DNA from: Neisseriaceae bacterium JH1-16
Lineage (GTDB): Bacteria; Pseudomonadota; Gammaproteobacteria; Burkholderiales; Chromobacteriaceae
Reading direction: 5' to 3'
Length of the DNA stretch: 64,000 bases
Assembly: GCA_025989215.1 (NCBI GenBank)
Contig: JAPDNP010000002.1
Coordinates: 558,001 to 622,000 of the forward strand
Both the position numbers and the translations under genes were made by a program. How positions within the stretch are numbered: the first letter of the stretch is position 1; every line of letters starts with the position of its first letter. The notes beneath the pieces were generated by a model, which was given only the letters and a program-made list of their open reading frames with translations, made no database searches and was not told the origin of the DNA. This document shows positions 1 through 64,000 of this stretch, one piece after another.

Positions 1-245
1 CGCGACAGCGTCGTCTCCATCGCGAGCTGCCAGTCGGCCTCGCTGGCGATGTCGTGGCGCACGAACAGCGCGGCGTCGCCGATTTCGCTCGCCAGCGCCT
101 GGCCGGCGTCGGCGTTGACGTCGGTGATCACTACCCGGGCGCCCTCTCGCGCCAACAGCAGCGCGTCCTCGCGGCCCACGCCGCTGGCGCCGCCGGTGAT
201 CAGGGCCACCTTGCCGGCCACCCGGCCATTAGCTTGTTGTGTCAT
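1..245 (-). CDS. Short-chain dehydrogenase/reductase, 3' end beyond window
   Basis: The first 81 residues of an SDR oxidoreductase are visible, running off the left edge. The N-terminus has the Rossmann dinucleotide motif (ALITGGASGVG, about residues 14-24) followed by an acidic NAD-selecting position (VVITDVNADAG). The ATG at 245 has GAGGAGAC just upstream and overlaps the end of the FAD dehydrogenase gene by 17 nt, so the two are translationally coupled. Context suggests a hydroxysteroid or acyl side-chain dehydrogenase in steroid catabolism. The catalytic YxxxK is outside the window, so the substrate cannot be judged. Confidence 0.85.
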   Translation of the reverse strand, partial: MTQQANGRVAGKVALITGGASGVGREDALLLAREGARVVITDVNADAGQALASEIGDAALFVRHDIASEADWQLAMETTLS

Positions 246-1920
246 TGCTTGTCTCCTCGATATTGGTAGGCAGGGGGTTGGCCGAAGCAGTCCGGCCGGG
301 GTGAGTTTCTGTCGCATGGCGGCCGGCGCGCCGTCCCGACCACAGGCAGTCGGCGAGCGACAGCCCGCTGACGTAGCGGCAGGAGGCGATGCCGACCGCG
401 GCGCGGCCGGCGGCATACAGGCCCGGGATGGGCCGCTGCACGGCGTCGAGCACCGCGCCGCTGGCCTCGTCGACGGCCAGGCCGCCGAGCGTGATGGTTG
501 GGCACGGGAACAGCCGGCTGGTGGCCGACACGTCGAGCGCGTAGAACGGACCGGTGTCGAGCGCCTGCAGCAATGCGGCCGACTTGCCGAAGTCGGCATC
601 GATGCCTGCACTAGCGGCAGCGTTGTAGCGGGCGACGCTGTCGCCCAACGTGGCCGGATCGGCGCCGATGCGGCGTGCCAGCGCGGCGAGCGTGTTGCCC
701 TTGCACCGTGCCAGCCGCATCAGCAGCCAGGCCGGCACGCTCTGAAACGACCACAGCCCGCCGTGGCGCAGCTCTGCAAGCGCCGCCTTGACCTGTGCGG
801 CGTCGAGGATCAGCCAGGCGCGGCCATCCTGCTTTTCGACCAGTTCGTGGCCGATCGCCGCGCCGTACTGTTCCTCGTTGCAGAAGCGCTGCCCCATGCG
901 GTTGACCAGCATGCCGTGCACCCAGGCATAGGGCGGGTTGATGAAGCGCCAGGCCGACATACGGTCGAGGTGCTTGACCTCCGCTGCCAGCGGTTCGGCC
1001 AACCTTAGGGCCTCCCCGTCGCAGCCGGGGCTGCCGAGCGCGAAAGTGGCGCGATACGCCGGCGCCTCGCGCGCCACCCGCTCGCGGTCGAAGATGAAGC
1101 CGCCGGTAGTCAGCACCACCGCGCGGCGCGCCTCGATGCGGCAGGGTTGGCCGAAGCGGCGCTCCAGCCAGCTCAAGCTGCTGCGGGCGATGGAGCCCAA
1201 GGCCGGGTGAGCACCGTGCAGACCGAACACCAGCGGCGCCAGGCGGCGGTGCAAGGCACAGGCGAGCGTGCCCGGGCGCAGCCGGGTGAACTCGGCGCCG
1301 ATCACCCGGCCGGCATCGTCGGTGATCAGCCGCTCGGCGCGTGACTGCAGCAGTTGGCCGATGCCGGCGCGGCGCACCGCGGCGGCCAGGGTGGCGAACA
1401 GCACGCTGCCGGACATTCCGGCGCCCTTCACCCGGTGGCCACGCGGTGCCGGCGGCGCCTCGCCCTGGTAGGCGGCCACCGTCTCGTTGCCGGAGTAGTA
1501 GAGGTAATAGTCGTCGGTGGGATAGGAGGTCTTGTGCGGCGGCACACTGGCCGCAAACTCGACGCCGAGCGATTCCAGCCAGCGCCCCAGCCCGACGCTG
1601 TCGGCGCAAAAGCGTTGCAGCGTGTCGGCCGACACCGCATCGCCCACCTCGTGGCGCAGGTAGTCGACCATCGCCGCCGGGGTGTCGGCAAAGCCGGCCT
1701 CATGCTGCTGCGCCGTGCCGCCGCCGAGGTACACCACCCCGCCGGACAGGGCACTGGCCCCGCCGCCGCCGAAGCGGTCGGCCACCAGCACCGATGCGCC
1801 CTGTTCGGCCGCCGCCAATGCCGCCGCTGCCCCGGCCGCGCCGAAGCCGATCACCAGCACGTCGCAGCTGGCCTGCCAGTGTTGTTCGCTGTGCTCCGTG
1901 TCCGCGGCCATGTTCGCCAC
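229..1920 (-). CDS. FAD-dependent dehydrogenase, KstD/fumarate reductase flavoprotein family
   Basis: A 563-residue flavoprotein (560 if the ATG at 1911 is used instead of the GTG at 1920). It has the N-terminal FAD-binding motif VIGFGAAGAAAALAAAEQG (residues about 23-41), a GGGGASALSGG segment, and a C-terminal PIPGLYAAGR motif that closes the FAD site. This is the architecture of 3-ketosteroid dehydrogenases and of related 4(5-alpha)-dehydrogenases such as Comamonas TesI. It is a different paralogue from the KstD at 8607-10346. The regulatory element TAGTCC-N4-GGACGATG lies about 55-72 nt upstream of the ATG. Likely role: desaturation of ring A of a steroid; which bond is not decidable from sequence alone. 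Confidence 0.85.
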   Translation of the reverse strand: MANMAADTEHSEQHWQASCDVLVIGFGAAGAAAALAAAEQGASVLVADRFGGGGASALSGGVVYLGGGTAQQHEAGFADTPAAMVDYLRHEVGDAVSADTLQRFCADSVGLGRWLESLGVEFAASVPPHKTSYPTDDYYLYYSGNETVAAYQGEAPPAPRGHRVKGAGMSGSVLFATLAAAVRRAGIGQLLQSRAERLITDDAGRVIGAEFTRLRPGTLACALHRRLAPLVFGLHGAHPALGSIARSSLSWLERRFGQPCRIEARRAVVLTTGGFIFDRERVAREAPAYRATFALGSPGCDGEALRLAEPLAAEVKHLDRMSAWRFINPPYAWVHGMLVNRMGQRFCNEEQYGAAIGHELVEKQDGRAWLILDAAQVKAALAELRHGGLWSFQSVPAWLLMRLARCKGNTLAALARRIGADPATLGDSVARYNAAASAGIDADFGKSAALLQALDTGPFYALDVSATSRLFPCPTITLGGLAVDEASGAVLDAVQRPIPGLYAAGRAAVGIASCRYVSGLSLADCLWSGRRAGRHATETHPGRTASANPLPTNIEETSNDTTS

Positions 1921-2227
1921 CCGTTAGAAGGATGGCGCCATCTTCGCGGCCGGACGGTCGGGCAACATCGTCCGAGGGGACTAGGGGGGATTGCGGGGAA
2001 AGCGGTTGACTGCGAACGGACGCGGGGGCGATCCCCGCCGCCTGATGACGGGGGTTCGAATCCCCCTCTTTCGGACCCGCAGATGACGAAGATGACGTCG
2101 CAAAGCCACGGTCGCTGGATGGGCGTCAGTATGCTAGGTTTCGAGGCTCGGCTATGGTGAGACTGCGCCTTTCGGCAAGATGACCATGGCTCGCCGATAG
2201 CTTGTGCATTAACTCAGGAGATTTGCC
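1921..2227. other. Intergenic region with steroid-type promoter element and tRNA-like fragment
   Basis: Holds the regulatory element at 1966-1983 that serves the minus-strand FAD gene. Nearby is a tRNA-like patch at about 2022-2074: a hairpin GCGGGGGC/GATCCCCGC resembling a long variable arm, followed by a perfect T-arm (GGGGG TTCGAAT CCCCC, 2050-2066). No matching 5' acceptor strand and no CCA are present, so this is at most a decayed tRNA remnant. CAGGAG at 2215-2220 is the ribosome binding site for the next gene. Confidence 0.4.
1966..1983 (-). promoter_or_regulatory. Steroid regulon element, copy 1
   Basis: Read towards the FAD dehydrogenase gene, the site is TAGTCC-CCTC-GGACGATG, an inverted repeat GTCC-N4-GGAC with a GATG tail. 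The centre is about 63 nt upstream of the ATG at 1911. Three more copies precede other steroid genes in this window. Confidence 0.65.
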
Positions 2228-3640
2228 GTGGTAACCCCAAGAATTTTCCTTACGAGGGCGGTAGAGAGGCTGTTCGCACTCTTTGGACGGGGTCTGGTGG
2301 TTTCCATGACCGTCATCACGATTATCGGCCTGTCCGTCACCATGGCGGTCATTCTGTTCATCAACTCCTCGGCCCCCACCACCATTACCATCACCAGCGG
2401 GCCCAAAGGCAGTGTTTTCCAAAACACGGCGGAGAAGTACAAGAAAATCCTGGCCCGCGAAGGCGTGTCGGTGAAGATTCTTCCTTCGGAAGGGTCCATC
2501 GACAATTTAAAGAAGCTATCCGACCCCAAGGTGGCCGTCGATGTTGGCTTCGTATTGGGTGGCGAACTCGCCGGGGTGAAGACCAACAATCTAGTCTCGC
2601 TAGGCAGCATTTCCTATCAGCCGCTCATGGTGTTTTATCGCGGCACGCCCAAAGCGCTGTTATCCGGCTTCAAAGGCCAGCGATTGGATATTGGCCCGGA
2701 AGGCAGCGGTACGCATTCCTTAGCATTGGCCCTCCTCAAGCTCAATGGCATTGAGCCCGGCGGGGACACCGTGCTGGTCAACTCGGTGACCGGCGACGCC
2801 GTACAGGAATTACTGGACAATCGCATCGACGCGATCTTCGTGATGGGTGACTCGACGTCCACCACCTTATTGCGTCAATTACTGCACACCCCCGACATTC
2901 ACCTGTTCAGCTTTGCCCAGGCTGACGGCTATGTGCGCCGCATCCCTTACCTGAACAAGCTCGAGCTGCCGATGGGGGCGCTCGACTTCGGCAAGAACAT
3001 CCCTGCCGACAACACCTATCTGGTCGGCCCGACTGTTGAGCTCATCGCTCGAAGCGACCTGCACCCCGCACTCTCCGACCTGCTGCTCGACGCCGCGCGC
3101 GAAGTGCATGGCACTCCCGGGGTCTTCAAGAAGCGCGGGGAGTTTCCGACACCTGTAGCACATGAAATCCCGATCAGCCCCGATGCCAGTCGCTACTACA
3201 CCTCGGGCAAGAGCTTTCTCTACCGTACCTTCCCTTTCTGGCTGGCCGGCCTGGTCGCGCGCGCATTGGCCGTCATCGTGCCGATTGCGCTGCTGTTGAT
3301 TCCCGCGCTGAAGATGGCCCCGGCGATCTACCGCTGGAGGATCGAGTCGAGCATTCATCGCTGGTACCGGGTGCTGCTTGACCTCGAAAGCGACGCTTTC
3401 AAGCATGTCGATGACCCGAAGAGGCGCGAGGAGTTGCTGCGACGGCTAGATCACATCGAGAGTACCGTCAGCAAAATCACGGTGCCCGCTGCGTTTGGCG
3501 ACCTTCTCTACGGGCTGCGCGGACACATTGCTTTCGTGCGCAGGCGATTGATGGCTCGATCCGGCTCCTTGCATGGGGTAACGCATCAGACGTCGAGCGA
3601 TCGACCTGCCCCCGATGATGAAACCGATGATCGCGCCTAG
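2228..3640 (+). CDS. TAXI-family TRAP-type solute-binding protein, membrane anchored
   Basis: A 470-residue protein with an N-terminal transmembrane segment (about residues 24-47), a periplasmic substrate-binding domain of the TAXI type (residues about 52-325; ITSGPKGSVFQNTAEKY and RLDIGPEGSGTHSLA are typical), a second hydrophobic segment at about 335-360, and a cytoplasmic tail with a basic coiled region. TAXI proteins normally deliver ligands to TRAP transporters, but no TRAP permease gene is adjacent, so ligand sensing or an orphan receptor role is possible. The start is GTG with CAGGAG 8 nt upstream. GC content looks lower than in neighbouring genes. Confidence 0.8.
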   Translation: MVTPRIFLTRAVERLFALFGRGLVVSMTVITIIGLSVTMAVILFINSSAPTTITITSGPKGSVFQNTAEKYKKILAREGVSVKILPSEGSIDNLKKLSDPKVAVDVGFVLGGELAGVKTNNLVSLGSISYQPLMVFYRGTPKALLSGFKGQRLDIGPEGSGTHSLALALLKLNGIEPGGDTVLVNSVTGDAVQELLDNRIDAIFVMGDSTSTTLLRQLLHTPDIHLFSFAQADGYVRRIPYLNKLELPMGALDFGKNIPADNTYLVGPTVELIARSDLHPALSDLLLDAAREVHGTPGVFKKRGEFPTPVAHEIPISPDASRYYTSGKSFLYRTFPFWLAGLVARALAVIVPIALLLIPALKMAPAIYRWRIESSIHRWYRVLLDLESDAFKHVDDPKRREELLRRLDHIESTVSKITVPAAFGDLLYGLRGHIAFVRRRLMARSGSLHGVTHQTSSDRPAPDDETDDRA

Positions 3641-4077
3641 CCATTGAGAGCATTGTGGGCGGCAGTCGAGACGAGGTGACACCAGCCCTGCCGAACGTAT
3701 ATCGGTGATGACGGCCCATGCCTGAAGTCCGTCGGGGGGTAGAGCAATTGGCCCTGCGTCCCCGCCAGCACCGGCCTGCACGCAAGCAGAAATCGCTCCC
3801 TGATACAGAACCTCTCACCACCTTGGCCCGGACGACATCAGAATACTTGGCCGAAACGGTTCTCCAGCCAGTAGCCTACGTGCCGCACCGCGCTGCCGGA
3901 CCGGGACTGGAACTATGCGCCGTAGGGAGCTTCTGGGTTATCCGGCCTTCGGCACTATGGTGACCGTGCATTTCCTGATGGTGCTCAAGCCCATCTAGGC
4001 CCTGGCTCGACGTTTGCCGATGTAGCGGCCGGCTGGGTAAACTGCGGCGCATCGCAGCACCATCCCCACCGCCCACC
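3641..4077. other. Intergenic region without a convincing gene
   Basis: No reading frame with plausible codon use, start and ribosome binding site was found. The only notable signal is one copy of the over-represented 9-mer TTGGCCGAA at 3847-3855. Promoter elements for the TPR gene downstream must lie here but none is clear. Confidence 0.5.
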
Positions 4078-5853
4078 ATGAACGAACAACTCGCGCATAC
4101 CAAACTCAACCGCGCCATACAGCAACTTGGCGCGGGCCAACCGGCCCAGGCACGCGCCACGCTGCAGCCAGTGCTGAAGGCCTATCCAGACAGTCCACAG
4201 CTGCACCTGTTGATGGGGTTGGCTCTGGTGAAGCTGGTTCAGAACGATGGAGCGCTACGCCATTTCGGCCAAGCCATCGCACTGGAACCGCGCATGGCCG
4301 AGGCCTATGTGAACCGCGGCATCGTGCTGAAGAACCGCGGCCGGCTGGACGAGGCGCAAGCCGATCTGGACCGTGCCATCGCGCTGCGCCCCGACCTTGC
4401 CGAGGCCCATTACAACCGCGGCAATGTACGGCTGGCGCGCCAGCAGCTATCGGCAGCGCGTGAGGATTTTGCCAACGCGGTAAGGCTCAATCCGCACTAC
4501 GCCGATGCACTGGCCAACCTGGGCGAGCTACTGACACGTAGCGGCGCCTTCGCCGACGCGCTGCCGCTGCTGCAGCGGGCGGTGGCGCTGCAGCCGGACC
4601 GGGCCGAGTCCCACGACAGCCTGGGCAATGCCCTGAGCGGGCTGATCCGCCACGAGGAAGCCATTGCCGCCTACCAGACCGCTCTGAAGCTGAAGCCGCG
4701 TCAACCCGACGTGCTGGCTCACCTCGCCAACGCCCTGGCCGAATGCGAACGCTACGACGAGGCGGCCCAGTGCTTCGACACACTGCTCCAGGCGCAGCCA
4801 CGCCATGCGCAGGGGCTGAACGCCAAGTCGCATATGCTGGCCGCTCAGGGCCGTCATGACGAGGCCCGCCAGCTGCTGGAGCAGGCTTTGGAAATCAACC
4901 CGGACTTCGCGCTGGCTGAGTTCAACCTGGCTCTGCTGTTGCTGCGCCAGGGTGACTACGCGGCCGGCTGGCGCCATTACGAGGCACGCCACCATGACCC
5001 GGCGACGCGGCGCACCTGCGCCTTGCGCGAGTTCACCCAAGCCGAATGGCAGGGCGAGGACTTGACCGGCAAGACCCTGGTACTGCATCAGGAGCAAGGG
5101 CTGGGCGATACCATCCAGATGCTGCGCTACCTGCCGCTGTTGGCCGAACGTGGCGCCCGGCTGATCCTGCTGGTCTCGCCCCCCCTGACCGAGCTGGCCG
5201 CTTCGCTAGGTACGGCCGTCGAGATCATTACCACGGTCGATGTGCTTCCGCCGTTCGACCTGCATTGCCCGCTGATGTCGCTGCCGCTACATCTGGCCAC
5301 CACGCTGGACAGCATCCCGGCGGCTCAGGGCTATCTCGCCGCCGATGCCGAGCGACAAGGCCAATGGGCCCAACGCCTGGGCCCGCACCGCAAGCCACGC
5401 ATCGGCCTGGTATGGTCGGGCTCGCGCCATCACAGCAACGACCGGCGTCGCAGCCTGCCGCTGGGCGTGCTGAACGAACTGCTGTCACTGGACGCGGAGT
5501 TCCACTCGCTACAACGGGACTACAGGGAAAGCGCGGACGAGATCGCTGCACAGGGTATTCAGGACCATGCCGCGGACCTGCACAGTCTGGCCGACACCGC
5601 CGCGCTGATCGCCCAGCTGGATGTGGTGATCAGCGTCGACACCTCGGTAGCGCACCTGGCCGGCGCGCTCGGCAAGCCATGCTGGCTGCTGCTGCCGGCG
5701 TTGCCTGACTTCCGCTGGGGGCTGGCACACAGCGACAGCCCCTGGTATGCCAGCATGACGCTGTTCCGCCAGGGCGCCGACCAGCAGTGGCCGCCGGTGA
5801 TCGACGCATTGCGCAGCCATGCCGAGGCATGGCTGAACCGTCAACCCGACTGA
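4078..5853 (+). CDS. Tetratricopeptide-repeat protein with glycosyltransferase-like C-terminus
   Basis: 591 residues. The first about 300 residues are consecutive 34-residue TPR units (for example AEAYVNRGIVLKNRGRLDEA and AEAHYNRGNVRLARQQLSAA). The C-terminal part (about 330-585) resembles the glycosyltransferase-9/41-like domain of large bacterial TPR proteins: HQEQGLGDTIQMLRY, RIGLVWSGS..H..DRRRS, and VISVDTSVAHLAGALGKPCW. Such proteins are proposed to glycosylate proteins or surface glycans; a substrate cannot be named. It stands alone with no operon partner. Confidence 0.85.
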   Translation: MNEQLAHTKLNRAIQQLGAGQPAQARATLQPVLKAYPDSPQLHLLMGLALVKLVQNDGALRHFGQAIALEPRMAEAYVNRGIVLKNRGRLDEAQADLDRAIALRPDLAEAHYNRGNVRLARQQLSAAREDFANAVRLNPHYADALANLGELLTRSGAFADALPLLQRAVALQPDRAESHDSLGNALSGLIRHEEAIAAYQTALKLKPRQPDVLAHLANALAECERYDEAAQCFDTLLQAQPRHAQGLNAKSHMLAAQGRHDEARQLLEQALEINPDFALAEFNLALLLLRQGDYAAGWRHYEARHHDPATRRTCALREFTQAEWQGEDLTGKTLVLHQEQGLGDTIQMLRYLPLLAERGARLILLVSPPLTELAASLGTAVEIITTVDVLPPFDLHCPLMSLPLHLATTLDSIPAAQGYLAADAERQGQWAQRLGPHRKPRIGLVWSGSRHHSNDRRRSLPLGVLNELLSLDAEFHSLQRDYRESADEIAAQGIQDHAADLHSLADTAALIAQLDVVISVDTSVAHLAGALGKPCWLLLPALPDFRWGLAHSDSPWYASMTLFRQGADQQWPPVIDALRSHAEAWLNRQPD

Positions 5854-6056
5854 ACTACGTCATCCGCCCGGCGCCACTGCGCCGGGCTCTCCCGCTTGCC
5901 TGGCAATGCGCCCAGACCCCATCCTGCCATGCGACCGCCGGATGCATCGACAACCGCACCACAGCCCATCAATGCAGCCAGAGGATGCCGGCGTGTAGAG
6001 TCGATCTCGCCGTTTATTCGCCCACGCCAACAGGAGCTGTCGCCTCTCTAGCGCGC

Positions 6057-6911
6057 CTACCGCCCCGTCAGCCAGTACATCGCACCGCTGGTGCTCACCG
6101 CCAATGCAGCAGCCAGCAGATAGGTCGGCGCAATGCCCAGCCGTACCACGCCGGCACTGGCGATCAGGAAGAACACCGCGAAGCTGAACGAACTCATCAC
6201 GAAGCCGCGCAGCAGGTTGGTCGCCATCCGGGCGCCCTGCTGCAGGTGGGTGAAGGCGGCGAACACCAGGCCCAGCACCGGGAACGGCGCGATCAGGCCG
6301 CTAAGCGCCGGCCCCAGCCGGTCGGCCAGCGTGGTCAGCGTCACCACGAAGCTGGTGGCGATCAGCATGCGCACCGGCAGGTCCCACTTCGGCGGCACCA
6401 CCCGCTCGCCGCTGGCCGGATAGCGCGGCATCAGTCGGGAGGCCAACAGGCTCACCGCCAGCAGGCTGAAGAAGGCCGGCCACAGTTGCCAGACCACCTG
6501 TTTCAGCACCAGCGTGGACAACAGGAAAGTGGCGACGCCGACCGCGACGCTGGCGAGCCAGCCCCAGCGACGCGCCGCCCAGATGTAGGCAAGGCAGAAC
6601 AGACAGTTGGAGATCTGCCCGGCCAGGCTGCCCACTGCCGCATGCGCGCTGAAGGCCGGGCCGTACTCGCAGGCGAGCAGCACCGAGATCGGCCCCGAAG
6701 TCAGCGGCAGCCCGATCAGCAGACCGCTCACCACCGGCCCCCAACGCCGCCCGGCCCAGGAGGCCGAACTGATCATGATGGGGGTGGTAAGCAGTTTGAA
6801 GGCGATGATCAGCACGATGGGAAACCCGGTCAGCAAGTAAATGCCCGGACGAGCTGGCCCGGGCCGTTGGCCGAATGGTCGATGCGGCTGGCGGCCCATT
6901 CGGTTCCCCAA
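6057..6911 (-). CDS. Polytopic membrane protein of unknown function
   Basis: Up to 284 residues with about eight hydrophobic segments and small-residue-rich loops (TTPIMISSASWAGRRWGP, GLLIGLPLTSGPISV). I do not recognise a named family. The first 23 residues of the longest frame are Pro/Arg/Gly-rich and overlap a TTGGCCGAA element at 6867-6875, so translation probably starts later, for example at the TTG at 6836 (259 residues). It is divergent from the LysR regulator at 7044 and separated by a short shared promoter region, which suggests it is that regulator's target. Confidence 0.7.
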   Translation of the reverse strand: MGNRMGRQPHRPFGQRPGPARPGIYLLTGFPIVLIIAFKLLTTPIMISSASWAGRRWGPVVSGLLIGLPLTSGPISVLLACEYGPAFSAHAAVGSLAGQISNCLFCLAYIWAARRWGWLASVAVGVATFLLSTLVLKQVVWQLWPAFFSLLAVSLLASRLMPRYPASGERVVPPKWDLPVRMLIATSFVVTLTTLADRLGPALSGLIAPFPVLGLVFAAFTHLQQGARMATNLLRGFVMSSFSFAVFFLIASAGVVRLGIAPTYLLAAALAVSTSGAMYWLTGR

Positions 6912-7043
6912 TCTTGCTGGCGCGGTGTAAGGTAGTCCAATGCGAAATCTGCATGCTGGCGCGATGCGCGAGACGCATGGCGTGCTGCGTTTTACGCATC
7001 ATCCAACAGTCCGGCAAACCACCCTTTTTTCTCAGAGCAACAC

Positions 7044-7952
7044 ATGGACACTCGATGGCTTCAGGACTTTCTGACGCTGGCAGAAGTACGCAATTTCACC
7101 CGCGCGGCCGAGCTGCGCAATCTGTCGCAAGCGGCATTTAGCCGACGCATCCAGGGGCTGGAGCAGTGGCTGGGCGCGAGGCTGATCGACCGCAACGCCT
7201 TCCCCACCGCGCTGACCGAGGCCGGCGAGCTGTTTCGCGATACCGCCGCCGATATCATCGCCAAGATGTCGACCGCGCGCACCGAGATCGCCGCCTCGCA
7301 GGACCGCGACCAGATCCGCCTGGCGCTGCCCTATGCGCTGGCGACCACCCGGCTGCCCGGCTGGTGGAAGGCCTGGACCGGTGGCCAGCGCGTAGGCTGC
7401 AAGCTGGAGCTGGGCAATGTGCACGACATCGTGTCGGCGCTGATTGCCGGTTCGGCCGACCTGCTGATCTGCTTCCAGCAGGCCGCCCAGCCGGTGCCGA
7501 TCGACGCGGAACGCTACGAGCGCCTGGTGCTCGGCACCGAGATCATCCGCCCCTATGCGGCGCGCGGCGAGGTGGAGGCCGGGCGTATCGCGCTGCCCGG
7601 CAGCGTGGCGGCGCCGGTGCCGCTGTTGATGTATTCGACCACGGTGTATTTCGCGCGGATCGTCGACGCGGTGATCGAGAACGCACCGGAGAAGATCCAC
7701 GGCTTTCGCGCCTTCGAGACCGAGCTGTCCGACGCAATGGCCGACCTGGCCGCCGGCGGGCTGGGCATCGCCTGGCTGCCGGAGAGCTCGTTCGGGCCAA
7801 ACCGCACCTGGGACCTGGTCGCGCTGGGCGACGGCCGCTGGGACACCGAGGTGTCGATCTGCGCCTACAAGGAAAAGAGCAACCAGCGCCCGGTGGTCAC
7901 CCGACTCTGGCAGAGCATCGAGCGCGAACTCACGTTGGCCGAAGCGGACTAA
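7044..7952 (+). CDS. LysR-family regulator, HypT/YjiE-like
   Basis: 302 residues. The N-terminal winged helix (residues 1-60) reads WLQDFLTLAEVRNFTRAAELR, then SQAAFSRRIQGLEQWLG, close to the pattern of HypT (YjiE), the hypochlorite-responsive regulator of enterobacteria. The rest is a LysR effector-binding domain. The start ATG follows an adenine-rich leader. It is divergent from the membrane protein gene and overlaps the convergent hexapeptide gene by 4 nt. Similarity to HypT covers the DNA-binding part; the inducer is not predictable. Confidence 0.85.
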   Translation: MDTRWLQDFLTLAEVRNFTRAAELRNLSQAAFSRRIQGLEQWLGARLIDRNAFPTALTEAGELFRDTAADIIAKMSTARTEIAASQDRDQIRLALPYALATTRLPGWWKAWTGGQRVGCKLELGNVHDIVSALIAGSADLLICFQQAAQPVPIDAERYERLVLGTEIIRPYAARGEVEAGRIALPGSVAAPVPLLMYSTTVYFARIVDAVIENAPEKIHGFRAFETELSDAMADLAAGGLGIAWLPESSFGPNRTWDLVALGDGRWDTEVSICAYKEKSNQRPVVTRLWQSIERELTLAEAD

Positions 7953-8503
7953 CCGCGCTCCGCCTCGCTGGCCAGCGGCACCACCGCCACCATCGTCGCC
8001 AGCGAACGCCGCGCCAGGTCCTGATACAGCCGCGTGCCGTTCGCCTTCTTGGCGATCTCGGCCTCACTCAGCGCCCTGACCACCCGCGCCGGCACGCCGG
8101 CGACCAGCACACCGGCCGGCACCCGCATCCCCTTCGGGACGAAGGCCGACGCGGCGACGACGGCGTTGTCGCCGACCAGCGCGTCGTCCATCACCACCGC
8201 GTTCATCCCGACCAGCGCATTGTGGCCGATGCGGCAGCCGTGGATCACCGCGCCGTGGCCGATATGGCCGTCGACGTCGATCAATACCTCGACGTCGAGG
8301 TTGGAATGGATCACGCAGCCGTCCTGCACATTGACGCCGGACATTAGCCGAATGCGGCCGAAGTCGCCGCGCAGCACCGCGCACGGGCCGATATAGCAAT
8401 GCGGGCCGACGATCACATCGCCGATCAGCACCGCGTCGGGGTGAACGAAGGCGCTCGGGTCGACCACCGGCACCACCCCATCCAATGCATACACCTTGGC
8501 CAT
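7949..8503 (-). CDS. Gamma-carbonic anhydrase-like hexapeptide protein (PaaY/CaiE type)
   Basis: 184 residues forming a left-handed beta helix of hexapeptide repeats (FVHPDAVLIGDVIVGPHCYIGP, GHIGHGAVIHGCRIGHNALVG), with the histidines that bind the metal in gamma-class carbonic anhydrases (HSN, HIGHGAVIHGC). PaaY members act as thioesterases that relieve dead-end CoA esters in aromatic catabolism, and CaiE acts in carnitine metabolism. The surrounding catabolic genes fit a CoA-ester housekeeping role. Start ATG at 8503 has GGGAGG directly upstream. Confidence 0.85.
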   Translation of the reverse strand: MAKVYALDGVVPVVDPSAFVHPDAVLIGDVIVGPHCYIGPCAVLRGDFGRIRLMSGVNVQDGCVIHSNLDVEVLIDVDGHIGHGAVIHGCRIGHNALVGMNAVVMDDALVGDNAVVAASAFVPKGMRVPAGVLVAGVPARVVRALSEAEIAKKANGTRLYQDLARRSLATMVAVVPLASEAERG

Positions 8504-8606
8504 GCCTCCCCTTTCTCGCTATTGCCCGCCGCTGCAGCACGAACGCCGCGACCGGGCCGGCGCCTGAGCGACACCGCTCACGAGCACGGCCCGCGCGTGT
8601 TGGCTC

Positions 8607-10346
8607 CTAGACCGCGCTCACCAGCGGCGCTTCGGCCAGGCTTGCCGCCGGGTCCCGCTGCGCCGCCAGATGGTGCGCGGCGAGGTAACCGAAGGTCATC
8701 GCCGGACCCAGCGTCGAGCCCGCTCCCGGATAGGTCGGCCCCATCACCGACGCCGAGGTGTTGCCAATCGCGTAGAGGCCCACGATCGCCGAGCCGTCCT
8801 CGCGCAGCACCCGGGCGTGCTCGTCGGTGAGCAGGCCGCCCTTGGTGCCGATGTCGCCGGCGTCGACCCGCACCGCGTAGTACGGTGCCTTGGCAAGCGG
8901 GGCCAGACACGGGTTGGGCTTGTTGTCCGGGTCGCCGTAATAGCGGTCGAAGGCGTTGCCGCCCTTGCCGAACTCCGGGTCCTCACCGTGCTCGGCGTAG
9001 CCGTTCATCTTCGCCACCGAGTCGGCGAGTCCCACCGCGTCGACGCCGATCTGTCTGGCCAAGGTCGCCAGGCTGTCGGCGCGGTGGATCACCTTGCCCC
9101 ACCAGTCGGCCGGCACCCGCGCGTCCGACTGCGCGTAGCCGGGCAGCAGCGGCCCCATCGGGTAGCGGCGGCGGAAGCGCGCGTCGAACACCAGCCAGGC
9201 CGGCACGCTGCGGCCGGTCTTGGCGTGATCGTCGTACATCGCATAGACGATGTCGGTGTACGGCGCCGCCTCGTTGACGAAGCGCCGCCCGTCGCCGTTG
9301 ACCAGCACGCAGCCGGGCAAGGCCCGTTCCATGAACAAGGTACGCTGCTTCTCCTCGCCCGGCACATGCATGGTCGGCGCCCACCAGGCGTGGTCGGTCA
9401 GGTCGGTGGCGGCGCCCAGTTTCAGCCCGGCCAGCAGCGCGTCACCGGTATTGTGCGGCGGCGTCGAACTCCAATCGGTGCTGGTCGGCCCCGGCAGGAA
9501 GCGCTCGCGCAGCGCCTGGTTGCGCTCGAACCCCCCAGCGCCGAGGATCACACCGCGGGTCGCGGTCAGTGTGCGATGCTGCCCGCCCTGCTCCACCACC
9601 ACGCCGGTGACGCGCCCGCCTGCCTCGACCAGGTCGACCAGCGGACTGTTCAGCCACAGCGGGATGTCGCGGTCGAGCATCGAGCGGCGCAGCCGGCCGA
9701 TCAGCGCATTGCCCAGCGCCAGATAGCGGTCGCGGCGGGTGCGGCGGCGCCAGCCGATATCCAGCCAGTAGCGCACCGCCAGGCCGCCGAGCAGGCGCAC
9801 CCAGCCCTTTTCCTTGCTGAGCATGCGCTGCGCCTCGGCGGCGGTCATCGCCAGTCGCCCGCCGACCAGCGTGCCTGGCGACGGCTCGCGCATAGTGAAG
9901 AATTCGTCCCCCAGTTCGGCGGCGTCGAACGACTCCGGGTCCATGGTGCGAAAACCCGGCCGCGAGCCGGGCAGCGCCTGGTAGTAGTCAGCGTAGAGCG
10001 GCAGCGAGCGAAAGCGCACCCGGGTATTCGTCTCGAACCAGCGCAGCATCGGCGCGGCGTGGTCGACATAGGTTTCGAGCTTGCTGTCGGCGACCATGCC
10101 GCGCGTGGCCGCCTTCAGATAGGTCAGCGCATCGGCACGGTTGTCTTCGCCGCCGAGCGCGGCGATCTGGTGATTGCACGGAATCCACACCCCGCCGCCG
10201 GAGACCGCGCTGGTGCCGCCGTAGCGGTCGGACTTCTCCACCACCAGCACCGACAGGCCCAGGTCGTGGGCGACGATGGCGCTGGCCAGCGCGCCGGCGC
10301 CGGAGCCGACCACCACCACGTCGTAACTATTCGAATTTTGTTTCAT
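8607..10346 (-). CDS. kstD: 3-oxosteroid 1-dehydrogenase
   Basis: 579 residues. The N-terminus carries the FAD motif VVGSGAGALASAIVAHDLG followed by GGTSAVSGGGVWIP, and the C-terminus has GLYAIGNTSASVMGPTYPGAGSTLGPAMTFG, a hallmark of KstD enzymes. The reaction is FAD-dependent 1,2-desaturation of 3-keto-4-ene steroids (for example androstenedione to androstadienedione), the step that together with 9-alpha-hydroxylation opens ring B. The ATG at 10346 is preceded by GGGGAG; an upstream in-frame start is less likely. It lies 121 nt downstream of the HsaA-like gene, with a terminator-like hairpin between them. Confidence 0.92.
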   Translation of the reverse strand: MKQNSNSYDVVVVGSGAGALASAIVAHDLGLSVLVVEKSDRYGGTSAVSGGGVWIPCNHQIAALGGEDNRADALTYLKAATRGMVADSKLETYVDHAAPMLRWFETNTRVRFRSLPLYADYYQALPGSRPGFRTMDPESFDAAELGDEFFTMREPSPGTLVGGRLAMTAAEAQRMLSKEKGWVRLLGGLAVRYWLDIGWRRRTRRDRYLALGNALIGRLRRSMLDRDIPLWLNSPLVDLVEAGGRVTGVVVEQGGQHRTLTATRGVILGAGGFERNQALRERFLPGPTSTDWSSTPPHNTGDALLAGLKLGAATDLTDHAWWAPTMHVPGEEKQRTLFMERALPGCVLVNGDGRRFVNEAAPYTDIVYAMYDDHAKTGRSVPAWLVFDARFRRRYPMGPLLPGYAQSDARVPADWWGKVIHRADSLATLARQIGVDAVGLADSVAKMNGYAEHGEDPEFGKGGNAFDRYYGDPDNKPNPCLAPLAKAPYYAVRVDAGDIGTKGGLLTDEHARVLREDGSAIVGLYAIGNTSASVMGPTYPGAGSTLGPAMTFGYLAAHHLAAQRDPAASLAEAPLVSAV

Positions 10347-10385
10347 GGCGCTCCCCATCAAGTATCGAAGCAAAGCCGCCAAGAA

Positions 10386-10453
10386 AACCCTCCTGGCTAG
10401 GCGCGCCGCCGTTTAGTACGGCAAGGCGACGCAGCAACGCCAGGAGGGGTTTA
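10386..10453 (-). terminator. Long hairpin between hsaA-like gene and kstD
   Basis: On the minus strand, AACCCCTCCTGGC (about 10440-10452) pairs with GCCAGGAGGGTTT (10385-10397) across a loop of about 40 nt, followed by TTCTTGG. It could be an attenuator that lowers kstD expression relative to the upstream monooxygenase, or an mRNA-processing structure. The loop is longer than in standard intrinsic terminators. Confidence 0.45.
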
Positions 10454-10467
10454 TTGGCGACGTCGGA

Positions 10468-11667
10468 TCAGAGGAAGAAGTCGGTGTTGTCGCGGCCCAG
10501 CAGCACTCCGCCGTAGTTGCGCGAGTATTTGTCGACGTTGTTGGCGACGTGGGTGCGCGCGCAGTGGATGTCGACGAAGTAGCGCGACAGCGGGCTGCCC
10601 AGATAAATGCCGTGCGCGCCGGACGAGTAGAACAGCCGGCTGACCAGCTGGGCACAGCGGTCGACCACGCTGGCCGACTGCACGCGGTAGTGGATACGGT
10701 CGAGCAGCTTCAGCGGCTCGCCGGCGCACAGCGAGGCCATCATGCTGGCGAAGTTGCGCAGCAGCATGGTGCGCATCTCGTCGATGGCCAGGCTAGCCTC
10801 GGCCGCCAGTTGCTGCGCGGTCGGGTCCTCGGCGGTGCGCGAGCCGTCGTTGACGCTGACGCGTCCGCTGCTGGCCTCCAGGAAGCTGGTCAGCGCCCCC
10901 TGCAGAGCACCGATGGTCGCGGTGGATACCGCGCGCACGAAGATCTGGCCGAACGGCAGCTGGTAAAGCGGCGCGTCGTTGAGCGCCAGGCCGGGGCTGG
11001 TGCCGGCGAAGCCGTCGGCCGCCTTGTGGGTGCGGTAGTCCGGCACGAAGGCGCCCTCGACCACCACGTCCTGGCTGCCGGTGCCCTTCAGGCCGACGGT
11101 GTGCCAGACATCATCGGTGCGGAAGTCGCCACGCGGCACCAGAAAGGTGCGGTATTCCGGCGCGCCGCCCGGCTTGGCTGGCGGCACCAGCACGCCGAGG
11201 AAGGCCCAGTCACAGTGGTCGACGCCGCTGGAGAAACCCCAGCGCCCGGACAGCTTGAAGCCGCCATCGACCCGCTCGATCTTGCCCTTGGGCATATAGG
11301 ACGAGGAGATCAGCGTGGCACTATCCTTTTCCCACACCTCGTTCTGCGCGCGCTCGTCGAACAGCGCCAGCTGCCAGTTGTGCACCGCGATCACGCCGTA
11401 GATCCAGGCGGTCGACATGCAGCCTTCGGCCAACGCCATCTGCACCTCGAAGAACACCTGCGGGTCGAGCTGGTAGCCGCCCCAGCGCTTCGGCTGCAGC
11501 ACGCGGAACAGGCCGGCTTCCTGCATGTCGGCGATGGTCTCGGCCGGCACGCGCCGTTCGCGTTCGGCCCGCGTCGCGCGTTCGCGCAGTTGCGGGATCA
11601 GCGCGCGGGCGCGGGCGATGAGTTCTTCGCCGGTGACGGTCTGGTCGGATGATTGGTGGCTGGGCAT
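10468..11667 (-). CDS. HsaA/TesA2-type flavin-dependent monooxygenase
   Basis: 399 residues of the acyl-CoA-dehydrogenase-like group D flavoprotein monooxygenases. Segments such as AGLFRVLQPKRWGGYQLDP, GCMSTAWIYGVIAVHNW, SGRWGFSSGVDHCDWAFLG and the terminal SRNYGGVLLGRDN..FFL match the oxygenase that hydroxylates 3-HSA to the catechol 3,4-DHSA in steroid ring degradation. Such enzymes use reduced FMN or FAD from a separate reductase (HsaB/TesA1), which is not in this window. The ATG at 11667 follows CAGGAG. The regulatory element at 11754-11771 is upstream. It heads a minus-strand unit with kstD. Confidence 0.9.
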   Translation of the reverse strand: MPSHQSSDQTVTGEELIARARALIPQLRERATRAERERRVPAETIADMQEAGLFRVLQPKRWGGYQLDPQVFFEVQMALAEGCMSTAWIYGVIAVHNWQLALFDERAQNEVWEKDSATLISSSYMPKGKIERVDGGFKLSGRWGFSSGVDHCDWAFLGVLVPPAKPGGAPEYRTFLVPRGDFRTDDVWHTVGLKGTGSQDVVVEGAFVPDYRTHKAADGFAGTSPGLALNDAPLYQLPFGQIFVRAVSTATIGALQGALTSFLEASSGRVSVNDGSRTAEDPTAQQLAAEASLAIDEMRTMLLRNFASMMASLCAGEPLKLLDRIHYRVQSASVVDRCAQLVSRLFYSSGAHGIYLGSPLSRYFVDIHCARTHVANNVDKYSRNYGGVLLGRDNTDFFL

Positions 11668-11753
11668 CGCACTCTCCTGCAAACGGGTGATGGGAGCAGG
11701 AGGCGCACACGCCTCCCGGTGGAGGCAGTGTTGTATGGATGCGGGGGCGGGTT

Positions 11754-11771
11754 CATCGTCCGAAGGGACTA
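11754..11771 (-). promoter_or_regulatory. Steroid regulon element, copy 2
   Basis: Read towards the hsaA-like gene: TAGTCC-CTTC-GGACGATG. Its centre is about 95 nt upstream of the ATG at 11667. It differs from copy 1 only inside the 4-nt spacer. Confidence 0.65.
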
Positions 11772-11805
11772 AACGTGTGGGGGCCTTTGTGTGGTTCGGA
11801 CAACA

Positions 11806-12034
11806 TTAGCGAGACCTGTGACTTTGTCGGTCTCGCCCGACCGGCGAGGTACTTTCTTTGCTTCGTCAAAGAAAGTACCCAAAGAAAGACGACCCCACCG
11901 CGCTGGCCTACGGCTTCCCTCGCGCCTGCCAAGCGGCCAGGCGCCGCCGAACTCGCACCGCGCTAACGTCGCGGCGCTCGAACATGCGGCGGCTTAAAAC
12001 CTGGCCGCTTGACGATCGCTCGGCAGCGCAGAAG
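11806..12034 (-). repeat. Interspersed repeat, type A, intact copy
   Basis: A roughly 230-bp unit, oriented right to left here. It starts with a GCTGCCGAGCGATCG block, passes through GAGTTCGGCGGCGCCTGGCC and GGCAGGCGCGAGGGAAGCCG, and ends with a hairpin (GTACTTTCTTTG/CAAAGAAAGTAC, 11849-11878). The same unit, split by the prophage, lies at 22785-22876 plus 59999-60147. Its intactness lets the empty prophage site be reconstructed. Confidence 0.8.
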
Positions 12035-12269
12035 GGGATGGGCAGGTCGCATGAAACGTTGCTGAAAAAGCATGGGACTGAACACCTCAAACTTTGACCG
12101 GAATGCCACTGCCCAACGGCCTAAAAGGCACTGCACCCACAGCCTCAAAATGAACCACACCAGCGCCCAAGGTTAGCCGAACAAAGCGATCGAAGACGCC
12201 CCCCCAATCGCATCGGTCACCCTTCGGCCCACCTAGCCCTAACCTCAATAGCCCCTGCTACCAACGACC

Positions 12270-12569
12270 ACCCTCCCCCCTTCGACGCCGCCGAGGACGA
12301 CGCGGCCAACGGGGGTAGTCGGCGAGCACTGTCCGAGTACCGACACAGTCGGTGCGAGTTGCGCAGCCGCCCGTTGGCCGTGGCGCCCGCAGGGCAGCCC
12401 GCAAAGCGGGCCGGCGTCGCGGGGTCGCCTTTTCTTTGAGTACTTTCTTTTTGGCGACGCAAAAGAAAGTACTCCGCCCCGCCGGGCGGGACCGGCGCTG
12501 CAACAATCCTCGCCAACATTGGCAATCCCTCACCAGACAAAGCCACAGGTCTCGCCAAAGTTGGCCGAA
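12270..12569 (+). repeat. Interspersed repeat, type B
   Basis: A unit of about 230-300 bp with GCCCGCAAAGCGGGC, a hairpin AGTACTTTCTTTT/AAAAGAAAGTACT (12439-12473), CCCGCCGGGCGGGACCGGCG and a terminal TTGGCCGAA (12561). A second copy in opposite orientation is at about 22255-22530. It shares the central hairpin logic with type A. Confidence 0.75.
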
Positions 12570-12592
12570 CAAAAAACCGAGCAAACCCAGCA

Positions 12593-12618
12593 AAACAAAA
12601 GCCCCGCCAAAGCGGGGC
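12593..12618 (-). terminator. Intrinsic terminator of the LuxR-type regulator gene
   Basis: On the minus strand, GCCCCGC-TTTG-GCGGGGC is followed by TTTTGTTTTG. It lies 28 nt past the stop codon, and a TTGGCCGAA element (12628-12636, inverted) sits between stop and stem. Confidence 0.8.
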
Positions 12619-12645
12619 CCCCTCCTGTTCGGCCAACCTAAACAA

Positions 12646-13854
12646 TCACCCCAACGTCACCACACTGTTCAGCAACACCCGCACCAGCGTGGTCTGGCGC
12701 GTCACGCCGGTCTTGGAAAAGATCGAGCGCAAATGCGCCCGCGCGGTGTTGCGGCGGATGCCCATCTCGTCGGACGCCTCGTCCAGCGTCATGCCGTCGG
12801 CCAGCAAGGTCGCCAGCACCGCCTCGGACGGAGTCAGGTCGAACAGCCGCATCACGATCTCGTGCGAAGGCTGGCTGCGCGATTCGGGGTCGCGCAGGAA
12901 GATCACCACCGCCGGACGCTCGGCGCTGTCGTTCCATTCGTCCTCCGGAGCCGCGCGTACCAGCACGCCGATCTTGCCGTTGCCGGACGGCCGGGTAAGC
13001 GAGATCGCCTCGACCACCGAGGGGCTGGTGCCGCCGGCGCCGTGCTGTTGCAGCGCCTGCTTGATCAGCCTCTGCAACTCGCGGTGTTCCTGACCGTACT
13101 CCGCCTGCAGGTGCCCCTTCACTAGCTTCAAGCCGTCGGCTTGGCCGAGGACCTCCTGGCCGTGGCGGTTGATCTTGATGATGTCGCCGCGCTCGTTGAG
13201 CACGATGGTGCCGATCAGCATGCGGTCTACCGCGCCGGCGTACATCTGCCTCTCGACTTCGAGCTGGCCCAGGGTGCTGTGCATTTTCACCGCGCGCTTC
13301 AGGTGCGACAGCAGCTGCCGGCACACCGCCTTGTCGTAGGGGCTGAACGGCATATCGTCGGCGCCGCGACACAGTCGCAGCCGGCACTCGATGCCGCCCT
13401 CCACCTTCATGTCGGACCCGAGCACGTGCAGGATGCCGTGCGGCTCGAGAAATTCGCGGTAGAGCGGACTGTCGCGCCAGGCTTGGTCGCCGAGCAGCTC
13501 GGCGGCGGTCACCACCTGGTTTTCGGGCAGGCCGATGAAGGGGTCGAGCGCGAAGAAGTGGGTGTTGTAAGACGCGTGTCCTTCGGAGCTGACATGGCCG
13601 GCATGGATCATCACGCCGCTCCAGTTCTGCGCCGGCGGGCGCAGGATCAGCGTGGCGTGCGAGCAGTCGAGCTGTTCGCGCAACAGCTCGAGAAAGCTGC
13701 GCCACGGCGGGTTTTCGGTCGCACCTTCATACAGGCTGTCGAGCAGAGCGCTCAGTTCGGCCGGGGGGATCGTCGGGACATCGGGTATGCCAGCGGAAAC
13801 GACGCAGGGCATCCCATCCCGGGTGCGCGAGGGGCGCAGCAAGGCCTGGGCCAT
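12646..13854 (-). CDS. LuxR-family transcriptional regulator, TeiR-like
   Basis: 402 residues: a long N-terminal sensory part with a PAS-like centre (AGAVDRMLIGTIVLNERGDIIKIN, about residues 205-230) and a C-terminal LuxR-type helix-turn-helix (LTPSEAVLATLLADGMTLDEASDEMGIRRNTARAHLRSIFSKTG, about 340-385). Size and layout match TeiR of Comamonas testosteroni, the activator of testosterone catabolism. The ATG at 13854 follows AGGAG. It is flanked by the hsaA-like/kstD unit and kshA, and is the best candidate to bind the repeated TAGTCC-N4-GGACGATG sites. Confidence 0.85.
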   Translation of the reverse strand: MAQALLRPSRTRDGMPCVVSAGIPDVPTIPPAELSALLDSLYEGATENPPWRSFLELLREQLDCSHATLILRPPAQNWSGVMIHAGHVSSEGHASYNTHFFALDPFIGLPENQVVTAAELLGDQAWRDSPLYREFLEPHGILHVLGSDMKVEGGIECRLRLCRGADDMPFSPYDKAVCRQLLSHLKRAVKMHSTLGQLEVERQMYAGAVDRMLIGTIVLNERGDIIKINRHGQEVLGQADGLKLVKGHLQAEYGQEHRELQRLIKQALQQHGAGGTSPSVVEAISLTRPSGNGKIGVLVRAAPEDEWNDSAERPAVVIFLRDPESRSQPSHEIVMRLFDLTPSEAVLATLLADGMTLDEASDEMGIRRNTARAHLRSIFSKTGVTRQTTLVRVLLNSVVTLG

Positions 13855-14085
13855 CGGTTTTCTCCTCTGTTTCCTTTGATGGTCATGTTTTATCGCCGCG
13901 TGTGTCCACGGCTGGTCCGGCTGTGTCGCCGGTTTGGCACTACTACCCCCAGCCGGTACGGCCGCCGATCTGACGCGGCGATCCTGTCCGGCACGGTGAA
14001 GCGTGGGTGGATGCCGCCGAGGCGGCCGGCGACATCACCCGGTGATGAAATCTGAATCAAATTTTGTTGAAAAGCCAGCGACGGT

Positions 14086-15147
14086 TCAGTCCAGGTGATG
14101 AAGGGCCGGTTTGTCGTCCAGGCCGAAATCGAGCTCGAAACGACGGGATTCGCGCATATCCGGTTCGATCTGCGCGACATCGACGTAGAACTGCTGATAC
14201 CAGCGCCGCGCCGCGTAGATCGGGCCGTCGTTTTCGCACAACACCGGGTTGTCGATGCGCACCTTGTTGTCCCAGATCGCCACGTCTTCCAGCAGCGCGG
14301 CCTGCGCCTGCTCGACGTACTGCGCGGCGATCGCCTGGTTCTGCTCGTCGGACAGGCCCGGGATGCGCTCGACCAGCACGCCGTAGAACAGGCGGAAGCT
14401 GTTCAGGTCGATCGGCGTATTGCAGGTGATCAGCATCGAGCGGATGGTCAGGCCGTCGAAGGCGCCGACCATCTCGACGAACAGGTTGGCCGGGCCGTGG
14501 TAAGTGGCACGGCTCAAGAGGCGGCTCTCGCCGGACAGGCGGGCCGAGCTGCCGACCATCAGCTGCGTCGCCTTGTGTCCCTCGAACAGGTTGGCGAAAT
14601 ACACCGGCGGCGCGCCGTGCACCACGTCGAAGTGCGCCATGTCGGCGATGTTGTCGACCAGTTCGCGGTTGTTGGTGTTGATCACCCACGAGGTCAGCGT
14701 CATCGGCGACCAGTTGTCGGAGAAGCAGGCCTTGTAGTGCGGGATCGGCTGCTGCGGGTCGGGCGGGTTGCCCTCTGGGTCGTGCCAGACGAACAACAGC
14801 CGGTTTTCTTCCTGCACATGCCAGGTGCGCACCTTGGCCTTGGGCGGCACGCGCTTGCAGTAGGGGATCTCGGCGGCCTTGCCATCCGCACCATAACGCC
14901 AGCCATGGAACGGACAGGCCACAGTGTTGCCCTCAACTGCGCCCATGCTCAGGTCGCCGCCCATGTGCGGACACCAAGCATCCAGCACATTGAGCGCGCC
15001 GTCCTCGCCCTGGAACGCCACCAGCCGGGTGCCGAACGCATCGATACGGTGCGGCTTGCCATCCTTGAAGTCGGCCGCCAGCCCCACACAGTGCCAGCCG
15101 CGCGCAAAGCGCTGTTCGATCGGCTTCGCTTCGATTTGGTGCGCCAT
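14086..15147 (-). CDS. kshA: 3-ketosteroid 9-alpha-hydroxylase, Rieske oxygenase subunit
   Basis: 353 residues. The Rieske [2Fe-2S] ligands are in WCPHMGGDLSMGAVEGNTVACPFHGW (about residues 65-90, CxH...CxxH) and the mononuclear iron site in NIADMAHFDVVHG (about 175-187). KshA hydroxylates C9 of 3-keto-1,4-diene steroids, which triggers ring B opening; electrons come from the reductase KshB, not seen here. The ATG at 15147 has GAGGAG 8 nt upstream. It is divergent from the SDR operon, and each side has its own copy of the regulatory element. Confidence 0.93.
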   Translation of the reverse strand: MAHQIEAKPIEQRFARGWHCVGLAADFKDGKPHRIDAFGTRLVAFQGEDGALNVLDAWCPHMGGDLSMGAVEGNTVACPFHGWRYGADGKAAEIPYCKRVPPKAKVRTWHVQEENRLLFVWHDPEGNPPDPQQPIPHYKACFSDNWSPMTLTSWVINTNNRELVDNIADMAHFDVVHGAPPVYFANLFEGHKATQLMVGSSARLSGESRLLSRATYHGPANLFVEMVGAFDGLTIRSMLITCNTPIDLNSFRLFYGVLVERIPGLSDEQNQAIAAQYVEQAQAALLEDVAIWDNKVRIDNPVLCENDGPIYAARRWYQQFYVDVAQIEPDMRESRRFELDFGLDDKPALHHLD

Positions 15148-15207
15148 CCGCTGTCTCCTCATTCTTGTGGTGAATGCCTGATTCTTGAGTGCGTCTGCGA
15201 CCCCCTT

Positions 15208-15225
15208 CATCGTCTGTTCGGACGA
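15208..15225 (-). promoter_or_regulatory. Steroid regulon element, copy 3 (kshA)
   Basis: Read towards kshA: TCGTCC-GAAC-AGACGATG, two changes from the other copies. Its centre is about 69 nt upstream of the kshA ATG. Confidence 0.6.
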
Positions 15226-15289
15226 TATCGCCAGCCTCGCAGCCGCTCCGTCATGGGAAACAGCAGACCGCATATCACGACAAGCCGCC

Positions 15290-15307
15290 TAGTCCATGCG
15301 GACGATG
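15290..15307 (+). promoter_or_regulatory. Steroid regulon element, copy 4 (SDR operon)
   Basis: Read towards the plus-strand SDR operon: TAGTCC-ATGC-GGACGATG, a perfect match outside the spacer. Its centre is about 82 nt upstream of the ATG at 15381. Confidence 0.65.
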
Positions 15308-15380
15308 TTCGGCCAGCCCCCTCCGCACAGCATCGCTACAGCAACCTCCACTCCATCCCCGCAGCCAAAGGCAGAGCGCG

Positions 15381-16175
15381 ATGCCCCATTTCCAACCCAC
15401 CCTCGCCGTGATCACCGGCGCCGCCCGCGGCCTGGGCCTGGCCCTGGCCGAGACGCTGTCCCGGCGCGGCTATCGGCTGCTGCTGGCCGACCGCGACGCG
15501 GCGGTGCACGAGACCGCAGCGGCGCTCGGCGCCGACTCGCTGCAGTGCGACGTCACCCGCGAAGCCGACCTGATCGCGCTGCGCGACCGGGCCTTCGCCG
15601 CCGGCCTGCCGGTGCTGCTGATCAATAACGCCGGCACGCTGCTGTCCGGCAACGCCTGGGAAATCCCGGCCGCCGACTGGCGCCGCGTGCTCGACATCAA
15701 TCTGGTCGCCACCGTCGACGCCTGCCGGCTGTTCGTGCCGGCGATGCAAGCGACCGGTAGTGGCCAGATCGTCAACGTCGCCTCGATGGCCGGCCTGGCG
15801 GTCGGGCCGTGGCTGGCGCCATACACGGTGTCGAAGTTCGGCGTGGTGGCACTGACCGAATCGCTGTACCTGGAATGCCTGGCAGGTGGACTGCCGATCG
15901 CGGTGTCGGTGGTCTGCCCCGGCCCGGTCAGCACCGAGATCGCCAGCGCTCTTTCGGCCAACCCGGCCTCGCCGGCCGGCCAGATGACGCTGGGCCTGCA
16001 GCAGCACATCGCCGCCGGCCTGAGCCCGAGCGAGGCGGCGCAGCTGATCGCCGACGGCATCGAAGCGCGCCGCTTCTGGATCTTCACCCACGAAGAGGCG
16101 CGCCACGCCGCGCGCGCGCGCCTCGAAGGCCTGCTGGCCGACCAGCCGCCGGCGCTCCCCTTTGCCCAGGAGTAA
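15381..16175 (+). CDS. Short-chain dehydrogenase/reductase
   Basis: 264 residues with the SDR signature: ITGAARGLGLALAE (about 11-24), LLINNAGTL (about 82-90), and a catalytic tetrad in IVNVASMAGLAVGPWLAPYTVSK (Ser about 133, YxxxK about 150). It is first in a four-gene plus-strand operon under regulatory copy 4. A hydroxysteroid dehydrogenase role fits the context but the substrate position cannot be read from the sequence. The ATG at 15381 has only a weak purine-rich site upstream. Confidence 0.87.
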   Translation: MPHFQPTLAVITGAARGLGLALAETLSRRGYRLLLADRDAAVHETAAALGADSLQCDVTREADLIALRDRAFAAGLPVLLINNAGTLLSGNAWEIPAADWRRVLDINLVATVDACRLFVPAMQATGSGQIVNVASMAGLAVGPWLAPYTVSKFGVVALTESLYLECLAGGLPIAVSVVCPGPVSTEIASALSANPASPAGQMTLGLQQHIAAGLSPSEAAQLIADGIEARRFWIFTHEEARHAARARLEGLLADQPPALPFAQE

Positions 16176-16178
16176 GTC

Positions 16179-17111
16179 ATGCCCCTCGACGCCCACGCCC
16201 AGGCGGTGCTCGCCGCCTTCGCCGACCTGCCGCCGCTCGACCCGGCCACGCTGACCATCGAGCACTACCGCGCCTTCCTCGCCGTCGGCATGGTGCCGGG
16301 CGAACCCGAACCGCTCGCCCAGGTAAGCGACCTCGTTGCCCAAGGCGCCGCCGGGGCGATCGCCGCGCGCGCCTATCATCCGGGCGGCAATGGCCCGCTG
16401 CCGGTGGTGGCGTTCTTCCACGGCGGCGGCTTCGTCTCGCTCGGCCTCGACTCGCACGATGCGCTGTGCCGCCGCCTCGCCCTGCTGTCCGGCGCGCTGG
16501 TGGTGTCGTTCGACTACCGGCTCGCCCCCGAGGCGCCGTTCCCGGCCGCCGCGCACGATGCCGTCGCCGCAGTGCGATGGCTGCATGCCCACGCGGCCGC
16601 GCTGGGCGGTGACCCGGGCCGCATCGCGGTAGCCGGCGACAGCGCCGGCGGCAACCTCGCCGCCGTGGCCGCGCAGCAGTTGCGCGGCGATGCCGCCGAG
16701 CCCTGCCACCAGCTGCTGCTGTATCCGGCCGTCGACGGCGCCGCCGACACGGCCTCCTACCACGAACACGTCAACGTCGGCTTCCTGCCGGCGGCACTGA
16801 TGCGCTGGTTCTGGCAGCTGTATCTCGGCGACGCCGACGCGCACGACCCGCTCGCCAGCCCGCTGCGTTCGGCCAAGCTTGCGGGCCTTGCTCCCGCCAC
16901 CGTGTTCACCGCCGAGTGCGACCCGCTACGCGACGAGGGCGAAGCGTATGCCCGCGCGCTGGCCGCCACCGGCAACGCGGTGGAGCTGAAACGCTGGGAC
17001 GGCCAGTTCCACGGTTTCGCCAGCCTGCTCGGGGTGCTGCCGGCCGCCGACGCGGCCGTGGCCGAGGGCGCCGCCGCACTGCGCCGTGCCTTCGCGGCGG
17101 TGCCGGCATGA
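16179..17111 (+). CDS. Alpha/beta hydrolase, hormone-sensitive-lipase family esterase
   Basis: 310 residues. It has the oxyanion-hole motif HGGGF (about residue 81), the nucleophile elbow GDSAGGN (about 153), the acid in TAECDPLRDEGE and the histidine in WDGQFHGF (about 281). These are family IV (HSL) esterases acting on short acyl esters. In this operon it may cleave a steroid ester such as an acetate, or a lactone formed during side-chain or ring removal. The gene starts 3 nt after the SDR stop and its stop overlaps the next start (ATGA). Confidence 0.88.
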   Translation: MPLDAHAQAVLAAFADLPPLDPATLTIEHYRAFLAVGMVPGEPEPLAQVSDLVAQGAAGAIAARAYHPGGNGPLPVVAFFHGGGFVSLGLDSHDALCRRLALLSGALVVSFDYRLAPEAPFPAAAHDAVAAVRWLHAHAAALGGDPGRIAVAGDSAGGNLAAVAAQQLRGDAAEPCHQLLLYPAVDGAADTASYHEHVNVGFLPAALMRWFWQLYLGDADAHDPLASPLRSAKLAGLAPATVFTAECDPLRDEGEAYARALAATGNAVELKRWDGQFHGFASLLGVLPAADAAVAEGAAALRRAFAAVPA

Positions 17112-18241
17112 ACGCCCCGCAAGCCGGCGCCGCGCTGCCGGTGCTGGCGCTGATCGAGGCGTTCCGCCGCGGCGAGCCGGTGCTGCTGCTCGACGAGGAC
17201 GGCGACAGCGCCGAAGGCCGGCTGATCCAGTCCGCCAGCGCGGTGGACGAGCGCTCGGTGACCTTGATGGCTAGCGAAGCGCGCGGCCTGGTGTGCCTGG
17301 CGCTGGGCGACGAACAACGCCGCCGGCTGAAGCTGCCGCTGCTCGGCGACACCACCCGCCAGGGCGAACGCTTCGCGGTGTCGATCGAGGCCGCCGAAGG
17401 GGTCACCACCGGCATCTCGGCCGCCGACCGCGCACTGACGATGCGGCTCGTCGCCAACCCGGCCACCCGGCCGGAGCAACTGGTGCAGCCCGGCCACGTG
17501 TTTCCGCTGATCGCCCATCCTGACGGCGTGCTGCGCGTCGCCGGCTTCGCCGAGGGCGCCTGCGATCTGGCGCGGCTGGCCGGCCTTGCGCCGGCGGCGG
17601 CGCTGGTGGCGGTGCTCGACGAGGACGGCGAGGTGGCGCGCGGCGCCAAGCTGACCCGCTTCGCCGCGCGCCACGGCTTTGCCTGCGGCACGCTGGTCGA
17701 CCTGATCCATTACCGGCTGTTGACCGAGGGCACGCTGCAGCGCGAGCTGGAACGCGAGGTCGACACCCGCCACGGCCGGTTCCGGCTGATCGCCTACCGC
17801 GATGCGGCGGTCGACGCGCTGCACCTGGTGCTACTGCAGGGCACGCCAACGCCCGACGCGCCGACGCTGGTGCGGGTGCAGGCCAGCGAAGCGCTGCGCG
17901 ACGTGCTGCAGCTGAGCGACGACGGCGCCTCGGGCTGGAACGCCGATAGGGCGCTGGCCGAGATTGCCCGCGCCGGTGCCGGCGTGCTGGTGCTGCTCGA
18001 TAGGCGCGAGACGCCCGGCGACGTGCTCGACGATATCGTGCGAGTATCCAGCGGGGAACCGGCTCACGCCCCCCGCTTTGCCCAGCGCATGCTCGGCGTC
18101 GGCGCGCGCATCCTGCGTGACCTGAACGTTGGCCGAATGCGGCTGATGAGCCAGCCGGTCGCCTATCGGGCGATCGCCGGCTTCGATCTGGACGTGAGCG
18201 AATTCATCCCATACCAGCCGGGCAACAACCCGGCACGATAA
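17108..18241 (+). CDS. RibBA-like protein with degenerate active sites
   Basis: 377 residues, a full-length RibB (3,4-dihydroxy-2-butanone-4-phosphate synthase) plus RibA (GTP cyclohydrolase II) fold. The backbone is conserved (GVTTGISAADRALT, QPGHVFPLIA, LGVGARILRDLNVGRMRLM). The catalytic signatures are not: DRENEGDL becomes GDSAEGRL, the RxGHTEA segment becomes RVAGFAEGA, the zinc cysteines of RibA are absent (RVQASEAL and LSDDGASG where HSEC and RCDCG are expected), and the QEGRGIG loop is replaced. RibBX proteins with an inactive RibA half are known in Proteobacteria; here both halves look inactive. It overlaps the esterase gene by 4 nt, so it is a true operon member. Function unknown. 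Confidence 0.85.
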   Translation: MNAPQAGAALPVLALIEAFRRGEPVLLLDEDGDSAEGRLIQSASAVDERSVTLMASEARGLVCLALGDEQRRRLKLPLLGDTTRQGERFAVSIEAAEGVTTGISAADRALTMRLVANPATRPEQLVQPGHVFPLIAHPDGVLRVAGFAEGACDLARLAGLAPAAALVAVLDEDGEVARGAKLTRFAARHGFACGTLVDLIHYRLLTEGTLQRELEREVDTRHGRFRLIAYRDAAVDALHLVLLQGTPTPDAPTLVRVQASEALRDVLQLSDDGASGWNADRALAEIARAGAGVLVLLDRRETPGDVLDDIVRVSSGEPAHAPRFAQRMLGVGARILRDLNVGRMRLMSQPVAYRAIAGFDLDVSEFIPYQPGNNPAR

Positions 18242-18258
18242 CGACAAAGGAGATAGAA

Positions 18259-19023
18259 ATGGCAGAACTGACAGGCAAGGTAGCGCTGATCACCGGCGGC
18301 TCCACCGGCATTGGCCTGGCCACCGCCGAGTGCTTCGCCCGCGAAGGCGCGGCGGTGGTGATCGCCGACGTCAACGACCAGGCCGGCGAAGCCGCACTCG
18401 ACAAGCTGCGCGCGCTGGGCGCCGAGGCGCGCTATGTGCACACCGACGTCTCCAAACCGGAGGACTGCGAACGGATGGTCGCCGAGACCGTGGCGGCGTT
18501 CGGCCGACTCGACTTCGCCTTCAACAACGCCGGCATCTCCGGCGGCGACCAACCGCAGCCCACCGCCGACTACGGCCTCGACCTGTGGCACAAGGTGATC
18601 AACATCAACCTGTCCGGCGTCTATTACTGCCTACGCGCGCAGATCCCGGCGATGCTGAAGAACGGCGGCGGCGCCATCGTCAACACCTCGTCGGTGGCCG
18701 GCCAGATCGCCTTCCCCGGCACCGCCGGCTATACCGCCGCCAAGCACGGCGTGGTCGGCCTGACCAAGGTGGTGGCCGCCGAGTACAGCGCGCACGGCAT
18801 CCGCTGCAACGCGATCGGCCCGGGCTTCATCGAAACGCCGATGACCCAGAACGTGTTCGCCAGCGAGCAGGCCCAGCAGTGGATCCAGGCGATCTGCCCG
18901 GCCGCGCGCACCGGCCAGCCGGAGGAAATCGCCAATGTGGTGTACTGGCTGTGCCACCCGGGTTCCTCGTACCTGTCCGGCGCCTACCTGCCGGTGGACG
19001 GCGGCCTGCTCGCCAAGCGCTGA
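18259..19023 (+). CDS. Short-chain dehydrogenase/reductase
   Basis: 254 residues, a classical SDR: LITGGSTGIGLATAE (about 10-24), VIADVND favouring NAD, FNNAGISGG (about 91), Ser in VNTSSVAGQ, and YTAAKHG (about 157). GPGFIETPMT is typical of the hydroxysteroid and acyl-thioester dehydrogenase subgroup. AAAGGAGATAGAA precedes the ATG. It is the last gene of the operon, 17 nt after the RibBA-like gene, and a terminator follows at 19043-19066. Confidence 0.88.
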   Translation: MAELTGKVALITGGSTGIGLATAECFAREGAAVVIADVNDQAGEAALDKLRALGAEARYVHTDVSKPEDCERMVAETVAAFGRLDFAFNNAGISGGDQPQPTADYGLDLWHKVININLSGVYYCLRAQIPAMLKNGGGAIVNTSSVAGQIAFPGTAGYTAAKHGVVGLTKVVAAEYSAHGIRCNAIGPGFIETPMTQNVFASEQAQQWIQAICPAARTGQPEEIANVVYWLCHPGSSYLSGAYLPVDGGLLAKR

Positions 19024-19042
19024 TCGCTCCGTGCCCTACCCG

Positions 19043-19066
19043 AAGCCCGGTGTCCGCACCGGGCTT
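19043..19066 (+). terminator. Intrinsic terminator of the SDR-esterase operon
   Basis: AAGCCCGGTG and CACCGGGCTT form a perfect 10-bp stem with a 4-nt loop, followed by TGTCATTT. Confidence 0.75.
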
Positions 19067-19223
19067 TGTCATTTCGGCCAGCGTCGGCTATCGGTCGTCA
19101 CCGCTGCAAATATTCGATAAATCTAATATTAAGACTTTATTGCTCGGCCCATCTCCACTACCATTAGCGCTTGCCTGGGCAACCGGGCCATCAACAACAA
19201 CATTCGCCAACCGAGGAAACCCG

Positions 19224-19547
19224 ATGAACAGACTGCTGCTGATCTCCGCCACCGTGCTGAGCCTGGCCGGCTGCGCCGCCGCGAACAAACCGGCCTCCCC
19301 AACCCCGCCCCCGGTTCCGGGCCCCGCTCCGGACACTATCGCCGGCAATGCCTGCAAGGCGGACGACATGGCCGACAAGACCCTGGTCGGCAAGACCGAG
19401 CTGGAGGCTGGCGCGCTCTTGAACGGCTGCAGCTGGCGCGTGATCGAGCGCGATGGCCAGCGCCTGCCGGCCACGATGGACTACCGCGTTGAGCGCCGTA
19501 ACCTGGGTATCGCCAATGGCAAGGTGGTCTCGGTGAGCCGCGGCTAA
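19224..19547 (+). CDS. Small lipoprotein, peptidase-inhibitor I78-like
   Basis: 107 residues with a lipoprotein signal (ISATVLSLAGC, lipobox Cys about 17) and a Pro-rich linker. The globular part (LVGKTELEAGAL, WRVIERDG, TMDYRVERRNLGIANGKVVSVSRG) follows the pattern of the I78 family of elastase or subtilisin inhibitors. Family placement is by pattern only. GAGGAA precedes the ATG. Probably monocistronic. Confidence 0.75.
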   Translation: MNRLLLISATVLSLAGCAAANKPASPTPPPVPGPAPDTIAGNACKADDMADKTLVGKTELEAGALLNGCSWRVIERDGQRLPATMDYRVERRNLGIANGKVVSVSRG

Positions 19548-19690
19548 GAACCTGTTTACGATCTGCTGCACTCGGCTGATCCTGCGTTGGAATACCGCTC
19601 AACATGCTCATGGACCTCATGTCCATTCCGCTTTTTCGCGCTATTCCGCCTTGGCTGACCCTTCGTTCGCGAGATCGTAAACAGGCTCTA
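19547..19690. repeat. Small inverted-repeat element (MITE-like)
   Basis: A stretch of about 143 bp bounded by a perfect 14-bp inverted repeat, CCTGTTTACGATCT (19551-19564) and AGATCGTAAACAGG (19672-19685), with extra partial pairing outside. There is no coding capacity inside. It begins exactly at the stop codon of the I78-like gene. A non-autonomous element is likely; no transposase for it is in the window. Confidence 0.6.
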
Positions 19691-19723
19691 CGCCAGCCCA
19701 CTAGCAAGGCCGACCCGCCAAGC

Positions 19724-19754
19724 AAAAAGCCCGACTCGATGAGTCGGGCTTTTT
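19724..19754. terminator. Bidirectional intrinsic terminator
   Basis: AAAAAGCCCGACTC and GAGTCGGGCTTTTT form a 14-bp stem with a 3-nt loop, serving the plus-strand lipoprotein side and the minus-strand LysE gene. A TTGGCCGAA element (inverted) touches it at 19756-19764. Confidence 0.85.
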
Positions 19755-19777
19755 GTTCGGCCAACGTGGACGTTCGC

Positions 19778-20407
19778 TCAGATCGACAGCACCAGCCGCG
19801 TCGCGAGCGCCACCAGGATCAGACCCATGAAGCGCTCGAACCAGTGGCCGAGGCGGACGAAGCCGGCGCGCACTTTCGGGCTGGAAAACAGCGTACTGAC
19901 CAGCACGAACCAGCCGGCATTAACGCCGCACATCCACACCCCGTACAGCGCCTGCACCTTCAGCGGCGTCGACGTGCTGACCACCGTGGTGAAGATGGCG
20001 AGGAAGAACAGCGTCGCCTTCGGGTTGGTGGCATTGGTCAGGAAACCGGTGCGGAACGCCTTGAACGCGCTCTGCCCCGCGCCGGCGTCCTCGGTGCTTA
20101 CCGGGTCGCGCCCCGGCTTGGCGCGCAGCAGCTGCACACCCAGGTACAGCACGTAGGCGCCGCCGACCACCTTGGCCACTTCCAGCAGCCACGGCGCGGT
20201 ATGCATCAGAGCCCCGACGCCGAGCAGGGTGTAGAGCACATGCACCGAGATGCCGGCGCCTATGCCCAGCGCGGTGAAGATGCCGATGCGGCGGCCGTAA
20301 CGCACGCTCTGGCTCACCGTCACCGCGAAATCCGGCCCGGGCGAGATCACCGCCAGCAGGTGCAGCGTGGCCAGCGCCACGAATTCGCCAAAATAAGCAG
20401 ACAACAT
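19778..20407 (-). CDS. LysE/RhtB-family amino acid exporter
   Basis: 209 residues with about six transmembrane segments. The N-terminal HLLAVISPGPDFAVTVSQSVRYGRRIG motif is diagnostic for LysE/RhtB exporters (ISPGPxxxxV), and TNATNPKATLFFLAIF is the second conserved block. The substrate is probably a neutral or basic amino acid or homoserine-type compound. The ATG at 20407 is chosen because the family begins there; the frame extends further upstream without resemblance. Confidence 0.88.
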   Translation of the reverse strand: MLSAYFGEFVALATLHLLAVISPGPDFAVTVSQSVRYGRRIGIFTALGIGAGISVHVLYTLLGVGALMHTAPWLLEVAKVVGGAYVLYLGVQLLRAKPGRDPVSTEDAGAGQSAFKAFRTGFLTNATNPKATLFFLAIFTTVVSTSTPLKVQALYGVWMCGVNAGWFVLVSTLFSSPKVRAGFVRLGHWFERFMGLILVALATRLVLSI

Positions 20408-20565
20408 CAACGACTCCAATCGAAGAACAACAGGCAGGACGCACCCTGCCCACCCGGGTTCGGCCGGGGTGGCAATAGTGGAAAACTTTGAGGGATAGGA
20501 ACCGCTGACAGACCCCGCACAGCTCAACTACGAGGCCAACCAGAGCTGGTCAGCGGTGCAAGAGA

Positions 20566-21195
20566 CTAGTCGCCGACGTCGTAGCTCACCGTCAGCTGAC
20601 CCTTCTTCTCCTTGATGGCAGTGATGCGCACCGTGCCGATGTCCGACAGCCGTGCCACATGAGTGCCGCCACAGGGATAGGCCGGCAGTTGGCCGAAGCC
20701 GACGGTGCGTACGCCGTCGTTGAGCTCGGCGACGCGCGGCATGCCGGCGGCGATCAGTTTGGCCAAGCTTGCGGCGAGTGCATCGGCATCGGGCAGCGCC
20801 ACGCCGGGCTCGGTCTGGAAGCTCACCTTGCTCTCGCCGGGCCAGTGGTGGGCCTTCACCGGGCGGTGGCCCAGCGTCTGGACCACGTAGCCGATCAGGT
20901 GGCCGGCCGAGTGCAAGCGGGTATGCAGGCTGCGCCGCTCGGCATCGACGCGGATCACCGCATCACCCGTTGCAACCGGTGCATCAATCAGATGGCGAAT
21001 CTCGTCGCCATCCTGCAGTGCCTGCAGCACGCGGCTGGTAGCGATCCAGCCGGTATCGCCCGGCTGTCCGCCGCCTTGCGGATGGAACAGCGTGCGATCC
21101 AGGATGGCGATCCATTGGCCATTTTCCTCGACACAGCGGGTGACGCAGGCGGTCGCCACCGTCTCGTCGCTGCGGAAGTAAAGGCGTTCGGTCAT
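20566..21195 (-). CDS. Alanyl-tRNA editing protein, AlaX-like
   Basis: 209 residues. The zinc-binding motifs of the AlaRS editing domain are present: HTRLHSAGH (HxxxH, about residues 92-100) and CGGTHVA (Cys about 179). DRTLFHPQGGGQPGDTG is the conserved N-terminal block. Free-standing AlaX proteins hydrolyse mischarged Ser- or Gly-tRNA(Ala). ATG at 21195 preferred over the upstream GTG at 21207 because GGTGA is suitably placed. Confidence 0.87.
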   Translation of the reverse strand: MTERLYFRSDETVATACVTRCVEENGQWIAILDRTLFHPQGGGQPGDTGWIATSRVLQALQDGDEIRHLIDAPVATGDAVIRVDAERRSLHTRLHSAGHLIGYVVQTLGHRPVKAHHWPGESKVSFQTEPGVALPDADALAASLAKLIAAGMPRVAELNDGVRTVGFGQLPAYPCGGTHVARLSDIGTVRITAIKEKKGQLTVSYDVGD

Positions 21196-21289
21196 GGCAT
21201 TCACCACTGGGGCGTTGAAGAGTTGCGACCATTATGCCCAGCCGCGATCCATGTGATAATCCCACCTCGCCACACAATACTTGTGCACT

Positions 21290-22222
21290 ATGGGAACAAA
21301 TAATCCACTCGCGCTGCTGACCGAAATGGCCACCTTCGTGCGCGTGGTCGAGACCGGCAGCTTCTCGGCCGCCGCGCGCCAGCTGGACCTGACCCCGTCG
21401 GCGGTGAGCCGCCAGGTGGCACGACTGGAGCAGGCGCTATCGACGCGGCTTCTGGAGCGCACCACCCGCAAGTTGCGGCTAAGCGAGAGTGGCACCGAGG
21501 CGTTCAAGCGCTGTCAGGAAATGGTGCAGGCGGCGCGCTCGGTGATGGACATGAGCGGCAGTTTCGGCGGCGAGGCGGAAGGCCTGGTGCGGGTCAGCGT
21601 GCCCAAGGCGGTCGGCCGTTTCGTCATCCACCCGCACATGCCGGAATTCCTGCACCGCTTTCCCAAGGTGGACGTGCAGCTGATCCTGGAAGACCGCCAC
21701 CTCGACCTGATCGACGACCAGGTCGATCTGGCGATCCGCATCACCGACCAGCCGCCACCGGGCCTGGCCGGCCGGCCGCTGATCCCGATCGAGCACCTGA
21801 TCTGCGCCACCCGCGACTATCTGGAACAACACGGCTGGCCGCAGCACCCGCAGGACCTCGCCGCGCATAGCTGCATTTATCTTGGTGAAAACGCCAACGA
21901 TAGGCGCTGGAAATTCCGCAAGGGCGACGACACCGAGACGGTGACGGTGCACGGCCGCTATGTGGCGAACCACACCGAGGTGCGGCTGGAAGGCGTGCTG
22001 CAGCATCTCGGCATCGGCAGCCTGCCCTACTTCACTGCGCGCCGCGCGCTGGAAGCCGGCGAGATCGTGCAGGTGCTGCCGGACTGGGAGTTCATCGCTT
22101 CCTATTACGGCACGGCCTGGCTGCTCTATTCACCGACCCGTTACCTGTCGCCGAAGCTGCGCGTGTTCATCGATTATCTGGTCGAGTGCCTGGCTGACGA
22201 GCCACGGTTGCCGCGGCCCTGA
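21290..22222 (+). CDS. LysR-family transcriptional regulator, DmlR-like group
   Basis: 310 residues. The winged helix at 12-70 reads MATFVRVVETGSFSAAARQL then SAVSRQVARLEQALSTRLLERTTRKL, with a standard effector domain (HPHMPEFLHRFPKVDVQLILEDRHLDLIDDQVDLAIR). This is the large group typified by DmlR/AaeR. It is divergent from the AlaX gene, with a short shared promoter region. Target unknown. Confidence 0.88.
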   Translation: MGTNNPLALLTEMATFVRVVETGSFSAAARQLDLTPSAVSRQVARLEQALSTRLLERTTRKLRLSESGTEAFKRCQEMVQAARSVMDMSGSFGGEAEGLVRVSVPKAVGRFVIHPHMPEFLHRFPKVDVQLILEDRHLDLIDDQVDLAIRITDQPPPGLAGRPLIPIEHLICATRDYLEQHGWPQHPQDLAAHSCIYLGENANDRRWKFRKGDDTETVTVHGRYVANHTEVRLEGVLQHLGIGSLPYFTARRALEAGEIVQVLPDWEFIASYYGTAWLLYSPTRYLSPKLRVFIDYLVECLADEPRLPRP

Positions 22223-22254
22223 TCCACTGTTCAGCCAAGGTTGGCCGAAAGGAA

Positions 22255-22530
22255 TCTTAAGAGCGTGTGCTTATGCACCGTTTCTGCGAGCGGTAGTTTT
22301 GTCGGTCTCGCCCGACTGGCAAGTTCCTTTTCTTGCCTCGCCAAGAAAAGGAACCAAAAGAAGGCGACCCCACGACGCCGGCCCGCTTTGCGGGCTGCCC
22401 TGCGGGCGCCACGACCAACGGGCGGCTGCGCAACTCGCGCCGACTGCGTCGGCACTCGGACAGTGCTCGCCGACATCCCCCGTTGGCCGCGCCATCCTCG
22501 GCGGCGTCGAAGGGGTATGGGGTATGGGGT
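22255..22530 (-). repeat. Interspersed repeat, type B, second copy
   Basis: Inverse orientation to the copy at 12270. It shares GCCCGCTTTGCGGGC, GCGCAACTCGC and GTCGGCACTCGGACAGTGCT blocks and a hairpin GTTCCTTTTCTTG/CAAGAAAAGGAAC (22323-22354). The hairpin arm sequence differs from the first copy while pairing is kept, which points to selection on structure. Confidence 0.75.
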
Positions 22531-22784
22531 GCTCATAGGCTGCCTTCATTAATACGGGCAGAGCAAACCCGGTTAACACCTCTCTCTATCGGTCCTAGAA
22601 GCAACCCACTGGCCGACAGTGACCTATTAGGTAATCCTCAAGGTTGGCCGAAACCGTGTGAAAGCTTTCACTTTATTCTTGGCCCCGCTTCGGCCAACCT
22701 TAGCTTCCAGTCAATTGGGACATCACACTGCGCTTTCGTACCTCAGCATCCAGAACCGCCACAGTCATCCTGACTACCCCCTTT

Positions 22785-22876
22785 GCGCTGCCGAGCGATC
22801 GTCAAGCGGCCAGGTCTTAAGCCGCCGCCTGTTCGAGTGGGCGGATGCTAGCCGCCCGCAAGTTCGGCGGCGCCTG
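22785..22876 (+). repeat. Type A repeat, left half, interrupted by prophage
   Basis: Matches the complement of the intact copy at 11806-12034 from GCTGCCGAGCGATCG up to GGCGGCGCCTG, then stops abruptly at 22876. The missing remainder continues at 59999. Confidence 0.8.
22872..22876 (+). repeat. Target-site duplication, left (GCCTG)
   Basis: GCCTG here and at 59999-60003 flank the TG...CA prophage termini. The uninterrupted repeat has a single GCCTG at this place. A 5-bp duplication is the Mu transposition signature. Confidence 0.85.
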
Positions 22877-23292
22877 TGTGGGGGGATAGTTAGATTGTCA
22901 CGCCGTGCAAGTGGTAGTGATCAGGCGGAAAGCCAATAACGACGCGGGGATGCTGGGTTCTAACGAGTCGATCAGGATTTGCAAAATCATGAAGAAAAAT
23001 GGCGCGACCTTGGCAAGGTTTGCGCCATTTTTGTCATTGGAATGCGAGGGAGTCGCCCGGTCTTGAGAGTTGGGGGCGCGAAAGCTCGCCGAGTTGGCTG
23101 CTTCTTGGGTAGATCTATGTGGCCGGCGGCGTGGGCAACTTGGGCACCAGGTCCTGTTAACGCTCTGTTCTTCAAACGCGCCGTCTAGCAGGCGCTTGAG
23201 GGCTTGCTTGGCCTCTTCTTCTTCAAACACTCACAACAATGACAATGACTAAACCGAAAGCATAAACCGGTTTGACTGCGTAGCCAATCAGA
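22877..23292. other. Prophage left end region
   Basis: Holds the left terminus and a strong hairpin. A minus-strand frame 22898-23230 (GTG start, FEEEEAKQALKRLLDGAFEEQ then TWCPSC) could be a small gene behind the repressor, but it reads through the terminator hairpin and has no family resemblance, so it is not called. GATTGTCACG at 22893-22902 resembles the right-end repeats and may be a transposase site. Confidence 0.4.
22995..23032. terminator. Bidirectional terminator hairpin near the left prophage end
   Basis: AAAAATGGCGC and GCGCCATTTTT form an 11-bp stem, with an inner ACCTT/AAGGT stem. It ends minus-strand transcription from the repressor and insulates the prophage from host transcription. 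Confidence 0.8.
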
Positions 23293-23736
23293 CTAGGCTG
23301 CCATCGCCTTGAGCATGCGTACCATGTCCTCCTGGCTAGCCCCCTTGGCTAGGTAGTCATACAGCACGGCGACGATAGCGCCTCGCCGATCTGGCTTCAG
23401 GCGCAAGCCACGGCTTTGCAGCCACTCTTCCAGGGTCGCTTCTACCAACTGCAGCATTTCCAGGTCAATTTGCGCCGAGCCAGCAACGATGGTGCCGGCG
23501 ACCTTGCCAATTTGCTCGGCGGGACGCGCTTGTGCGCTCTCCTCCTGGGACTGCTCTGTCGGCAGATAACGCGCAGGTATCTCATAGACACGACGCGTTC
23601 CACCTATGCCTTTTCTTTCCTCGAAATACCAGCCTTCACTAGCGGCACGCTCAATGATCTTGCCTTTGGAGGAAGGGAGACCGGAAAGCTTCATGCCCGC
23701 TATTTCGTTGGCTGAGTAGAGATTTTTCTCCGGCAC
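23293..23736 (-). CDS. Mu-type lysogeny repressor
   Basis: 147 residues. The N-terminal half (YSANEIAGMKLSGLPSSKGKIIERA, then GIGGTRRVYEIP, residues 6-55) is a Mu-type winged helix almost superimposable on the N-terminus of the transposase at 24791 (YSAAELAAMKLEGLPVSKGKVIAKA, then GVGGTRREY). In Mu this shared fold lets repressor and transposase compete for operator DNA. The C-terminal half (LRLKPDRRGAIVAVLYDYLAKGASQEDMVRMLKAM) resembles an oligomerisation segment. It is divergent from ner; the intergenic region holds two operator clusters. Confidence 0.85.
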   Translation of the reverse strand: MPEKNLYSANEIAGMKLSGLPSSKGKIIERAASEGWYFEERKGIGGTRRVYEIPARYLPTEQSQEESAQARPAEQIGKVAGTIVAGSAQIDLEMLQLVEATLEEWLQSRGLRLKPDRRGAIVAVLYDYLAKGASQEDMVRMLKAMAA

Positions 23737-23750
23737 ACTTAAATCCTTTT

Positions 23751-23892
23751 AAGTGTTCCACTTGCGGAACGCTTTTCGCAACAGGAACGCTTGGGAATTA
23801 CCCAAAATAAATCAACAGGTTATTTGCGCAGAACGTGCGCATCACCATTTCGAAAGAGCGTTCCAGTTCGGAACACTCTTGGCGGAACACTT
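23751..23892. promoter_or_regulatory. Early operator array: six GGAACRCTT sites in two triplets
   Basis: Sites at 23751 (inverted), 23766, 23784, 23856 (inverted, one mismatch), 23870 (one mismatch) and 23884. Each triplet is an inverted pair with a 5-6 bp spacer followed by a third direct site 14-18 bp on. The placement between the divergent repressor and Ner genes is that of the Mu O1-O3 operators. Repressor and probably the transposase N-terminal domain are the expected ligands. Confidence 0.7.
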
Positions 23893-23939
23893 AGGCACGC
23901 TTATTGTGTATTCACCTAATCAACGCAAAGGATTACGGA

Positions 23940-24242
23940 ATGAACACATCAAGCGCCGCAAAAAAAACCGCCGACTGGCACAGGGCGGACATCGTGGCGG
24001 CCTTGCATAAGAAAGGCTGGTCGCTTCGCAGACTGTCTCTAGAGGCAGGTTTGAGCGCAGGGGCACTGAACAACGCGCTGGACCGTCCTTGGCCGAAAGC
24101 GGAACGCATTATCGCTGCCGCCATCGAGGAAACACCCGAGACCATTTGGCCGAGTCGCTACGAGAAACGCCATTTTAAGCCGGTTTTGCCTCCCCTTGTC
24201 TCCGCATTAACTGGTGCTGCGGTAAGTGCAGCGGTTGCATGA
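23940..24242 (+). CDS. ner: Ner-like early regulator
   Basis: 100 residues, Nlp/Ner family: DIVAALHKKGWSLRRLSLEAGLSAGALNNALDRPWPKAERIIAAAIEETPETIWPSRY is the typical helix-turn-helix (residues about 15-72). Mu Ner turns down early and repressor transcription to favour the lytic cycle. The ATG at 23940 follows AAAGGA; an upstream in-frame start is poorly placed. A TTGGCCGAA element lies in the frame. Confidence 0.88.
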   Translation: MNTSSAAKKTADWHRADIVAALHKKGWSLRRLSLEAGLSAGALNNALDRPWPKAERIIAAAIEETPETIWPSRYEKRHFKPVLPPLVSALTGAAVSAAVA

Positions 24243-24275
24243 CTGGAATCGTAAGTGTGCCGAAGCGAAAAGGCC

Positions 24276-24794
24276 ATGTTTACGTTTCCCAGCGATGAGG
24301 TGAAGGCAATGCGAAAGCGAAACTGGAAATCCGTACGCCCCTCCAGCCTGTCCGAGGCTTTCGAGATGTGTGTCGAATATGCGGCCGAACATCGCCGCCC
24401 GGTAAAGGTGTTGGCCGATTTGATGGGTGTCGAGGTGAAGACCCTGTATCGCTGGCTGGCCGACACCTCTATGCCGCTTAACCGGCTACGTCAGTTTGAG
24501 GCGTTTTGCGGCGCGACTTTTATCAGCGAGTACCTGTGCCTGGCACACGGCAACAAGGTGGTGATCGAGGTGCCAACCGGCAAGAAGGCAGCCGTTGCGG
24601 ACCTAGCAGAGAGCCAAGCCAACGTCGCGGCCACCTTCGCTTTGTTGGCGCGGTTCTACCAGAACGGCGAAGCAATGGAAGAGACGCTATCGGCCATCAC
24701 TAGGTCACTGACGGAGTTTGCCTACCACCGCGAAAACGTTCAGAAATCCGGCCGCCCCGAACTGGCGCTTTTCGGCGAGGAAAAGCGTGCATGA
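24276..24794 (+). CDS. Early phage protein with HTH-like segment
   Basis: 172 residues (161 if the better ribosome-site ATG at 24309 is used). VLADLMGVEVKTLYRWLADTSMPLNRLRQFEAFCG (about residues 45-79) looks like a helix-turn-helix. The C-terminal half is helical and Ala-rich. Proteins of this kind sit between Ner and transposase in several Mu-like phages; the function is not known to me. The stop overlaps the transposase start (ATGA). Confidence 0.7.
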   Translation: MFTFPSDEVKAMRKRNWKSVRPSSLSEAFEMCVEYAAEHRRPVKVLADLMGVEVKTLYRWLADTSMPLNRLRQFEAFCGATFISEYLCLAHGNKVVIEVPTGKKAAVADLAESQANVAATFALLARFYQNGEAMEETLSAITRSLTEFAYHRENVQKSGRPELALFGEEKRA

Positions 24795-26938
24795 GCCAAC
24801 CTCTCATCAAGACCCATTACAGCGCAGCTGAACTCGCAGCGATGAAGCTCGAAGGGTTGCCTGTCAGTAAAGGGAAAGTAATCGCCAAGGCCGAACGCGA
24901 GTCTTGGCCGTTCGAGGAAGTAAAAGGGGTGGGCGGCACTCGCCGCGAATACGCCCCACCCGCCGTCATCCTCGCCGCTATTAAGACCAAGGCCGCTACT
25001 GTCGTAGCTGCCACTATGCCTGCCCGGTCGCTGCCGGCGCGTCGCGAAGAGCAGCTACCACTGATCGAAACCGAGGCACAGGCGCTGAAGGCCGATGCCC
25101 GCCGTGGTGTGCTGCAGGCGCTGGAACTGTTGATGCAGCGTTCGGGCTACCCGATGAAGAAAGCCTCCACTGTGCTGCTCGATATGGCTCGCCTTGGCCA
25201 GGCCAATGAGCAGCTGGTCGGGATGCTCAAGATGGCGCGCGACGAGCGTGGCCGCAAGAGCCCAGATGGCCTGCCCTCGGTGCGCAGTGTGTTGCGCTTC
25301 GTCGAGTACGAGCGCGCCGGGATGCTGGCACCGAAGAAACGCGAGCGCGACATGAGCGTGCCTGCGTGGGCGCCGTTCTTCCTGGGCTACTACCAGCGCC
25401 CCGAAAAGCCCACGGTCGAACATGCCTACCGCGCCTTCTGCGTCGACTGGGCACAGGCCCAACCCGGCGCCGAAGTGCCGAGCGTTCACAAAGTGCGCCG
25501 TTTTCTGGCCAAGGTCGGCAACGTCAGCCGCGAGGTCGGTCGTCTGGGCGAGCGCGAATTGAAGACGCTCAAGCCATTCATCCGCCGTGGCTTCGACAAG
25601 CTGCTGCCGGGCGACATCTACAGCGCGGACGGCCACACCTTCGACGCCGAGGTGCAGCATCCGCAGCACGGCCGCCCATTCCGGCCGGAGATCACCACGA
25701 TGGTCGACATCGCTACCCGCAAGACGGTGGGCTGGTCGGTCGACTTGGCCGAAAGCGCCCTGGCGGTGCTGGATGCGCTGCGCGATGCCAGCCTGAAGGC
25801 AGGCATCCCGGCGGTGTTCTATGTGGACAACGGCTCCGGTTACAAGAACCAGATGATGAATGACGTGGCCACGGGCTTCATGGCCCGGCTCGGCATCGAG
25901 ATGGTGAACAGCCTGCCGTACAACTCCCAAGCGCGGGGGGTGATCGAGCGGCTGCATCAGACCATTTGGGTCAACGCGGCCAAGAGCCTGCCGGGCTACA
26001 TCGGTCACGACATGGACCGCGAGGCCAAGCTGGCCACCTTCAAGCTGTCGCGCAAGGCCATCGCCAAGTCCGGCGAAGTGCAAGCCATGCCGCTGATGAG
26101 CTGGCCGCAGTTCGTCGCCTTCTGCGACCAGAAGGTGGCCGAGTACAACGACCGCCCGCACCGCAGCCTGCCGAAGATCACCGACCCAGCGACCGGCCGC
26201 CGCCGCCACATGACACCGAACGAGAAGTGGGCCTTGCACGAGGCGCAGGGTTTCGCCGCCCACCGCGTCACTGACGACGAAGCACGCCCGCTGTTCCGCC
26301 CGCAGGTGCTGCGCACTGTGCGCCGCTGCGAGCTGGAGGTGTTCAACAACCGCTATTTCGCCCGTGCGCTGGAAGAGTTCCACGGTGAACAGCTGCGGGT
26401 CGGCTACGACATCCACGACCCCAACACCGTCTGGGTCTACGACGAGGATGGCCGCTTTATCTGCACCGCCGAGCTGGACGCCAACAAGCGCGACTACATG
26501 CCGCAATCGGTCATCGAGCGTGCCCGCGACAAGCGCGCCGCCGGCCGCGAGAAGCGTCTGGAAAGCAAGTTGGCCGAGGTACGAGAGGAGCGGAACGGCC
26601 GGCCGGTGCTTACCGTGGTCAGCGAGACCGTGATTCCAGGGTTGTCTGGCCGCGAGATTGCCGGCGCCTTCGAGCGCTTGGTCGAGCCGGTCGAGGCGTT
26701 AGAGCGGGCCTCCCCAGTCAGAACGATTAACGCTCCGGTCGACATCGAAAGCGGCTTTGCCGTGCCAGCTGCGCCGGAGCAGCGCATCCAGGCCTGGCTA
26801 GAGCTGAGCGAACGCGCCGAACACGGTGCACCGCTCAGTGAGAAAGAGACCCGTTGGCTGGGCAGCTACGCCAAGAGCCATGAATTCCGCGTGATGAACC
26901 AGAAACAGAACGAACTGCGTCAAGCCTCGGCTTGGTAA
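24791..26938 (+). CDS. Transposase A, MuA-like DDE recombinase
   Basis: 715 residues, near the usual MuA size. The order is an N-terminal Mu-type DNA-binding domain (7-55), a helical end-binding region (100-240), the DDE catalytic core with D280 (YSADGH), D346 (YVDNGSG) and E386 (GVIERLH), a beta-barrel-like region rich in RY/RR motifs (about 490-580), and a C-terminal B-interacting tail. It catalyses strand transfer during integration and replicative transposition. All three acidic residues are intact. The N-terminal domain is shared with the repressor. Confidence 0.93.
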   Translation: MSQPLIKTHYSAAELAAMKLEGLPVSKGKVIAKAERESWPFEEVKGVGGTRREYAPPAVILAAIKTKAATVVAATMPARSLPARREEQLPLIETEAQALKADARRGVLQALELLMQRSGYPMKKASTVLLDMARLGQANEQLVGMLKMARDERGRKSPDGLPSVRSVLRFVEYERAGMLAPKKRERDMSVPAWAPFFLGYYQRPEKPTVEHAYRAFCVDWAQAQPGAEVPSVHKVRRFLAKVGNVSREVGRLGERELKTLKPFIRRGFDKLLPGDIYSADGHTFDAEVQHPQHGRPFRPEITTMVDIATRKTVGWSVDLAESALAVLDALRDASLKAGIPAVFYVDNGSGYKNQMMNDVATGFMARLGIEMVNSLPYNSQARGVIERLHQTIWVNAAKSLPGYIGHDMDREAKLATFKLSRKAIAKSGEVQAMPLMSWPQFVAFCDQKVAEYNDRPHRSLPKITDPATGRRRHMTPNEKWALHEAQGFAAHRVTDDEARPLFRPQVLRTVRRCELEVFNNRYFARALEEFHGEQLRVGYDIHDPNTVWVYDEDGRFICTAELDANKRDYMPQSVIERARDKRAAGREKRLESKLAEVREERNGRPVLTVVSETVIPGLSGREIAGAFERLVEPVEALERASPVRTINAPVDIESGFAVPAAPEQRIQAWLELSERAEHGAPLSEKETRWLGSYAKSHEFRVMNQKQNELRQASAW

Positions 26939-26961
26939 CGACCCCGAAGGAGATCAACAAC

Positions 26962-27699
26962 ATGAGCCAGCAACTTCACAGCCGTATCGCCCCGATTGCC
27001 AACCTCGACCTGGTCGCGGTGGTGATGGAAAAACTGGTGCATCGCCAGGATGGCCTGCCGGGCCTAGCGGTGTACTACGGCCCGTCCGGCTGGGGCAAGA
27101 CCACCGCCACCATCGCCGTCGCCAACCGTACCCGCGCCTTCTACGTGCAGATGCGCAGTGCCTGGAGCCGCAAGACGCTGCTGGAGAAGATCCTGTTCGA
27201 GATGGGCATCAAGCCGGCCGGCACCATTCCCGACCTGCTTGACCAGGTGTGCGAGCAACTGGCCGCTAGCCGCCGCCCACTGATCCTGGATGAGTTCGAC
27301 TATGCCGCCGCCAAGGACCAGATGATCGAGCTGGTGCGCGACATCTACGAGGGCAGTCAGTCCAGTCTGCTGTTGGTCGGCGAAGAGATGCTGCCGAACA
27401 AGCTGAAGCGGCACGAGCGCTTCCACGGTCGGGTGTTGAACTGGCTGCCGGCTGCGCCGGTAACGGTAGACGACGCCCGCAAGCTGGCGGCGATCTATAG
27501 CCCCGAGATCGAACTGGCCGACGACCTGCTGACTCATCTGGTCACTATCAGCCACGGCTCGGTACGTCGGGTCTCGGTGAACCTGGTGAACGTCCAGGAT
27601 GCCGCCCTGATCGAGGGCTGGGAGCAGGTCGACCTCAAGCAGTGGGCTGACCGTGCTCTGTATACCGGCGATGCGCCGAAGCGCCGGGGGAGCCTGTAA
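26962..27699 (+). CDS. Transposition ATPase B, MuB-like
   Basis: 245 residues. Walker A is YYGPSGWGKTTATIA (about residues 36-50) and Walker B is PLILDEFDYA (about 107-116), an AAA-type ATPase. MuB selects target DNA and activates the transposase. The ATG at 26962 is chosen because AAGGAG lies 10 nt upstream; the frame opens earlier with TTG. It overlaps the next gene start by 1 nt. Confidence 0.9.
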   Translation: MSQQLHSRIAPIANLDLVAVVMEKLVHRQDGLPGLAVYYGPSGWGKTTATIAVANRTRAFYVQMRSAWSRKTLLEKILFEMGIKPAGTIPDLLDQVCEQLAASRRPLILDEFDYAAAKDQMIELVRDIYEGSQSSLLLVGEEMLPNKLKRHERFHGRVLNWLPAAPVTVDDARKLAAIYSPEIELADDLLTHLVTISHGSVRRVSVNLVNVQDAALIEGWEQVDLKQWADRALYTGDAPKRRGSL

Positions 27700-28319
27700 T
27701 GGCACAGACCGCACGCCTAGCTAGTCGGATGGAAAGCGCCGGAGGACGCGGAGCGTTCCAACGCATTTGGGAAGCCATCCGCCACCGCCACGACGGTTTC
27801 ACCGCCGCGCTGATCCACAGCGATACCTTGGCGACGATGGGGGCTATCCAGCACTACGTGAACGCCTTGGTGCTGGGCGGTTACGTCGAGCGAAGCAATG
27901 ACCGTAGTGGCGGTGCCGTTCAGCAAGGCTTCCGGCTGATTCGGGATTGCGGCATCGAGTACCCACGCCTGACTGCCAAGGGTGAGCCGATCCAGCGCGA
28001 CCTGGGCACCGAGGCGATGTGGCGGACCATGCGCCTGCTGGGTGGTGAGTTCACCGCCCGCGATCTGGCCGAGATGGCCAGCACCCCGGATCGGCCGATT
28101 TCGGCCCCGACCGCCACCATCTACGTCGGTCAGCTGGTCAATGCCGGCTACGTGGTGCAGGTGGCCAAGCGCAGCCGACGCTCGGGAGCGCGTTACCGCT
28201 TCGTGGTGGCCCGCTACTCCGGGCCGCGCCCTCCGGTGGTTGGCCGCAATGCCTACGTCTACGACCCGAACCTGGACAAGGTGGTGTGGCAAGAGGAGAT
28301 CAACCATGACGACCTCTGA
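27699..28319 (+). CDS. Early phage protein, tandem winged-helix-like
   Basis: 206 residues. Two halves look like winged helices: AFQRIWEAIRHRHDGFTAALIHSDTLATMGAIQHYVNALVLGGYVER and MWRTMRLLGGEFTARDLAEMASTPDRPISAPTATIYVGQLVNAGYVVQV, each followed by basic wing residues. Homologues occur after B in Mu-like phages; the role is unknown, possibly transcriptional. It overlaps the next gene by 14 nt. Confidence 0.75.
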   Translation: MAQTARLASRMESAGGRGAFQRIWEAIRHRHDGFTAALIHSDTLATMGAIQHYVNALVLGGYVERSNDRSGGAVQQGFRLIRDCGIEYPRLTAKGEPIQRDLGTEAMWRTMRLLGGEFTARDLAEMASTPDRPISAPTATIYVGQLVNAGYVVQVAKRSRRSGARYRFVVARYSGPRPPVVGRNAYVYDPNLDKVVWQEEINHDDL

Positions 28320-28620
28320 ACTACGCTGGATGCCTCTGCTGCGAGCCGAAGCCGAGCGTACCAGCATCGCAGATATAGCCAAGCGCCTGGGCTACAGCCG
28401 CACCAGCATCAGCCTGGTATTGGCTGGCCGCTACCCCGGTGGCACTGAGCGGATCGCCGCCGCCGTGTTGGCCGAGCTGGATGGTTGGACCTGCCCGCAC
28501 TTGCAGCAGCCGATCAAAGCCGAAGCGTGCCAGGAAATCGCCTTCGGCCCGGCCCCGACCCACCACCCGATGAAGCTGACCCACTGGCGGGCCTGCCAGA
28601 ACTGCTCGAACCGCCTGTAA
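28306..28620 (+). CDS. Small HTH protein with C-terminal cysteine cluster
   Basis: 104 residues. RTSIADIAKRLGYSRTSISLVLAGRYPGGTERI (about residues 14-46) is a LacI/Cro-type helix-turn-helix. The C-terminus WTCPHL...HWRACQNCSNRL offers cysteines and histidines for a metal site. The ATG at 28306 lies inside the end of the preceding gene, with AGAGGAGA just upstream, so coupled translation is likely. Probably an early regulator. Confidence 0.75.
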   Translation: MTTSELRWMPLLRAEAERTSIADIAKRLGYSRTSISLVLAGRYPGGTERIAAAVLAELDGWTCPHLQQPIKAEACQEIAFGPAPTHHPMKLTHWRACQNCSNRL

Positions 28621-28632
28621 AGGAGATTGACC

Positions 28633-28944
28633 ATGCAAACCGTGCAGATCCATTCACAAGCCCAGCGGCACGTCGTCAACCAGCTGATGCTCTCTGCAGC
28701 ACAGCGACTGACCTGCGCTATCGAACAGCTGTCAGCCGAGGGGTACACGGTGATTAAGGCCGACTTTGCTAACCCGGCCAGACCGACAGTGACCGTACAA
28801 AACGACGAGCGCTGCCACGCGCTGATCGATTCGGGCACGGCCGCCTACTACGCCTTCGGCAAAGAGGATTACTTCGGCCCGTATCGCATCGGCCAGTTCC
28901 AGTGCGCCGGCTGCCGAGTGATCTGGGCCGAGTTCGGCCACTGA
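28633..28944 (+). CDS. Early phage protein of unknown function
   Basis: 103 residues starting at the ATG 8 nt after AGGAG. It is a small alpha/beta protein with three cysteines late in the chain (ERCHALIDSG, FQCAGCRVIW). No family recognised. It is one nucleotide from the next gene, so part of the early operon. Confidence 0.7.
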   Translation: MQTVQIHSQAQRHVVNQLMLSAAQRLTCAIEQLSAEGYTVIKADFANPARPTVTVQNDERCHALIDSGTAAYYAFGKEDYFGPYRIGQFQCAGCRVIWAEFGH

Positions 28945-28945
28945 C

Positions 28946-29272
28946 ATGGCACAAGACATCGAACTGGATCAGGCAACCAAGGCTAGGTTGGCCGAAGAGG
29001 TCGAACTGCTGGTGCGGGAAGGAATGGATAAGAGGCAGGCCCGCCAGATCGTGTGGCTGGACTACCTGGATGAGCTGAAAGAGGCCCAACCCGTCGCACC
29101 TCCCGAGGCCGAACCTGAGCCGCCAGCTACCCCGGTGCCCGAGCCGCCGACAGTGACAAAACGGCAGCAAGCACCGCCCGAGGGATGCTTTTTTACCCCG
29201 GAGAGACTGGCTCGCAACCGCCAACAGATACAGCAAGTGAAGCAGTTTTTAGCAACGAGGAGATCGATGTGA
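28946..29272 (+). CDS. Early phage protein with Pro/Glu-rich linker
   Basis: 108 residues. The N-terminal helical part (ATKARLAEEVELLVREGMDKRQARQIVW) and a C-terminal helix (RLARNRQQIQQVKQFLATRRS) are joined by a Pro/Glu-rich linker (about 50-80). The function is unknown. Its stop overlaps the GTG start of the next gene (GTGA). Confidence 0.7.
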   Translation: MAQDIELDQATKARLAEEVELLVREGMDKRQARQIVWLDYLDELKEAQPVAPPEAEPEPPATPVPEPPTVTKRQQAPPEGCFFTPERLARNRQQIQQVKQFLATRRSM

Positions 29273-29880
29273 ACACCATTCCGCAGGGTTACCGAGCAGA
29301 CGCCAAAGGCCGTCTGATCCCTATCGACACCATCAAGCCGGTCGACCTGGCCCGCGATGAGCTGGTGCAGGAAATCGTGCAACGCGCCCGCACCACCAGC
29401 GCCACGCTGGCCGAGTTCAAGACCCAGACCTTTGCCGACATCGGCGCCTTCATCGACCTGTCGGCCGAGCGCTACGACGCCAAGCTCGGCGGAGCCAAGG
29501 GCAACGTGTCCCTGGTCAGCTTCGACGGTCGCTACAAGGTACAGCGCGCCATCCAGGACACGCTGACCTTCGACGAGGGGCTGCAGGCCGCCAAGGCGCT
29601 GATCGACGAATGCGTGCAGGCATGGACCGCCGATGCCCGCAGCGAGATCCGCGCGCTGATCAACGACGCATTCAACGTGGACAAGGAAGGGAACATATCG
29701 ACCGGCCGCATCCTCGGCCTGCGCCGCCTAGACATCCAGGATGAGAAGTGGCTGCGGGCGATGGCGGCGCTGTCCGACTCGGTGCGGGTGCAGTGCTCGA
29801 AGAGCTACATCCGCGTCTATGAGCGCGTCGGCGACACCGGGGAATACCGAGCGATTCCACTCGACATCGCGGGGGTGTGA
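29269..29880 (+). CDS. DUF3164-family phage protein
   Basis: 203 residues. IPQGYRADAKGRLIPIDTIKPVDLARDELVQEIV and YKVQRAIQDTLTFDEGLQAAKALIDECVQAW are the typical DUF3164 blocks, frequent in the early operon of Mu-like phages. The role is unproven. GTG start at 29269 chosen because GAGGAG is 6 nt upstream and because of the 4-nt overlap; the frame opens further upstream. Confidence 0.82.
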   Translation: MNTIPQGYRADAKGRLIPIDTIKPVDLARDELVQEIVQRARTTSATLAEFKTQTFADIGAFIDLSAERYDAKLGGAKGNVSLVSFDGRYKVQRAIQDTLTFDEGLQAAKALIDECVQAWTADARSEIRALINDAFNVDKEGNISTGRILGLRRLDIQDEKWLRAMAALSDSVRVQCSKSYIRVYERVGDTGEYRAIPLDIAGV

Positions 29881-29881
29881 G

Positions 29882-30589
29882 ATGGACAGGCAAACCGCGA
29901 TTGAAAAGATCAAAAAGTGCCTGGCTCTCTCCAAGAGCGCCAACGAGCACGAAGCTGCTGCAGCACTACGCCAGGCGCAGGCCCTGATGGAGAAGTTTGG
30001 CGTCGAAGACGAGGACATCCTGCTGTCCGAGATCAGCGAGAGCCGAGTGAAATCCGGCGCCAGGGTCACGCCGGTGAAATGGGAAAGCTGGCTGTCGTCC
30101 ACGGTGGCCAAGGCGTTCGGATGCGAGAAGGTTTTCGCGCAGGGCTACGAAGCCGGCTATTGGACCTTTATCGGCTGCGGCCCGTCTTCGGAAATCGCCA
30201 CCTATGCCTATTCCGTGCTGCTGAGGCAGCTGAAGAAGGCCCGGGGCGAGTATCAGACGCGGCATTGCAAGCGCCTGGTACCGGCCAGCCGTACACGTCG
30301 AGCCGACCTGTTCTGCGAAGGCTGGGTCATCGCCGTATCCAACCAGATCACCAAGTTTGCCGGGAGCCAACGCAACGTCGAAGCCTTGGCCGCCTATATG
30401 GCCAAAGAGTATGCCGACCTGGAAGAGCTTACCCCTCGTGACAGACAAGCCGGAAAAAGCTTGCGCGATAACGATGAAGGCGCCCGCAACGCCGGCTGGC
30501 AGGCCGGCAAGAACGCCCAGCTCAATCATGGCGTGGACGGGACCGCTGGTCGGTCTTTGGCCTTGGTCCTTACCCCGCAACTGACCTGA
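29882..30589 (+). CDS. DUF2786-like phage protein
   Basis: 235 residues. The N-terminus AIEKIKKCLALSKSANEHEAAAALRQAQALMEKFGV is the DUF2786 signature, and the middle (YWTFIGCGPSSEIATYAYSVLLRQLKKAR) matches the domain that follows it in phage proteins. The biochemical role is unknown. It starts one nucleotide after the DUF3164 stop. Confidence 0.82.
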   Translation: MDRQTAIEKIKKCLALSKSANEHEAAAALRQAQALMEKFGVEDEDILLSEISESRVKSGARVTPVKWESWLSSTVAKAFGCEKVFAQGYEAGYWTFIGCGPSSEIATYAYSVLLRQLKKARGEYQTRHCKRLVPASRTRRADLFCEGWVIAVSNQITKFAGSQRNVEALAAYMAKEYADLEELTPRDRQAGKSLRDNDEGARNAGWQAGKNAQLNHGVDGTAGRSLALVLTPQLT

Positions 30590-30599
30590 AGGCGCCGCG

Positions 30600-31025
30600 A
30601 TGACACTGACGACGGAACAAAAGCAGGAACTGATCAACAAGCTGTCCACCCCCTGGGGGAGTGTGCATCTGCTTTGCGATGGGAGCCGGATTGACCTGGT
30701 CGTGGAGCCTTGCAAAGGGCTGAAATACCGCGTGACGACCTACGTAAATGGCCACTGGAAGGGCGAATGGATCGATGGCTCGAAATCCTTTCCAGAGCAG
30801 AAATTCCTGAACAAGTCGACGCGCCCTCTGGTGAAAAAGGCAGACCTGGAAAAGATGGAGAAAACTGCAGGCAAGCGCCTCTTCAAGAAAATGTGCGCGG
30901 AAGACTCCTATTGGACTAAGACCATCACCCTCTACAACCCCAGCTGGGCAAGCGGGAAGTCTGCCATCAATCACCTGTGCAAAGTCTGCGACTCCATCCA
31001 GGTCGTGACCGAAGAGACCGTTTAG
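30600..31025 (+). CDS. Phage protein of unknown function
   Basis: 141 residues, mixed alpha/beta, Lys/Trp-rich (VTTYVNGHWKGEWIDGS, KKMCAEDSYWTKTITLYNPSW). I do not recognise a family. GAAGGCGCCGCG precedes the ATG. It is the last gene before the structured RNA region at 31087. Confidence 0.65.
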   Translation: MTLTTEQKQELINKLSTPWGSVHLLCDGSRIDLVVEPCKGLKYRVTTYVNGHWKGEWIDGSKSFPEQKFLNKSTRPLVKKADLEKMEKTAGKRLFKKMCAEDSYWTKTITLYNPSWASGKSAINHLCKVCDSIQVVTEETV

Positions 31026-31086
31026 AGCCCGGTGTCGAGCCGGCCAAATAGGTCGGTTCCGCAACGTGTTTTAACAGTGACAAATA

Positions 31087-31182
31087 GCCTGCAACGGTGA
31101 GCGATCCATATCTGATTAACCCTAACCGGAGACTCAGATAATCCGTCCTCTGAAAACCAGAGGATCGCTCACCCCTGCAGGC
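31087..31182 (+). ncRNA. Structured RNA, three-way junction, leader of gemA
   Basis: Nested perfect pairings: GCCTGCA (31087-31093) with TGCAGGC (31176-31182), then GTGAGCGAT (31097-31105) with ATCGCTCAC (31164-31172), enclosing two hairpins, TATCTGA/TCAGATA (31109-31115 with 31134-31140, 18-nt loop) and CCTCTG/CAGAGG (31147-31152 with 31158-31163, 5-nt loop). No frame spans it. It ends 18 nt before the gemA ATG, so it is either a cis-regulatory leader or a processed small RNA. I could not match a known ribozyme core. The c4 antisense RNA class of phages is one comparison to run. Confidence 0.6.
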
Positions 31183-31200
31183 TCCAGACAAGGGGGACTG

Positions 31201-31608
31201 ATGAAGCAAGCAACACTGGCGAAGATCCACATCGCCAAAAAAGAATTGGGCCTGGATGACGGCACTTACCGCGCAATGCTGCAGACGGTAGCCGGTGTCA
31301 CGTCGAGCAAAGACCTGACTGCGGCAGGCTCCGCGAAGGTACTGGAGCATTTGAAGCGCTGCGGATGGAAGCCGAAAGCATCGGCTCATGCCGACCGCAA
31401 ACCGAAGGCAAGCGCACCACGCCGCGCCCTGATCGGCAAGATCGAGGCGCTGCTAGCCGAAGCCAGCCGGTCCTGGGCCTACGCCGATGCGATGGCACAG
31501 AAGATGTTCCAGGTAGAAAAGCTGGAGTGGCTGACACCGGAGCAACTGGTGAAGGTGGTGGCGGCACTGACCTATGACGCGAAGCGCCACGGGAGAGAGC
31601 TGGGATGA
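31201..31608 (+). CDS. gemA: GemA-like protein (Mu gp16, DUF1018)
   Basis: 135 residues. LAKIHIAKKELGLDDGTYRAMLQTVAGVTSSKDLTAAG and VLEHLKRCGWKPKA are the DUF1018 hallmarks of Mu GemA, which modulates host gene expression and DNA supercoiling. The C-terminal half is helical. A purine-rich AAGGGGG lies upstream of the ATG, just after the structured RNA. It overlaps mor by 4 nt. Confidence 0.87.
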   Translation: MKQATLAKIHIAKKELGLDDGTYRAMLQTVAGVTSSKDLTAAGSAKVLEHLKRCGWKPKASAHADRKPKASAPRRALIGKIEALLAEASRSWAYADAMAQKMFQVEKLEWLTPEQLVKVVAALTYDAKRHGRELG

Positions 31609-32036
31609 AACTGGAAACTGTAGAACACCTGCTGCCGGAGATGGCTCAATTGATCGCTGAGTTGATTGGAACGTCTCGTGCGCTGAAGCTGATCGAGGTT
31701 TGGGGTGGGACTACGTTTCCAGTCTCCAAGAACAAACGTCGCGATGGTCAGATCCGCTTCGAAGCGCTCGCCGAAGTGGTCGGTGTTGAAGCGGCCAACA
31801 CACTGACCCGTCACTTCGGGGGCGAGGTATTGTCTATACCACGTTGTGCTGCTGCCATGCGGGAGGTCCGCGACCGCATGATCCGCGCAGAGTTCGACTC
31901 GGAAACCCGCGAACACTCGGCTATCCATGTTGTCAGCCAGCTCGCCAGAAAGTACCAGATGACCGAACGTTGGGTGTGGTGCGTGCTGAAAAAAGCAGAC
32001 CAAACTAGCGAGACAAGGCAGGAAGCACTGTTTTAG
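31605..32036 (+). CDS. mor: Mor-like middle/late transcription activator
   Basis: 143 residues of the Mor/C family: VEHLLPEMAQLIAELIGTSRALKLIEVWGGTTFPVSK, then LAEVVGVEAANTLTRHFGGEVLSIPRC, and a C-terminal helix-turn-helix (IHVVSQLARKYQMTERWVWCVLKKA). In Mu, Mor dimers activate the middle promoter that drives C. No separate C gene is seen, so this protein may drive the late genes directly. Coupled to gemA by ATGA. Confidence 0.88.
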   Translation: MKLETVEHLLPEMAQLIAELIGTSRALKLIEVWGGTTFPVSKNKRRDGQIRFEALAEVVGVEAANTLTRHFGGEVLSIPRCAAAMREVRDRMIRAEFDSETREHSAIHVVSQLARKYQMTERWVWCVLKKADQTSETRQEALF

Positions 32037-32070
32037 CATGTCGGCATTTCTACTCTTCTAGAGGAATGCC

Positions 32071-32586
32071 ATGAGACACTTTCTGCCATTGATGCTGGCC
32101 GCCTCGCTAGTAGTGGGATGCGGGAAGACGGCGGAACTTACAACCGAAGATATTGGCAAGCTCTACCAGGCGAAAGAATCGAAGAAAGCATTAAGCGCCA
32201 GTGAGCTAAGGTCGATCGCTGAAATTCAACAACACGGTGCAGAATATCTAGCGAACTTCATTGATACAAAAGTGAAAGAAGAAGACTACGATTTCTTCTT
32301 TCGTGCTGTACCAGCTGGAGCACTTGAAAAGTACCCATTAATAAATAGAGTAATGTCGGCTCCATCGGTCATGGCAGATCAGGGGTTAAGCTTTGGCAAC
32401 AAGGATGCGGCTAGGTATGAGGCATGTGAACAATTGCTTTCCGACTCCAATGGCCTGTATTGGGCGATCAGAGAAACACAACCCGTTGGCGTCTTGAAGC
32501 TGGATGGGAATGGCACGGTAAACATGCAGCGTCAAAAGATCAGTCAAGCTTCAAAAGCATGCTCCGCCGCACTAGGCGGCAAATAG
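32071..32586 (+). CDS. Accessory lipoprotein (moron)
   Basis: 171 residues with a lipoprotein signal (LPLMLAASLVVGC, Cys at about 17). The mature part is helical and charged, without a recognised family. Base composition is clearly more AT-rich than the flanking phage genes. It has its own AGAGGAA ribosome site and is closed by a terminator at 32625-32647, the layout of a lysogeny-expressed moron. A surface lipoprotein of this type could act in superinfection exclusion; that is inference. Confidence 0.75.
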   Translation: MRHFLPLMLAASLVVGCGKTAELTTEDIGKLYQAKESKKALSASELRSIAEIQQHGAEYLANFIDTKVKEEDYDFFFRAVPAGALEKYPLINRVMSAPSVMADQGLSFGNKDAARYEACEQLLSDSNGLYWAIRETQPVGVLKLDGNGTVNMQRQKISQASKACSAALGGK

Positions 32587-32624
32587 TAAAGCAGCACTGT
32601 CTTTATTCACTGAAGTCCATCAGA

Positions 32625-32647
32625 GCGCCCCAAATGGGGCGTTTTCT
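32625..32647 (+). terminator. Intrinsic terminator after the lipoprotein moron
   Basis: CGCCCC-AAAT-GGGGCG followed by TTTTCTT. It separates early/moron transcription from the lysis and late genes. Confidence 0.8.
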
Positions 32648-32682
32648 TATTCTGGCCACGTCTCATTGAACAGGATGACGTC

Positions 32683-33090
32683 ATGGCCAGCCGCCAAATT
32701 TCCGACCTCCACCCCGACCTGCAGCCGTTGGCTCAGGCATTCCTGCGCCGCTGCGCCGATGCAGGCGTTGAACCGCTGATTACCTGCACTTGGCGTTCCA
32801 GCAAAGAGCAGGACGAACTGTACGCCCAAGGCCGCACCAAGCCCGGCCCGCGCGTGACCAACGCCCGTGCCGGCCAGTCCGCGCACAACTTCACCATCCA
32901 GAACCGTCCGGCCGCCCGAGCTTTCGACGTGGTGCCGATGGTCGGCGGCAAGCCGCAGTGGGATGCCAATCACCCGCACTGGCAGATCATGGGCCGTATC
33001 GGCACCGAGCTGGGGCTGAACTGGTACGGTCGACCGCAAGCGCCGTTCCGCGAGTTCCCGCACTTCGAGCTGGCCAAGGGGTATCAGTGA
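32683..33090 (+). CDS. M15-type peptidoglycan peptidase (endolysin)
   Basis: 135 residues, the size of L-alanyl-D-glutamate endopeptidases. CTWRSSKEQDELYAQGR, SAHNF...ARAFDVVP and FPHFEL supply the His-Asp-His zinc ligands of the M15C/VanY-like fold. It cleaves peptide cross-bridges of host peptidoglycan at lysis. The spacing between His and Asp is longer than the usual HxxxxxxD. No signal peptide is present, so release needs the holin-like protein next door. Its stop overlaps the next ATG. Confidence 0.87.
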   Translation: MASRQISDLHPDLQPLAQAFLRRCADAGVEPLITCTWRSSKEQDELYAQGRTKPGPRVTNARAGQSAHNFTIQNRPAARAFDVVPMVGGKPQWDANHPHWQIMGRIGTELGLNWYGRPQAPFREFPHFELAKGYQ

Positions 33091-33317
33091 TGCGCCTGGC
33101 CGAACTGATCTCGAATCCCGACACCGGGCGCCTGTCGCACACCAAGCTGTGGGCCAACGTGGCCTGCGCGGCGGCGACCGGCATGTTCGTCTATCAGGGC
33201 TACAAAGGCGCGCTGACCCTCGACACCTGGCTGGTCTATCTCGGCCTGGTTGGCGGCTACTCGGCGGCCCTGCGCCTGATCGCCGCCTGGCGTGACAAGG
33301 GGGCGGCCAATGCTTGA
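33090..33317 (+). CDS. Holin-like small membrane protein
   Basis: 75 residues with two hydrophobic segments (LWANVACAAATGMFVYQGY, about 20-38; WLVYLGLVGGYSAALRLIAAW, about 48-68) and a charged C-terminus. Its place right after the endolysin and before spanin genes supports a holin role, though sequence alone does not prove it. Confidence 0.72.
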   Translation: MRLAELISNPDTGRLSHTKLWANVACAAATGMFVYQGYKGALTLDTWLVYLGLVGGYSAALRLIAAWRDKGAANA

Positions 33318-33540
33318 ACGACTGAAGCAGTTGCTCGCCCGTTTCCGCACTTGGCTGGCCCCCAAGGCCACCGCCACGCCTCGCGCCCCGGCACTGCCCG
33401 CCGTGTCCCGGCGCATCTTCGCTCCGCCCGTTCGCTCGGTCTGCAGCTGGCCGCTGCCGCGTCAGCGCCACACCGGAGCCGCCGCCATCAAGCGTGCGGC
33501 ACGCCGAGGCCGTAATCGTCGGAGGGCTCGCCGTGGTTGA
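33310..33540 (+). CDS. Small basic phage protein
   Basis: 76 residues, rich in Arg, Pro and Ala, with a strongly basic C-terminus (RRGRNRRRARRG). The ATG at 33310 overlaps the holin-like gene by 8 nt and the end overlaps the i-spanin start. Function unknown. Confidence 0.55.
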   Translation: MLERLKQLLARFRTWLAPKATATPRAPALPAVSRRIFAPPVRSVCSWPLPRQRHTGAAAIKRAARRGRNRRRARRG

Positions 33541-34108
33541 TCTGCGCCCCTACCTCAAGCCCTTGGCCATCACGGCGGCTGTCGCCCTGGTCTGGGTCGG
33601 CGGCTACCAGCACGGTCACAAGGCGGCCAGCCAAGCAGCGGCGGTCGAGCTACAGGCGGTACAGCTGGCTCACGCTAATGAGCGTGCCGAGGCGGCAGAG
33701 AAAGCCGGCAGCGACCTGGCCGCTGCCTTGGCCGAACAACAGACCCTGTCAGACCAAGCCCAACAGATCGGCTGGGAACTGATCCAGGCCCGCGCCGAGC
33801 TGGCCAACACCCAACGACAACTCAAGCAAAGGATTGCCGATGCGACTCGCCAAGATGGCCCTGGCTTTACTGGCCTTGGCCCTGACAGCCTGCGGCTCTA
33901 CCGCGCCGCCCTCGGCTACCCCGAACGTGATCCGGGTGTGCCCGCAACCGACGCCGGAAATGCTGCAGATGCCGGCCAAGCCGGCACCGCCGAGTCGGGG
34001 CTACCACCTGACGACCTCCTGGCGCATGCCGGCGACTACGGCCAGTGGTGCCAGCAGCTCGAAGCGGGTCTGAGCGCATTCATCCGACTGCACCAGGAGC
34101 GACCATGA
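33533..34108 (+). CDS. Inner-membrane spanin (Rz-like)
   Basis: 191 residues: one N-terminal transmembrane segment (LAITAAVALVWVGGY, about 9-23) and a long periplasmic coiled coil (about 33-105, AAAVELQAVQLAHANERAEAAEKAGSDL...). With the nested lipoprotein it would bridge inner and outer membranes and fuse them at lysis. The GTG at 33533 is chosen for GGAGGG upstream and overlap with the preceding stop. Confidence 0.8.
   Translation: MVDLRPYLKPLAITAAVALVWVGGYQHGHKAASQAAAVELQAVQLAHANERAEAAEKAGSDLAAALAEQQTLSDQAQQIGWELIQARAELANTQRQLKQRIADATRQDGPGFTGLGPDSLRLYRAALGYPERDPGVPATDAGNAADAGQAGTAESGLPPDDLLAHAGDYGQWCQQLEAGLSAFIRLHQERP
33840..34073 (+). CDS. Outer-membrane spanin lipoprotein (Rz1-like), nested
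   Basis: 77 residues read in a different frame inside the i-spanin gene. It has a short signal peptide with lipobox (MRLAKMALALLALALTAC, Cys 18) and then a Pro-rich mature part (STAPPSATP, PQPTPEMLQMPAKPAPPS). Nested Rz/Rz1 pairs are known in lambda-like and Mu-like phages. AAAGG precedes the ATG at 33840. Confidence 0.82.
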   Translation: MRLAKMALALLALALTACGSTAPPSATPNVIRVCPQPTPEMLQMPAKPAPPSRGYHLTTSWRMPATTASGASSSKRV

Positions 34109-34311
34109 CGGACATCTTCGACCGGGCACAGGAGCTGGAGCAGTTGCAGCGCGATGCGGCACTGGCCAATCGCAGCCAGATGCCGGCTGGGCCGAGCTAC
34201 AGCCACTGCGAGGACTGCGGTGATGACATCCCGGCGGCACGCCAACTGGCCGCTCCTGGCTGCCACCGCTGCATCGCCTGCCAACAAGCGCACGAACGAG
34301 GGAGAGCCTGA
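34105..34311 (+). CDS. TraR/DksA-type zinc-finger protein
   Basis: 68 residues. N-terminal helices (DRAQELEQLQRDAAL) and a C4 zinc finger CEDCGDDIPAARQLAAPGCHRCIACQ (about 37-62). Small phage TraR-like proteins can bind the RNA polymerase secondary channel and reprogramme host promoters. Coupled to the i-spanin gene by ATGA. Confidence 0.85.
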   Translation: MTDIFDRAQELEQLQRDAALANRSQMPAGPSYSHCEDCGDDIPAARQLAAPGCHRCIACQQAHERGRA

Positions 34312-34533
34312 ATGGCCGACCAGAACAATGAACTGACCCGCGCCCTGGGGCGTATCGAGGGCAAGCTGGACATGATCGTGACCAGTCAGTCCAGCCTGAG
34401 TGAACGGATGGACAGCATGGATGGCCGCTTACGCCACGTCGAGCAGCAGGCGGCCAAGGCCGGCGCCATCAGCGGCGGCATCGTCGCCATCGGCACCGCT
34501 ATCGCCGTGGAAATGCTGAAACGGGCGTTCTGA
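34312..34533 (+). CDS. Small coiled-coil membrane protein
   Basis: 73 residues: an amphipathic coiled coil (LTRALGRIEGKLDMIVTSQSSLSERMDSMDGRLRHVEQQ) and a C-terminal hydrophobic Gly-rich segment (AGAISGGIVAIGTAIAVEML). The position is that of small late proteins before terminase in Mu-like phages. It could be a second holin or antiholin. It overlaps the next ATG by one base. Confidence 0.7.
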   Translation: MADQNNELTRALGRIEGKLDMIVTSQSSLSERMDSMDGRLRHVEQQAAKAGAISGGIVAIGTAIAVEMLKRAF

Positions 34534-35033
34534 TGGCGCACTCCCAGGAAACCCGCGACAAGGTGCGGCGCCTCTATGTGTTCGACCGCATCAGCCTGGA
34601 AATGGCCGCACTGCAGTGTGGCGTGTCGATGTCGACCGCCAGCCGCTGGAAGAGTGAGGCGCAGAAGGCCGGTGACGACTGGGACAAGTTCCGGGCGGCG
34701 GCCATCCTGGCCGGCGACGGTATAGAAAACGTGGCGCGGGCAGCGTTAGCGGGGTTTTTGACCCAGTACCAGTCGACGATGGATGCGCTGAACACCAACG
34801 CCGATATCGCGGCCGAGAAGAAGGTGGCGATGCTGGCCAGCTTGGCCGACTCATTCAACAAGACGGTAGCCGCCAGCAAACGCGTGTTGCCCGAAACCAG
34901 CCAGCTCGCCACCGCGATGGAAGTGGTGCAGAAGCTGGCCGGCTTTATCCGAGAGCGTTATCCAAAGCATGCCCAGGCATTCGTCGAGGTGCTAGAGCCG
35001 TTCGGGGAGGAGCTGGCAAAGGTGTATGGCTAA
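34533..35033 (+). CDS. Small terminase subunit (DUF1804)
   Basis: 166 residues. An N-terminal helix-turn-helix (KVRRLYVFDRISLEMAALQCGVSMSTASRWKSEAQ, about 11-45) is followed by a helical oligomerisation domain, the DUF1804 pattern of Mu gp27. It would recognise the phage left end for headful packaging. The partner large subunit starts only at 35554 because a reverse-strand gene is inserted between. Confidence 0.85.
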   Translation: MAHSQETRDKVRRLYVFDRISLEMAALQCGVSMSTASRWKSEAQKAGDDWDKFRAAAILAGDGIENVARAALAGFLTQYQSTMDALNTNADIAAEKKVAMLASLADSFNKTVAASKRVLPETSQLATAMEVVQKLAGFIRERYPKHAQAFVEVLEPFGEELAKVYG

Positions 35034-35530
35034 AACAGCCGGTAAACCCTTGAGGGCTCATTGACTCTTTCGCCGCAATCGCCACAAGCAGCATAGGCCT
35101 GAGAACACTGTCTCTTACGGTCAGAAAGACTGTAAAGGTTCGAGTCAACACGAGTTTCGTGCCCCTTAGAGCAGTGGAACGTTACGCCAAGTAGCAGTTT
35201 GGATAAGTCACCAATGGAGAGGTTACTCAATGACAAACAGCCGTCTTCACCTGCTGTTACCGTGGTGTAGGCATCTAGCCACTTCTCCGTTAGTTCCCAG
35301 TCTTCGTCCATGGCCCCATAGGTCCAGTAATGCTGCCTGAACCCGGTGCTCCATGCCTGCAACCGCCCACCGATGTAGCCATTGTTTCTCAGGGTGATGA
35401 CTTTGCTTTTTAAGAACGCACCAAACTCGTCATCCGGGCAAATAGGAAAGTCGTCATGGGTCACAAAGCCCCTTTTGTTCAGAACTAAAGCGATTCCTGA
35501 GGCGGTGAATTTGTCGAGAACCTTTTTCAT
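35030..35530 (-). CDS. Reverse-strand accessory protein between terminase genes
   Basis: 166 residues, unrecognised. The C-terminal half has a possible zinc site (FHCSKGHETR ... CSQAYAACGDCGERV). It is lower in GC than its neighbours and transcribed against the late operon. GGAGAGG precedes the ATG at 35530. Its stop overlaps the end of the small terminase gene by 4 nt. The location and orientation mark it as a moron inserted between two genes that are normally adjacent. Confidence 0.7.
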   Translation of the reverse strand: MKKVLDKFTASGIALVLNKRGFVTHDDFPICPDDEFGAFLKSKVITLRNNGYIGGRLQAWSTGFRQHYWTYGAMDEDWELTEKWLDAYTTVTAGEDGCLSLSNLSIGDLSKLLLGVTFHCSKGHETRVDSNLYSLSDRKRQCSQAYAACGDCGERVNEPSRVYRLF

Positions 35531-35553
35531 TAAACCTCTCCGTCAAAGATGAC

Positions 35554-37185
35554 ATGGGCAAGATTACCAAAAAGGACTTCCTCAAGGACGTCGCGCTGCT
35601 GGCCGCCGAGTACCGCCGCCAGATCGACGCTGACTGCGATGGTTTCGACCCTGACCCGGCCGCGCGTGAGCAACGCCGGCTGCAAGCATTTTCCAGCTTC
35701 CGCTTCTTCGCGCAGACCTACTTCCCGCACTACGTCAAACACAGCCCGGCGACCGTCCACGACTACCTGTTCGACCGCTTCCAGGAAATCGTTGATAACG
35801 GCGTTGGCGATCATGACGCGGTGGCCGCGCCGCGTGGTCATGCCAAGTCGACCATCGTCACTCAGATCGGCACGCTGTGGTGCATCGTCACCGGCCGCAA
35901 ACACTACCCGCTGATCGTGATGGATGCCATCGAGCAGGCGTGGCCGATGCTGGAGGCGATCAAGGCCGAGCTGGAATTCAACCTGCGCTTGGTGCTGGAC
36001 TTCCCCGAAGCAACTGGTCGCGGTCGGGTGTGGCAGGTAGGCACCATCGTCACCGCCAACGACGTCAAGGTCGAAGTATTCGGCTCGGGTAAGAAGATCC
36101 GCGGCCGCCGTCATGGCCCGCACCGTCCCGACCTGGTGATCGGCGACGACCTGGAAAACGACGAGAACGTCCGTAGTCCGGAACAGCGCGACAAGCTAAT
36201 GAGCTGGATCACCAAGAGCCTGCTGTCGCTCGGCCCTGCTGACGACAGTCTCGACGTGTTCATCATCGGCACCATCCTGCATTACGACTCGGTGCTAGCA
36301 CGGCTGATCAAGAACCCGCTGTGGAAGAGCGCCAAGTTCCGCGCCGTCGAGCGCTGGCCGGAACGTATGGATCTGTGGGACCGCTGGACCGAGATCCTGC
36401 TCGGCCAAGGCGAGGACGAGGCGCAGGCGTTCTACCAGGCGCACCGCCCGGACATGGACCGGAACGTGGCGATCTGCTGGCCGGGCGGCACCACCTTCTA
36501 CAAGTTGATGGTGAAGCGTGCACGCGACGGCAAGGCCGCATTCGATTCGGAACAGCAGAACGACCCGCTGTCCGGAGACGACGCCCCGTTCGCCGAGTGC
36601 ATCACCTTCTGGGTGAACCGACTGCGCGAGTGGGTGTTCTACGGCGCGTGTGACCCGTCGCTCGGCAAGGCTGGCTCCAGCCGCGACCCGTCGGCCATCC
36701 TGGTCGGCGGTTACAACCGTGCCACCGGCATCCTGGACGTGGTTGAGGCCAGCATCCGCAAGCGTTTGCCCGACCGCATCATCGAAGACGTGATTGCCTT
36801 CCAGGCCGAGTATCGCTGCGTGCTGTGGATGGTCGAGTCGGTGCAGTTCCAGGAATTCATGCGCACCGAGCTGGTTAAGCGCTCGGCCGCACGCGGCATC
36901 CCGGTGCCGGCCCGTGCCGTCACCCCGCACGGCGATAAGCTGCTGCGCATCGAGACGCTACAGCCACACATGGCGAACGGCCTGATCCGACTGCATCCAA
37001 GCCAGCACACCCTGATCGAGCAGCTACGCCACTTCCCCAAAGCCGACCACGACGACGGCCCCGATGCCCTGCATATGCTTTGGGCCGGGGTGCTGTCCGG
37101 CGGCGGCCAGATCGATTACACCCCGGTGCCGCGTATCAGCAGCGCCGATGAGGGCTTCGGCAGTTTCTCTGCCGGTGCCTGGTAG
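35554..37185 (+). CDS. Large terminase subunit (Mu gp28-like)
   Basis: 543 residues. The ATPase motor has an atypical Walker A, APRGHAKST (about residues 91-99), and a Walker B-like PDLVIGDDLENDE (about 191-203). The C-terminal nuclease carries acidic residues in YGACDPSLGKAG (about 367) and DDGPDALHML (about 500). It packages DNA into the prohead. The ATG at 35554 has no clear ribosome site, perhaps because the moron insertion replaced the original leader. Confidence 0.9.
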   Translation: MGKITKKDFLKDVALLAAEYRRQIDADCDGFDPDPAAREQRRLQAFSSFRFFAQTYFPHYVKHSPATVHDYLFDRFQEIVDNGVGDHDAVAAPRGHAKSTIVTQIGTLWCIVTGRKHYPLIVMDAIEQAWPMLEAIKAELEFNLRLVLDFPEATGRGRVWQVGTIVTANDVKVEVFGSGKKIRGRRHGPHRPDLVIGDDLENDENVRSPEQRDKLMSWITKSLLSLGPADDSLDVFIIGTILHYDSVLARLIKNPLWKSAKFRAVERWPERMDLWDRWTEILLGQGEDEAQAFYQAHRPDMDRNVAICWPGGTTFYKLMVKRARDGKAAFDSEQQNDPLSGDDAPFAECITFWVNRLREWVFYGACDPSLGKAGSSRDPSAILVGGYNRATGILDVVEASIRKRLPDRIIEDVIAFQAEYRCVLWMVESVQFQEFMRTELVKRSAARGIPVPARAVTPHGDKLLRIETLQPHMANGLIRLHPSQHTLIEQLRHFPKADHDDGPDALHMLWAGVLSGGGQIDYTPVPRISSADEGFGSFSAGAW

Positions 37186-37196
37186 GAGTGACAAAT

Positions 37197-38801
37197 ATGC
37201 CTCGAATCCTCGACCTAAACGGCAACCCGATCCAGCGTGAAGCGTTGGCCGAGCCGCAGACGGCCCGCATCAGCTGGGTGACCCGCGAGTTCGCCGAGCA
37301 TCCGTCGCGCGGCCTGACCCCGCAGAAGCTGGCTCGCATCCTGGAAGCGGCCGAACAGGGAGACTTGGCAGCGCAGGCTGACTTGGGCGCCGACATGGAA
37401 GAGAAGGACGCCCACGTTTTCGCAGAGCTGTCCAAGCGCAAGCGCGCGATCCTGACTCTGGACTGGCGAATCGTTCCACCCCGCAACGCCAGCGCAACCG
37501 AAAAGAAACAGGCCGAGCAGCTGCAGGAATGGCTGACCGACTTGCCGGACTGGGACGATGTATTGCTCGACTGCCTGGACGGCATCGGCCAAGGGTTTTC
37601 CGCCCTGGAGATCGCATGGCAACGACTCGGCAGCGACTGGCTACCGCAAGGGCTGACGCACCGTCCACAGCGCTGGTTCCAGACCCTTCCGCACGACGGC
37701 AATGCACTGCGCCTACGAGATGGCACCATCGAGGGGGCCGAGCCCTGGAAGTTCGGCTGGGTGATCCACCGCCACCGCGCCAAGTCGGGCTACCTGACCC
37801 GTGCCGGTTTGCACAGGGTCTTGAGCTGGCCCTACCTGTTCAAAAACTACAGTGTGCGCGACCTCGCCGAGTTCCTTGAAATCTACGGGCTGCCACTGCG
37901 CCTGGGCAAATACCCGGCCGGCGCTACCGACCAGGAGAAGGCGACGCTGTTACGCGCGGTGGCCGAGATCGGCCACAACGCGGCAGGGATCATCCCGGAA
38001 GGAATGATGATCGAGTTCCAGAACGCGGCCCAAGGCAGCGAGGAACCGTTCCAGGCGATGATGGACTGGTGCGAGCGATCACAGTCGAAGGCGATCCTGG
38101 GCGGCACGCTGACCAGCCAGGCCGACGGCAAGACGTCGACCAATGCGCTCGGCGCCGTTCACAACGAGGTGCGCCACGACCTGACCGTGAGCGACGCCCG
38201 GCAGTTGGAAGGCACACTGACCCGCGACTTGATCTACCCGCTGGCGGTGCTGAACTTCGGCCAAGTCGACCCTCGCCGCCTACCTCGCTTGGAGTTCGAC
38301 ACCCGCAAGCCGGAGGACCTGAAGCTGTATGCCGAGTCGCTCCCCAAACTGGTTGGGCTAGGCGTCAAGATTCCGGTGAAGTGGGTCCACGACAAGCTGG
38401 CCATTCCGCAAGCGCAGGAAGGCGACGAGCTGCTGGTAGCACCTCGCCCCGAAATGGCGCTACCGCCGGAGTTACGCCCTGTGCCAAAACCCGCGCAAAC
38501 GGCCGCTGCCAGCCGGCAATACCGGGTCGTGCTAACCAACGCCCAGGGCGAGGTGGTCTATCCCGACCAGGCGGCGCTCGATGCGCTGGCCGACAACCTG
38601 CCGGCCGATGCCATCAACGCGGGCCTGGACACGGCGCTTGCCCCGGTGCTGACCGCGATCCGCGACGGCGCCACGCCGGACGAAGCGTTCGAGGGACTGG
38701 TTGCTGCCTACCCCGAGATGGATGACACGGCCCTGCGCGATCTGCTCGCCCGCGCCATGTTCGTCGCGGATGTCTGGGGGCGGCTGAATGCCCACACCTG
38801 A
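37197..38801 (+). CDS. Portal protein (DUF935, Mu gp29-like)
   Basis: 534 residues. LTLDWRIVPPRNASATEKKQAE, FSALEIAWQRLGSDWLPQGLTHR and SKAILGGTLTSQADGKTSTNALGAVHNEVRHDL are DUF935 landmarks. It forms the dodecameric portal through which DNA enters the head. The ATG at 37197 follows AGGAG by 8 nt. It overlaps the next gene by 14 nt. Confidence 0.9.
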   Translation: MPRILDLNGNPIQREALAEPQTARISWVTREFAEHPSRGLTPQKLARILEAAEQGDLAAQADLGADMEEKDAHVFAELSKRKRAILTLDWRIVPPRNASATEKKQAEQLQEWLTDLPDWDDVLLDCLDGIGQGFSALEIAWQRLGSDWLPQGLTHRPQRWFQTLPHDGNALRLRDGTIEGAEPWKFGWVIHRHRAKSGYLTRAGLHRVLSWPYLFKNYSVRDLAEFLEIYGLPLRLGKYPAGATDQEKATLLRAVAEIGHNAAGIIPEGMMIEFQNAAQGSEEPFQAMMDWCERSQSKAILGGTLTSQADGKTSTNALGAVHNEVRHDLTVSDARQLEGTLTRDLIYPLAVLNFGQVDPRRLPRLEFDTRKPEDLKLYAESLPKLVGLGVKIPVKWVHDKLAIPQAQEGDELLVAPRPEMALPPELRPVPKPAQTAAASRQYRVVLTNAQGEVVYPDQAALDALADNLPADAINAGLDTALAPVLTAIRDGATPDEAFEGLVAAYPEMDDTALRDLLARAMFVADVWGRLNAHT

Positions 38802-39624
38802 CGCTAGCCAGGTCGACCTGGCATTCGCCATCGGCCTGCCACCCGAGGAGGCCATCGCCTACTTCGAGAGCAAGGGCTACGCCATCAGCTTCAAGTGGCA
38901 GGACGTGTGGGCCGAGGCACACGCCCGCGCGTTCACTGTCGCGGGGGTCACCAAGCTCGATGTCCTGACCGACGTGCGTGGCGCCCTCACCGAGGCACTG
39001 AAGAACGGCGAGACCCTGGCCGACTTCCAGAAGCGGCTGCAGCCGCTGCTGGAGGCCAAGGGGTGGTGGGGCAAGGGCGAGATCATCGACCAGGAGACCG
39101 GCGAAATCTTCGGCAAGCGCCTTAACCCGCGTCGCCTGGAAACCATCTTCCGCACTAACCTGCAGTCCTCCTACATGGCCGGGCGCTTCCAGGAGCAACT
39201 GGCCAACGCCGAGGCGCGGCCGTATTGGGAATACGTGGCAGTGATGGATGCCCGCACCCGCCCCGCACACCGCGCATTGCACGGCCGGGTGTTCCGCTAC
39301 GACGACCCGTTCTGGGGGCGGTTCTACCCGCCGAACGGCTGGAACTGCCGCTGCAGAGTGCGGACCCGCAGTGCGAACGAGATGGAGCGGCAGGGGCTAT
39401 TGGCGTCGAGCAGCGAGGGGCTGCTGGAAACGGTCGAGCAACCCATCGACCGCCAGGGCAATACCCGGCCGGCTGTTGCCTTCAATGACCCGGCCACCGG
39501 CAAGCGCTTTATGGCCGATGCCGGCTTCGGCTTCAACCCCGGCTTGGCGGCGTACCAGCCAGATCTGAGCCGCTATTCGCCAGAGCTGGCCAAACAGTTT
39601 GCCCAGGAGCAGGCACGCCGATGA
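38788..39624 (+). CDS. Head morphogenesis protein (SPP1 gp7/Mu gpF-like)
   Basis: 278 residues. The conserved C-terminal part of the phage Mu F-like family is present: RRLETIFRTNLQSSYMAGRF, YWEYVAVMDARTRPAHRALHG and FYPPNGWNCRCRVRT. It is a minor head protein needed for infectious particle assembly. Coupled to the next gene by ATGA. Confidence 0.9.
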   Translation: MPTPDASQVDLAFAIGLPPEEAIAYFESKGYAISFKWQDVWAEAHARAFTVAGVTKLDVLTDVRGALTEALKNGETLADFQKRLQPLLEAKGWWGKGEIIDQETGEIFGKRLNPRRLETIFRTNLQSSYMAGRFQEQLANAEARPYWEYVAVMDARTRPAHRALHGRVFRYDDPFWGRFYPPNGWNCRCRVRTRSANEMERQGLLASSSEGLLETVEQPIDRQGNTRPAVAFNDPATGKRFMADAGFGFNPGLAAYQPDLSRYSPELAKQFAQEQARR

Positions 39625-40199
39625 TTGACACCAAGATCGACCATAGCGGGATCGAGCGGAAGCTTGGGCGTCTGATGAAGGCGCTGGTCTACCGCGTGCC
39701 AGTCATGCAGGCCATCGCCGGCATCATGGCTGGCGGGGTGGAAGAAAACTTCGCTCGGCAAGGGCGACCGCAATGGCAGGGGCTGAAGCCAGAGACTCTG
39801 CAGCAGCGCGTCGGCAGTCAGATGGCGCCGGGCCGGGGCATCCTGAAAGGCGGCGCCTGGAGCATCAAGATCGGTCAGCGGGTCAGCGCCGGGGTGAAGA
39901 TCCTGCAGCGCTCCGGCCGGCTGGCTGGGAGCATGACCGAGTTCAGCAGTAACGACAATGCGGGGGTCGGGACCAACGTGGTGTATGCCGCCATCCAGAA
40001 CTTCGGCGGCGAGACCAAGCCGCACGTGATCCAACCCCGCAACAAGAAGGCGCTCGCCTGGGGTGGCGGGCGCCCGGTCGGCAAGGTCAACCATCCCGGC
40101 TCGAAGGTCCCGGCGCGGCAATTCCTGGTGCTCTGTGACCAGGAAACGGACGAGATCGAGCAGACGGTCGAGGACTACCTGCGGCGAGCGGCCGGCTGA
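39621..40199 (+). CDS. Virion morphogenesis protein (Mu gpG-like)
   Basis: 192 residues of the phage_tail_S/virion morphogenesis family: VEENFARQGRPQWQGLKPETLQQR, LQRSGRLAGSMTEFSSNDNAGVGTNVVYAAIQNFGGETKPHVI and a basic linker before the C-terminal helix. It probably acts at the head-tail join or tail completion. It is followed directly by a convergent accessory gene. Confidence 0.87.
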   Translation: MIDTKIDHSGIERKLGRLMKALVYRVPVMQAIAGIMAGGVEENFARQGRPQWQGLKPETLQQRVGSQMAPGRGILKGGAWSIKIGQRVSAGVKILQRSGRLAGSMTEFSSNDNAGVGTNVVYAAIQNFGGETKPHVIQPRNKKALAWGGGRPVGKVNHPGSKVPARQFLVLCDQETDEIEQTVEDYLRRAAG

Positions 40200-40514
40200 C
40201 TATGGAACAAGAAAACTGGCAGGCACTTGGTTACCTGCTTTTTCCCACTCCTGCATGGTGCAAGTAATCTCCCTCCGCAATAGCTCAACAGGGGTCACAA
40301 TGACATCCGTATCCTCTGAGATTACGCCTTTGCCGATGAAGAGAATCACCGTCCCTCTCTCCAGCTTTACCCCTCCTTTGATGCTTGGTAACTCGAAATG
40401 CCGCACGCTCTCACCCGGCTTCGGTCTGCTGTACAGCTTTTCGAGTTCGTCCACCGTAAAGTCGACATAGTAAGTTTTACGAGTCTGTTCATCGCACAGC
40501 TCCACTGTAGGCAT
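40200..40514 (-). CDS. Reverse-strand accessory protein
   Basis: 104 residues: DFTVDELEKLYSRPKPGESVRHFELPSIKGGVKLERGTVILFIG. No family recognised. Lower GC than the phage backbone and opposite in orientation. It forms an accessory block with the membrane protein gene at 40710. GGGAGGAAGC precedes the ATG at 40514. Confidence 0.65.
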   Translation of the reverse strand: MPTVELCDEQTRKTYYVDFTVDELEKLYSRPKPGESVRHFELPSIKGGVKLERGTVILFIGKGVISEDTDVIVTPVELLRREITCTMQEWEKAGNQVPASFLVP

Positions 40515-40709
40515 GCTTCCTCCCGTCTTATAGGGTTGTGGTAGGGCTCCGTCGCCTTGATCGGCGCGACATGTGAGAAATCGACAGAAACGGCCGTTAG
40601 AGCGATTTTCTAGAGCGAGCTGTCGCGATGTACCAAGCTCAGCCGAGCGCGATTTCTAACGCAATTCTAACGGGGTAAGATATGCGATTTTCAACGACGA
40701 TTGGATTGC

Positions 40710-41201
40710 ATGACAATGAGCATGAGCTTCGACACCTTCATGTTGTGGCTGGGCTACCCCTCCACCGCCTATATAGCGGGCCGAATGCTATGGAAGGGCT
40801 ACCGTTACCTCAAGGACAACTGGGGAGTCCGCCGCCTCAAGAAAATCACTCGACTGGAAGATCGATTGAAGGAGTTTGAAGAGCTGTCTCAGTCTCCAAC
40901 CCAAGCCATTGGGATCATCGGTGAAGGGTTGATGAGATTTTTGCTGTTCTTCTTCATCTTGTTGTGGCTGCTCATCATCGCCAAGGTGGGTGTTGTTGAG
41001 CAGGGTATCTACACGTTCGAGGACAAGGTCTTTGCCACGGTCGTAGTGCTAGAAATTGTGGCGGTCTTCATTGCCGAGATGCTCGTATCCAACCAGGTTC
41101 TAGAAAGCTGCCGCGCCCTGAAAGACCCGACGAAGTATCGGAAAATGCTGCAATCACAGATCAAGAAACAAACGCACCTGTTCGAGGCCGAGTCGGTGTA
41201 A
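40710..41201 (+). CDS. Accessory membrane protein
   Basis: 163 residues. There are three hydrophobic stretches: a short N-terminal one, LMRFLLFFFILLWLLIIAKVGVV (about 73-95) and ATVVVLEIVAVFIAEMLV (about 107-124), with a charged coiled segment (LKKITRLEDRLKEFEELSQ) facing the cytoplasm. Start among ATGs at 40710, 40716 and 40722 is uncertain. Possible roles include exclusion or an abortive-infection membrane effector; this is inference from position and shape. Confidence 0.6.
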   Translation: MTMSMSFDTFMLWLGYPSTAYIAGRMLWKGYRYLKDNWGVRRLKKITRLEDRLKEFEELSQSPTQAIGIIGEGLMRFLLFFFILLWLLIIAKVGVVEQGIYTFEDKVFATVVVLEIVAVFIAEMLVSNQVLESCRALKDPTKYRKMLQSQIKKQTHLFEAESV

Positions 41202-41210
41202 GCAACTTTA

Positions 41211-41268
41211 GTACTGAAGCCCTTCCACTCCGCCTCACCTCTCCATGCCCCGCACACTGCGGGGCATG
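41211..41268. repeat. Moron-boundary repeat with palindrome, copy 1
   Basis: GTACTGAA...CTTCCACTCCG followed by a palindrome CATGCCCCGC/GCGGGGCATG (41244-41268). The right arm supplies the ATG of the protease gene. Near-identical copies are at 54290-54347 and, partly, 53532-53575. Confidence 0.75.
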
Positions 41269-42342
41269 GCACATCCGACTCCCCGCATCGCCGCACTGGC
41301 GTTTGAACTGACCTCCACCGACGACGGCGTGCAGCTGTTGCCGGCCGGGGAGTTCCGCGCCGTCGACGGCCGCCCCTCCGAATGCAAAGCCTGGCAACTG
41401 ACCGCTGAGATCGCCGCCCAGGTGATCGCCCGTGCCGCTGCTCGCAGCAACCGCCTGGTGATCGACTACGAGCACCAGACTCTGAATGCGGCCAAGAACG
41501 GCCAGCCCGCACCAGCCTCCGGCTGGTTCAAGGCGCTGGAATGGCGCGAAGGCGTGGGCCTGTTCGCCATCGACGTCGACTGGACGGCCAGAGCGGCCGA
41601 CATGATCGGCGCCAGAGAGTACCGCTACCTCTCCGCCGTTTTCACCTACGACAAGCACGGCCGCGTGATCGAAATCCTGCACGCGGCGCTGACCAATAAC
41701 CCGGCCCTGGACGGCATGGACGAGGTCAGTCTCGCCGCGTTGTCGCGCCTGGCCTCCCTTTCCCACAACCCGTCCGTAACTGAGGAGGACCCCACGATGG
41801 ACGAACTGATCGAGCAGCTGCGCTGGCTGCTCAGCATGCCCGTTGGCTCGACGGCCGATGACATCACCGCCCAGCTGAACAAGGTGATCAACCAACTGTC
41901 CGGCGGCCAAGGCACTGCGGCCGCCAGCGTCAACCTGCTGGAGCTGCTGACCAGCAAAGACACCCAAATTGCCGCGCTGTCGGCCAACCAGGTCGACCCG
42001 GCCCGCTTCGTTCCCCTCGACGCCATGCGCGAACTGCAGACTCAGGTCGCAGCACTGACCGCCCAGCTGCAGGGCGGCGAAGTGGACAAGCTGGTAGTGG
42101 CCGCACTGTCGGACGGCCGCCTGCTCCCAGCCATGGAAACCTGGGCGCGCGGCCTCGGCAAGACCAACCTGCCGGCGCTGCAGGACTTCCTGACCACCGC
42201 CCAGCCGATTGCCGCGCTGACCCGTACCCAGACCCAGGGCATCCCACCCATCGACGCCCCGAAGGCCGCATCCGACGCGGACCTGATCGCGGTCTGCTCG
42301 CAGCTCGGTCTCAATGCCGCTGACTTCCAGGAGGCTAAGTAA
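41266..42342 (+). CDS. Prohead protease with fused scaffold (Mu gpI-like)
   Basis: 358 residues. The N-terminal protease domain is seen in RAAARSNRLVIDYEHQTLNAAKNGQPAPASGWFKALEWREGVGLFAIDVDWTARAADMI and YRYLSAVFTYDKHG. The C-terminal half is the Ala/Gln-rich scaffold. As in Mu I/Z, an internal start (41797) makes free scaffold. The start ATG at 41266 lies in the right arm of the palindrome, so translation may depend on melting of that hairpin. It overlaps the next start by 1 nt. Confidence 0.9.
   Translation: MAHPTPRIAALAFELTSTDDGVQLLPAGEFRAVDGRPSECKAWQLTAEIAAQVIARAAARSNRLVIDYEHQTLNAAKNGQPAPASGWFKALEWREGVGLFAIDVDWTARAADMIGAREYRYLSAVFTYDKHGRVIEILHAALTNNPALDGMDEVSLAALSRLASLSHNPSVTEEDPTMDELIEQLRWLLSMPVGSTADDITAQLNKVINQLSGGQGTAAASVNLLELLTSKDTQIAALSANQVDPARFVPLDAMRELQTQVAALTAQLQGGEVDKLVVAALSDGRLLPAMETWARGLGKTNLPALQDFLTTAQPIAALTRTQTQGIPPIDAPKAASDADLIAVCSQLGLNAADFQEAK
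41797..42342 (+). CDS. Scaffold protein from internal in-frame start (Mu gpZ-like)
   Basis: 181 residues sharing the frame and stop of the protease gene. TGAGGAGGA (41781-41789) is a near-perfect ribosome site 7 nt before the ATG at 41797 (residue 178 of the protease). The product MDELIEQLRWLLSMPVGST... is helical and Ala/Gln-rich as expected for a prohead scaffold. Confidence 0.78.
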   Translation: MDELIEQLRWLLSMPVGSTADDITAQLNKVINQLSGGQGTAAASVNLLELLTSKDTQIAALSANQVDPARFVPLDAMRELQTQVAALTAQLQGGEVDKLVVAALSDGRLLPAMETWARGLGKTNLPALQDFLTTAQPIAALTRTQTQGIPPIDAPKAASDADLIAVCSQLGLNAADFQEAK

Positions 42343-42743
42343 TGACTGCGACCATCCAGGACCGCAATACCCCCTTCAAGGACGGGGAGCTGATCCCCAC
42401 GCCGGTCGCGGCAAATACCACGATCCCGGCGGGCGCCATCGTCTGCGTCAACGCTAATGGCTTCGCCACTAACGGCGTGACCGCCACCGGCCTGACCTAC
42501 CTCGGCCGCGCCGACGAGCGCGTTGAGAACACTGGTCCGGATGGCGCCGCCGTTGTCCTGGTACGCCGAGGCAAGGCGTTCAAGTGGGCGAACGACTCGG
42601 GCGATCCGGTCTCCCAGGCCAGCTTTGGCCGCCCCTGCTACGTCGTCGACAACCAGACCGTGGCCAAGACCAACGGCACCAACACCCGCTCGCAGGCCGG
42701 CACCGTCGTCGGTGTCGAGGCCGACGGCGTGTGGGTCATCTAG
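42342..42743 (+). CDS. Head decoration protein (DUF2190)
   Basis: 133 residues, mostly beta: FKDGELIPTPVAANTTIPAGAIVCVNANG and AGTVVGVEADGVWVI are typical of DUF2190 proteins, which decorate heads of Mu-like and related phages. It starts at the A of the protease stop codon. Confidence 0.84.
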   Translation: MTATIQDRNTPFKDGELIPTPVAANTTIPAGAIVCVNANGFATNGVTATGLTYLGRADERVENTGPDGAAVVLVRRGKAFKWANDSGDPVSQASFGRPCYVVDNQTVAKTNGTNTRSQAGTVVGVEADGVWVI

Positions 42744-42754
42744 GAGTAAGCCCC

Positions 42755-43663
42755 ATGCTCATTAATGCCTCTACCCTCAAGGCGATCTTCGTTAGCTTGA
42801 AGACGCTGTTCAACAATGCCTTCGACGCGGCACCGAGCCAGTGGCAGGAAGTCGCCATGCTGGTGCCTTCCACCGCTGCACAGAACGACTATGCCTGGCT
42901 GAGCAACTTCCCGCGCATGCGCAAGTGGATCGGCGCCAAAGCGGTGAAAGCGTTGGAGGGGTCGAAATACACCATCGTCAACAACGATTGGGAGGCGACC
43001 GTCGAGGTCGACCGCAACCATATCAAGGACGATCAGCTCGGCATCTACAAGCCACAAGCCGAAATGGCGGGCTTTTCGGCCAAGCAGTTGCCGGACGAGA
43101 TCGTGTTCGAGCTGGTGAATCAGGGCTTCACCAGTCGGTGCTACGACGGCCAGTACTTCTTCGACGACGATCACCTGGTAAACGGTCAGTCGGTCTCCAA
43201 CAAGGGCACCAAGAAGTTGTCCATTGCCTCGTTGGCGGCGGCGAAGGCCAGCTATGGCGCCGCTCGAACCGCGATGAAGAAGCTCAAGGACGATGAAGGT
43301 CGCCCGCTCAACATCAATCCGAATGTCCTGCTGGTGCCGGCCGCCCTGGAAGACGACGCCAACGCACTGATGACGGTCGACCGCCTGGAGGACGGCAAGC
43401 CGAACCCCTACAAAAACACCTCCAAAGTGGTGGTAGCGCAGTGGCTGACTTCGGACACCTCCTGGTTCCTGCTCGACACCACCAAACCGGTCAAACCGTT
43501 CATCTACCAGGAACGCGAGGCTCCGGTGTTCGTGGAACAGACCGACCCGCAGTCCGAGAACGTGTTCGACCGTCGCAAGTTCAAGTTCGGCGCGGAGGCA
43601 CGTGCGGCCGGTGGCTACGGCTTCTGGCAGCTGGCCTACGGCTCGACCGGCACCGAGGAATAA
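42755..43663 (+). CDS. Major head protein (Mu gpT-like)
   Basis: 302 residues. LKAIFVSLKTLFNNAFDAAPSQWQEVAMLVPSTAAQNDYAWLSNFPRMRKWIG, VEVDRNHIKDDQLGIY and FKFGAEARAAGGYGFWQLAYGS are the Mu T-family landmarks. It forms the icosahedral capsid. The ATG at 42755 follows AGGAG by 8 nt. Confidence 0.92.
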   Translation: MLINASTLKAIFVSLKTLFNNAFDAAPSQWQEVAMLVPSTAAQNDYAWLSNFPRMRKWIGAKAVKALEGSKYTIVNNDWEATVEVDRNHIKDDQLGIYKPQAEMAGFSAKQLPDEIVFELVNQGFTSRCYDGQYFFDDDHLVNGQSVSNKGTKKLSIASLAAAKASYGAARTAMKKLKDDEGRPLNINPNVLLVPAALEDDANALMTVDRLEDGKPNPYKNTSKVVVAQWLTSDTSWFLLDTTKPVKPFIYQEREAPVFVEQTDPQSENVFDRRKFKFGAEARAAGGYGFWQLAYGSTGTEE

Positions 43664-43672
43664 GGGGGAGAT

Positions 43673-44086
43673 ATGGCTAGCGCGAAATCCAAAACCGACC
43701 CGAAGCAACCCGGCGACGAACCGACCACGCCTCCGGCACCGAACGATGCGTTGCAGGCCGAAGCTAGCGGCACGCCCGAGCTGAAGGAGGACATCGACGC
43801 GGCGCCGGGTAGTGAGCCACTGCCGGACGCCCCGGTGGCCGACAACACTGCCCAGGCCGACGTGGAGACGCCGCACCAGGACAACGACCAGGTACCGCCG
43901 CGCCCGTTCGGTATGCCGACCGCCATCGAAGTCGTGGCCAAGTGCGAGCAGTTCCGCCGCGCCGGCCGAGTATTCGGCCGTGAACCGGTGCGCATCCCGC
44001 TGACCGAGCTGGACGAAGCGCAGGCCAAGGCGCTGCGGGATGAGCCGATGCTGGTGATCACCCTCGCAGCTCCCCAGGAGGACTGA
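43673..44086 (+). CDS. Mu gp35-like head-associated protein
   Basis: 137 residues. The first about 75 are acidic and Pro/Ala-rich, probably disordered. The C-terminal domain (IEVVAKCEQFRRAGRVFGREPVRIPLTELDEAQAKALRDEPMLVI) matches the short domain found in Mu gp35 and Haemophilus FluMu homologues. GGGGGAGAT precedes the ATG. Role unproven. Confidence 0.78.
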   Translation: MASAKSKTDPKQPGDEPTTPPAPNDALQAEASGTPELKEDIDAAPGSEPLPDAPVADNTAQADVETPHQDNDQVPPRPFGMPTAIEVVAKCEQFRRAGRVFGREPVRIPLTELDEAQAKALRDEPMLVITLAAPQED

Positions 44087-44088
44087 GC

Positions 44089-44508
44089 ATGTACGCGACC
44101 CGTGACGACATGGTGGTCCGCTTCGGTGAGCTGGAAGTGATTCAGCTTGCCGACCGGGAGGAAACCGGCCAGATCGACGACACCGTGCTGAGCGGCGCCC
44201 TCGAGGCAGCCAGCGTGGAAATCGACGGCTACCTAGGCGGTCGCTACCCGCTCCCGTTTGCCGAGCCGCCGAAGATCCTGACCGGCTACGCCTGCGACAT
44301 CGCCCGCTATCGACTGTGCGGCAGCGGCACTCAATTGACCGAGGACATCCGCAACCGCTTCGACGATGCCAAGCGATTCCTGGAGATGGCGGGGGCCGGC
44401 AAGATCACCTTGGGCGGCATGCCTGGAGGCGGGCCGGCACCGGTTTCCAACACGGTGCAGTTCGCCACGGGGACGCGCGTCTTCGCTCGGGATGGGGGGG
44501 CCTTCTGA
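44089..44508 (+). CDS. Mu gp36-like protein (DUF1320)
   Basis: 139 residues. MYATRDDMVVRFGELEVIQLADRE and ALEAASVEIDGYLGGRYPLPFAEPPKIL are the DUF1320 signature of head-completion proteins. It overlaps the next gene by one base. Confidence 0.87.
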   Translation: MYATRDDMVVRFGELEVIQLADREETGQIDDTVLSGALEAASVEIDGYLGGRYPLPFAEPPKILTGYACDIARYRLCGSGTQLTEDIRNRFDDAKRFLEMAGAGKITLGGMPGGGPAPVSNTVQFATGTRVFARDGGAF

Positions 44509-45203
44509 TGATCCTGGTCCAAACCGAGAACGCCATCATCGACCGCCTGAAGACCGGCCTCGGCAAGATGGTCAAAGAGGTCGGCAGCTATGGCGGCGAA
44601 CTCGACGAGGGGTTGGAGGAAGCGATCCGCCGCTTCCCGGCCGCCTGGGTCACCTTCGGCGGCGTCACCAAAACCGAACCTACTGGAACCAGCCGCCAGA
44701 AGTACAAAGCACACGGCCAATTCGTGGTGATGGTGGGTGATCGCAGCGTGCGCAGCGAAGCGGCCAGCCGCCAGGGCGGCCCCGCGCGGGGCGAGGTCGG
44801 CACCTATCCGCTGATCTATGCCGTGCGCCGGCTGCTGGTCTCCCAGGACCTCGGGCTGCCCATCCAGGAGCTGATGCCCGGCCGGGTGCGGACGCTGTTC
44901 AACAGCCGGCTGGAGCGCCAGGCGTTCTCGGTGTTCGCCTGCGAGTTCCACACCGCCTGGATCGAGCACGCACTGCCCCGCGACCACTGGCCCTATCCGC
45001 CGTCGCCGTCCGACCCGGTCGACCCCAGCGCGCCGTACCAACCCGGCGGCCCCTATGCCGACGACGCGGTGTTCGTCCCTTATGGCGGCCAGCTGGCCCA
45101 GCCGGCCCAGGACTGGCTGCGTACCGGTCTCAACTACCACTTGGCCCCGGACGACGGCAGCGCCGACGCCCAGGACATCATCCCGACGAGGACAATCCGA
45201 TGA
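44508..45203 (+). CDS. Mu gp37-like protein (DUF1834)
   Basis: 231 residues. The N-terminal ENAIIDRLKTGLGKMVKEVGSYGGELDEG and the middle FPAAWVTFGGVTK...YKAHGQFVVMVGDRSVRSE fit DUF1834, a probable tail-terminator or neck protein. The C-terminal Pro-rich extension (YPPSPSDPVDPSAPYQPGGPY) is longer than I would expect for the family. It overlaps the next gene by 4 nt. Confidence 0.84.
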   Translation: MILVQTENAIIDRLKTGLGKMVKEVGSYGGELDEGLEEAIRRFPAAWVTFGGVTKTEPTGTSRQKYKAHGQFVVMVGDRSVRSEAASRQGGPARGEVGTYPLIYAVRRLLVSQDLGLPIQELMPGRVRTLFNSRLERQAFSVFACEFHTAWIEHALPRDHWPYPPSPSDPVDPSAPYQPGGPYADDAVFVPYGGQLAQPAQDWLRTGLNYHLAPDDGSADAQDIIPTRTIR

Positions 45204-45400
45204 ACGAGATTCGAGTGAAAGCCGCCCCCGGCATCAAGGTGCCGAAGGAAGGCCGCCCGCGCGAGTACATCACCGACACCGAGGCCGAGATCGTGCCGGC
45301 CAGCGTCTACTACCTGCGCATCGTGGCCGAGGGCGACCTGATCAAGGTCGACGACAAGGCCGGTGACAAAACCACCGCAAAAGCGAAGGGAACCGAGTAA
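45200..45400 (+). CDS. Small tail protein (DUF2635, Mu gp38-like)
   Basis: 66 residues: IRVKAAPGIKVPKEGRPREYITDTEAEIVPASVYYLRIVAEGDLIKV. DUF2635 proteins sit immediately before the sheath gene in Mu-like phages. Overlaps the sheath start by one base. Confidence 0.85.
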   Translation: MNEIRVKAAPGIKVPKEGRPREYITDTEAEIVPASVYYLRIVAEGDLIKVDDKAGDKTTAKAKGTE

Positions 45401-46818
45401 TGGCCAGCCCCAATATCAGCTTCGACAGCATCCCGGCCAGCATCCGCAAACCGGGCAAGTACTTCGAATTCAACACCCGCTTCGCGGTACGCACGCTGCC
45501 AGGCAACCTGCAGCGTGTGCTGATCCTCGGCCAGAAGCTGGCCAGCGGTAGCCAGCCCGCCCTGGCGCCGGTCGACGTGTTCAGCGACGAGCAGGCGGCC
45601 CAACTGTTCGGGCGCGGCTCCCAGCTGCATCTGATGGCACGCGCTGCGATCACCGCGTATTCCTACCTGCAGCTGACCGCCATCGCGGTCGCCGATGGCG
45701 CGGGCAATGCGGCCAGCGGCACCACTACGCTGACCGGTACAGCGACCGGCAGCGGCGTGCTGGGCCTGTGGGTCGGCGCCTCCCGCGTCGACGTGGCGAT
45801 CAACAGCGGTGACACCGCTGCGGCTGTCGCCACTCGCCTGACGGATGCGCTGGCGACCCGCCCGGACCTGCCAGTGACCAGTACCGCCGCCGCTGGCGTG
45901 GTCACGCATACCTGCGTCCACAAGGGCACGCTCGGCAACGACATCAAGCTGGTGGCCAGCAGCACCGCACCCGGCTTGAACGTGGCGGCGGTGTCGCTGA
46001 CCGGCGGAAGCATCGACCCGGACTACGCCCCGGCCCTGGCGGCGGTGGCCAGTGCCGGCCACCAGATCCTGGTGGCGCCGCTCTCCAGCCAGTCGGTGCT
46101 GACCGCGCTGCGCTCGCACCTGGATTTCGTGTCCGGCCCGATGGAACAGCGCGGCGCCATCGGCGTGTTCGGCTGGCCCGGCACGCTGGCCAGCGGCACC
46201 ACCTTGGCCGGCCAGATCAACAGCGGCCGCATTACCGGCGCCTGGCATCGCGGCTCGCTGCGTCTGCCGTGCGAGGTCGCTGCGGGCTTCGCGGCGGTAC
46301 TGGCCAGCGAGGAAGACCCGGCGCGGCCACTGAACACCCTGGCCATCAACGGCCTGGACGTGACCGGCATTGACCAACGCCCGACCCGTACCGAGCAGGA
46401 AAACGCCCTCTACAACGGCCTGACCCCGTTGGAGATCGGCCCCGGCGACAAGGTGCAGATTGTCCGGGCGATCAGCACCTACACCAAAGACCCTCAAGGC
46501 GTCGACGACGTGTCGCTGCTCGACATCACCACCATCCGCACCCTGGACTACGTGCGCAAAGCCTGCCGCGAGCGCATCGCGCTGCGCTTCCCGCGCGAGA
46601 AGCTGTCCGAGCGCACCCCGCCGAAAGTCCGTTCGGAGCTGCTCGACGTGCTGTTGAAGCTGGAAGAGTTGGAGATCGTCGAGGCGGTCGAGGCCAACCA
46701 GGCCGGCCTGATCGTTGAGCGCGACAGCCAGGACGTGAACCGGCTGGACGCCAAGATCCCGGTCGACGTGGTGAACGGGCTGCATGTGTTCGCCGGTCGC
46801 ATCGACCTGCTGCTGTAA
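45400..46818 (+). CDS. Contractile tail sheath protein (Mu gpL-like)
   Basis: 472 residues. ISFDSIPASIRKPGKYFEFNTRFA, AALAAVASAGHQILVAPLSSQSVLTALRSHLD and LLDITTIRTLDYVRKACRERIALRFPREKL are landmarks of the Mu L sheath family. It shows that the phage is a myovirus. Confidence 0.93.
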   Translation: MASPNISFDSIPASIRKPGKYFEFNTRFAVRTLPGNLQRVLILGQKLASGSQPALAPVDVFSDEQAAQLFGRGSQLHLMARAAITAYSYLQLTAIAVADGAGNAASGTTTLTGTATGSGVLGLWVGASRVDVAINSGDTAAAVATRLTDALATRPDLPVTSTAAAGVVTHTCVHKGTLGNDIKLVASSTAPGLNVAAVSLTGGSIDPDYAPALAAVASAGHQILVAPLSSQSVLTALRSHLDFVSGPMEQRGAIGVFGWPGTLASGTTLAGQINSGRITGAWHRGSLRLPCEVAAGFAAVLASEEDPARPLNTLAINGLDVTGIDQRPTRTEQENALYNGLTPLEIGPGDKVQIVRAISTYTKDPQGVDDVSLLDITTIRTLDYVRKACRERIALRFPREKLSERTPPKVRSELLDVLLKLEELEIVEAVEANQAGLIVERDSQDVNRLDAKIPVDVVNGLHVFAGRIDLLL

Positions 46819-46880
46819 CAACCTGGGGCGACTGGAGGCCATCAGACCCGTGAAGGTCGCCCTCTCCAAGGAGAACCAAC

Positions 46881-47255
46881 ATGGCACTACAGGAATACGC
46901 CGGCGCCATCGTGCTGGAAGTGGACGGCAAGGAGGTCGAGGTGATCGACATGTCCGTGACCAGCAAGACCGGCCGCAAGCTTGTCAAGACAATGAACAAG
47001 ACCGGCCGTGCCAAAGGCTTCGCCAAGGGCATCGCCGAATACGAAATGTCGCTGACCGTGGCGATACCGCTGTCGGGCGACCTGGACTGGGAAGCCATCG
47101 AGGGCGCCAAGCTGACCGAGTACCCGCTCAGCCCCGGCGGCAAGCGTACCAGCTTCATCGACTGCTTCACCCTGGAGGTGGGCGAGAAATACTCGGTCGA
47201 TAACGAAGCCCGCCGCGACATCAAACTGCAGTCCCTACGCAAGGTGACCGAATGA
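46881..47255 (+). CDS. Tail tube protein (Mu gpM-like)
   Basis: 124 residues, beta-rich: YAGAIVLEVDGKEVEVIDMSVTSKTGRKLVKTMNKTGRAKGFAKGI. Size and position directly after the sheath fit Mu gpM. AAGGAGAACCAAC precedes the ATG. It overlaps the next gene by 4 nt. Confidence 0.87.
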   Translation: MALQEYAGAIVLEVDGKEVEVIDMSVTSKTGRKLVKTMNKTGRAKGFAKGIAEYEMSLTVAIPLSGDLDWEAIEGAKLTEYPLSPGGKRTSFIDCFTLEVGEKYSVDNEARRDIKLQSLRKVTE

Positions 47256-47719
47256 ACCAAGTTGAACTTCAGGGCGTCGTCGAACAGCCCAAGGACATCC
47301 CGATTGAGGTCCGCCTCGGCCTGACCTTCAACGGCATCCGCTCGGTGAGCGGCGCTCTGGACTTCGGGGTCGAGTACCCGCCTGAGTCCGGCAAACTGCA
47401 CTTCGACTACGAGCTGCGCCTACCCATGGTTGGCGACAACATCGCCGCCATTGAGGAGCACGGCGTTGCGTCGAACCTGCGCATCAACACCGCGATGATC
47501 GCGCGCTGCTTGACCCGGCTGGGCAACGTGCCAGCCAAGGACATCGGCTACGAACTGCTCGACGCGGCGTTGGTTGACGAGGACTTCGACGTCCTGACCC
47601 TCGCCCAGGGCGCTCTTAAAAAAAAGCGGATGGCGTCGAGTCCCAACTTGCCAACTTCCGCCTCGCCGTCGTTGCTCTCGGCAAGCACGGCATCCCCGAG
47701 TCTCGCGTCCGCGAGCTGA
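47252..47719 (+). CDS. Tail assembly chaperone, unshifted product (Mu gp41-like)
   Basis: 155 residues if translation stays in frame. The first about 123 residues are the conserved chaperone part (VELQGVVEQPKDIPIEVRLGLTFNGIRSVSGALDFGVEYPPES). After the slippery site the in-frame tail turns into low-complexity Ser/Pro sequence (SPNLPTSASPSLLSASTASPSLASAS), typical of unselected read-on, so the shifted product is the second functional form. Confidence 0.85.
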   Translation: MNQVELQGVVEQPKDIPIEVRLGLTFNGIRSVSGALDFGVEYPPESGKLHFDYELRLPMVGDNIAAIEEHGVASNLRINTAMIARCLTRLGNVPAKDIGYELLDAALVDEDFDVLTLAQGALKKKRMASSPNLPTSASPSLLSASTASPSLASAS

Positions 47720-47847
47720 GCGCCGCCGAGTTCGAGGGCTACCTCGCTGCGGTAGGCAGCCTGTATGGCGACAAGCCCAGCAGGCCGCCGGCCGGCGATA
47801 GCGAAACCCGCCACGTCAAATCCAGACGCCGTAAAAAGCCCCGATAG
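47252..47847 (+). CDS. Tail assembly chaperone, -1 frameshift product (gp41-42 fusion)
   Basis: The heptamer A AAA AAG (47620-47626), the same as in E. coli dnaX, lies in the correct phase for -1 slippage. AGGG at 47607-47610, 9 nt upstream, could act as the stimulatory internal Shine-Dalgarno. After the shift the reading continues with a well-behaved sequence (ADGVESQLANFRLAVVALGKHGIPE then RVRELSAAEFEGYLAAVGSLYGD) to a TAG at 47845-47847, 2 nt before the tape measure ATG. Such fused chaperones wrap the tape measure during tail assembly. Confidence 0.85.
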
Positions 47848-47849
47848 CC

Positions 47850-50012
47850 ATGTCCAGAAACCCCGAAGTTGCTCTGACCCTGCGAGCCCGCGACGAGGCA
47901 TCCCGCGTCGTCGGGCGGGCCATGCAGGAGACGGAACGCAGCACCCAGCGAGCAGAGCGCGCCGTCATCGGGCTGTCTCGCGAAAGCCAGCGCATGGCCA
48001 GCGCCCGCGAGCAGTTGGGCGTGCGGGCCGAGCGCGCCATCCAGCGCGAGATCCGGCTGACCGAAGCGGCCTACCAACGCCTGGCCAGCAGCGGCACGCT
48101 GTCGGCCAAGGAACAGTCGCGCGCCTACACCGCGATGCGGAATCAGGTGCGAGAGTTGCGCCGCGAGATGCAAGGCGTTAGCCAGCTGCAGCGCGGCATG
48201 ATGGCAGGGGCCAAGGGCGTGGCGGCCGGCGTGGCCGGCGCCGCTGGCGCGGGATATGTGCTGGCCCAACCGGTCAGGCGGACGATGGACTATGACCGGC
48301 GCTTGGCGATGATGGCCAATACGGCCTATGCCGAGCGGGATGTTGCCGGTCGCCGCGCGGGCATGCGCGAACTCGACGAGGCGATCAAGCACGCCGTGCG
48401 CGTGGGCGGCGGCACCCGCGAGGGCGCGGCCGAGACGCTGGACAACCTGATCGCCTCGGGCTCGATGAGCCAGAAGACCGCCATTAATCTGCTGCCGACC
48501 CTGCAGAAGAATTCGACCGGCACCGGCGCCGACCCGAACGAGCTGGGCAATATTGCCGTCCGGGCGATGCAGACCTTCAAGATCAAGGAAAACGAAATCC
48601 CGATGGTGCTGGACATGGCCATCAAGGCCGGCCAGGAAGGCGGCTTCGAGCTGAAGGACATGTCGAAGTGGCTGCCACAGCAAATGGCGGCCGCCAAGCA
48701 GTCAGGCATGTCCGGCATGGCGGGCATGGCCAAGCTGCTGGCGGTCAACCAAGCCGCAGCTATCACAGCCGGCACCAAGGACGAGGCCGGCAATAACGTG
48801 GTCAACCTGCTGGCCAAGATCAACAGCCAGGACACCGCCCGCGACGCGGCCAAGATCAGCTCGACCACCTTCCAGGAGAAGAAACGGGGCGACAAGAGCA
48901 AGGGCATTGACCTCGCCGGCACCCTGGCCGCCGCCCGCGCCAAGGGGGTCGACAGCCTGGATGCTTTCGTCGGCCTCGTCGACAAGGTTGTCAGCCACGA
49001 CAAGCGCTACCAGGACATCCAGGGCAAGCTGAAGGTCGCCAAGGGGGACGACCGCAAGGCGCTGCTGGAGTCGCAGGCCGACATCCTGCAGGGCTCGGCC
49101 GTCGGTACCCTGATCCAGGACCGCCAAGCGATGATGGCCCTGGTCGGCTACATGGGTAACCGCCAGTATGTGAAGGACATCGAGAAGAAATTGCCTAGCG
49201 CGGGCGGCACCGGCCAGGCCAACTTCGATCTGATTCAAGGCACGGCGTCCTACCAGACCGAACGCGCCAAAAACGAGAAGGCTATTGCCGAGCAGAATGC
49301 GTTTGACGGGCTCAGCAATACCATTGGCGATGTGTCCGGCAAACTCGCCGATTACGCCCAGAAGTACCCCGGCTTGGCCACGGCCCTCGTCGGTGCTGGA
49401 ACCGCCGCGACCGCGCTGGCAGCGGGCGCTAGTGCGGCGGCCTTGCCCTTGATGCTGATGGGGGGCGGCGGCCTCGGCGGCCTGCTTGGCGGCGCGGCTG
49501 GCCGTGGCGCGCTGGGCGGCGTGGCCGCCCGCTTGGGGCTCGGCAGCGCGGTCGGCGCATCCAGCGGCCTGCTGCTAAGGGGTGGCCTGGCCGGCGGGCT
49601 TTCCATCGCCGCCCTAGAAGCTGCCCGCGCGGCCGGGCTGCCCGACGTCGACGAGAAGAAGGGCCGCCAGGACGTCAAGAACGGTAACTGGCTGGCCGCT
49701 TCGACCCACCTGTCCGCCGGAGACTTCCTCGCCGCCCTGCGGGACAACCTGTTGAAAGGCAACCCCGCCGAGGCCGGCGCCGGCAAACCGCTGCAGCGCA
49801 ACGCCCCCTCGGCCACCGCCCCCATCCCGCAACTGGATCTGCTGCAGTCCACCGCCAACGCCTCGACCAAGCTGGACCTCGCCGCGCAGAAGATGCAACA
49901 GGCGACCAGTACGCCAATGGTGATGCAGTTGAAGGGCGAATTCCGGATCAACGGCAGTGATCTGGTCGCCGTGGTGAACCAAAGCAACAGCAAAGAAGCA
50001 CGGAGGAACTAA
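47850..50012 (+). CDS. Tail tape measure protein
   Basis: 720 residues. An N-terminal coiled coil (about 15-120, EVALTLRARDEASRVVGRAMQETERSTQRAERAV) is followed by a TP901-type core (NLIASGSMSQKTAINLLPTLQKNSTGTGADPNELGNIAVRAM) and a hydrophobic Gly/Ala-rich stretch (about 505-590) that may insert in the host membrane. The length of this protein sets tail length. Overlaps the next ATG by one base. Confidence 0.9.
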   Translation: MSRNPEVALTLRARDEASRVVGRAMQETERSTQRAERAVIGLSRESQRMASAREQLGVRAERAIQREIRLTEAAYQRLASSGTLSAKEQSRAYTAMRNQVRELRREMQGVSQLQRGMMAGAKGVAAGVAGAAGAGYVLAQPVRRTMDYDRRLAMMANTAYAERDVAGRRAGMRELDEAIKHAVRVGGGTREGAAETLDNLIASGSMSQKTAINLLPTLQKNSTGTGADPNELGNIAVRAMQTFKIKENEIPMVLDMAIKAGQEGGFELKDMSKWLPQQMAAAKQSGMSGMAGMAKLLAVNQAAAITAGTKDEAGNNVVNLLAKINSQDTARDAAKISSTTFQEKKRGDKSKGIDLAGTLAAARAKGVDSLDAFVGLVDKVVSHDKRYQDIQGKLKVAKGDDRKALLESQADILQGSAVGTLIQDRQAMMALVGYMGNRQYVKDIEKKLPSAGGTGQANFDLIQGTASYQTERAKNEKAIAEQNAFDGLSNTIGDVSGKLADYAQKYPGLATALVGAGTAATALAAGASAAALPLMLMGGGGLGGLLGGAAGRGALGGVAARLGLGSAVGASSGLLLRGGLAGGLSIAALEAARAAGLPDVDEKKGRQDVKNGNWLAASTHLSAGDFLAALRDNLLKGNPAEAGAGKPLQRNAPSATAPIPQLDLLQSTANASTKLDLAAQKMQQATSTPMVMQLKGEFRINGSDLVAVVNQSNSKEARRN

Positions 50013-51355
50013 TGGCCTGGGAAAAAACCCTGCTCGATGCCTCGTTCCGGGGCATCAAATTCGACTGCCTGCGCACTCAGGACAGCGCCCAGCGTGACAC
50101 CGCCAGCCACGAATATCCGTACCAGGACGGCGCCGACGTCGAAGACCTCGGCCGCAAGGCGCGGCGCATCGTCATCTCGGCGATGTTCTTCGGCAAGGAC
50201 TACGAGACCCGCCTGCAGGCGTTCCTCAAGGTGCTGGACGCGCCGGGTCATGGCGAACTGATTCACCCGGTGTTCGGCAGCATCAAGCAGGCCCAGCTGA
50301 CCGACTACCAGGTGGCCCACGAAGCCGACAACCCGGACGCCTGTACGGTCGAGCTGACCTTCGTCGAGGCCACGCCAGGCAACCCATTCTTCGTGCAGCA
50401 GCTGCCGGCCCAGAAGGCCGAGGCCGTTAGTTTGCTGGCCTCGGTCGGCAAGTTTAACGGGATCGAGGCGTTCTCCTTGGGGCTGGGGAGCCTCAGTAGC
50501 CTCAAGAACGGCGTGCTCGGTCGATTGAATGCGCTGCGCGACATGGCAACCGGAACGCTCGGGGCGATCCGCAGCCAGGTGAAGGGATTTATCTCCTCCA
50601 CCCTGGACATCATCAACTTCCCACGCGCCTTCGCCGGTGACCTGGTCGGCATGGTGTCCGGCTTGGTCGACCTGCGCTCTTTCGACAAGAACGTGCTGAT
50701 GTCGGACTGGAAGAGCCTGTCCGGTCAGCTGCGCGACATCGTCAAGCTGCCGGCCAAGGTCGCCAGCGGCTCGGTGTCGGCCGGCGGTGTCGCGGCGGGC
50801 TACGGGACTGGGGGCGGCTCCGGCAGCACGGGAGGTTCAACGGGCGGTGGCGGTTCTGGCAGCAGCAGTGGCAGCCTCATCACCGACAGCAAGCCGATCC
50901 CGGCCCAGCCCGAGGACGTGGCGCTGATCACCGCCGTGCTCCAGGTCGCGGTGTCGACCGTGCTGGCCGAAACCGCCGGCCAGATCTTCGCCGCTGAAGC
51001 CGAAGCGCCGACCCTGTCTCCCCAGGAGATCGAGCAGATCAGCAACGACGTGCGCGACACGCTGCAGGACGCGATCGAGGCGCACCGCGAGCTGTTTCCG
51101 GTCGAGGTGGCCCGCCCTGTGACAGAGGCGCTCAAGGACGTCGCTGCCGCCGTGCAGGCCGCCGCCATTGCGGTGATCGACGCGCGCCCGCCGCTGGTGA
51201 CCCGCCGCGTCGACGCACCCGGCAACCTGCACCTGACCGCGTTCCGCTGGTACGGCGACTACAGCCGCGCCCAGGAGCTGGCCCGCCTCAATCCGCAGCT
51301 GCGCAACCCGAACACTCTGCAAGTGGGAGACATCCTGAATGCCTACGCCAAGTAA
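50012..51355 (+). CDS. DNA circularisation/tail protein (Mu gpN-like)
   Basis: 447 residues. The N-terminal DNA-circularisation domain (WEKTLLDASFRGIKFDCLRTQDSAQRDTASHEYPYQDGADVEDLGRKARRI, residues 2-52) is diagnostic of Mu gpN. A Gly/Ser-rich linker (about 267-290) separates it from a C-terminal LysM-like end (AQELARLNPQLRNPNTLQVGDIL). Overlaps the next gene by 17 nt. Confidence 0.88.
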   Translation: MAWEKTLLDASFRGIKFDCLRTQDSAQRDTASHEYPYQDGADVEDLGRKARRIVISAMFFGKDYETRLQAFLKVLDAPGHGELIHPVFGSIKQAQLTDYQVAHEADNPDACTVELTFVEATPGNPFFVQQLPAQKAEAVSLLASVGKFNGIEAFSLGLGSLSSLKNGVLGRLNALRDMATGTLGAIRSQVKGFISSTLDIINFPRAFAGDLVGMVSGLVDLRSFDKNVLMSDWKSLSGQLRDIVKLPAKVASGSVSAGGVAAGYGTGGGSGSTGGSTGGGGSGSSSGSLITDSKPIPAQPEDVALITAVLQVAVSTVLAETAGQIFAAEAEAPTLSPQEIEQISNDVRDTLQDAIEAHRELFPVEVARPVTEALKDVAAAVQAAAIAVIDARPPLVTRRVDAPGNLHLTAFRWYGDYSRAQELARLNPQLRNPNTLQVGDILNAYAK

Positions 51356-52463
51356 GCCCACCGCCGACGACAGCACCGTCAGCCTGCTGATCGGCGGCCA
51401 TGTGCACAGCACCTGGAGCCACTACGACATCGACTCCGACCTGATGATCCCGGCCGACGCCTGGCAGGTCGACCTCGGCCTGCCGCAGGGCGTGTTCCCA
51501 CCGGCCGTCGAGCCCGGTGCCCCGGTGGTGGTGCGCATCGGCCGCGACACCGTGATGACCGGACGGGTTGACGAAATCGCCCACGGCATCGGCAAGAACA
51601 AGCACACCCTGTCGATCAGCGGCCGCGACGGCGCGGCGGTGCTGGTCGACTGCAGCGCCGCGATCTTCACCGCCAAGCAGGCCACCTTGGCCGAAATCAT
51701 CGCCAACGTGGTCAAGCCCTTGGGCATCACCAAGGTGCGTATCGACGCGACCAAGACCGGCACCGCCGAGAAGGTCAACGTCGAGCCGGGCGACACCGCC
51801 TGGGACACCCTGGTGCATGCGGCCGAGGCCAACGGGCTGTGGCCGTGGTTCGAGCCGGATGGCACGCTGGTGGTGGGCGGCCCGGACTACAGCCGCCCAC
51901 CGGTGGCCAGCCTGGTGCTGAAGCGCAGCGGTAAGGGCAATAACGTGATCGAGCTGACCCACACCCGCAGCATCGCCGAGCGCTATTCGGAATTCACCGT
52001 GCTCGGCCAGTCGCACGGCACCGGCAGCAACGCCGGCAAGAACGCCCTGAAAAGCACGGTACGCGACGAGACGGTCAAGCTGTACCGGCCGAAGATTGTG
52101 GTCGACCACGACGCCGAGAACGCCGAGGCGGCACGGGCGCGCGGCCGCAAGCTGATCAGCGACTCACGCCTGAAGGGTATGACGCTGACCGCCCTGGTAA
52201 AAGGCCACCGCACCAGCGGCGGCGAACTGTGGTCGCCCGGCCAGCGCCTCCACCTGGTCAGTGAGCCGCACGGCATCGATGCGGTGTTCTTCCTGATGGC
52301 GCGCAAGTTCCAGGGCGGCCGGGGCCAAGGCACCACCACCCGACTGACGTTGAAAGAGGACCAGGTGTGGGTGCTCGACGCCCACCCGCACAAACGCAAG
52401 CACCGCCGGGGCCGCAATGGCTCGGGCTCGGGCGGCGTCGAACCAGTGGACGTGACGCAATGA
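51339..52463 (+). CDS. Baseplate hub protein (Mu gpP/gp44-like)
   Basis: 374 residues. VSLLIGGHVHSTWSHYDIDSDLMIPADAWQVDLG, then DTAWDTLVHAAEANGLWPWFEPDGTLVVGGPDYSRPP are landmarks of the Mu P (P2 gpD-like) hub family. It caps the tail tube and holds the spike. Overlaps gp45 by 4 nt. Confidence 0.9.
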   Translation: MPTPSKPTADDSTVSLLIGGHVHSTWSHYDIDSDLMIPADAWQVDLGLPQGVFPPAVEPGAPVVVRIGRDTVMTGRVDEIAHGIGKNKHTLSISGRDGAAVLVDCSAAIFTAKQATLAEIIANVVKPLGITKVRIDATKTGTAEKVNVEPGDTAWDTLVHAAEANGLWPWFEPDGTLVVGGPDYSRPPVASLVLKRSGKGNNVIELTHTRSIAERYSEFTVLGQSHGTGSNAGKNALKSTVRDETVKLYRPKIVVDHDAENAEAARARGRKLISDSRLKGMTLTALVKGHRTSGGELWSPGQRLHLVSEPHGIDAVFFLMARKFQGGRGQGTTTRLTLKEDQVWVLDAHPHKRKHRRGRNGSGSGGVEPVDVTQ

Positions 52464-53086
52464 TCAGGGAAATCGACAAGCGCATCAGCCGCGCGATGGC
52501 CGGAGTACGCCAGGCGTTTCGCGGGGTATTGTCACGGGTGAACAGCAGCAGCCAGGTGCAGTTGGTGCAGGCCGATGGCCTGGCCGGCGAGACGCTGCAG
52601 GACGCCGAACTGTTCCAGCACTACGGCTTCACCAGCAACCCGCTGCCCGGCTCGATGGCGGTGATCCTGCCAATGGGCGGCAAGACCAGCCACGGCATCG
52701 TGATCGCCACCGAGCACGGCAGCTACCGCCTGCAGGCGCTCAAGCCCGGCGAGGTGGCGCTGTACACCGACGAGGGCGCCAAGATCGTGCTGAAGCGCGG
52801 CCGGGTGATCGAGACCGAGTGCGACGTGTACCGGGTGAACTGCAAGAGCTGGGAGGTGAACGCGGCCGACAAGGCTGATTTCAACACCCCGATGCTGACC
52901 GCCAGTCAGCAGGTCACCGCCCAGGGGCTGATCAGCGGCAACGGCGGGCTGGCGATCCAGGGCGGCGATGGGGCGAAGGTGACCGGCAGTCTGACCACCA
53001 GTGGTGACGTGGTAGCCGACGGTAAGAGCTTGATAAACCACACCCACCCTGGTGACTCGGGTGGAGTAACGGGGCCACCGCGCTAA
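52460..53086 (+). CDS. Baseplate spike protein (Mu gp45-like)
   Basis: 208 residues: an OB-fold start (RVNSSSQVQLVQADGLAGETLQDAELFQHYGFTSNPLPGSMAVILPMGG) and a repetitive beta-helix end finishing with HTHPG near the C-terminus. The HxH motif binds iron at the spike tip in Mu and P2 spikes. It pierces the outer membrane. Confidence 0.92.
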   Translation: MIREIDKRISRAMAGVRQAFRGVLSRVNSSSQVQLVQADGLAGETLQDAELFQHYGFTSNPLPGSMAVILPMGGKTSHGIVIATEHGSYRLQALKPGEVALYTDEGAKIVLKRGRVIETECDVYRVNCKSWEVNAADKADFNTPMLTASQQVTAQGLISGNGGLAIQGGDGAKVTGSLTTSGDVVADGKSLINHTHPGDSGGVTGPPR

Positions 53087-53158
53087 TGAGCTTCGTCAAT
53101 GGCATACCCTGGCTTTACATGTATATTGACGTTTCCCTGATGACTAGGAGAACGGCAA

Positions 53159-53527
53159 ATGGAATATATCAGTGCGGGTGTCCAGTACGATGATTTTGTG
53201 GGACAAGTAGCAGCAGATTGCCACGATAGCCTTGCTAGCTTCAGCGCTTACATGAAGGGGAGAGGGTTGATCGAAGATGGGGAATTCGTCATTGCTATCA
53301 ACTTCTATTCTGGCGATAACGGTTTCTTAAGCACCTCTGTCCTGGTCGCCCCGTTGCAAGGTTATGATTCCGTTCCCGCATGGCTTGCGGCTAACCCAGA
53401 TCCATTGCCGGTCCGTAAGGTGTCGTTGGATGTCTCTCTGGACCAGTTCTTTGACCTGTTCAAACGATTCGAAGTGGTGATGGCTCCAAAGGGGTTGGCT
53501 GTATTAGGACGGGGCTACAACTCCTAG
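53159..53527 (+). CDS. Accessory protein of unknown function
   Basis: 122 residues: EYISAGVQYDDFVGQVAADCHDSLASFSAYMKGRGLIEDGEFVIAINFYSG, a small alpha/beta protein with no family recognised. AT-richer than the flanking baseplate genes. TAGGAGAACGGCAA precedes the ATG. It is inserted between gp45 and gp46, which are adjacent in Mu, and is followed by the second boundary palindrome. Confidence 0.65.
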   Translation: MEYISAGVQYDDFVGQVAADCHDSLASFSAYMKGRGLIEDGEFVIAINFYSGDNGFLSTSVLVAPLQGYDSVPAWLAANPDPLPVRKVSLDVSLDQFFDLFKRFEVVMAPKGLAVLGRGYNS

Positions 53528-53550
53528 CATCTTACTGAGCTTCTTCCCCC

Positions 53551-53575
53551 CATGCCCCGCATACAGCGGGGCATG
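53551..53575. repeat. Moron-boundary palindrome, copy 2
   Basis: CATGCCCCGC and GCGGGGCATG around a 5-nt centre, preceded by TACTGAGCTTCTTCC, similar to copies 1 and 3. It lies between the two accessory genes. A weaker relative occurs at about 53608-53633. Confidence 0.7.
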
Positions 53576-53672
53576 GTCGTTTTACTAGGCCGGCAAGCAT
53601 CGACCTGCATGCCCCGTATGCTCCGGGAGCATGCTATGGTCTCGCCTAGCAAACGGTGGATGAGATACAACT

Positions 53673-54296
53673 ATGGGAAAAGTAACAGATCAAGTTGTAA
53701 GCGTAGCGATGTCGACAGCCGCGGCTATGATAGGGGCAAAATGTTCGGAACTGACAGGACCTACAGCACTGGTGGCTGCGTTAACCCAATTTGGAGCAGC
53801 GATCAATGCGGGTGGTTTTTTCTCTCAAGTAGCAGATGCTCAAGCGGATGTGATTGCAAGTGCGGCTGAACGTATACAGAATTTTGGCACAGGTACTGAG
53901 TTATCTCTCCGCCAATTAGAGATGGTGGCTGCACTGGTCAGGACAACAACGCAAACTCTTGATACTGAGAAGCTCGCGTATCTCCGGGAATGTTTGGTTA
54001 ATGTATGCCTAGATTCCAATCTCAATAATGAGGAAGTAGCGGTTCGTTTGATCAGAGATATCACGACGAAAGAAATCGCCTTCCTCGTAGCAACGATTAA
54101 GTTTGGGCACATCACAAGTTCTGAACAGAAAGCCAAAGAACAAGGATGGTATTACATTAAGGACGAAGATGATTCGGCCCTAGCGACCGGTTTAGCTTCA
54201 TTGGGGCTGCTTTTTCGCCGCGATGCAATATATGAGTGGTACAGGTTCACCCCTATTGCTCACCAGCTAGTGCAGATGGTTACCCAAAGGTACTGA
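53673..54296 (+). CDS. Accessory protein of unknown function
   Basis: 207 residues. The N-terminal third is hydrophobic and Ala/Gly-rich (VAMSTAAAMIGAKCSELTGPTALVAALTQFGAAINAGGFF), possibly membrane-inserting; the rest is helical, ending YEWYRFTPIAHQLVQMVTQRY like a winged-helix tail. No family recognised. AT-rich compared with the backbone, own promoter region likely. Shape and position would suit a phage-defence or exclusion moron; inference only. Confidence 0.62.
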   Translation: MGKVTDQVVSVAMSTAAAMIGAKCSELTGPTALVAALTQFGAAINAGGFFSQVADAQADVIASAAERIQNFGTGTELSLRQLEMVAALVRTTTQTLDTEKLAYLRECLVNVCLDSNLNNEEVAVRLIRDITTKEIAFLVATIKFGHITSSEQKAKEQGWYYIKDEDDSALATGLASLGLLFRRDAIYEWYRFTPIAHQLVQMVTQRY

Positions 54297-54347
54297 ACCG
54301 CTTCCACTCCGTCCCATTCCGCCATGCCCCGCACACTGCGGGGCATG
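54290..54347. repeat. Moron-boundary repeat with palindrome, copy 3
   Basis: GTACTGAACCGCTTCCACTCC then the palindrome CATGCCCCGC/GCGGGGCATG (54323-54347), matching copy 1 almost base for base in the palindrome. The right arm again provides the start ATG, here of gp46. Confidence 0.75.
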
Positions 54348-54695
54348 GAGGCTTTACTCGACCCGCAAACCGGCGACTATGCCGGCTCCCGCACTGACAC
54401 CCTGGCCAACGCGGTCTACCTGCGGCTGATGACGCCGCTGGGCAGCTGGTGGGCCGACCCGACATTGGGGTCGCGCCTGCACGAGCTGCAGCGCGAAAAA
54501 GACCTGCCCCGCGTCGCGATGCTGGCCCGCCAGTACAGCGAGCAGGCACTGGCATCGCTGCTCAAGGACGGCCGCGCCGACCGCATCGAGGTCGGCACCA
54601 TCCGGACGCAACCGGGCTGGCTGCGCTTGGACATCGAGGTCGAAGACGCCAGCGGCCGCGTCCAGCACTTCCAACATCCGGTGAGGGTAAGCTGA
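54345..54695 (+). CDS. Baseplate protein (Mu gp46-like)
   Basis: 116 residues. DPQTGDYAGSRTDTLANAVYLRLMTPLGSWWADPTLGSRLHEL is the GP46 (gpW/gp25-like) pattern of baseplate wedge proteins. The ATG at 54345 is chosen because the residues before it encode the palindrome. Overlaps gp47 by one base. Confidence 0.89.
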   Translation: MEALLDPQTGDYAGSRTDTLANAVYLRLMTPLGSWWADPTLGSRLHELQREKDLPRVAMLARQYSEQALASLLKDGRADRIEVGTIRTQPGWLRLDIEVEDASGRVQHFQHPVRVS

Positions 54696-55759
54696 TGGCC
54701 TTCGCCGTTCCACCCTTTGCCACGATCCGCGACACCCTGCTGCGCGACCTGAAGAACCAGCTGCCCGATGCCGACACCGGCCCGGACAGCGACTTCTTCG
54801 TCCGGGCCACCTCGGTGGCCAGCGTCGTCGAGGGGCTGTACCAGCACCAGGCGTGGATCGTCCGGCAGATCTTCCCCGACACCGCCGACCGCGACTTCCT
54901 GGAGCTGCATGCGCGGGTGCGCGGCCTGAGCCGTAAGCAGCCGACCACCGCCCAGGGGACGCTGCGCCTCAGCGGCACGCCGGGCGCGGCCGTGCCCTCT
55001 GGGCTGACCGCCAAGCTGGGAGGCTCAAGCTACACCACCAGTTCGGCCGCCACACTCGACGCCGCCGGCAGCGCCATCGTCAATGCAGTGGCCTCCGTGA
55101 CCGGCATCGCCGGCAACGCGCTGGCCGGCTCGCTGCTGGAGCTGAGCGCCGCGCCATCCGGCCTAGCCAGCCAGGCCACGTTGGTGACGATGACCGGCGG
55201 TGTCGACGAGGAGTCCGACGCCGAGCTACTGGCGCGGTTACTGGGGCTGATCCGCCGCCCACCGGCCGGCGGCAATAAGTACGACTACCGTCGCTGGGCG
55301 ATGGAGGTCACCGGGGTGACCGCCGCCTATGTGTACCCGCTGCGCCGTGGCCTCGGCACCGTCGACGTGGTTATCACCTCGGCCGGCGAGTTGCCCTCGG
55401 CCGCCACCATTGCGGTAGTGCAGGCCCATATCGACGACCTCCGCCCGGTGACCGCGAAGAACTGCCTGGTGCTGGCGCCGACGCCGAAGGTGGTCAACAT
55501 CGTGGCCTCCGTGCAGCTGGCCGGGGTCACGTTGGAAGCCGCCCAGGCGCAGATCGGCACCGCCTTGGCCAGCTACTTCGGCCAACTGGCCCCCGGTGAG
55601 ACGGCGATCAAGAGTCGCATCGAGGCGCTGATTTCCGACTTGGCCGGCGTGGTCGACCGTGCTGTGACGCAGCCGACCGCTAACGTGGTGCCGGCGACCG
55701 ACGATACCAAGGTGGAATGGGTGCGCCTGGGCACTGTCAATGTGGTGCCGATGTCATGA
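54695..55759 (+). CDS. Baseplate J-like protein (Mu gp47)
   Basis: 354 residues. FATIRDTLLRDLKNQLPDADTGPDSDFFVRATSVASVVEGLYQHQAWIVRQIFPDTADRDFLELHA and EESDAELLARLLGLIRRPPAGGNKYDYRRWAMEV are hallmarks of baseplate J proteins. It forms the wedge with gp46 and gp48. Overlaps the next gene by 4 nt. Confidence 0.92.
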   Translation: MAFAVPPFATIRDTLLRDLKNQLPDADTGPDSDFFVRATSVASVVEGLYQHQAWIVRQIFPDTADRDFLELHARVRGLSRKQPTTAQGTLRLSGTPGAAVPSGLTAKLGGSSYTTSSAATLDAAGSAIVNAVASVTGIAGNALAGSLLELSAAPSGLASQATLVTMTGGVDEESDAELLARLLGLIRRPPAGGNKYDYRRWAMEVTGVTAAYVYPLRRGLGTVDVVITSAGELPSAATIAVVQAHIDDLRPVTAKNCLVLAPTPKVVNIVASVQLAGVTLEAAQAQIGTALASYFGQLAPGETAIKSRIEALISDLAGVVDRAVTQPTANVVPATDDTKVEWVRLGTVNVVPMS

Positions 55760-56325
55760 GCCACCGCGAGCTGTTGGCTTTGCTGCTGCCGCCGGTGAGC
55801 TATGCCCCGAACGGTGCGGCGCTGCAGGCGGAACTGAGCGCCGAGGGCCAGGCGCTGGACGGCACGCTCGCCAATGCCGACCGCGCCAAGGGCGGCATCA
55901 CCCCATTCCATGCCGAGCAGATGTTGCCCGACTGGGAGCGCGTCTGCGGCATTACGCCGTCACCCGGTGCGGGCTATCAGCAACGGCTACAGACGGTGCT
56001 CGCCAAGTTGGCCGAAACCGGCGGCCTGTCCATCCCATATTTCACGCGTCTGGCCGCTGGCCTGGGCTACCAGATTTCCATCCAGGAGCCGCAGCCGTTC
56101 CGGGCCGGCGAGAGCATGGCCTCGGACACCGTCTGGGTGGCGGAAATCATCTGGGTGTGGCTGGCGGTCGTGCATGGCAGCGCCTCGCTGGCCTACCAAT
56201 TCAACGCCGGCCAAGCCGTCGCCGGAGACCGGTTGTCGAGCTTGGGCGACCCGGTCCTCGAAGACGTGTTCCGCGACCTGAAGCCCGCGCACACCTTCGT
56301 CTACTTCGACTACCAGGAGCACTAA
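55756..56325 (+). CDS. Baseplate wedge protein (Mu gp48-like, DUF2313)
   Basis: 189 residues. LLALLLPPVSYAPNGAALQAELSAEGQALD and HAEQMLPDWERVCGI...GYQQRLQTVLAKLAETGGLSIPYFTRLAAGLGY fit DUF2313. It links the baseplate to the fibres. A TTGGCCGAA element lies in frame as Leu-Ala-Glu. Confidence 0.89.
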   Translation: MSHRELLALLLPPVSYAPNGAALQAELSAEGQALDGTLANADRAKGGITPFHAEQMLPDWERVCGITPSPGAGYQQRLQTVLAKLAETGGLSIPYFTRLAAGLGYQISIQEPQPFRAGESMASDTVWVAEIIWVWLAVVHGSASLAYQFNAGQAVAGDRLSSLGDPVLEDVFRDLKPAHTFVYFDYQEH

Positions 56326-56327
56326 CC

Positions 56328-57881
56328 ATGCAGGCTATTAACTCGTCGGACGGGCTGTTCCACGACGGCAACCCGGCCACCAGCCAGCCGGGCACCATCG
56401 TCACCGCCGCCTGGCTCAACGCCATCCAGGGCGAGCTGCTCTCGGTGCTGGCCGGCGCCGGGATCGCGCCGGATGCGGCCAAGCTCAACCAGGTCGCGGA
56501 TGCCGTTAAGAAACTGGCGAACAGCGGCGTGCCGAATCTTCCCGTCACTGATAACTCACAACAGGCCGCCAATACCGCGTTCGTCCAGGCGCTGCTGCGC
56601 CAATATGGTCTCGCCGTTAGTACCAAGTCGCTCAACCCGGCCGGCGACTTGAACACTGTCACCGACAGCGGGAATTACTACCTGCAGGGAGTGACGGCCA
56701 ACAGCCCGGTGGCCAGCAACCCGAACGGCTATCTGATCGTGCACCGCTTCCCGACCGATGGCAGCTACTGCCTGCAGATGTTCCGGGCAACGGGAAACGG
56801 TAGTGGATCGGCCAACCCGTTCTATACGCGCCGCTGCATTGCGGGGGTGTGGGAACCGTGGCTGGCGTTGGCAACAACGGACAGGACTGGTGACAGCGGT
56901 GCACTGTCGTTCCGCGACAAGCTCATCAATGGCAACTTCGACATCTGGCAGCGCGGTGCCGGTCCATTCACATCGTTCGCTTACACAGCCGACCGCTGGT
57001 ATCAAAGCGCTGCCGGCTCCACCGTGTCGACCACGCGCCAGGCGTTCGCGCTGGGCCAGACCGAGGTGCCAGGCGAGCCGACCTATTATCTGCGCTCGAC
57101 TGTCACTTCGGTCGCCGGCGCCGGCAACTACGTCGCCAAGGTGCAGAAGATCGAAAGCGTGCGCACTTTCGCCGGGAAGAAAGCCACCTATCACTTCTAT
57201 GCCCGAGCCGACGGCAACAAGAACGTGGCGGTATCACTCTCGCAGACCTTCGGCACCGGCGGCGCACCGTCAGCGGCGGTACAGACCTTCGGTAAGCTGA
57301 TCGCGCTGACGAATCAATGGCAGAAGTTCGTCGTCACAGTCGACTTGCCGAGCATCTCCGGCAAAACAATCGGGACCAACGGTGATGACTATCTGGCGGT
57401 GCAATTCCATCTGGATGCCGGCGCGACTGTTGCCGCATCGCTGCCTGGCATGGGACAGCAAAACATCGTGTTCGACCTCGCGCGGGCGAAGTTCGAAGAA
57501 GGCTCAGTAGATACGCCATTCGAGACGCGGCCGATAGCGACCGAGCTGGCACTGTGCCAGCGCTATTACGAGGTATTTGGGTTGGGGCTGATTGGCGGAG
57601 TGCTAGCCGGGGGCGCCAATGGCTCGGTGGCCGGCACGTATAAGGTGATGAAACGCGCGACTCCGTCATTCGGCCAGCGCGCAGGGTTCGGCAGTTATCT
57701 GGTAACCCGAATAGCCAGCACCACGACTCCGTTTACGTCTGCCGTGGTTGGCGGTGCAGGGGTCATGATTTCGCCGCAGGGGCTGTTGATCAATTTCAGC
57801 CTGACAGGATGGACCCCGCTCAGTTTTGACGCAGGCGTTTCGATGATGGCCGACTACTTCTTCGTAGACGCAGAGCTGTGA
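56328..57881 (+). CDS. Tail fibre protein
   Basis: 517 residues. The N-terminal part (NSSDGLFHDGNPATSQPGTIVTAAWLNAIQGELLSVLAGAGIAPDAAKLNQVADAVKKLA) is the conserved fibre shaft attachment. The middle has a fibre-type beta segment, and the C-terminal part (NGNFDIWQRGAG...YTADRWY...) resembles carbohydrate-binding receptor domains. It sets host range. I see no inversion site (gin/gix) like the Mu G segment, so fibre switching is unlikely. Confidence 0.88.
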   Translation: MQAINSSDGLFHDGNPATSQPGTIVTAAWLNAIQGELLSVLAGAGIAPDAAKLNQVADAVKKLANSGVPNLPVTDNSQQAANTAFVQALLRQYGLAVSTKSLNPAGDLNTVTDSGNYYLQGVTANSPVASNPNGYLIVHRFPTDGSYCLQMFRATGNGSGSANPFYTRRCIAGVWEPWLALATTDRTGDSGALSFRDKLINGNFDIWQRGAGPFTSFAYTADRWYQSAAGSTVSTTRQAFALGQTEVPGEPTYYLRSTVTSVAGAGNYVAKVQKIESVRTFAGKKATYHFYARADGNKNVAVSLSQTFGTGGAPSAAVQTFGKLIALTNQWQKFVVTVDLPSISGKTIGTNGDDYLAVQFHLDAGATVAASLPGMGQQNIVFDLARAKFEEGSVDTPFETRPIATELALCQRYYEVFGLGLIGGVLAGGANGSVAGTYKVMKRATPSFGQRAGFGSYLVTRIASTTTPFTSAVVGGAGVMISPQGLLINFSLTGWTPLSFDAGVSMMADYFFVDAEL

Positions 57882-57918
57882 CCCCGCCTATCACCCTCAA
57901 CCGACAATGGAGTAGCGC

Positions 57919-58416
57919 ATGGCCGCAGCTTACAAACTGACAGCAAACCCTGACCTAGTGATCCGCCTGCAGGACGGCGTGAACATCCCACGCGGCCATC
58001 GTTGGTGGCCAACCGATGAGGAGCTGGCTAGCGCCGAGCCGGCCACATCGCTGCAGGAGGCGAAAGAGACCGCGAAGATCCGCATCAACGACGAGCGAGA
58101 CAGGCTGGAAGCCACCGCCTTCCCCTACCGGGACCGCTGGTTCGATTCCGACCCGCGCTCGGTGCAGCGCATCACCTCGTCCGCCTTGGCCGCACAGTCG
58201 GCCAAGGCCACCAATGTCCCGTTCGAGATTGATTGGGCCGCCACCGACAACAGCATCGTGCCCTTGGACGCGGATGGCGTGCTCGGCCTGCCCGTAGCGC
58301 TAGCCGCCTATGCGGCCGGCCTGCACGCGGTCGCGCGCACACTGAGAGAGAAGATCGATCAGGCAGAGAGCGTCGAAGCCGTGGAGGCCATTGCCTGGCC
58401 GAAAGAACAGCCGTAA
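57919..58416 (+). CDS. Tail fibre assembly protein (DUF4376)
   Basis: 165 residues. The C-terminal DUF4376 domain (AKIRINDERDRLEATAFPYRDRWFDSDPRSVQRITSSALAA, about 54-94, and onwards) is found in fibre chaperones next to fibre genes. AATGGAGTAGC precedes the ATG. Confidence 0.85.
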   Translation: MAAAYKLTANPDLVIRLQDGVNIPRGHRWWPTDEELASAEPATSLQEAKETAKIRINDERDRLEATAFPYRDRWFDSDPRSVQRITSSALAAQSAKATNVPFEIDWAATDNSIVPLDADGVLGLPVALAAYAAGLHAVARTLREKIDQAESVEAVEAIAWPKEQP

Positions 58417-58435
58417 GGCTGTGAAGAGACAGCGA

Positions 58436-58470
58436 CCGGCCGGGTGCGGGAACACTCGGCCGGCCAGCTG
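58436..58470 (+). terminator. GC-rich hairpin after the fibre assembly gene
   Basis: CGGCCGGGTG and CACTCGGCCG pair with one wobble around a short loop. There is no U-tract, so it may be a Rho-type or mRNA-end structure rather than an intrinsic terminator. Confidence 0.4.
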
Positions 58471-58561
58471 ACCCGCAGCTTAGACCTGCAAGCCAACCCT
58501 AGGACTGTCACTTTCAGCGCTGAAAGCTCGGCAAGTTTAGCGGGTTTTTTGTCACTTGCAG

Positions 58562-58765
58562 ATGAACTATGACATTCGTTGCGGCCAATGCGACCGCAAA
58601 CTGGCCACCGGCCGCTACCTCGAATTGACCATCAAATGCCCGCGTTGCCGGGCACTCAACGCCGCGGGCCTCCGAGTGGTTGAGGATCGGTTGGTCCCGC
58701 CGGATGCGCATTGGCAGGACGGCATTGCCGCCCGTGAAGTCAGGGACTGGTGGCTGCAGCAGTAA
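58562..58765 (+). CDS. com: Com-like zinc-finger regulator
   Basis: 67 residues. IRCGQCDRKLATGRYLELTIKCPRCRALN (about residues 4-32) is the CxxC...CxxC finger of Mu Com, an RNA-binding protein that opens the mom mRNA for translation. The ATG at 58562 is preferred to the TTG 6 nt earlier. No mom or DNA methylase gene follows, so its target is missing or replaced. Confidence 0.86.
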   Translation: MNYDIRCGQCDRKLATGRYLELTIKCPRCRALNAAGLRVVEDRLVPPDAHWQDGIAAREVRDWWLQQ

Positions 58766-58881
58766 CTACTAATGGCAAGTACTTGAATTAAAATATAAAT
58801 CCACCTAAACAGAAAATATAGCGCCTAGCGAGTCACCGGCCCGCACATTTTGTGATCGTCTTTAGCTCAAGGGGATAACTC

Positions 58882-59190
58882 ATGCATAACGAAGCAGATG
58901 CACATCATCGCAGCCAAATTGCCGATGACATCCGCGACTTCATTACCCACCGCGCACAGTTGGACAACTGGGAGAAAGCTGCCATTTTCCAGGCCATCCG
59001 CGCCCTTCACCAGAACGCCAATTCCATAGCCGGTATATGGCTAGACCTCGCCAGATCCGAACTTGAGCTTGCCAAGGTCCCACCTGATCAGCGCAGTAAA
59101 AGCACGCCCGTTTGTCCATGGCATGACGAATTAACAGCTGGACAACTAATGACTATGACTCTGGACTTTTTGGATATTGAAGGTCTGTAA
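58882..59190 (+). CDS. Accessory protein after com, unknown
   Basis: 102 residues, helical: DDIRDFITHRAQLDNWEKAAIFQAIRALHQNANSIAGIWLDLARSELELAK. No similarity to Mom that I can see. AAGGGG precedes the ATG, and an AT-rich stretch upstream (58766-58881, including TTGAATTAAAATATAAAT) may be its own promoter. Confidence 0.65.
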   Translation: MHNEADAHHRSQIADDIRDFITHRAQLDNWEKAAIFQAIRALHQNANSIAGIWLDLARSELELAKVPPDQRSKSTPVCPWHDELTAGQLMTMTLDFLDIEGL

Positions 59191-59192
59191 GA

Positions 59193-59338
59193 AGCCGACC
59201 AAGGGCGACGTGCCGATCACCTTTCGCCTCTACGTGCGCAACTGCTGGGTGGCCGAAGATCAGGTCTGGAATAGCCCGGACCACTGCGATAAGAGCATCG
59301 AGCTGGACGAGGGCAAGCACCGGCTAACTCGGTACTGA
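59193..59338 (+). pseudogene. 3' remnant of a lost phage gene
   Basis: An open frame without a proper start ends in TGA at 59336-59338. It reads PTKGDVPITFRLYVRNCWV, then AEDQVWNSPDHCDKSIELD, then EGKHRLTRY, with phage-backbone codon use and GC content. A GTG at 59211 would give only 42 residues. It probably marks deletion of a gene, perhaps the former mom or methylase region. Confidence 0.45.
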
Positions 59339-59390
59339 GTAAGCCCTGCAGAGAGAACGAAAGAGACCACAATCGAGGTATCGGCTTGCC

Positions 59391-59687
59391 TTACGTGTTA
59401 TCCGGCCTGTCTGGGAAGCCTTCTCGAAGCAAGATTGGTCCTCCCAGACAACGTTCTATGGCCTCTGCGTTGTTCACGTAGTACTCGACACTTCGCGAGA
59501 TCGCTTCGTCAGAAGGGCGCATTGGCCAATGCAAACTAATCTGCCCATGCATGTTCTCCTGCCAGAAGCTGATGCCTACCGAGTAGTCAGTCGCATTCGG
59601 ACCAGGGATCGTCGCCTCGGGCGAATGGACCTGGTACTGCACCACCTTGCCACCGACGATGGTGCTGAGCTGCTTGTTGAACTCCAT
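59391..59687 (-). CDS. Reverse-strand accessory protein near the right end
   Basis: 98 residues: EFNKQLSTIVGGKVVQYQVHSPEATIPG, then VGISFWQENMHGQISLHWPMRPSDEAISRSVEYYVNNAEAIERCL. No family recognised. AGAGGT lies 8 nt before the ATG at 59687. It faces against the late operon. Confidence 0.65.
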   Translation of the reverse strand: MEFNKQLSTIVGGKVVQYQVHSPEATIPGPNATDYSVGISFWQENMHGQISLHWPMRPSDEAISRSVEYYVNNAEAIERCLGGPILLREGFPDRPDNT

Positions 59688-59756
59688 ATCGACCTCTGAA
59701 GAAATGGTTTCTCGCCCGTTTGCTACTGAGGGTATTTATTCAGTTTCGCACTTTTC

Positions 59757-59780
59757 CCCCGTCTTCTACGGGGCTTTTTC
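59757..59780. terminator. Intrinsic terminator near the right end
   Basis: CCCCGT-CTTCT-ACGGGG followed by CTTTTTC, with an A-tract on the other side, so it can work both ways. Confidence 0.75.
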
Positions 59781-59801
59781 ACGTAGGAAGTAGACCGGAA
59801 C

Positions 59802-59948
59802 ATGGCAGAGCCAGCCGTTATCTGCTGCCGGTGCACTGATGGGGCGCTCACGTTATTCACGAGTGATGAGCAGATCATGGGGGGCTGCACTAGGTGCTTG
59901 CGGGGCGGTGCCAATACTGGCGCAAAGTTTGGGGTTTTCGGGAGGTGA
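59802..59948 (+). CDS. 48-residue zinc-ribbon protein at the right end
   Basis: A short frame with ATG at 59802 and TGA at 59946-59948. It has two paired-cysteine knuckles (VICCRCTDG, about residues 7-15, and GGCTRCLRGG, about 27-36) in a compact zinc-ribbon layout. AGGAAG precedes the ATG. The size resembles a truncated Com-like finger, but the sequence is not the same as the Com gene at 58562. It is too short to be found by usual length cut-offs. Confidence 0.6.
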   Translation: MAEPAVICCRCTDGALTLFTSDEQIMGGCTRCLRGGANTGAKFGVFGR

Positions 59949-59981
59949 GTAGTGCCAAAAGCAGCGCTAAAGAGTGCCAAA
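59907..59981 (-). promoter_or_regulatory. Candidate transposase-binding repeats at the right end
   Basis: AGTGCCAAA occurs at 59951-59959 and 59973-59981, 22 bp apart, and GGTGCCAAT at 59907-59915. Read inward from the right end the first is GATTTGGCACT, beginning at base 16-17; GATTGTCACG occupies the equivalent place at the left end. Mu ends carry three such sites each. Confidence 0.5.
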
Positions 59982-59998
59982 TCGCGCGCCGCGTTACA

Positions 59999-60003
59999 GC
60001 CTG
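59999..60003 (+). repeat. Target-site duplication, right (GCCTG)
   Basis: Second copy of the 5-bp duplication, directly after the CA end of the prophage. Confidence 0.85.
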
Positions 60004-60147
60004 GCCGCTTGGCAGGCGCGAGGGAAGCCGAAGGCCAGCGCATCGGGGGTCGCCTTTCTTTGCCTACTTTCTTTGGCGAAGCAAAGAAAGTAGGCCGCCC
60101 CGCCGGGCGGGACCGGCGCTGCCACAGCCCCCACCAACGTTGGCCGA
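59999..60147 (+). repeat. Type A repeat, right half
   Basis: Continues the repeat broken at 22876: GCCTGGCCGCTTGGCAGGCG, then GAGGGAAGCCG, then a hairpin CTACTTTCTTTG/CAAAGAAAGTAG (60064-60093), CCCGCCGGGCGGGACCGGCG and a terminal TTGGCCGAA at 60140. Confidence 0.8.
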
Positions 60148-60408
60148 ACGACATGTATCGCCAGTCCTTCGGTCAACACCTAGCACCCTACCTTTCGTGC
60201 CCGGCTCACACTCCCCCGTATCGAAGAACCAAAAAAAAAAGCCAGCCCACGGGGGCTGGCATCAATCTCATACAAGTACACACAGGGAGAGAGGAGAAAC
60301 GTACCGACCGGTCCTCCCAGACCGACCGGCACCACACACCGGTTGATGCCGGTCATCCCGGCATCGCCCTCCCGACAAACCACCGTCAGGAGGCATTACA
60401 TTCAAGGT
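60148..60408. other. Intergenic region before the cid/lrg operon end
   Basis: Contains the terminator of the minus-strand membrane-protein operon and several short GC-rich inverted repeats with CCGGT cores (60305-60365). No gene supported. Confidence 0.55.
60231..60260 (-). terminator. Intrinsic terminator of the cidAB/lrgAB operon
   Basis: On the minus strand GCCAGCCC-CCGT-GGGCTGGC is followed by a run of ten T. It is about 150 nt past the stop of the lrgB-like gene. Confidence 0.8.
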
Positions 60409-61092
60409 TTACAGCAGGTGCCCCACCATCGGCGCGGCCAGCACGGTAGCCAGGCCACCGAACATCATAGTCAGGCTGGCAACCACGCCTTCCTCGGCAC
60501 CGATCTCGTTGGCCTTGGCGGTACCCGCCCCGTGAGCGGCGGCGCCGAACAACGCGCCCTTGGCGAGTCGCGAACGCAGCGGCAGCAGCGAGATCATCAG
60601 TTCACCGATCAGCATGCCGCACACGCCGGTGATCACCACGAATACGGCGGTCAGGTTAGCCTCGGCGCCAAAGCTCGGGGCGGCGGCCATCGCGAACGGG
60701 GTGCTGATCGAGCGCGGCGCCAGGCTCTTCTGCAGCAGGTCCGACAGGCCTAGCAGACGGGCCAGCCACACCGAGCTCAACATCGCCACCGGCATGCCGA
60801 CCAGCACGCCGGCGGTCAGCGGGAACCAATGCTTGCGGATCAGCGCGCGCTGCTCGTAGATCGGTACCGCGAAGGCCACGGTGGCCGGGCCGAGCAGCCA
60901 GCTGAGCCAGCGGGTCTCGCTGAAATAGGTGCTGTACGACACGTGGGTCAGCAGCACGCCGGCCACCAGCACCACCGGCACCGCGAACAGCGGCGACAGC
61001 CACCATACATGGAAGCGCTTGTAGAGGCGCTTCACCACGAAATACAGCGCGACGGTGACGACGAAGCAGATAATCGCAATCAGGGTTTCCAT
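60409..61092 (-). CDS. lrgB: LrgB/CidB-family membrane protein
   Basis: 227 residues with about six to seven hydrophobic segments. STPFAMAAAPSFGAEANLTAVFVVITGVCGMLIGE and GALFGAAAHGAGTAKANEIGAEEGVVASLTMMFGGLATVL are LrgB/YohK family blocks. The pair acts in holin/antiholin-like control of autolysis or in by-product (glycolate or pyruvate) export, depending on species. It starts 3 nt after the lrgA-like stop. Confidence 0.9.
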   Translation of the reverse strand: METLIAIICFVVTVALYFVVKRLYKRFHVWWLSPLFAVPVVLVAGVLLTHVSYSTYFSETRWLSWLLGPATVAFAVPIYEQRALIRKHWFPLTAGVLVGMPVAMLSSVWLARLLGLSDLLQKSLAPRSISTPFAMAAAPSFGAEANLTAVFVVITGVCGMLIGELMISLLPLRSRLAKGALFGAAAHGAGTAKANEIGAEEGVVASLTMMFGGLATVLAAPMVGHLL

Positions 61093-61095
61093 GAC

Positions 61096-61518
61096 TTACG
61101 CCTCACTATGCAGATGGCGAAAACGACGACGTACGACGATTTCCAGCTTGTAGCAGGCATCGACTGCCAGCGACGTTGCAGTCATCACCAGCGCGGTCGA
61201 CAGCACGATCACCACCATGATCTTCCAGCCCGCGTCGAGCATCAGATCGGAATAATTAACCACCGCCACCACCGCAGGGATGAAGAACAGCAGCATTTCA
61301 GCCAACAGCCAGCGCGCGCCGCGACGGCACCAGTTGAGCGGCAGCCAGCCCATCGCCAGCGCGCCCAGCGTCAGCGCCATGCCGATCACACCGGCCGGCA
61401 CGGCAGGAATCAGTTTTTGCGAAACATGACTGGCGGCCAGCCACACCACGCATAGCAGTGCGACCTGAGAAGGCATCACCAACCATTGTTTTATTGCGGG
61501 GGAACTGGCCGTAGTCAT
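61096..61518 (-). CDS. lrgA: LrgA/CidA-family membrane protein
   Basis: 140 residues, four hydrophobic segments: LIPAVPAGVIGMALTLGALAMGWL and WLLAEMLLFFIPAVVAVVNY are the CidA/LrgA core (IPGxVIGM...FFIPAxVG). It is first gene of the pair, divergent from a LysR regulator, as in many cid operons. Confidence 0.9.
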   Translation of the reverse strand: MTTASSPAIKQWLVMPSQVALLCVVWLAASHVSQKLIPAVPAGVIGMALTLGALAMGWLPLNWCRRGARWLLAEMLLFFIPAVVAVVNYSDLMLDAGWKIMVVIVLSTALVMTATSLAVDACYKLEIVVRRRFRHLHSEA

Positions 61519-61623
61519 GATTTTTCACACACAACACTAGAGAGAGTGAGCAGAGTATAGCGAGCGTCATATCATTCAAGAAATGAATTAAAATTATCGA
61601 AATCATTCCAAAAAGGCATTGAT

Positions 61624-62541
61624 ATGGATGTCCGCGCACTGCGCTACTTCATCGAGGTGGTTCGCCAGCAGAACTTCACCCGCGCCGCCGACGCGCTGTT
61701 CGTCACCCAGCCGACCATCAGCAAGATGGTGCGTCAGCTCGAAGAGGAGCTGGGCAGCCCGCTGATCCTGCGCGAGGGCCGTTCGTTCCGGCTCACCGAT
61801 GCCGGCCGGGTCACCTACCAGCGCGGCCTCGACGTGCTGGCGGCGATGAACCGGCTCAAGACCGAGCTGGCCGACCTGTCCGAACTGGTGCAGGGCGAAC
61901 TGGTGGTGGGCGTGCCGCCGATGGCCGGCGGCGCCTTCTTCGCTCCGGTGGTGAACGCGTTTCGGCAGCGCTACCCCAAGGTCGAACTGCAGCTGGTCGA
62001 GGACGGCGCGCAGGGCATCGAGAGCCGGGTGCGCACCGGCCAGCTGGAGATCGGCGTGGCAGTGCTGCCGGTGGACCCTGCGGCGTTCTCGTCGATCAGC
62101 TGCATCCGCGACCGCCTGTGCCTGGTGGCGCCGGCCGGCTCGCGCTGGCAAGGCCGCGCCGGCGTGCGGCTGAAGGAATTCGCCGACCAGCCGATGATCC
62201 TCTACCCCGAGGACTTCACCCTGTCGCACCGGGTGGCCGACGCCTATCGCAGGCTGGGCAAGCCGGTGAAGATCGCCGGGCGCAGCGCGCACTGGGACCT
62301 GATCGTCGCGCTGGTGGCTGCCGGCCTCGGTCTCGCGCTGCTACCCGAACGGGTGATCCGCAGCGTCGACCGCAACCTGTTCGACATCGTGCCGCTCGAC
62401 GACGAGTCGCTGGTCTGGCACCTTGGCCTGATCTGGAAGCAAGACACCTATCTGTCCCACGCCGCGCGCGCGTGGCTGGAACTGACCCGTGAACTGCTGG
62501 GCGCCGGGCGCCCTGCCCCCCTGCCAGGAGATCCCGCATGA
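61624..62541 (+). CDS. LysR-family regulator, CidR-like
   Basis: 305 residues. The helix-turn-helix is ALRYFIEVVRQQNFTRAADALFVTQPTISKMVRQLEEELGSPLILREG (residues 4-51), with a standard effector domain (VVGVPPMAGGAFFAPVVNAFRQRYP). The divergent layout with lrgA/lrgB is that of CidR, which activates cid genes under weak-acid stress. Intergenic region 61519-61623 is AT-rich. It overlaps the next gene by 4 nt. Confidence 0.88.
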   Translation: MDVRALRYFIEVVRQQNFTRAADALFVTQPTISKMVRQLEEELGSPLILREGRSFRLTDAGRVTYQRGLDVLAAMNRLKTELADLSELVQGELVVGVPPMAGGAFFAPVVNAFRQRYPKVELQLVEDGAQGIESRVRTGQLEIGVAVLPVDPAAFSSISCIRDRLCLVAPAGSRWQGRAGVRLKEFADQPMILYPEDFTLSHRVADAYRRLGKPVKIAGRSAHWDLIVALVAAGLGLALLPERVIRSVDRNLFDIVPLDDESLVWHLGLIWKQDTYLSHAARAWLELTRELLGAGRPAPLPGDPA

Positions 62542-62999
62542 AACGCCTTGTCGCCCTCTTTGTCCTGTTGATCCTCACCGGCTGCGCCAGCCTGTCGCTG
62601 CAGAAGCCGCAGGTGAACGTGATCGACATCGTGCCGCAGCAGGCCACCCTGCTCGAGCAGACCTTCAAGCTGACACTGCGCATCCAGAACCCGAACGACA
62701 GGCCGCTGTCCGCCGACGGCCTGGCGTTCCAGATCCGGCTGGCCGACAGCGACTTCGGCAACGGCGTCAGCGCCGGCCCGATCGCGGTGCCGGCCTACGG
62801 CGACACCACCGTCGACGTGACGCTCCACACCACGCTGGCCGCCTGGCTGCGCCAGGCCGGCCGTTTCCTCGACGGCCAGCACCAGAGCCTGCCCTACGAG
62901 ATCAGCGGCAAGCTCAACGGCCTGAACGGCTGGGGCACCATACCGTTCAAGACCCACGGCGAGCTGAAGCTGCCCAAGGCGCTGTCCGCCCCGCAGTAA
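62538..62999 (+). CDS. LEA14-like lipoprotein (WHy domain)
   Basis: 153 residues with lipobox LILTGCASLS (Cys about 15) and one LEA type 2 / WHy beta-sandwich (VNVIDIVPQQATLLEQTFKLTLRIQNPNDRPLSADGLAFQIRLADSDFGNGVS). It is probably anchored in the outer membrane facing the periplasm, with a stress or envelope role by analogy. Coupled to the LysR gene by ATGA. Confidence 0.85.
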   Translation: MKRLVALFVLLILTGCASLSLQKPQVNVIDIVPQQATLLEQTFKLTLRIQNPNDRPLSADGLAFQIRLADSDFGNGVSAGPIAVPAYGDTTVDVTLHTTLAAWLRQAGRFLDGQHQSLPYEISGKLNGLNGWGTIPFKTHGELKLPKALSAPQ

Positions 63000-63020
63000 G
63001 CGCCGCACTGGCATGAAAAA

Positions 63021-63038
63021 AGCGCCCCGAGGGGCGCT
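63021..63038. terminator. Bidirectional intrinsic terminator
   Basis: AGCGCCCC-GA-GGGGCGCT preceded by an A-tract and followed by TTCTTG, between convergent genes. A TTGGCCGAA element follows at 63045-63053. Confidence 0.8.
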
Positions 63039-63068
63039 TTCTTGTTGGCCGAAGGGCCAGGCCGTCGC

Positions 63069-64000
63069 TTACAGCTTGAAACGGCTGAACGCGGTCTGCA
63101 TGCTCTTGGCGGTGCGGTTGAGCACGTCGAGCGTCTGCATCGCCGACTGCAGCGCCGCGTCCGAATCGACGATCTGGCCGTTGATCGACTCGGTGCTCTG
63201 CGCCATCGCGGTGGCGGCGTTGTGCTGCTCGCCGGTCGACAGCGCGATCGCGCTGATCTTGTCGATCACCTGCTGCATGGTCTCGCCGATCTGCGCCATG
63301 CGCTCGCGCGCCGACTCGGTCAGGCTGGCGCTGGTATCGACCGCGCCGACCGTGCCCTGCATATTGCTGACCGCGCGGCCGGTCTCGGCTAGGATGCTCT
63401 CCACCGTGCCGCTGATCTCTACCGTCGCCTGGCCGGTGCGTTCGGCCAACTTGCGCACCTCGTCGGCCACCACCGCGAAGCCGCGGCCCTGCTCGCCGGC
63501 GCGCGCCGCCTCGATCGCCGCGTTCAGCGCCAGCAGATTGGTCTGGTCGGCAATGTCGCGGATCACATTGGTGATCTTGGTGATGTCCTGCGAGCGCTGC
63601 TCCAGCGACTTGAGCAAGGACGCCAGGTTGCCCACCGTCTGGCTGGTGCGCGACATCTCCTCGCTGATGCGCTGCATGTCGCCGGCACTGGCCGTCGACG
63701 CCTGGCCGGTTTCCTTGATCAGCTGGTCGGTCAACTGGGCGGTGTCGGCGATGTGCGAAATGCTCACCGTCACCTCCTCGATCGCCGCGGCATTCGAGCT
63801 GGAAATGTCGGCCAGGCGGTGCGAATCCTGCGCCACGCGCTCAACCGTGCCGCTCACCTCGATCACGCCGCCGGCCAGGCTGACCGCCTCCTCGCGCAGC
63901 TCGCGGAACATGCCGTTCAGGCGCTGCACGAAGCTGTTGAACGCCTCGGCGGTCTCGGCCACCTCGTCGTTGCCAGACACCTCGATGCGACGGGTCAGGT
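63069..64000 (-). CDS. Methyl-accepting chemotaxis protein, 5' end beyond window
   Basis: The last about 310 residues are visible. The window edge falls in a HAMP-like linker ([25 protein letters not shown]). Then follow methylation helices and the signalling hairpin tip ([45 protein letters not shown]), intact for CheA/CheW contact. The ligand-binding part is not in the window. No pentapeptide CheR tether is present at the C-terminus (ends AFSRFKL). Confidence 0.93.

Follow-up and report, generated by a model that had tools for sequence, protein, structure and literature searches.

Four described systems come closest to the elements reported here. The hammerhead is a self-cutting site, c4 antisense RNA is a phage-borne folded RNA carried in an operon, and put of phage HK022 is an antitermination RNA. 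RAGATH motifs are reportedly structured RNAs that were mined near ribozyme-associated genes. Two earlier studies bear on why such RNAs should occur in prophages. The part of PMC3088659 available to us proposes that hammerheads flanking prophage genes cut long transcripts into operon-length or gene-length mRNAs, and the part of PMC10085705 available to us names Mu-like phage genes as those with which hammerhead and twister ribozymes show their strongest association, for a reason described as unknown.

The locus studied here is the early operon of a transposable prophage in a host genome of 4.6 Mb, and it was analyzed within a window, meaning the whole stretch of 64,000 nt. With genes picked from the list of open reading frames, the intergenic gaps between 28627 and 32036 are all 10 nt or shorter except for one of 175 nt before gemA (31026-31200), which houses two structured elements, A and B. 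The features are as follows, with the strands of A and B as argued below.

24791-26938: transposase (phrog_310)
30600-31025, plus strand: gene 5' of the gap, 141 aa, function unknown (open reading frame list; match to phrog_5671)
31023-31073, plus strand: element A, an irregular hairpin starting at the stop codon of the 141-aa gene (model R2, alignment A5)
31086-31183, plus strand: element B, a three-way junction of P1, P2, and P3 (shuffles, model R1, covariation)
31086-31093, plus strand: outer 5' strand of P1, pairing with 31176-31183 (alignment covariation)
31096-31107, plus strand: inner 5' strand of P1, holding the conserved GAGCG and pairing with 31162-31173 (alignment covariation)
31111-31114, plus strand: 5' strand of P2, UCUG, pairing with CGGA at 31127-31130; alternatively, 31109-31115 pairs with 31134-31140
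31142-31161, plus strand: P3 hairpin with the loop GUCCUCUGAAAAC in the window, the best-conserved stretch; alternative hairpin 31146-31152/31158-31164
31162-31183, plus strand: 3' strand of P1, inner part 31162-31173, outer part 31176-31183
31201-31608, plus strand: gemA (PF06252)
31605-32036, plus strand: mor, late transcription activator (PF08765, phrog_836)

In the accessible part of a preprint (PMC12407980), a phage GemA is described as able to render DNA a target of the Gabija defence, and control of gemA may therefore matter for defence.

In the window plus 34 loci in all, neither A nor B was matched above cut-off by any Rfam 15 family, so that the covariance search suggested with the original prediction placed B in no known family, and no description of either element was found in the literature searched. 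B is a new family without an Rfam 15 match, set apart by this comparison from Rfam families only. Several candidates at or beside B fell below cut-off and were rejected: CRISPR-DR61 in the window (17.6 bits), PA5194_thermometer on its minus strand (17.3 bits), gntR-DTE in L311 (22.6 bits), and sR14 in L312 (15.4 bits). A separate Rfam match, to sRNA-Xcc1 (RF02221, 68 bits), lies on the minus strand at 215-299 of L397, in the same locus as a gemA gene. The type II hammerhead (RF02276) resembles A and B in being structured and operon-internal and in occupying the same gap before gemA at 7 of 32 family loci. However, A and B lack its core and score no match to its model, and at one locus B can stand beside a hammerhead. 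The absence of hammerhead core residues from the window, as first claimed, was borne out in two ways: RF02276 (>37 bits) had no match in the window, nor at E <= 5 in 30900-31300, and the pattern (core CUGANGA / GAAA / NUH with three stems) was found on neither window strand by a scan that misses some of the hammerheads found with Rfam. The hammerhead idea was close, in that some relatives carry true hammerheads in the same gap before gemA. Like RAGATH motifs, A and B lie near Mu-like phage genes that attract ribozymes, but they have no Rfam match above cut-off, in a comparison that covers Rfam-listed motifs only. They recall HK022 put as adjacent structured RNA elements in a phage early operon; unlike the parts of that system, A and B each occur without the other.

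In the window, which is a member of the R1 seed, B matches model R1 at 84.4 bits. The minimum free energy of 31087-31182 is -46.9 kcal/mol versus -19.3 +/- 3.1 kcal/mol for 200 dinucleotide shuffles (z -8.9); none of the 200 was equally stable, which rules out a chance fold. The four perfect helices described in the original prediction are all present where it placed them: GCCTGCA/TGCAGGC (31087-31093/31176-31182, 7 bp), GGTGAGCGA/TCGCTCACC (9 bp, inside a 12-bp stem at 31096-31107/31162-31173), TATCTGA/TCAGATA (31109-31115/31134-31140, 7 bp), and CCTCTG/CAGAGG (31147-31152/31158-31163, 6 bp). The distance to gemA was also given correctly, with 18 nt between 31182 and the ATG at 31201. The proposed architecture of the three-way junction held in part. 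All four helices pair, but the 7-bp helix at 31109-31115 and the 6-bp helix are, on the alignment, alternatives of the window's own subgroup, and the conserved P2 and P3 are different ones. The conserved fold consists of P1 (8+12 bp), P2 (UCUG/CGGA in the window), and P3 (UCCG..CAGA). Pairing of 31109-31115 with 31134-31140 requires an 8-nt insert that, among ten aligned copies, is present only in the window, L075, and L076, and P3 of the window contains one C.A mismatch, with an alternative 7-bp hairpin possible there. A coding role for B was rejected because, by eye, the reading frames that follow an AUG vary among relatives.

The check for compensatory changes in relatives came out in favor of the structure. 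In an alignment of ten copies, under a structure that we specified, 96.6% of cells were paired and 11 of 29 pairs had changed on both sides. Among 36 copies (31 of them distinct), 94.0% of cells were paired and 22 of the 29 pairs showed changes on both sides (170 double-change cells), and 0 of 500 shuffles scored as high on four of five measures, the covariation score included. The fifth measure, further pair types, was not above shuffles, being reached by 407/500 with ten copies and by 47/500 with the larger alignment. Because the larger alignment was built by fitting copies to a model of the ten-copy one, it leans towards the structure, but the margin over slid controls is large: when partners were slid by 1 to 3 columns, 23 to 39% of cells were paired (24 to 39% in the larger alignment) versus 97 and 94% for the B structure. 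The structure of B is genuinely conserved, compensatory changes included. It is about 85 to 98 nt long. The 8+12 pairs of P1 surround a small internal loop and vary widely in sequence, with GAGCGG-like letters retained in the inner part; P2 is short and variable across copies, as are the junction linkers; and the loop of P3, GUCCUCUGA, is near-invariant and more conserved than most stems.

Element A has a core of nonstandard G.A, U.G, and C.C pairs, and the window copy, a member of the R2 seed, matches model R2 at 75.1 bits. In an alignment fitted to that model, 96.7% of cells were paired and 9 of 19 pairs, core pairs included, had changed on both sides; none of 500 shuffles was as high on any of the five measures. 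In the divergent members L282, L294, and L296 the G.A, U.G, and C.C pairs are kept while adjoining pairs covary (by eye). The plus strand is favored for A. There are 91 G.U cells, of which 62 lie in two column pairs where almost every row has G.U or U.G, and the wobble count without those two is 29 versus 18; the predicted stability is greater on the plus strand in 28 of 33 copies. A was found in 16 of the 92 gemA loci searched, on the plus strand and with 69 to 215 nt between it and the gemA match; 8 also gave minus-strand echoes, which were weaker and were dropped from that search. In whole-genome searches, gemA adjoined A at 24 of 25 loci, and it is A, rather than B, that is tied to gemA. 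By eye, the gene upstream of A varies at L012, L079, L084, and L396 with A and gemA constant, an arrangement in which A marks a module boundary. At L398, an insert of more than 100 nt apparently separates the stem of A from its GGGTTTTAAC end; the split copy lies in the roughly 260 nt that precede gemA (match at 1501). L282, from a genome of another family, carries at 1501-1564 an A-like hairpin with compensatory changes and no gemA detected downstream. A loose A pattern in viral contigs returned at least 120 stretches (L155-L274), which went unused except for L166 and L181, both recovered by the P3-hairpin scan described below.

The position next to gemA is shared between A and the hammerhead. 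At the 32 gemA loci of the family, counted by hand from the coordinates of A, hammerhead, B, and gemA matches, the proximal slot holds A in 23, a type II hammerhead in 7, and neither in 2, one of which is L398 with its split A. A and a gemA-proximal hammerhead occur together at none of the 32. B stands between this slot and gemA in 16, with A in 15 and with a hammerhead in 1. The family genomes hold 24 type II hammerheads (15 of 61 genomes; none in the host genome), and in many relatives they also lie further upstream, sometimes as two around one or a few genes. Because 6 of the 7 hammerhead carriers have a distant GemA, kinship explains part of the split between A and hammerhead. The locus with hammerhead and B (L117, the same locus as L307 and the census copy L407) falls inside a supported five-member GemA clade (SH-aLRT 99) whose other members carry A (three) or a split A (one); one clade of A carriers has as its sister (SH-aLRT 85) a clade that combines Pseudomonas-phage GemA with hammerheads; and rows with A or a hammerhead require at least 3 changes on the tree. 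From these placements, on a quick tree of 104 rows and 136 columns with many forks open and a hammerhead taken as proximal within 420 nt, the occupant of the slot has probably changed on more than one occasion. The hammerhead pattern finder misses the Rfam finds at L015, L101, and one of two in L013, and these three were added by hand for the tree; a looser pattern gave 2 minus-strand matches in 1.35 Mb.

Paired type II hammerheads were seen at 4362-4424 and 4814-4876 of L117 and at 4385-4455 and 4899-4969 of L016, and L013, L015, L099, and L326 have two each. Such pairs lie in Mu-like early regions, 0.45 to 1 kb apart, around one or a few genes beside gemA. L075, a close relative of the window, has a type II hammerhead at 4327-4389, about 610 to 670 nt before gemA, where the window has a 10-nt gap (30590-30599) before the gene for 141 aa.

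Our preferred reading, held tentatively and at a probability of about 0.4, is that B is a cis-acting element for the partition of mRNA, probably by processing at P1. B would be co-transcribed with the flanking genes of a polycistronic mRNA, would fold in the space from a stop codon to the ribosome-binding site that follows, and would set the cistron 3' of it, gemA-mor in the window, apart from the mRNA on its 5' side, in which way it may affect gemA. On this reading A, likewise, would be an intercistronic element of such an mRNA, in the slot where hammerheads cut it. The likeliest route would be an endonucleolytic cut of the RNase III type at the roughly 20-bp P1, stabilization of the resulting ends, or both; the length of P1, 20 model pairs, is compatible with such processing. 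In the gemA setting B stands beside A or, at one locus, beside a type II hammerhead. Neither a sigma-70-like promoter nor an intrinsic terminator (G+C-rich stem and then a T run; 0 sites) was found in 30900-31350, which fits an operon-internal element, and the anatomy, in which compact structures fill the space from a stop to the following start and share their slot with the hammerhead, fits a hammerhead-like job of cutting transcripts. Besides the strand counts and the settings of L345 and L332 given below, two features argue against mRNA partition: the near-invariant P3 loop exceeds what a plain RNase III substrate needs, and the restriction of B, carried by unrelated elements, to a single host family hints at a partner peculiar to the host.

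The searches on which the second of these features rests recovered 28 confident copies of B in 18 of 61 Chromobacteriaceae genomes. An order-level sample of 300 genomes contained three with B matches, all Chromobacteriaceae, and a class-level sample of 369 contained a match in the host genome only; under the stricter filters used for these two samples, no genome outside the family matched. Family matches dropped as doubtful were G342 (two), G157, G224, G317, G312, and G304:C140 (E from 6e-4 to 0.76), and minus-strand echoes of the B palindrome were excluded from the counts. Viral contigs, which carry no host assignment, were scanned for the P3 hairpin, and 20 of the 35 loci found were confirmed by the model, the other 15 being dropped. 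By blastn, the window's gap and the B of L312 had no match in phage records, and the B of L324 had just a 24-base match in plasmid records, to a Streptomyces plasmid (E 0.9, chance). A dispersed repeat of the REP or MITE kind was rejected, there being too few copies (one in the host genome and at most five in any family genome, G338), and no target-site duplication was seen by eye at a few B flanks.

Sixteen of the 28 copies lie before gemA; in other prophages, ten lie after a replication gene of the nicking type; and two lie elsewhere. The nicking-gene context was checked at all ten loci, where the gene is related to the L312 protein, which matches phrog_91 (nicking at the replication origin); excisionase- or AlpA-type genes are among those 3' of B. 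The 126-aa upstream gene of this context has B at 8 of 8 loci of its close homologue and at 1 of 9 loci of a distant one (G001), with G321:C10, where the gene is split in two, entered once. In both the gemA and the nicking-gene contexts, B begins within tens of nucleotides of the stop codon on its 5' side, and a short distance separates its end from the start that follows. Other settings, read by eye, were a region resembling ssb and recombination genes, after a terminator (L331); a site near a ParA/TraL-like gene, also after a terminator, with the next open reading frame 161 nt from the start of B (L332); and a site before a terminator in a viral contig (L345). The arrangements at L345 and L332 indicate that B need not precede a ribosome-binding site.

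This distribution leads to the main rival of partition in cis, namely, that B is a trans-acting, host-facing RNA, either a processed small RNA or a protein decoy, acting on a Chromobacteriaceae factor, for instance an RNA-binding regulator or a defence system. Its occurrence in Mu-like prophages, nicking-gene prophages, and other elements of one host family speaks for this, as does a P3 loop conserved beyond most stems. However, B has neither its own promoter nor its own terminator in the window and no known target, and its restriction to the family may stem from phage host range, sampling, the stricter filters, or the reach of the model. We regard such a role as doubtful, and we think it improbable that B is a host-facing trans RNA taken up separately by unrelated elements with A acting as a functional substitute for the hammerhead in the gemA gap.

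Which strand of B is used has a bearing on a third explanation, in which B is folded DNA. Wobble pairs do not prove the strand: the ten-copy alignment has 13 G.U versus 4 A.C, the larger alignment has 22 versus 28, and the larger one without four poorly paired column pairs has 15 versus 9, and the predicted stability is greater on the minus strand in 28 of 31 copies. In its gemA and nicking-gene contexts, B runs the same way as the genes on either side, from which the plus strand would be the functional one. As the wobble pairs give no clear RNA strand, a role at the DNA level is retained as unlikely, in the form of a single-strand initiation site, a recombination or nicking site, or a protein-bound cruciform. 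The location of 10 of 28 copies downstream of a nicking-type replication gene would suit it. Against it, B sits in the gaps of gene arrays and is co-oriented where read, and its conserved hairpin loops suit RNA equally. Moreover, Mu-like phages replicate by transposition and should need no single-strand origin.

The original prediction had offered a leader controlling GemA and Mor synthesis. B does end 18 nt before gemA in the window, and it accompanies 16 of the 32 family gemA loci, but it is absent from the other 16, and 12 of the 28 confident family copies lie elsewhere than before gemA. With A, not B, going with gemA (24/25), we consider control of gemA and mor translation by B in cis quite improbable.

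It seems very improbable that the hammerhead is replaced by A or B acting as a self-cleaving ribozyme from an unknown class. The mutual exclusion of A and gemA-proximal hammerheads at the 32 loci would accord with it, as would the enrichment of ribozymes near Mu-like phage genes in the available part of PMC10085705. However, the window has no Rfam ribozyme match, and the junction linkers of B are short and variable. A is one irregular helix with 9 of its 19 pairs changing on both sides, and as these include the core, few letters remain for a catalytic one. In the same part of PMC10085705, moreover, the HRIMA candidates other than hammerheads did not cleave.

The c4-like antisense RNA that had also been suggested, although B is likewise folded, phage-borne, and in an operon and has a conserved loop, is scarcely credible, since c4 was absent from the Rfam matches at E <= 5 (window stretch and 14 relatives) and complementarity between the P3 loop and the flanks within 1.5 kb on either side equalled that of shuffles (mean of 6.76 versus 6.74 nt; 25 loci, with the loop mis-picked in 4). 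Complements of 8 to 9 nt do occur at single loci, L316, L321, and L327 among others.

B adds a family, supported by covariation, whose members are spread over unrelated mobile elements of a single host family, a pattern that points to either a cellular partner in common or a need that phage operons share. Through the exclusion between A and the hammerhead beside gemA, the purpose of phage hammerheads near Mu-like genes becomes open to testing. If A or B does the hammerhead's job without self-cleavage, that job would be the partition of mRNA and not catalysis as such.
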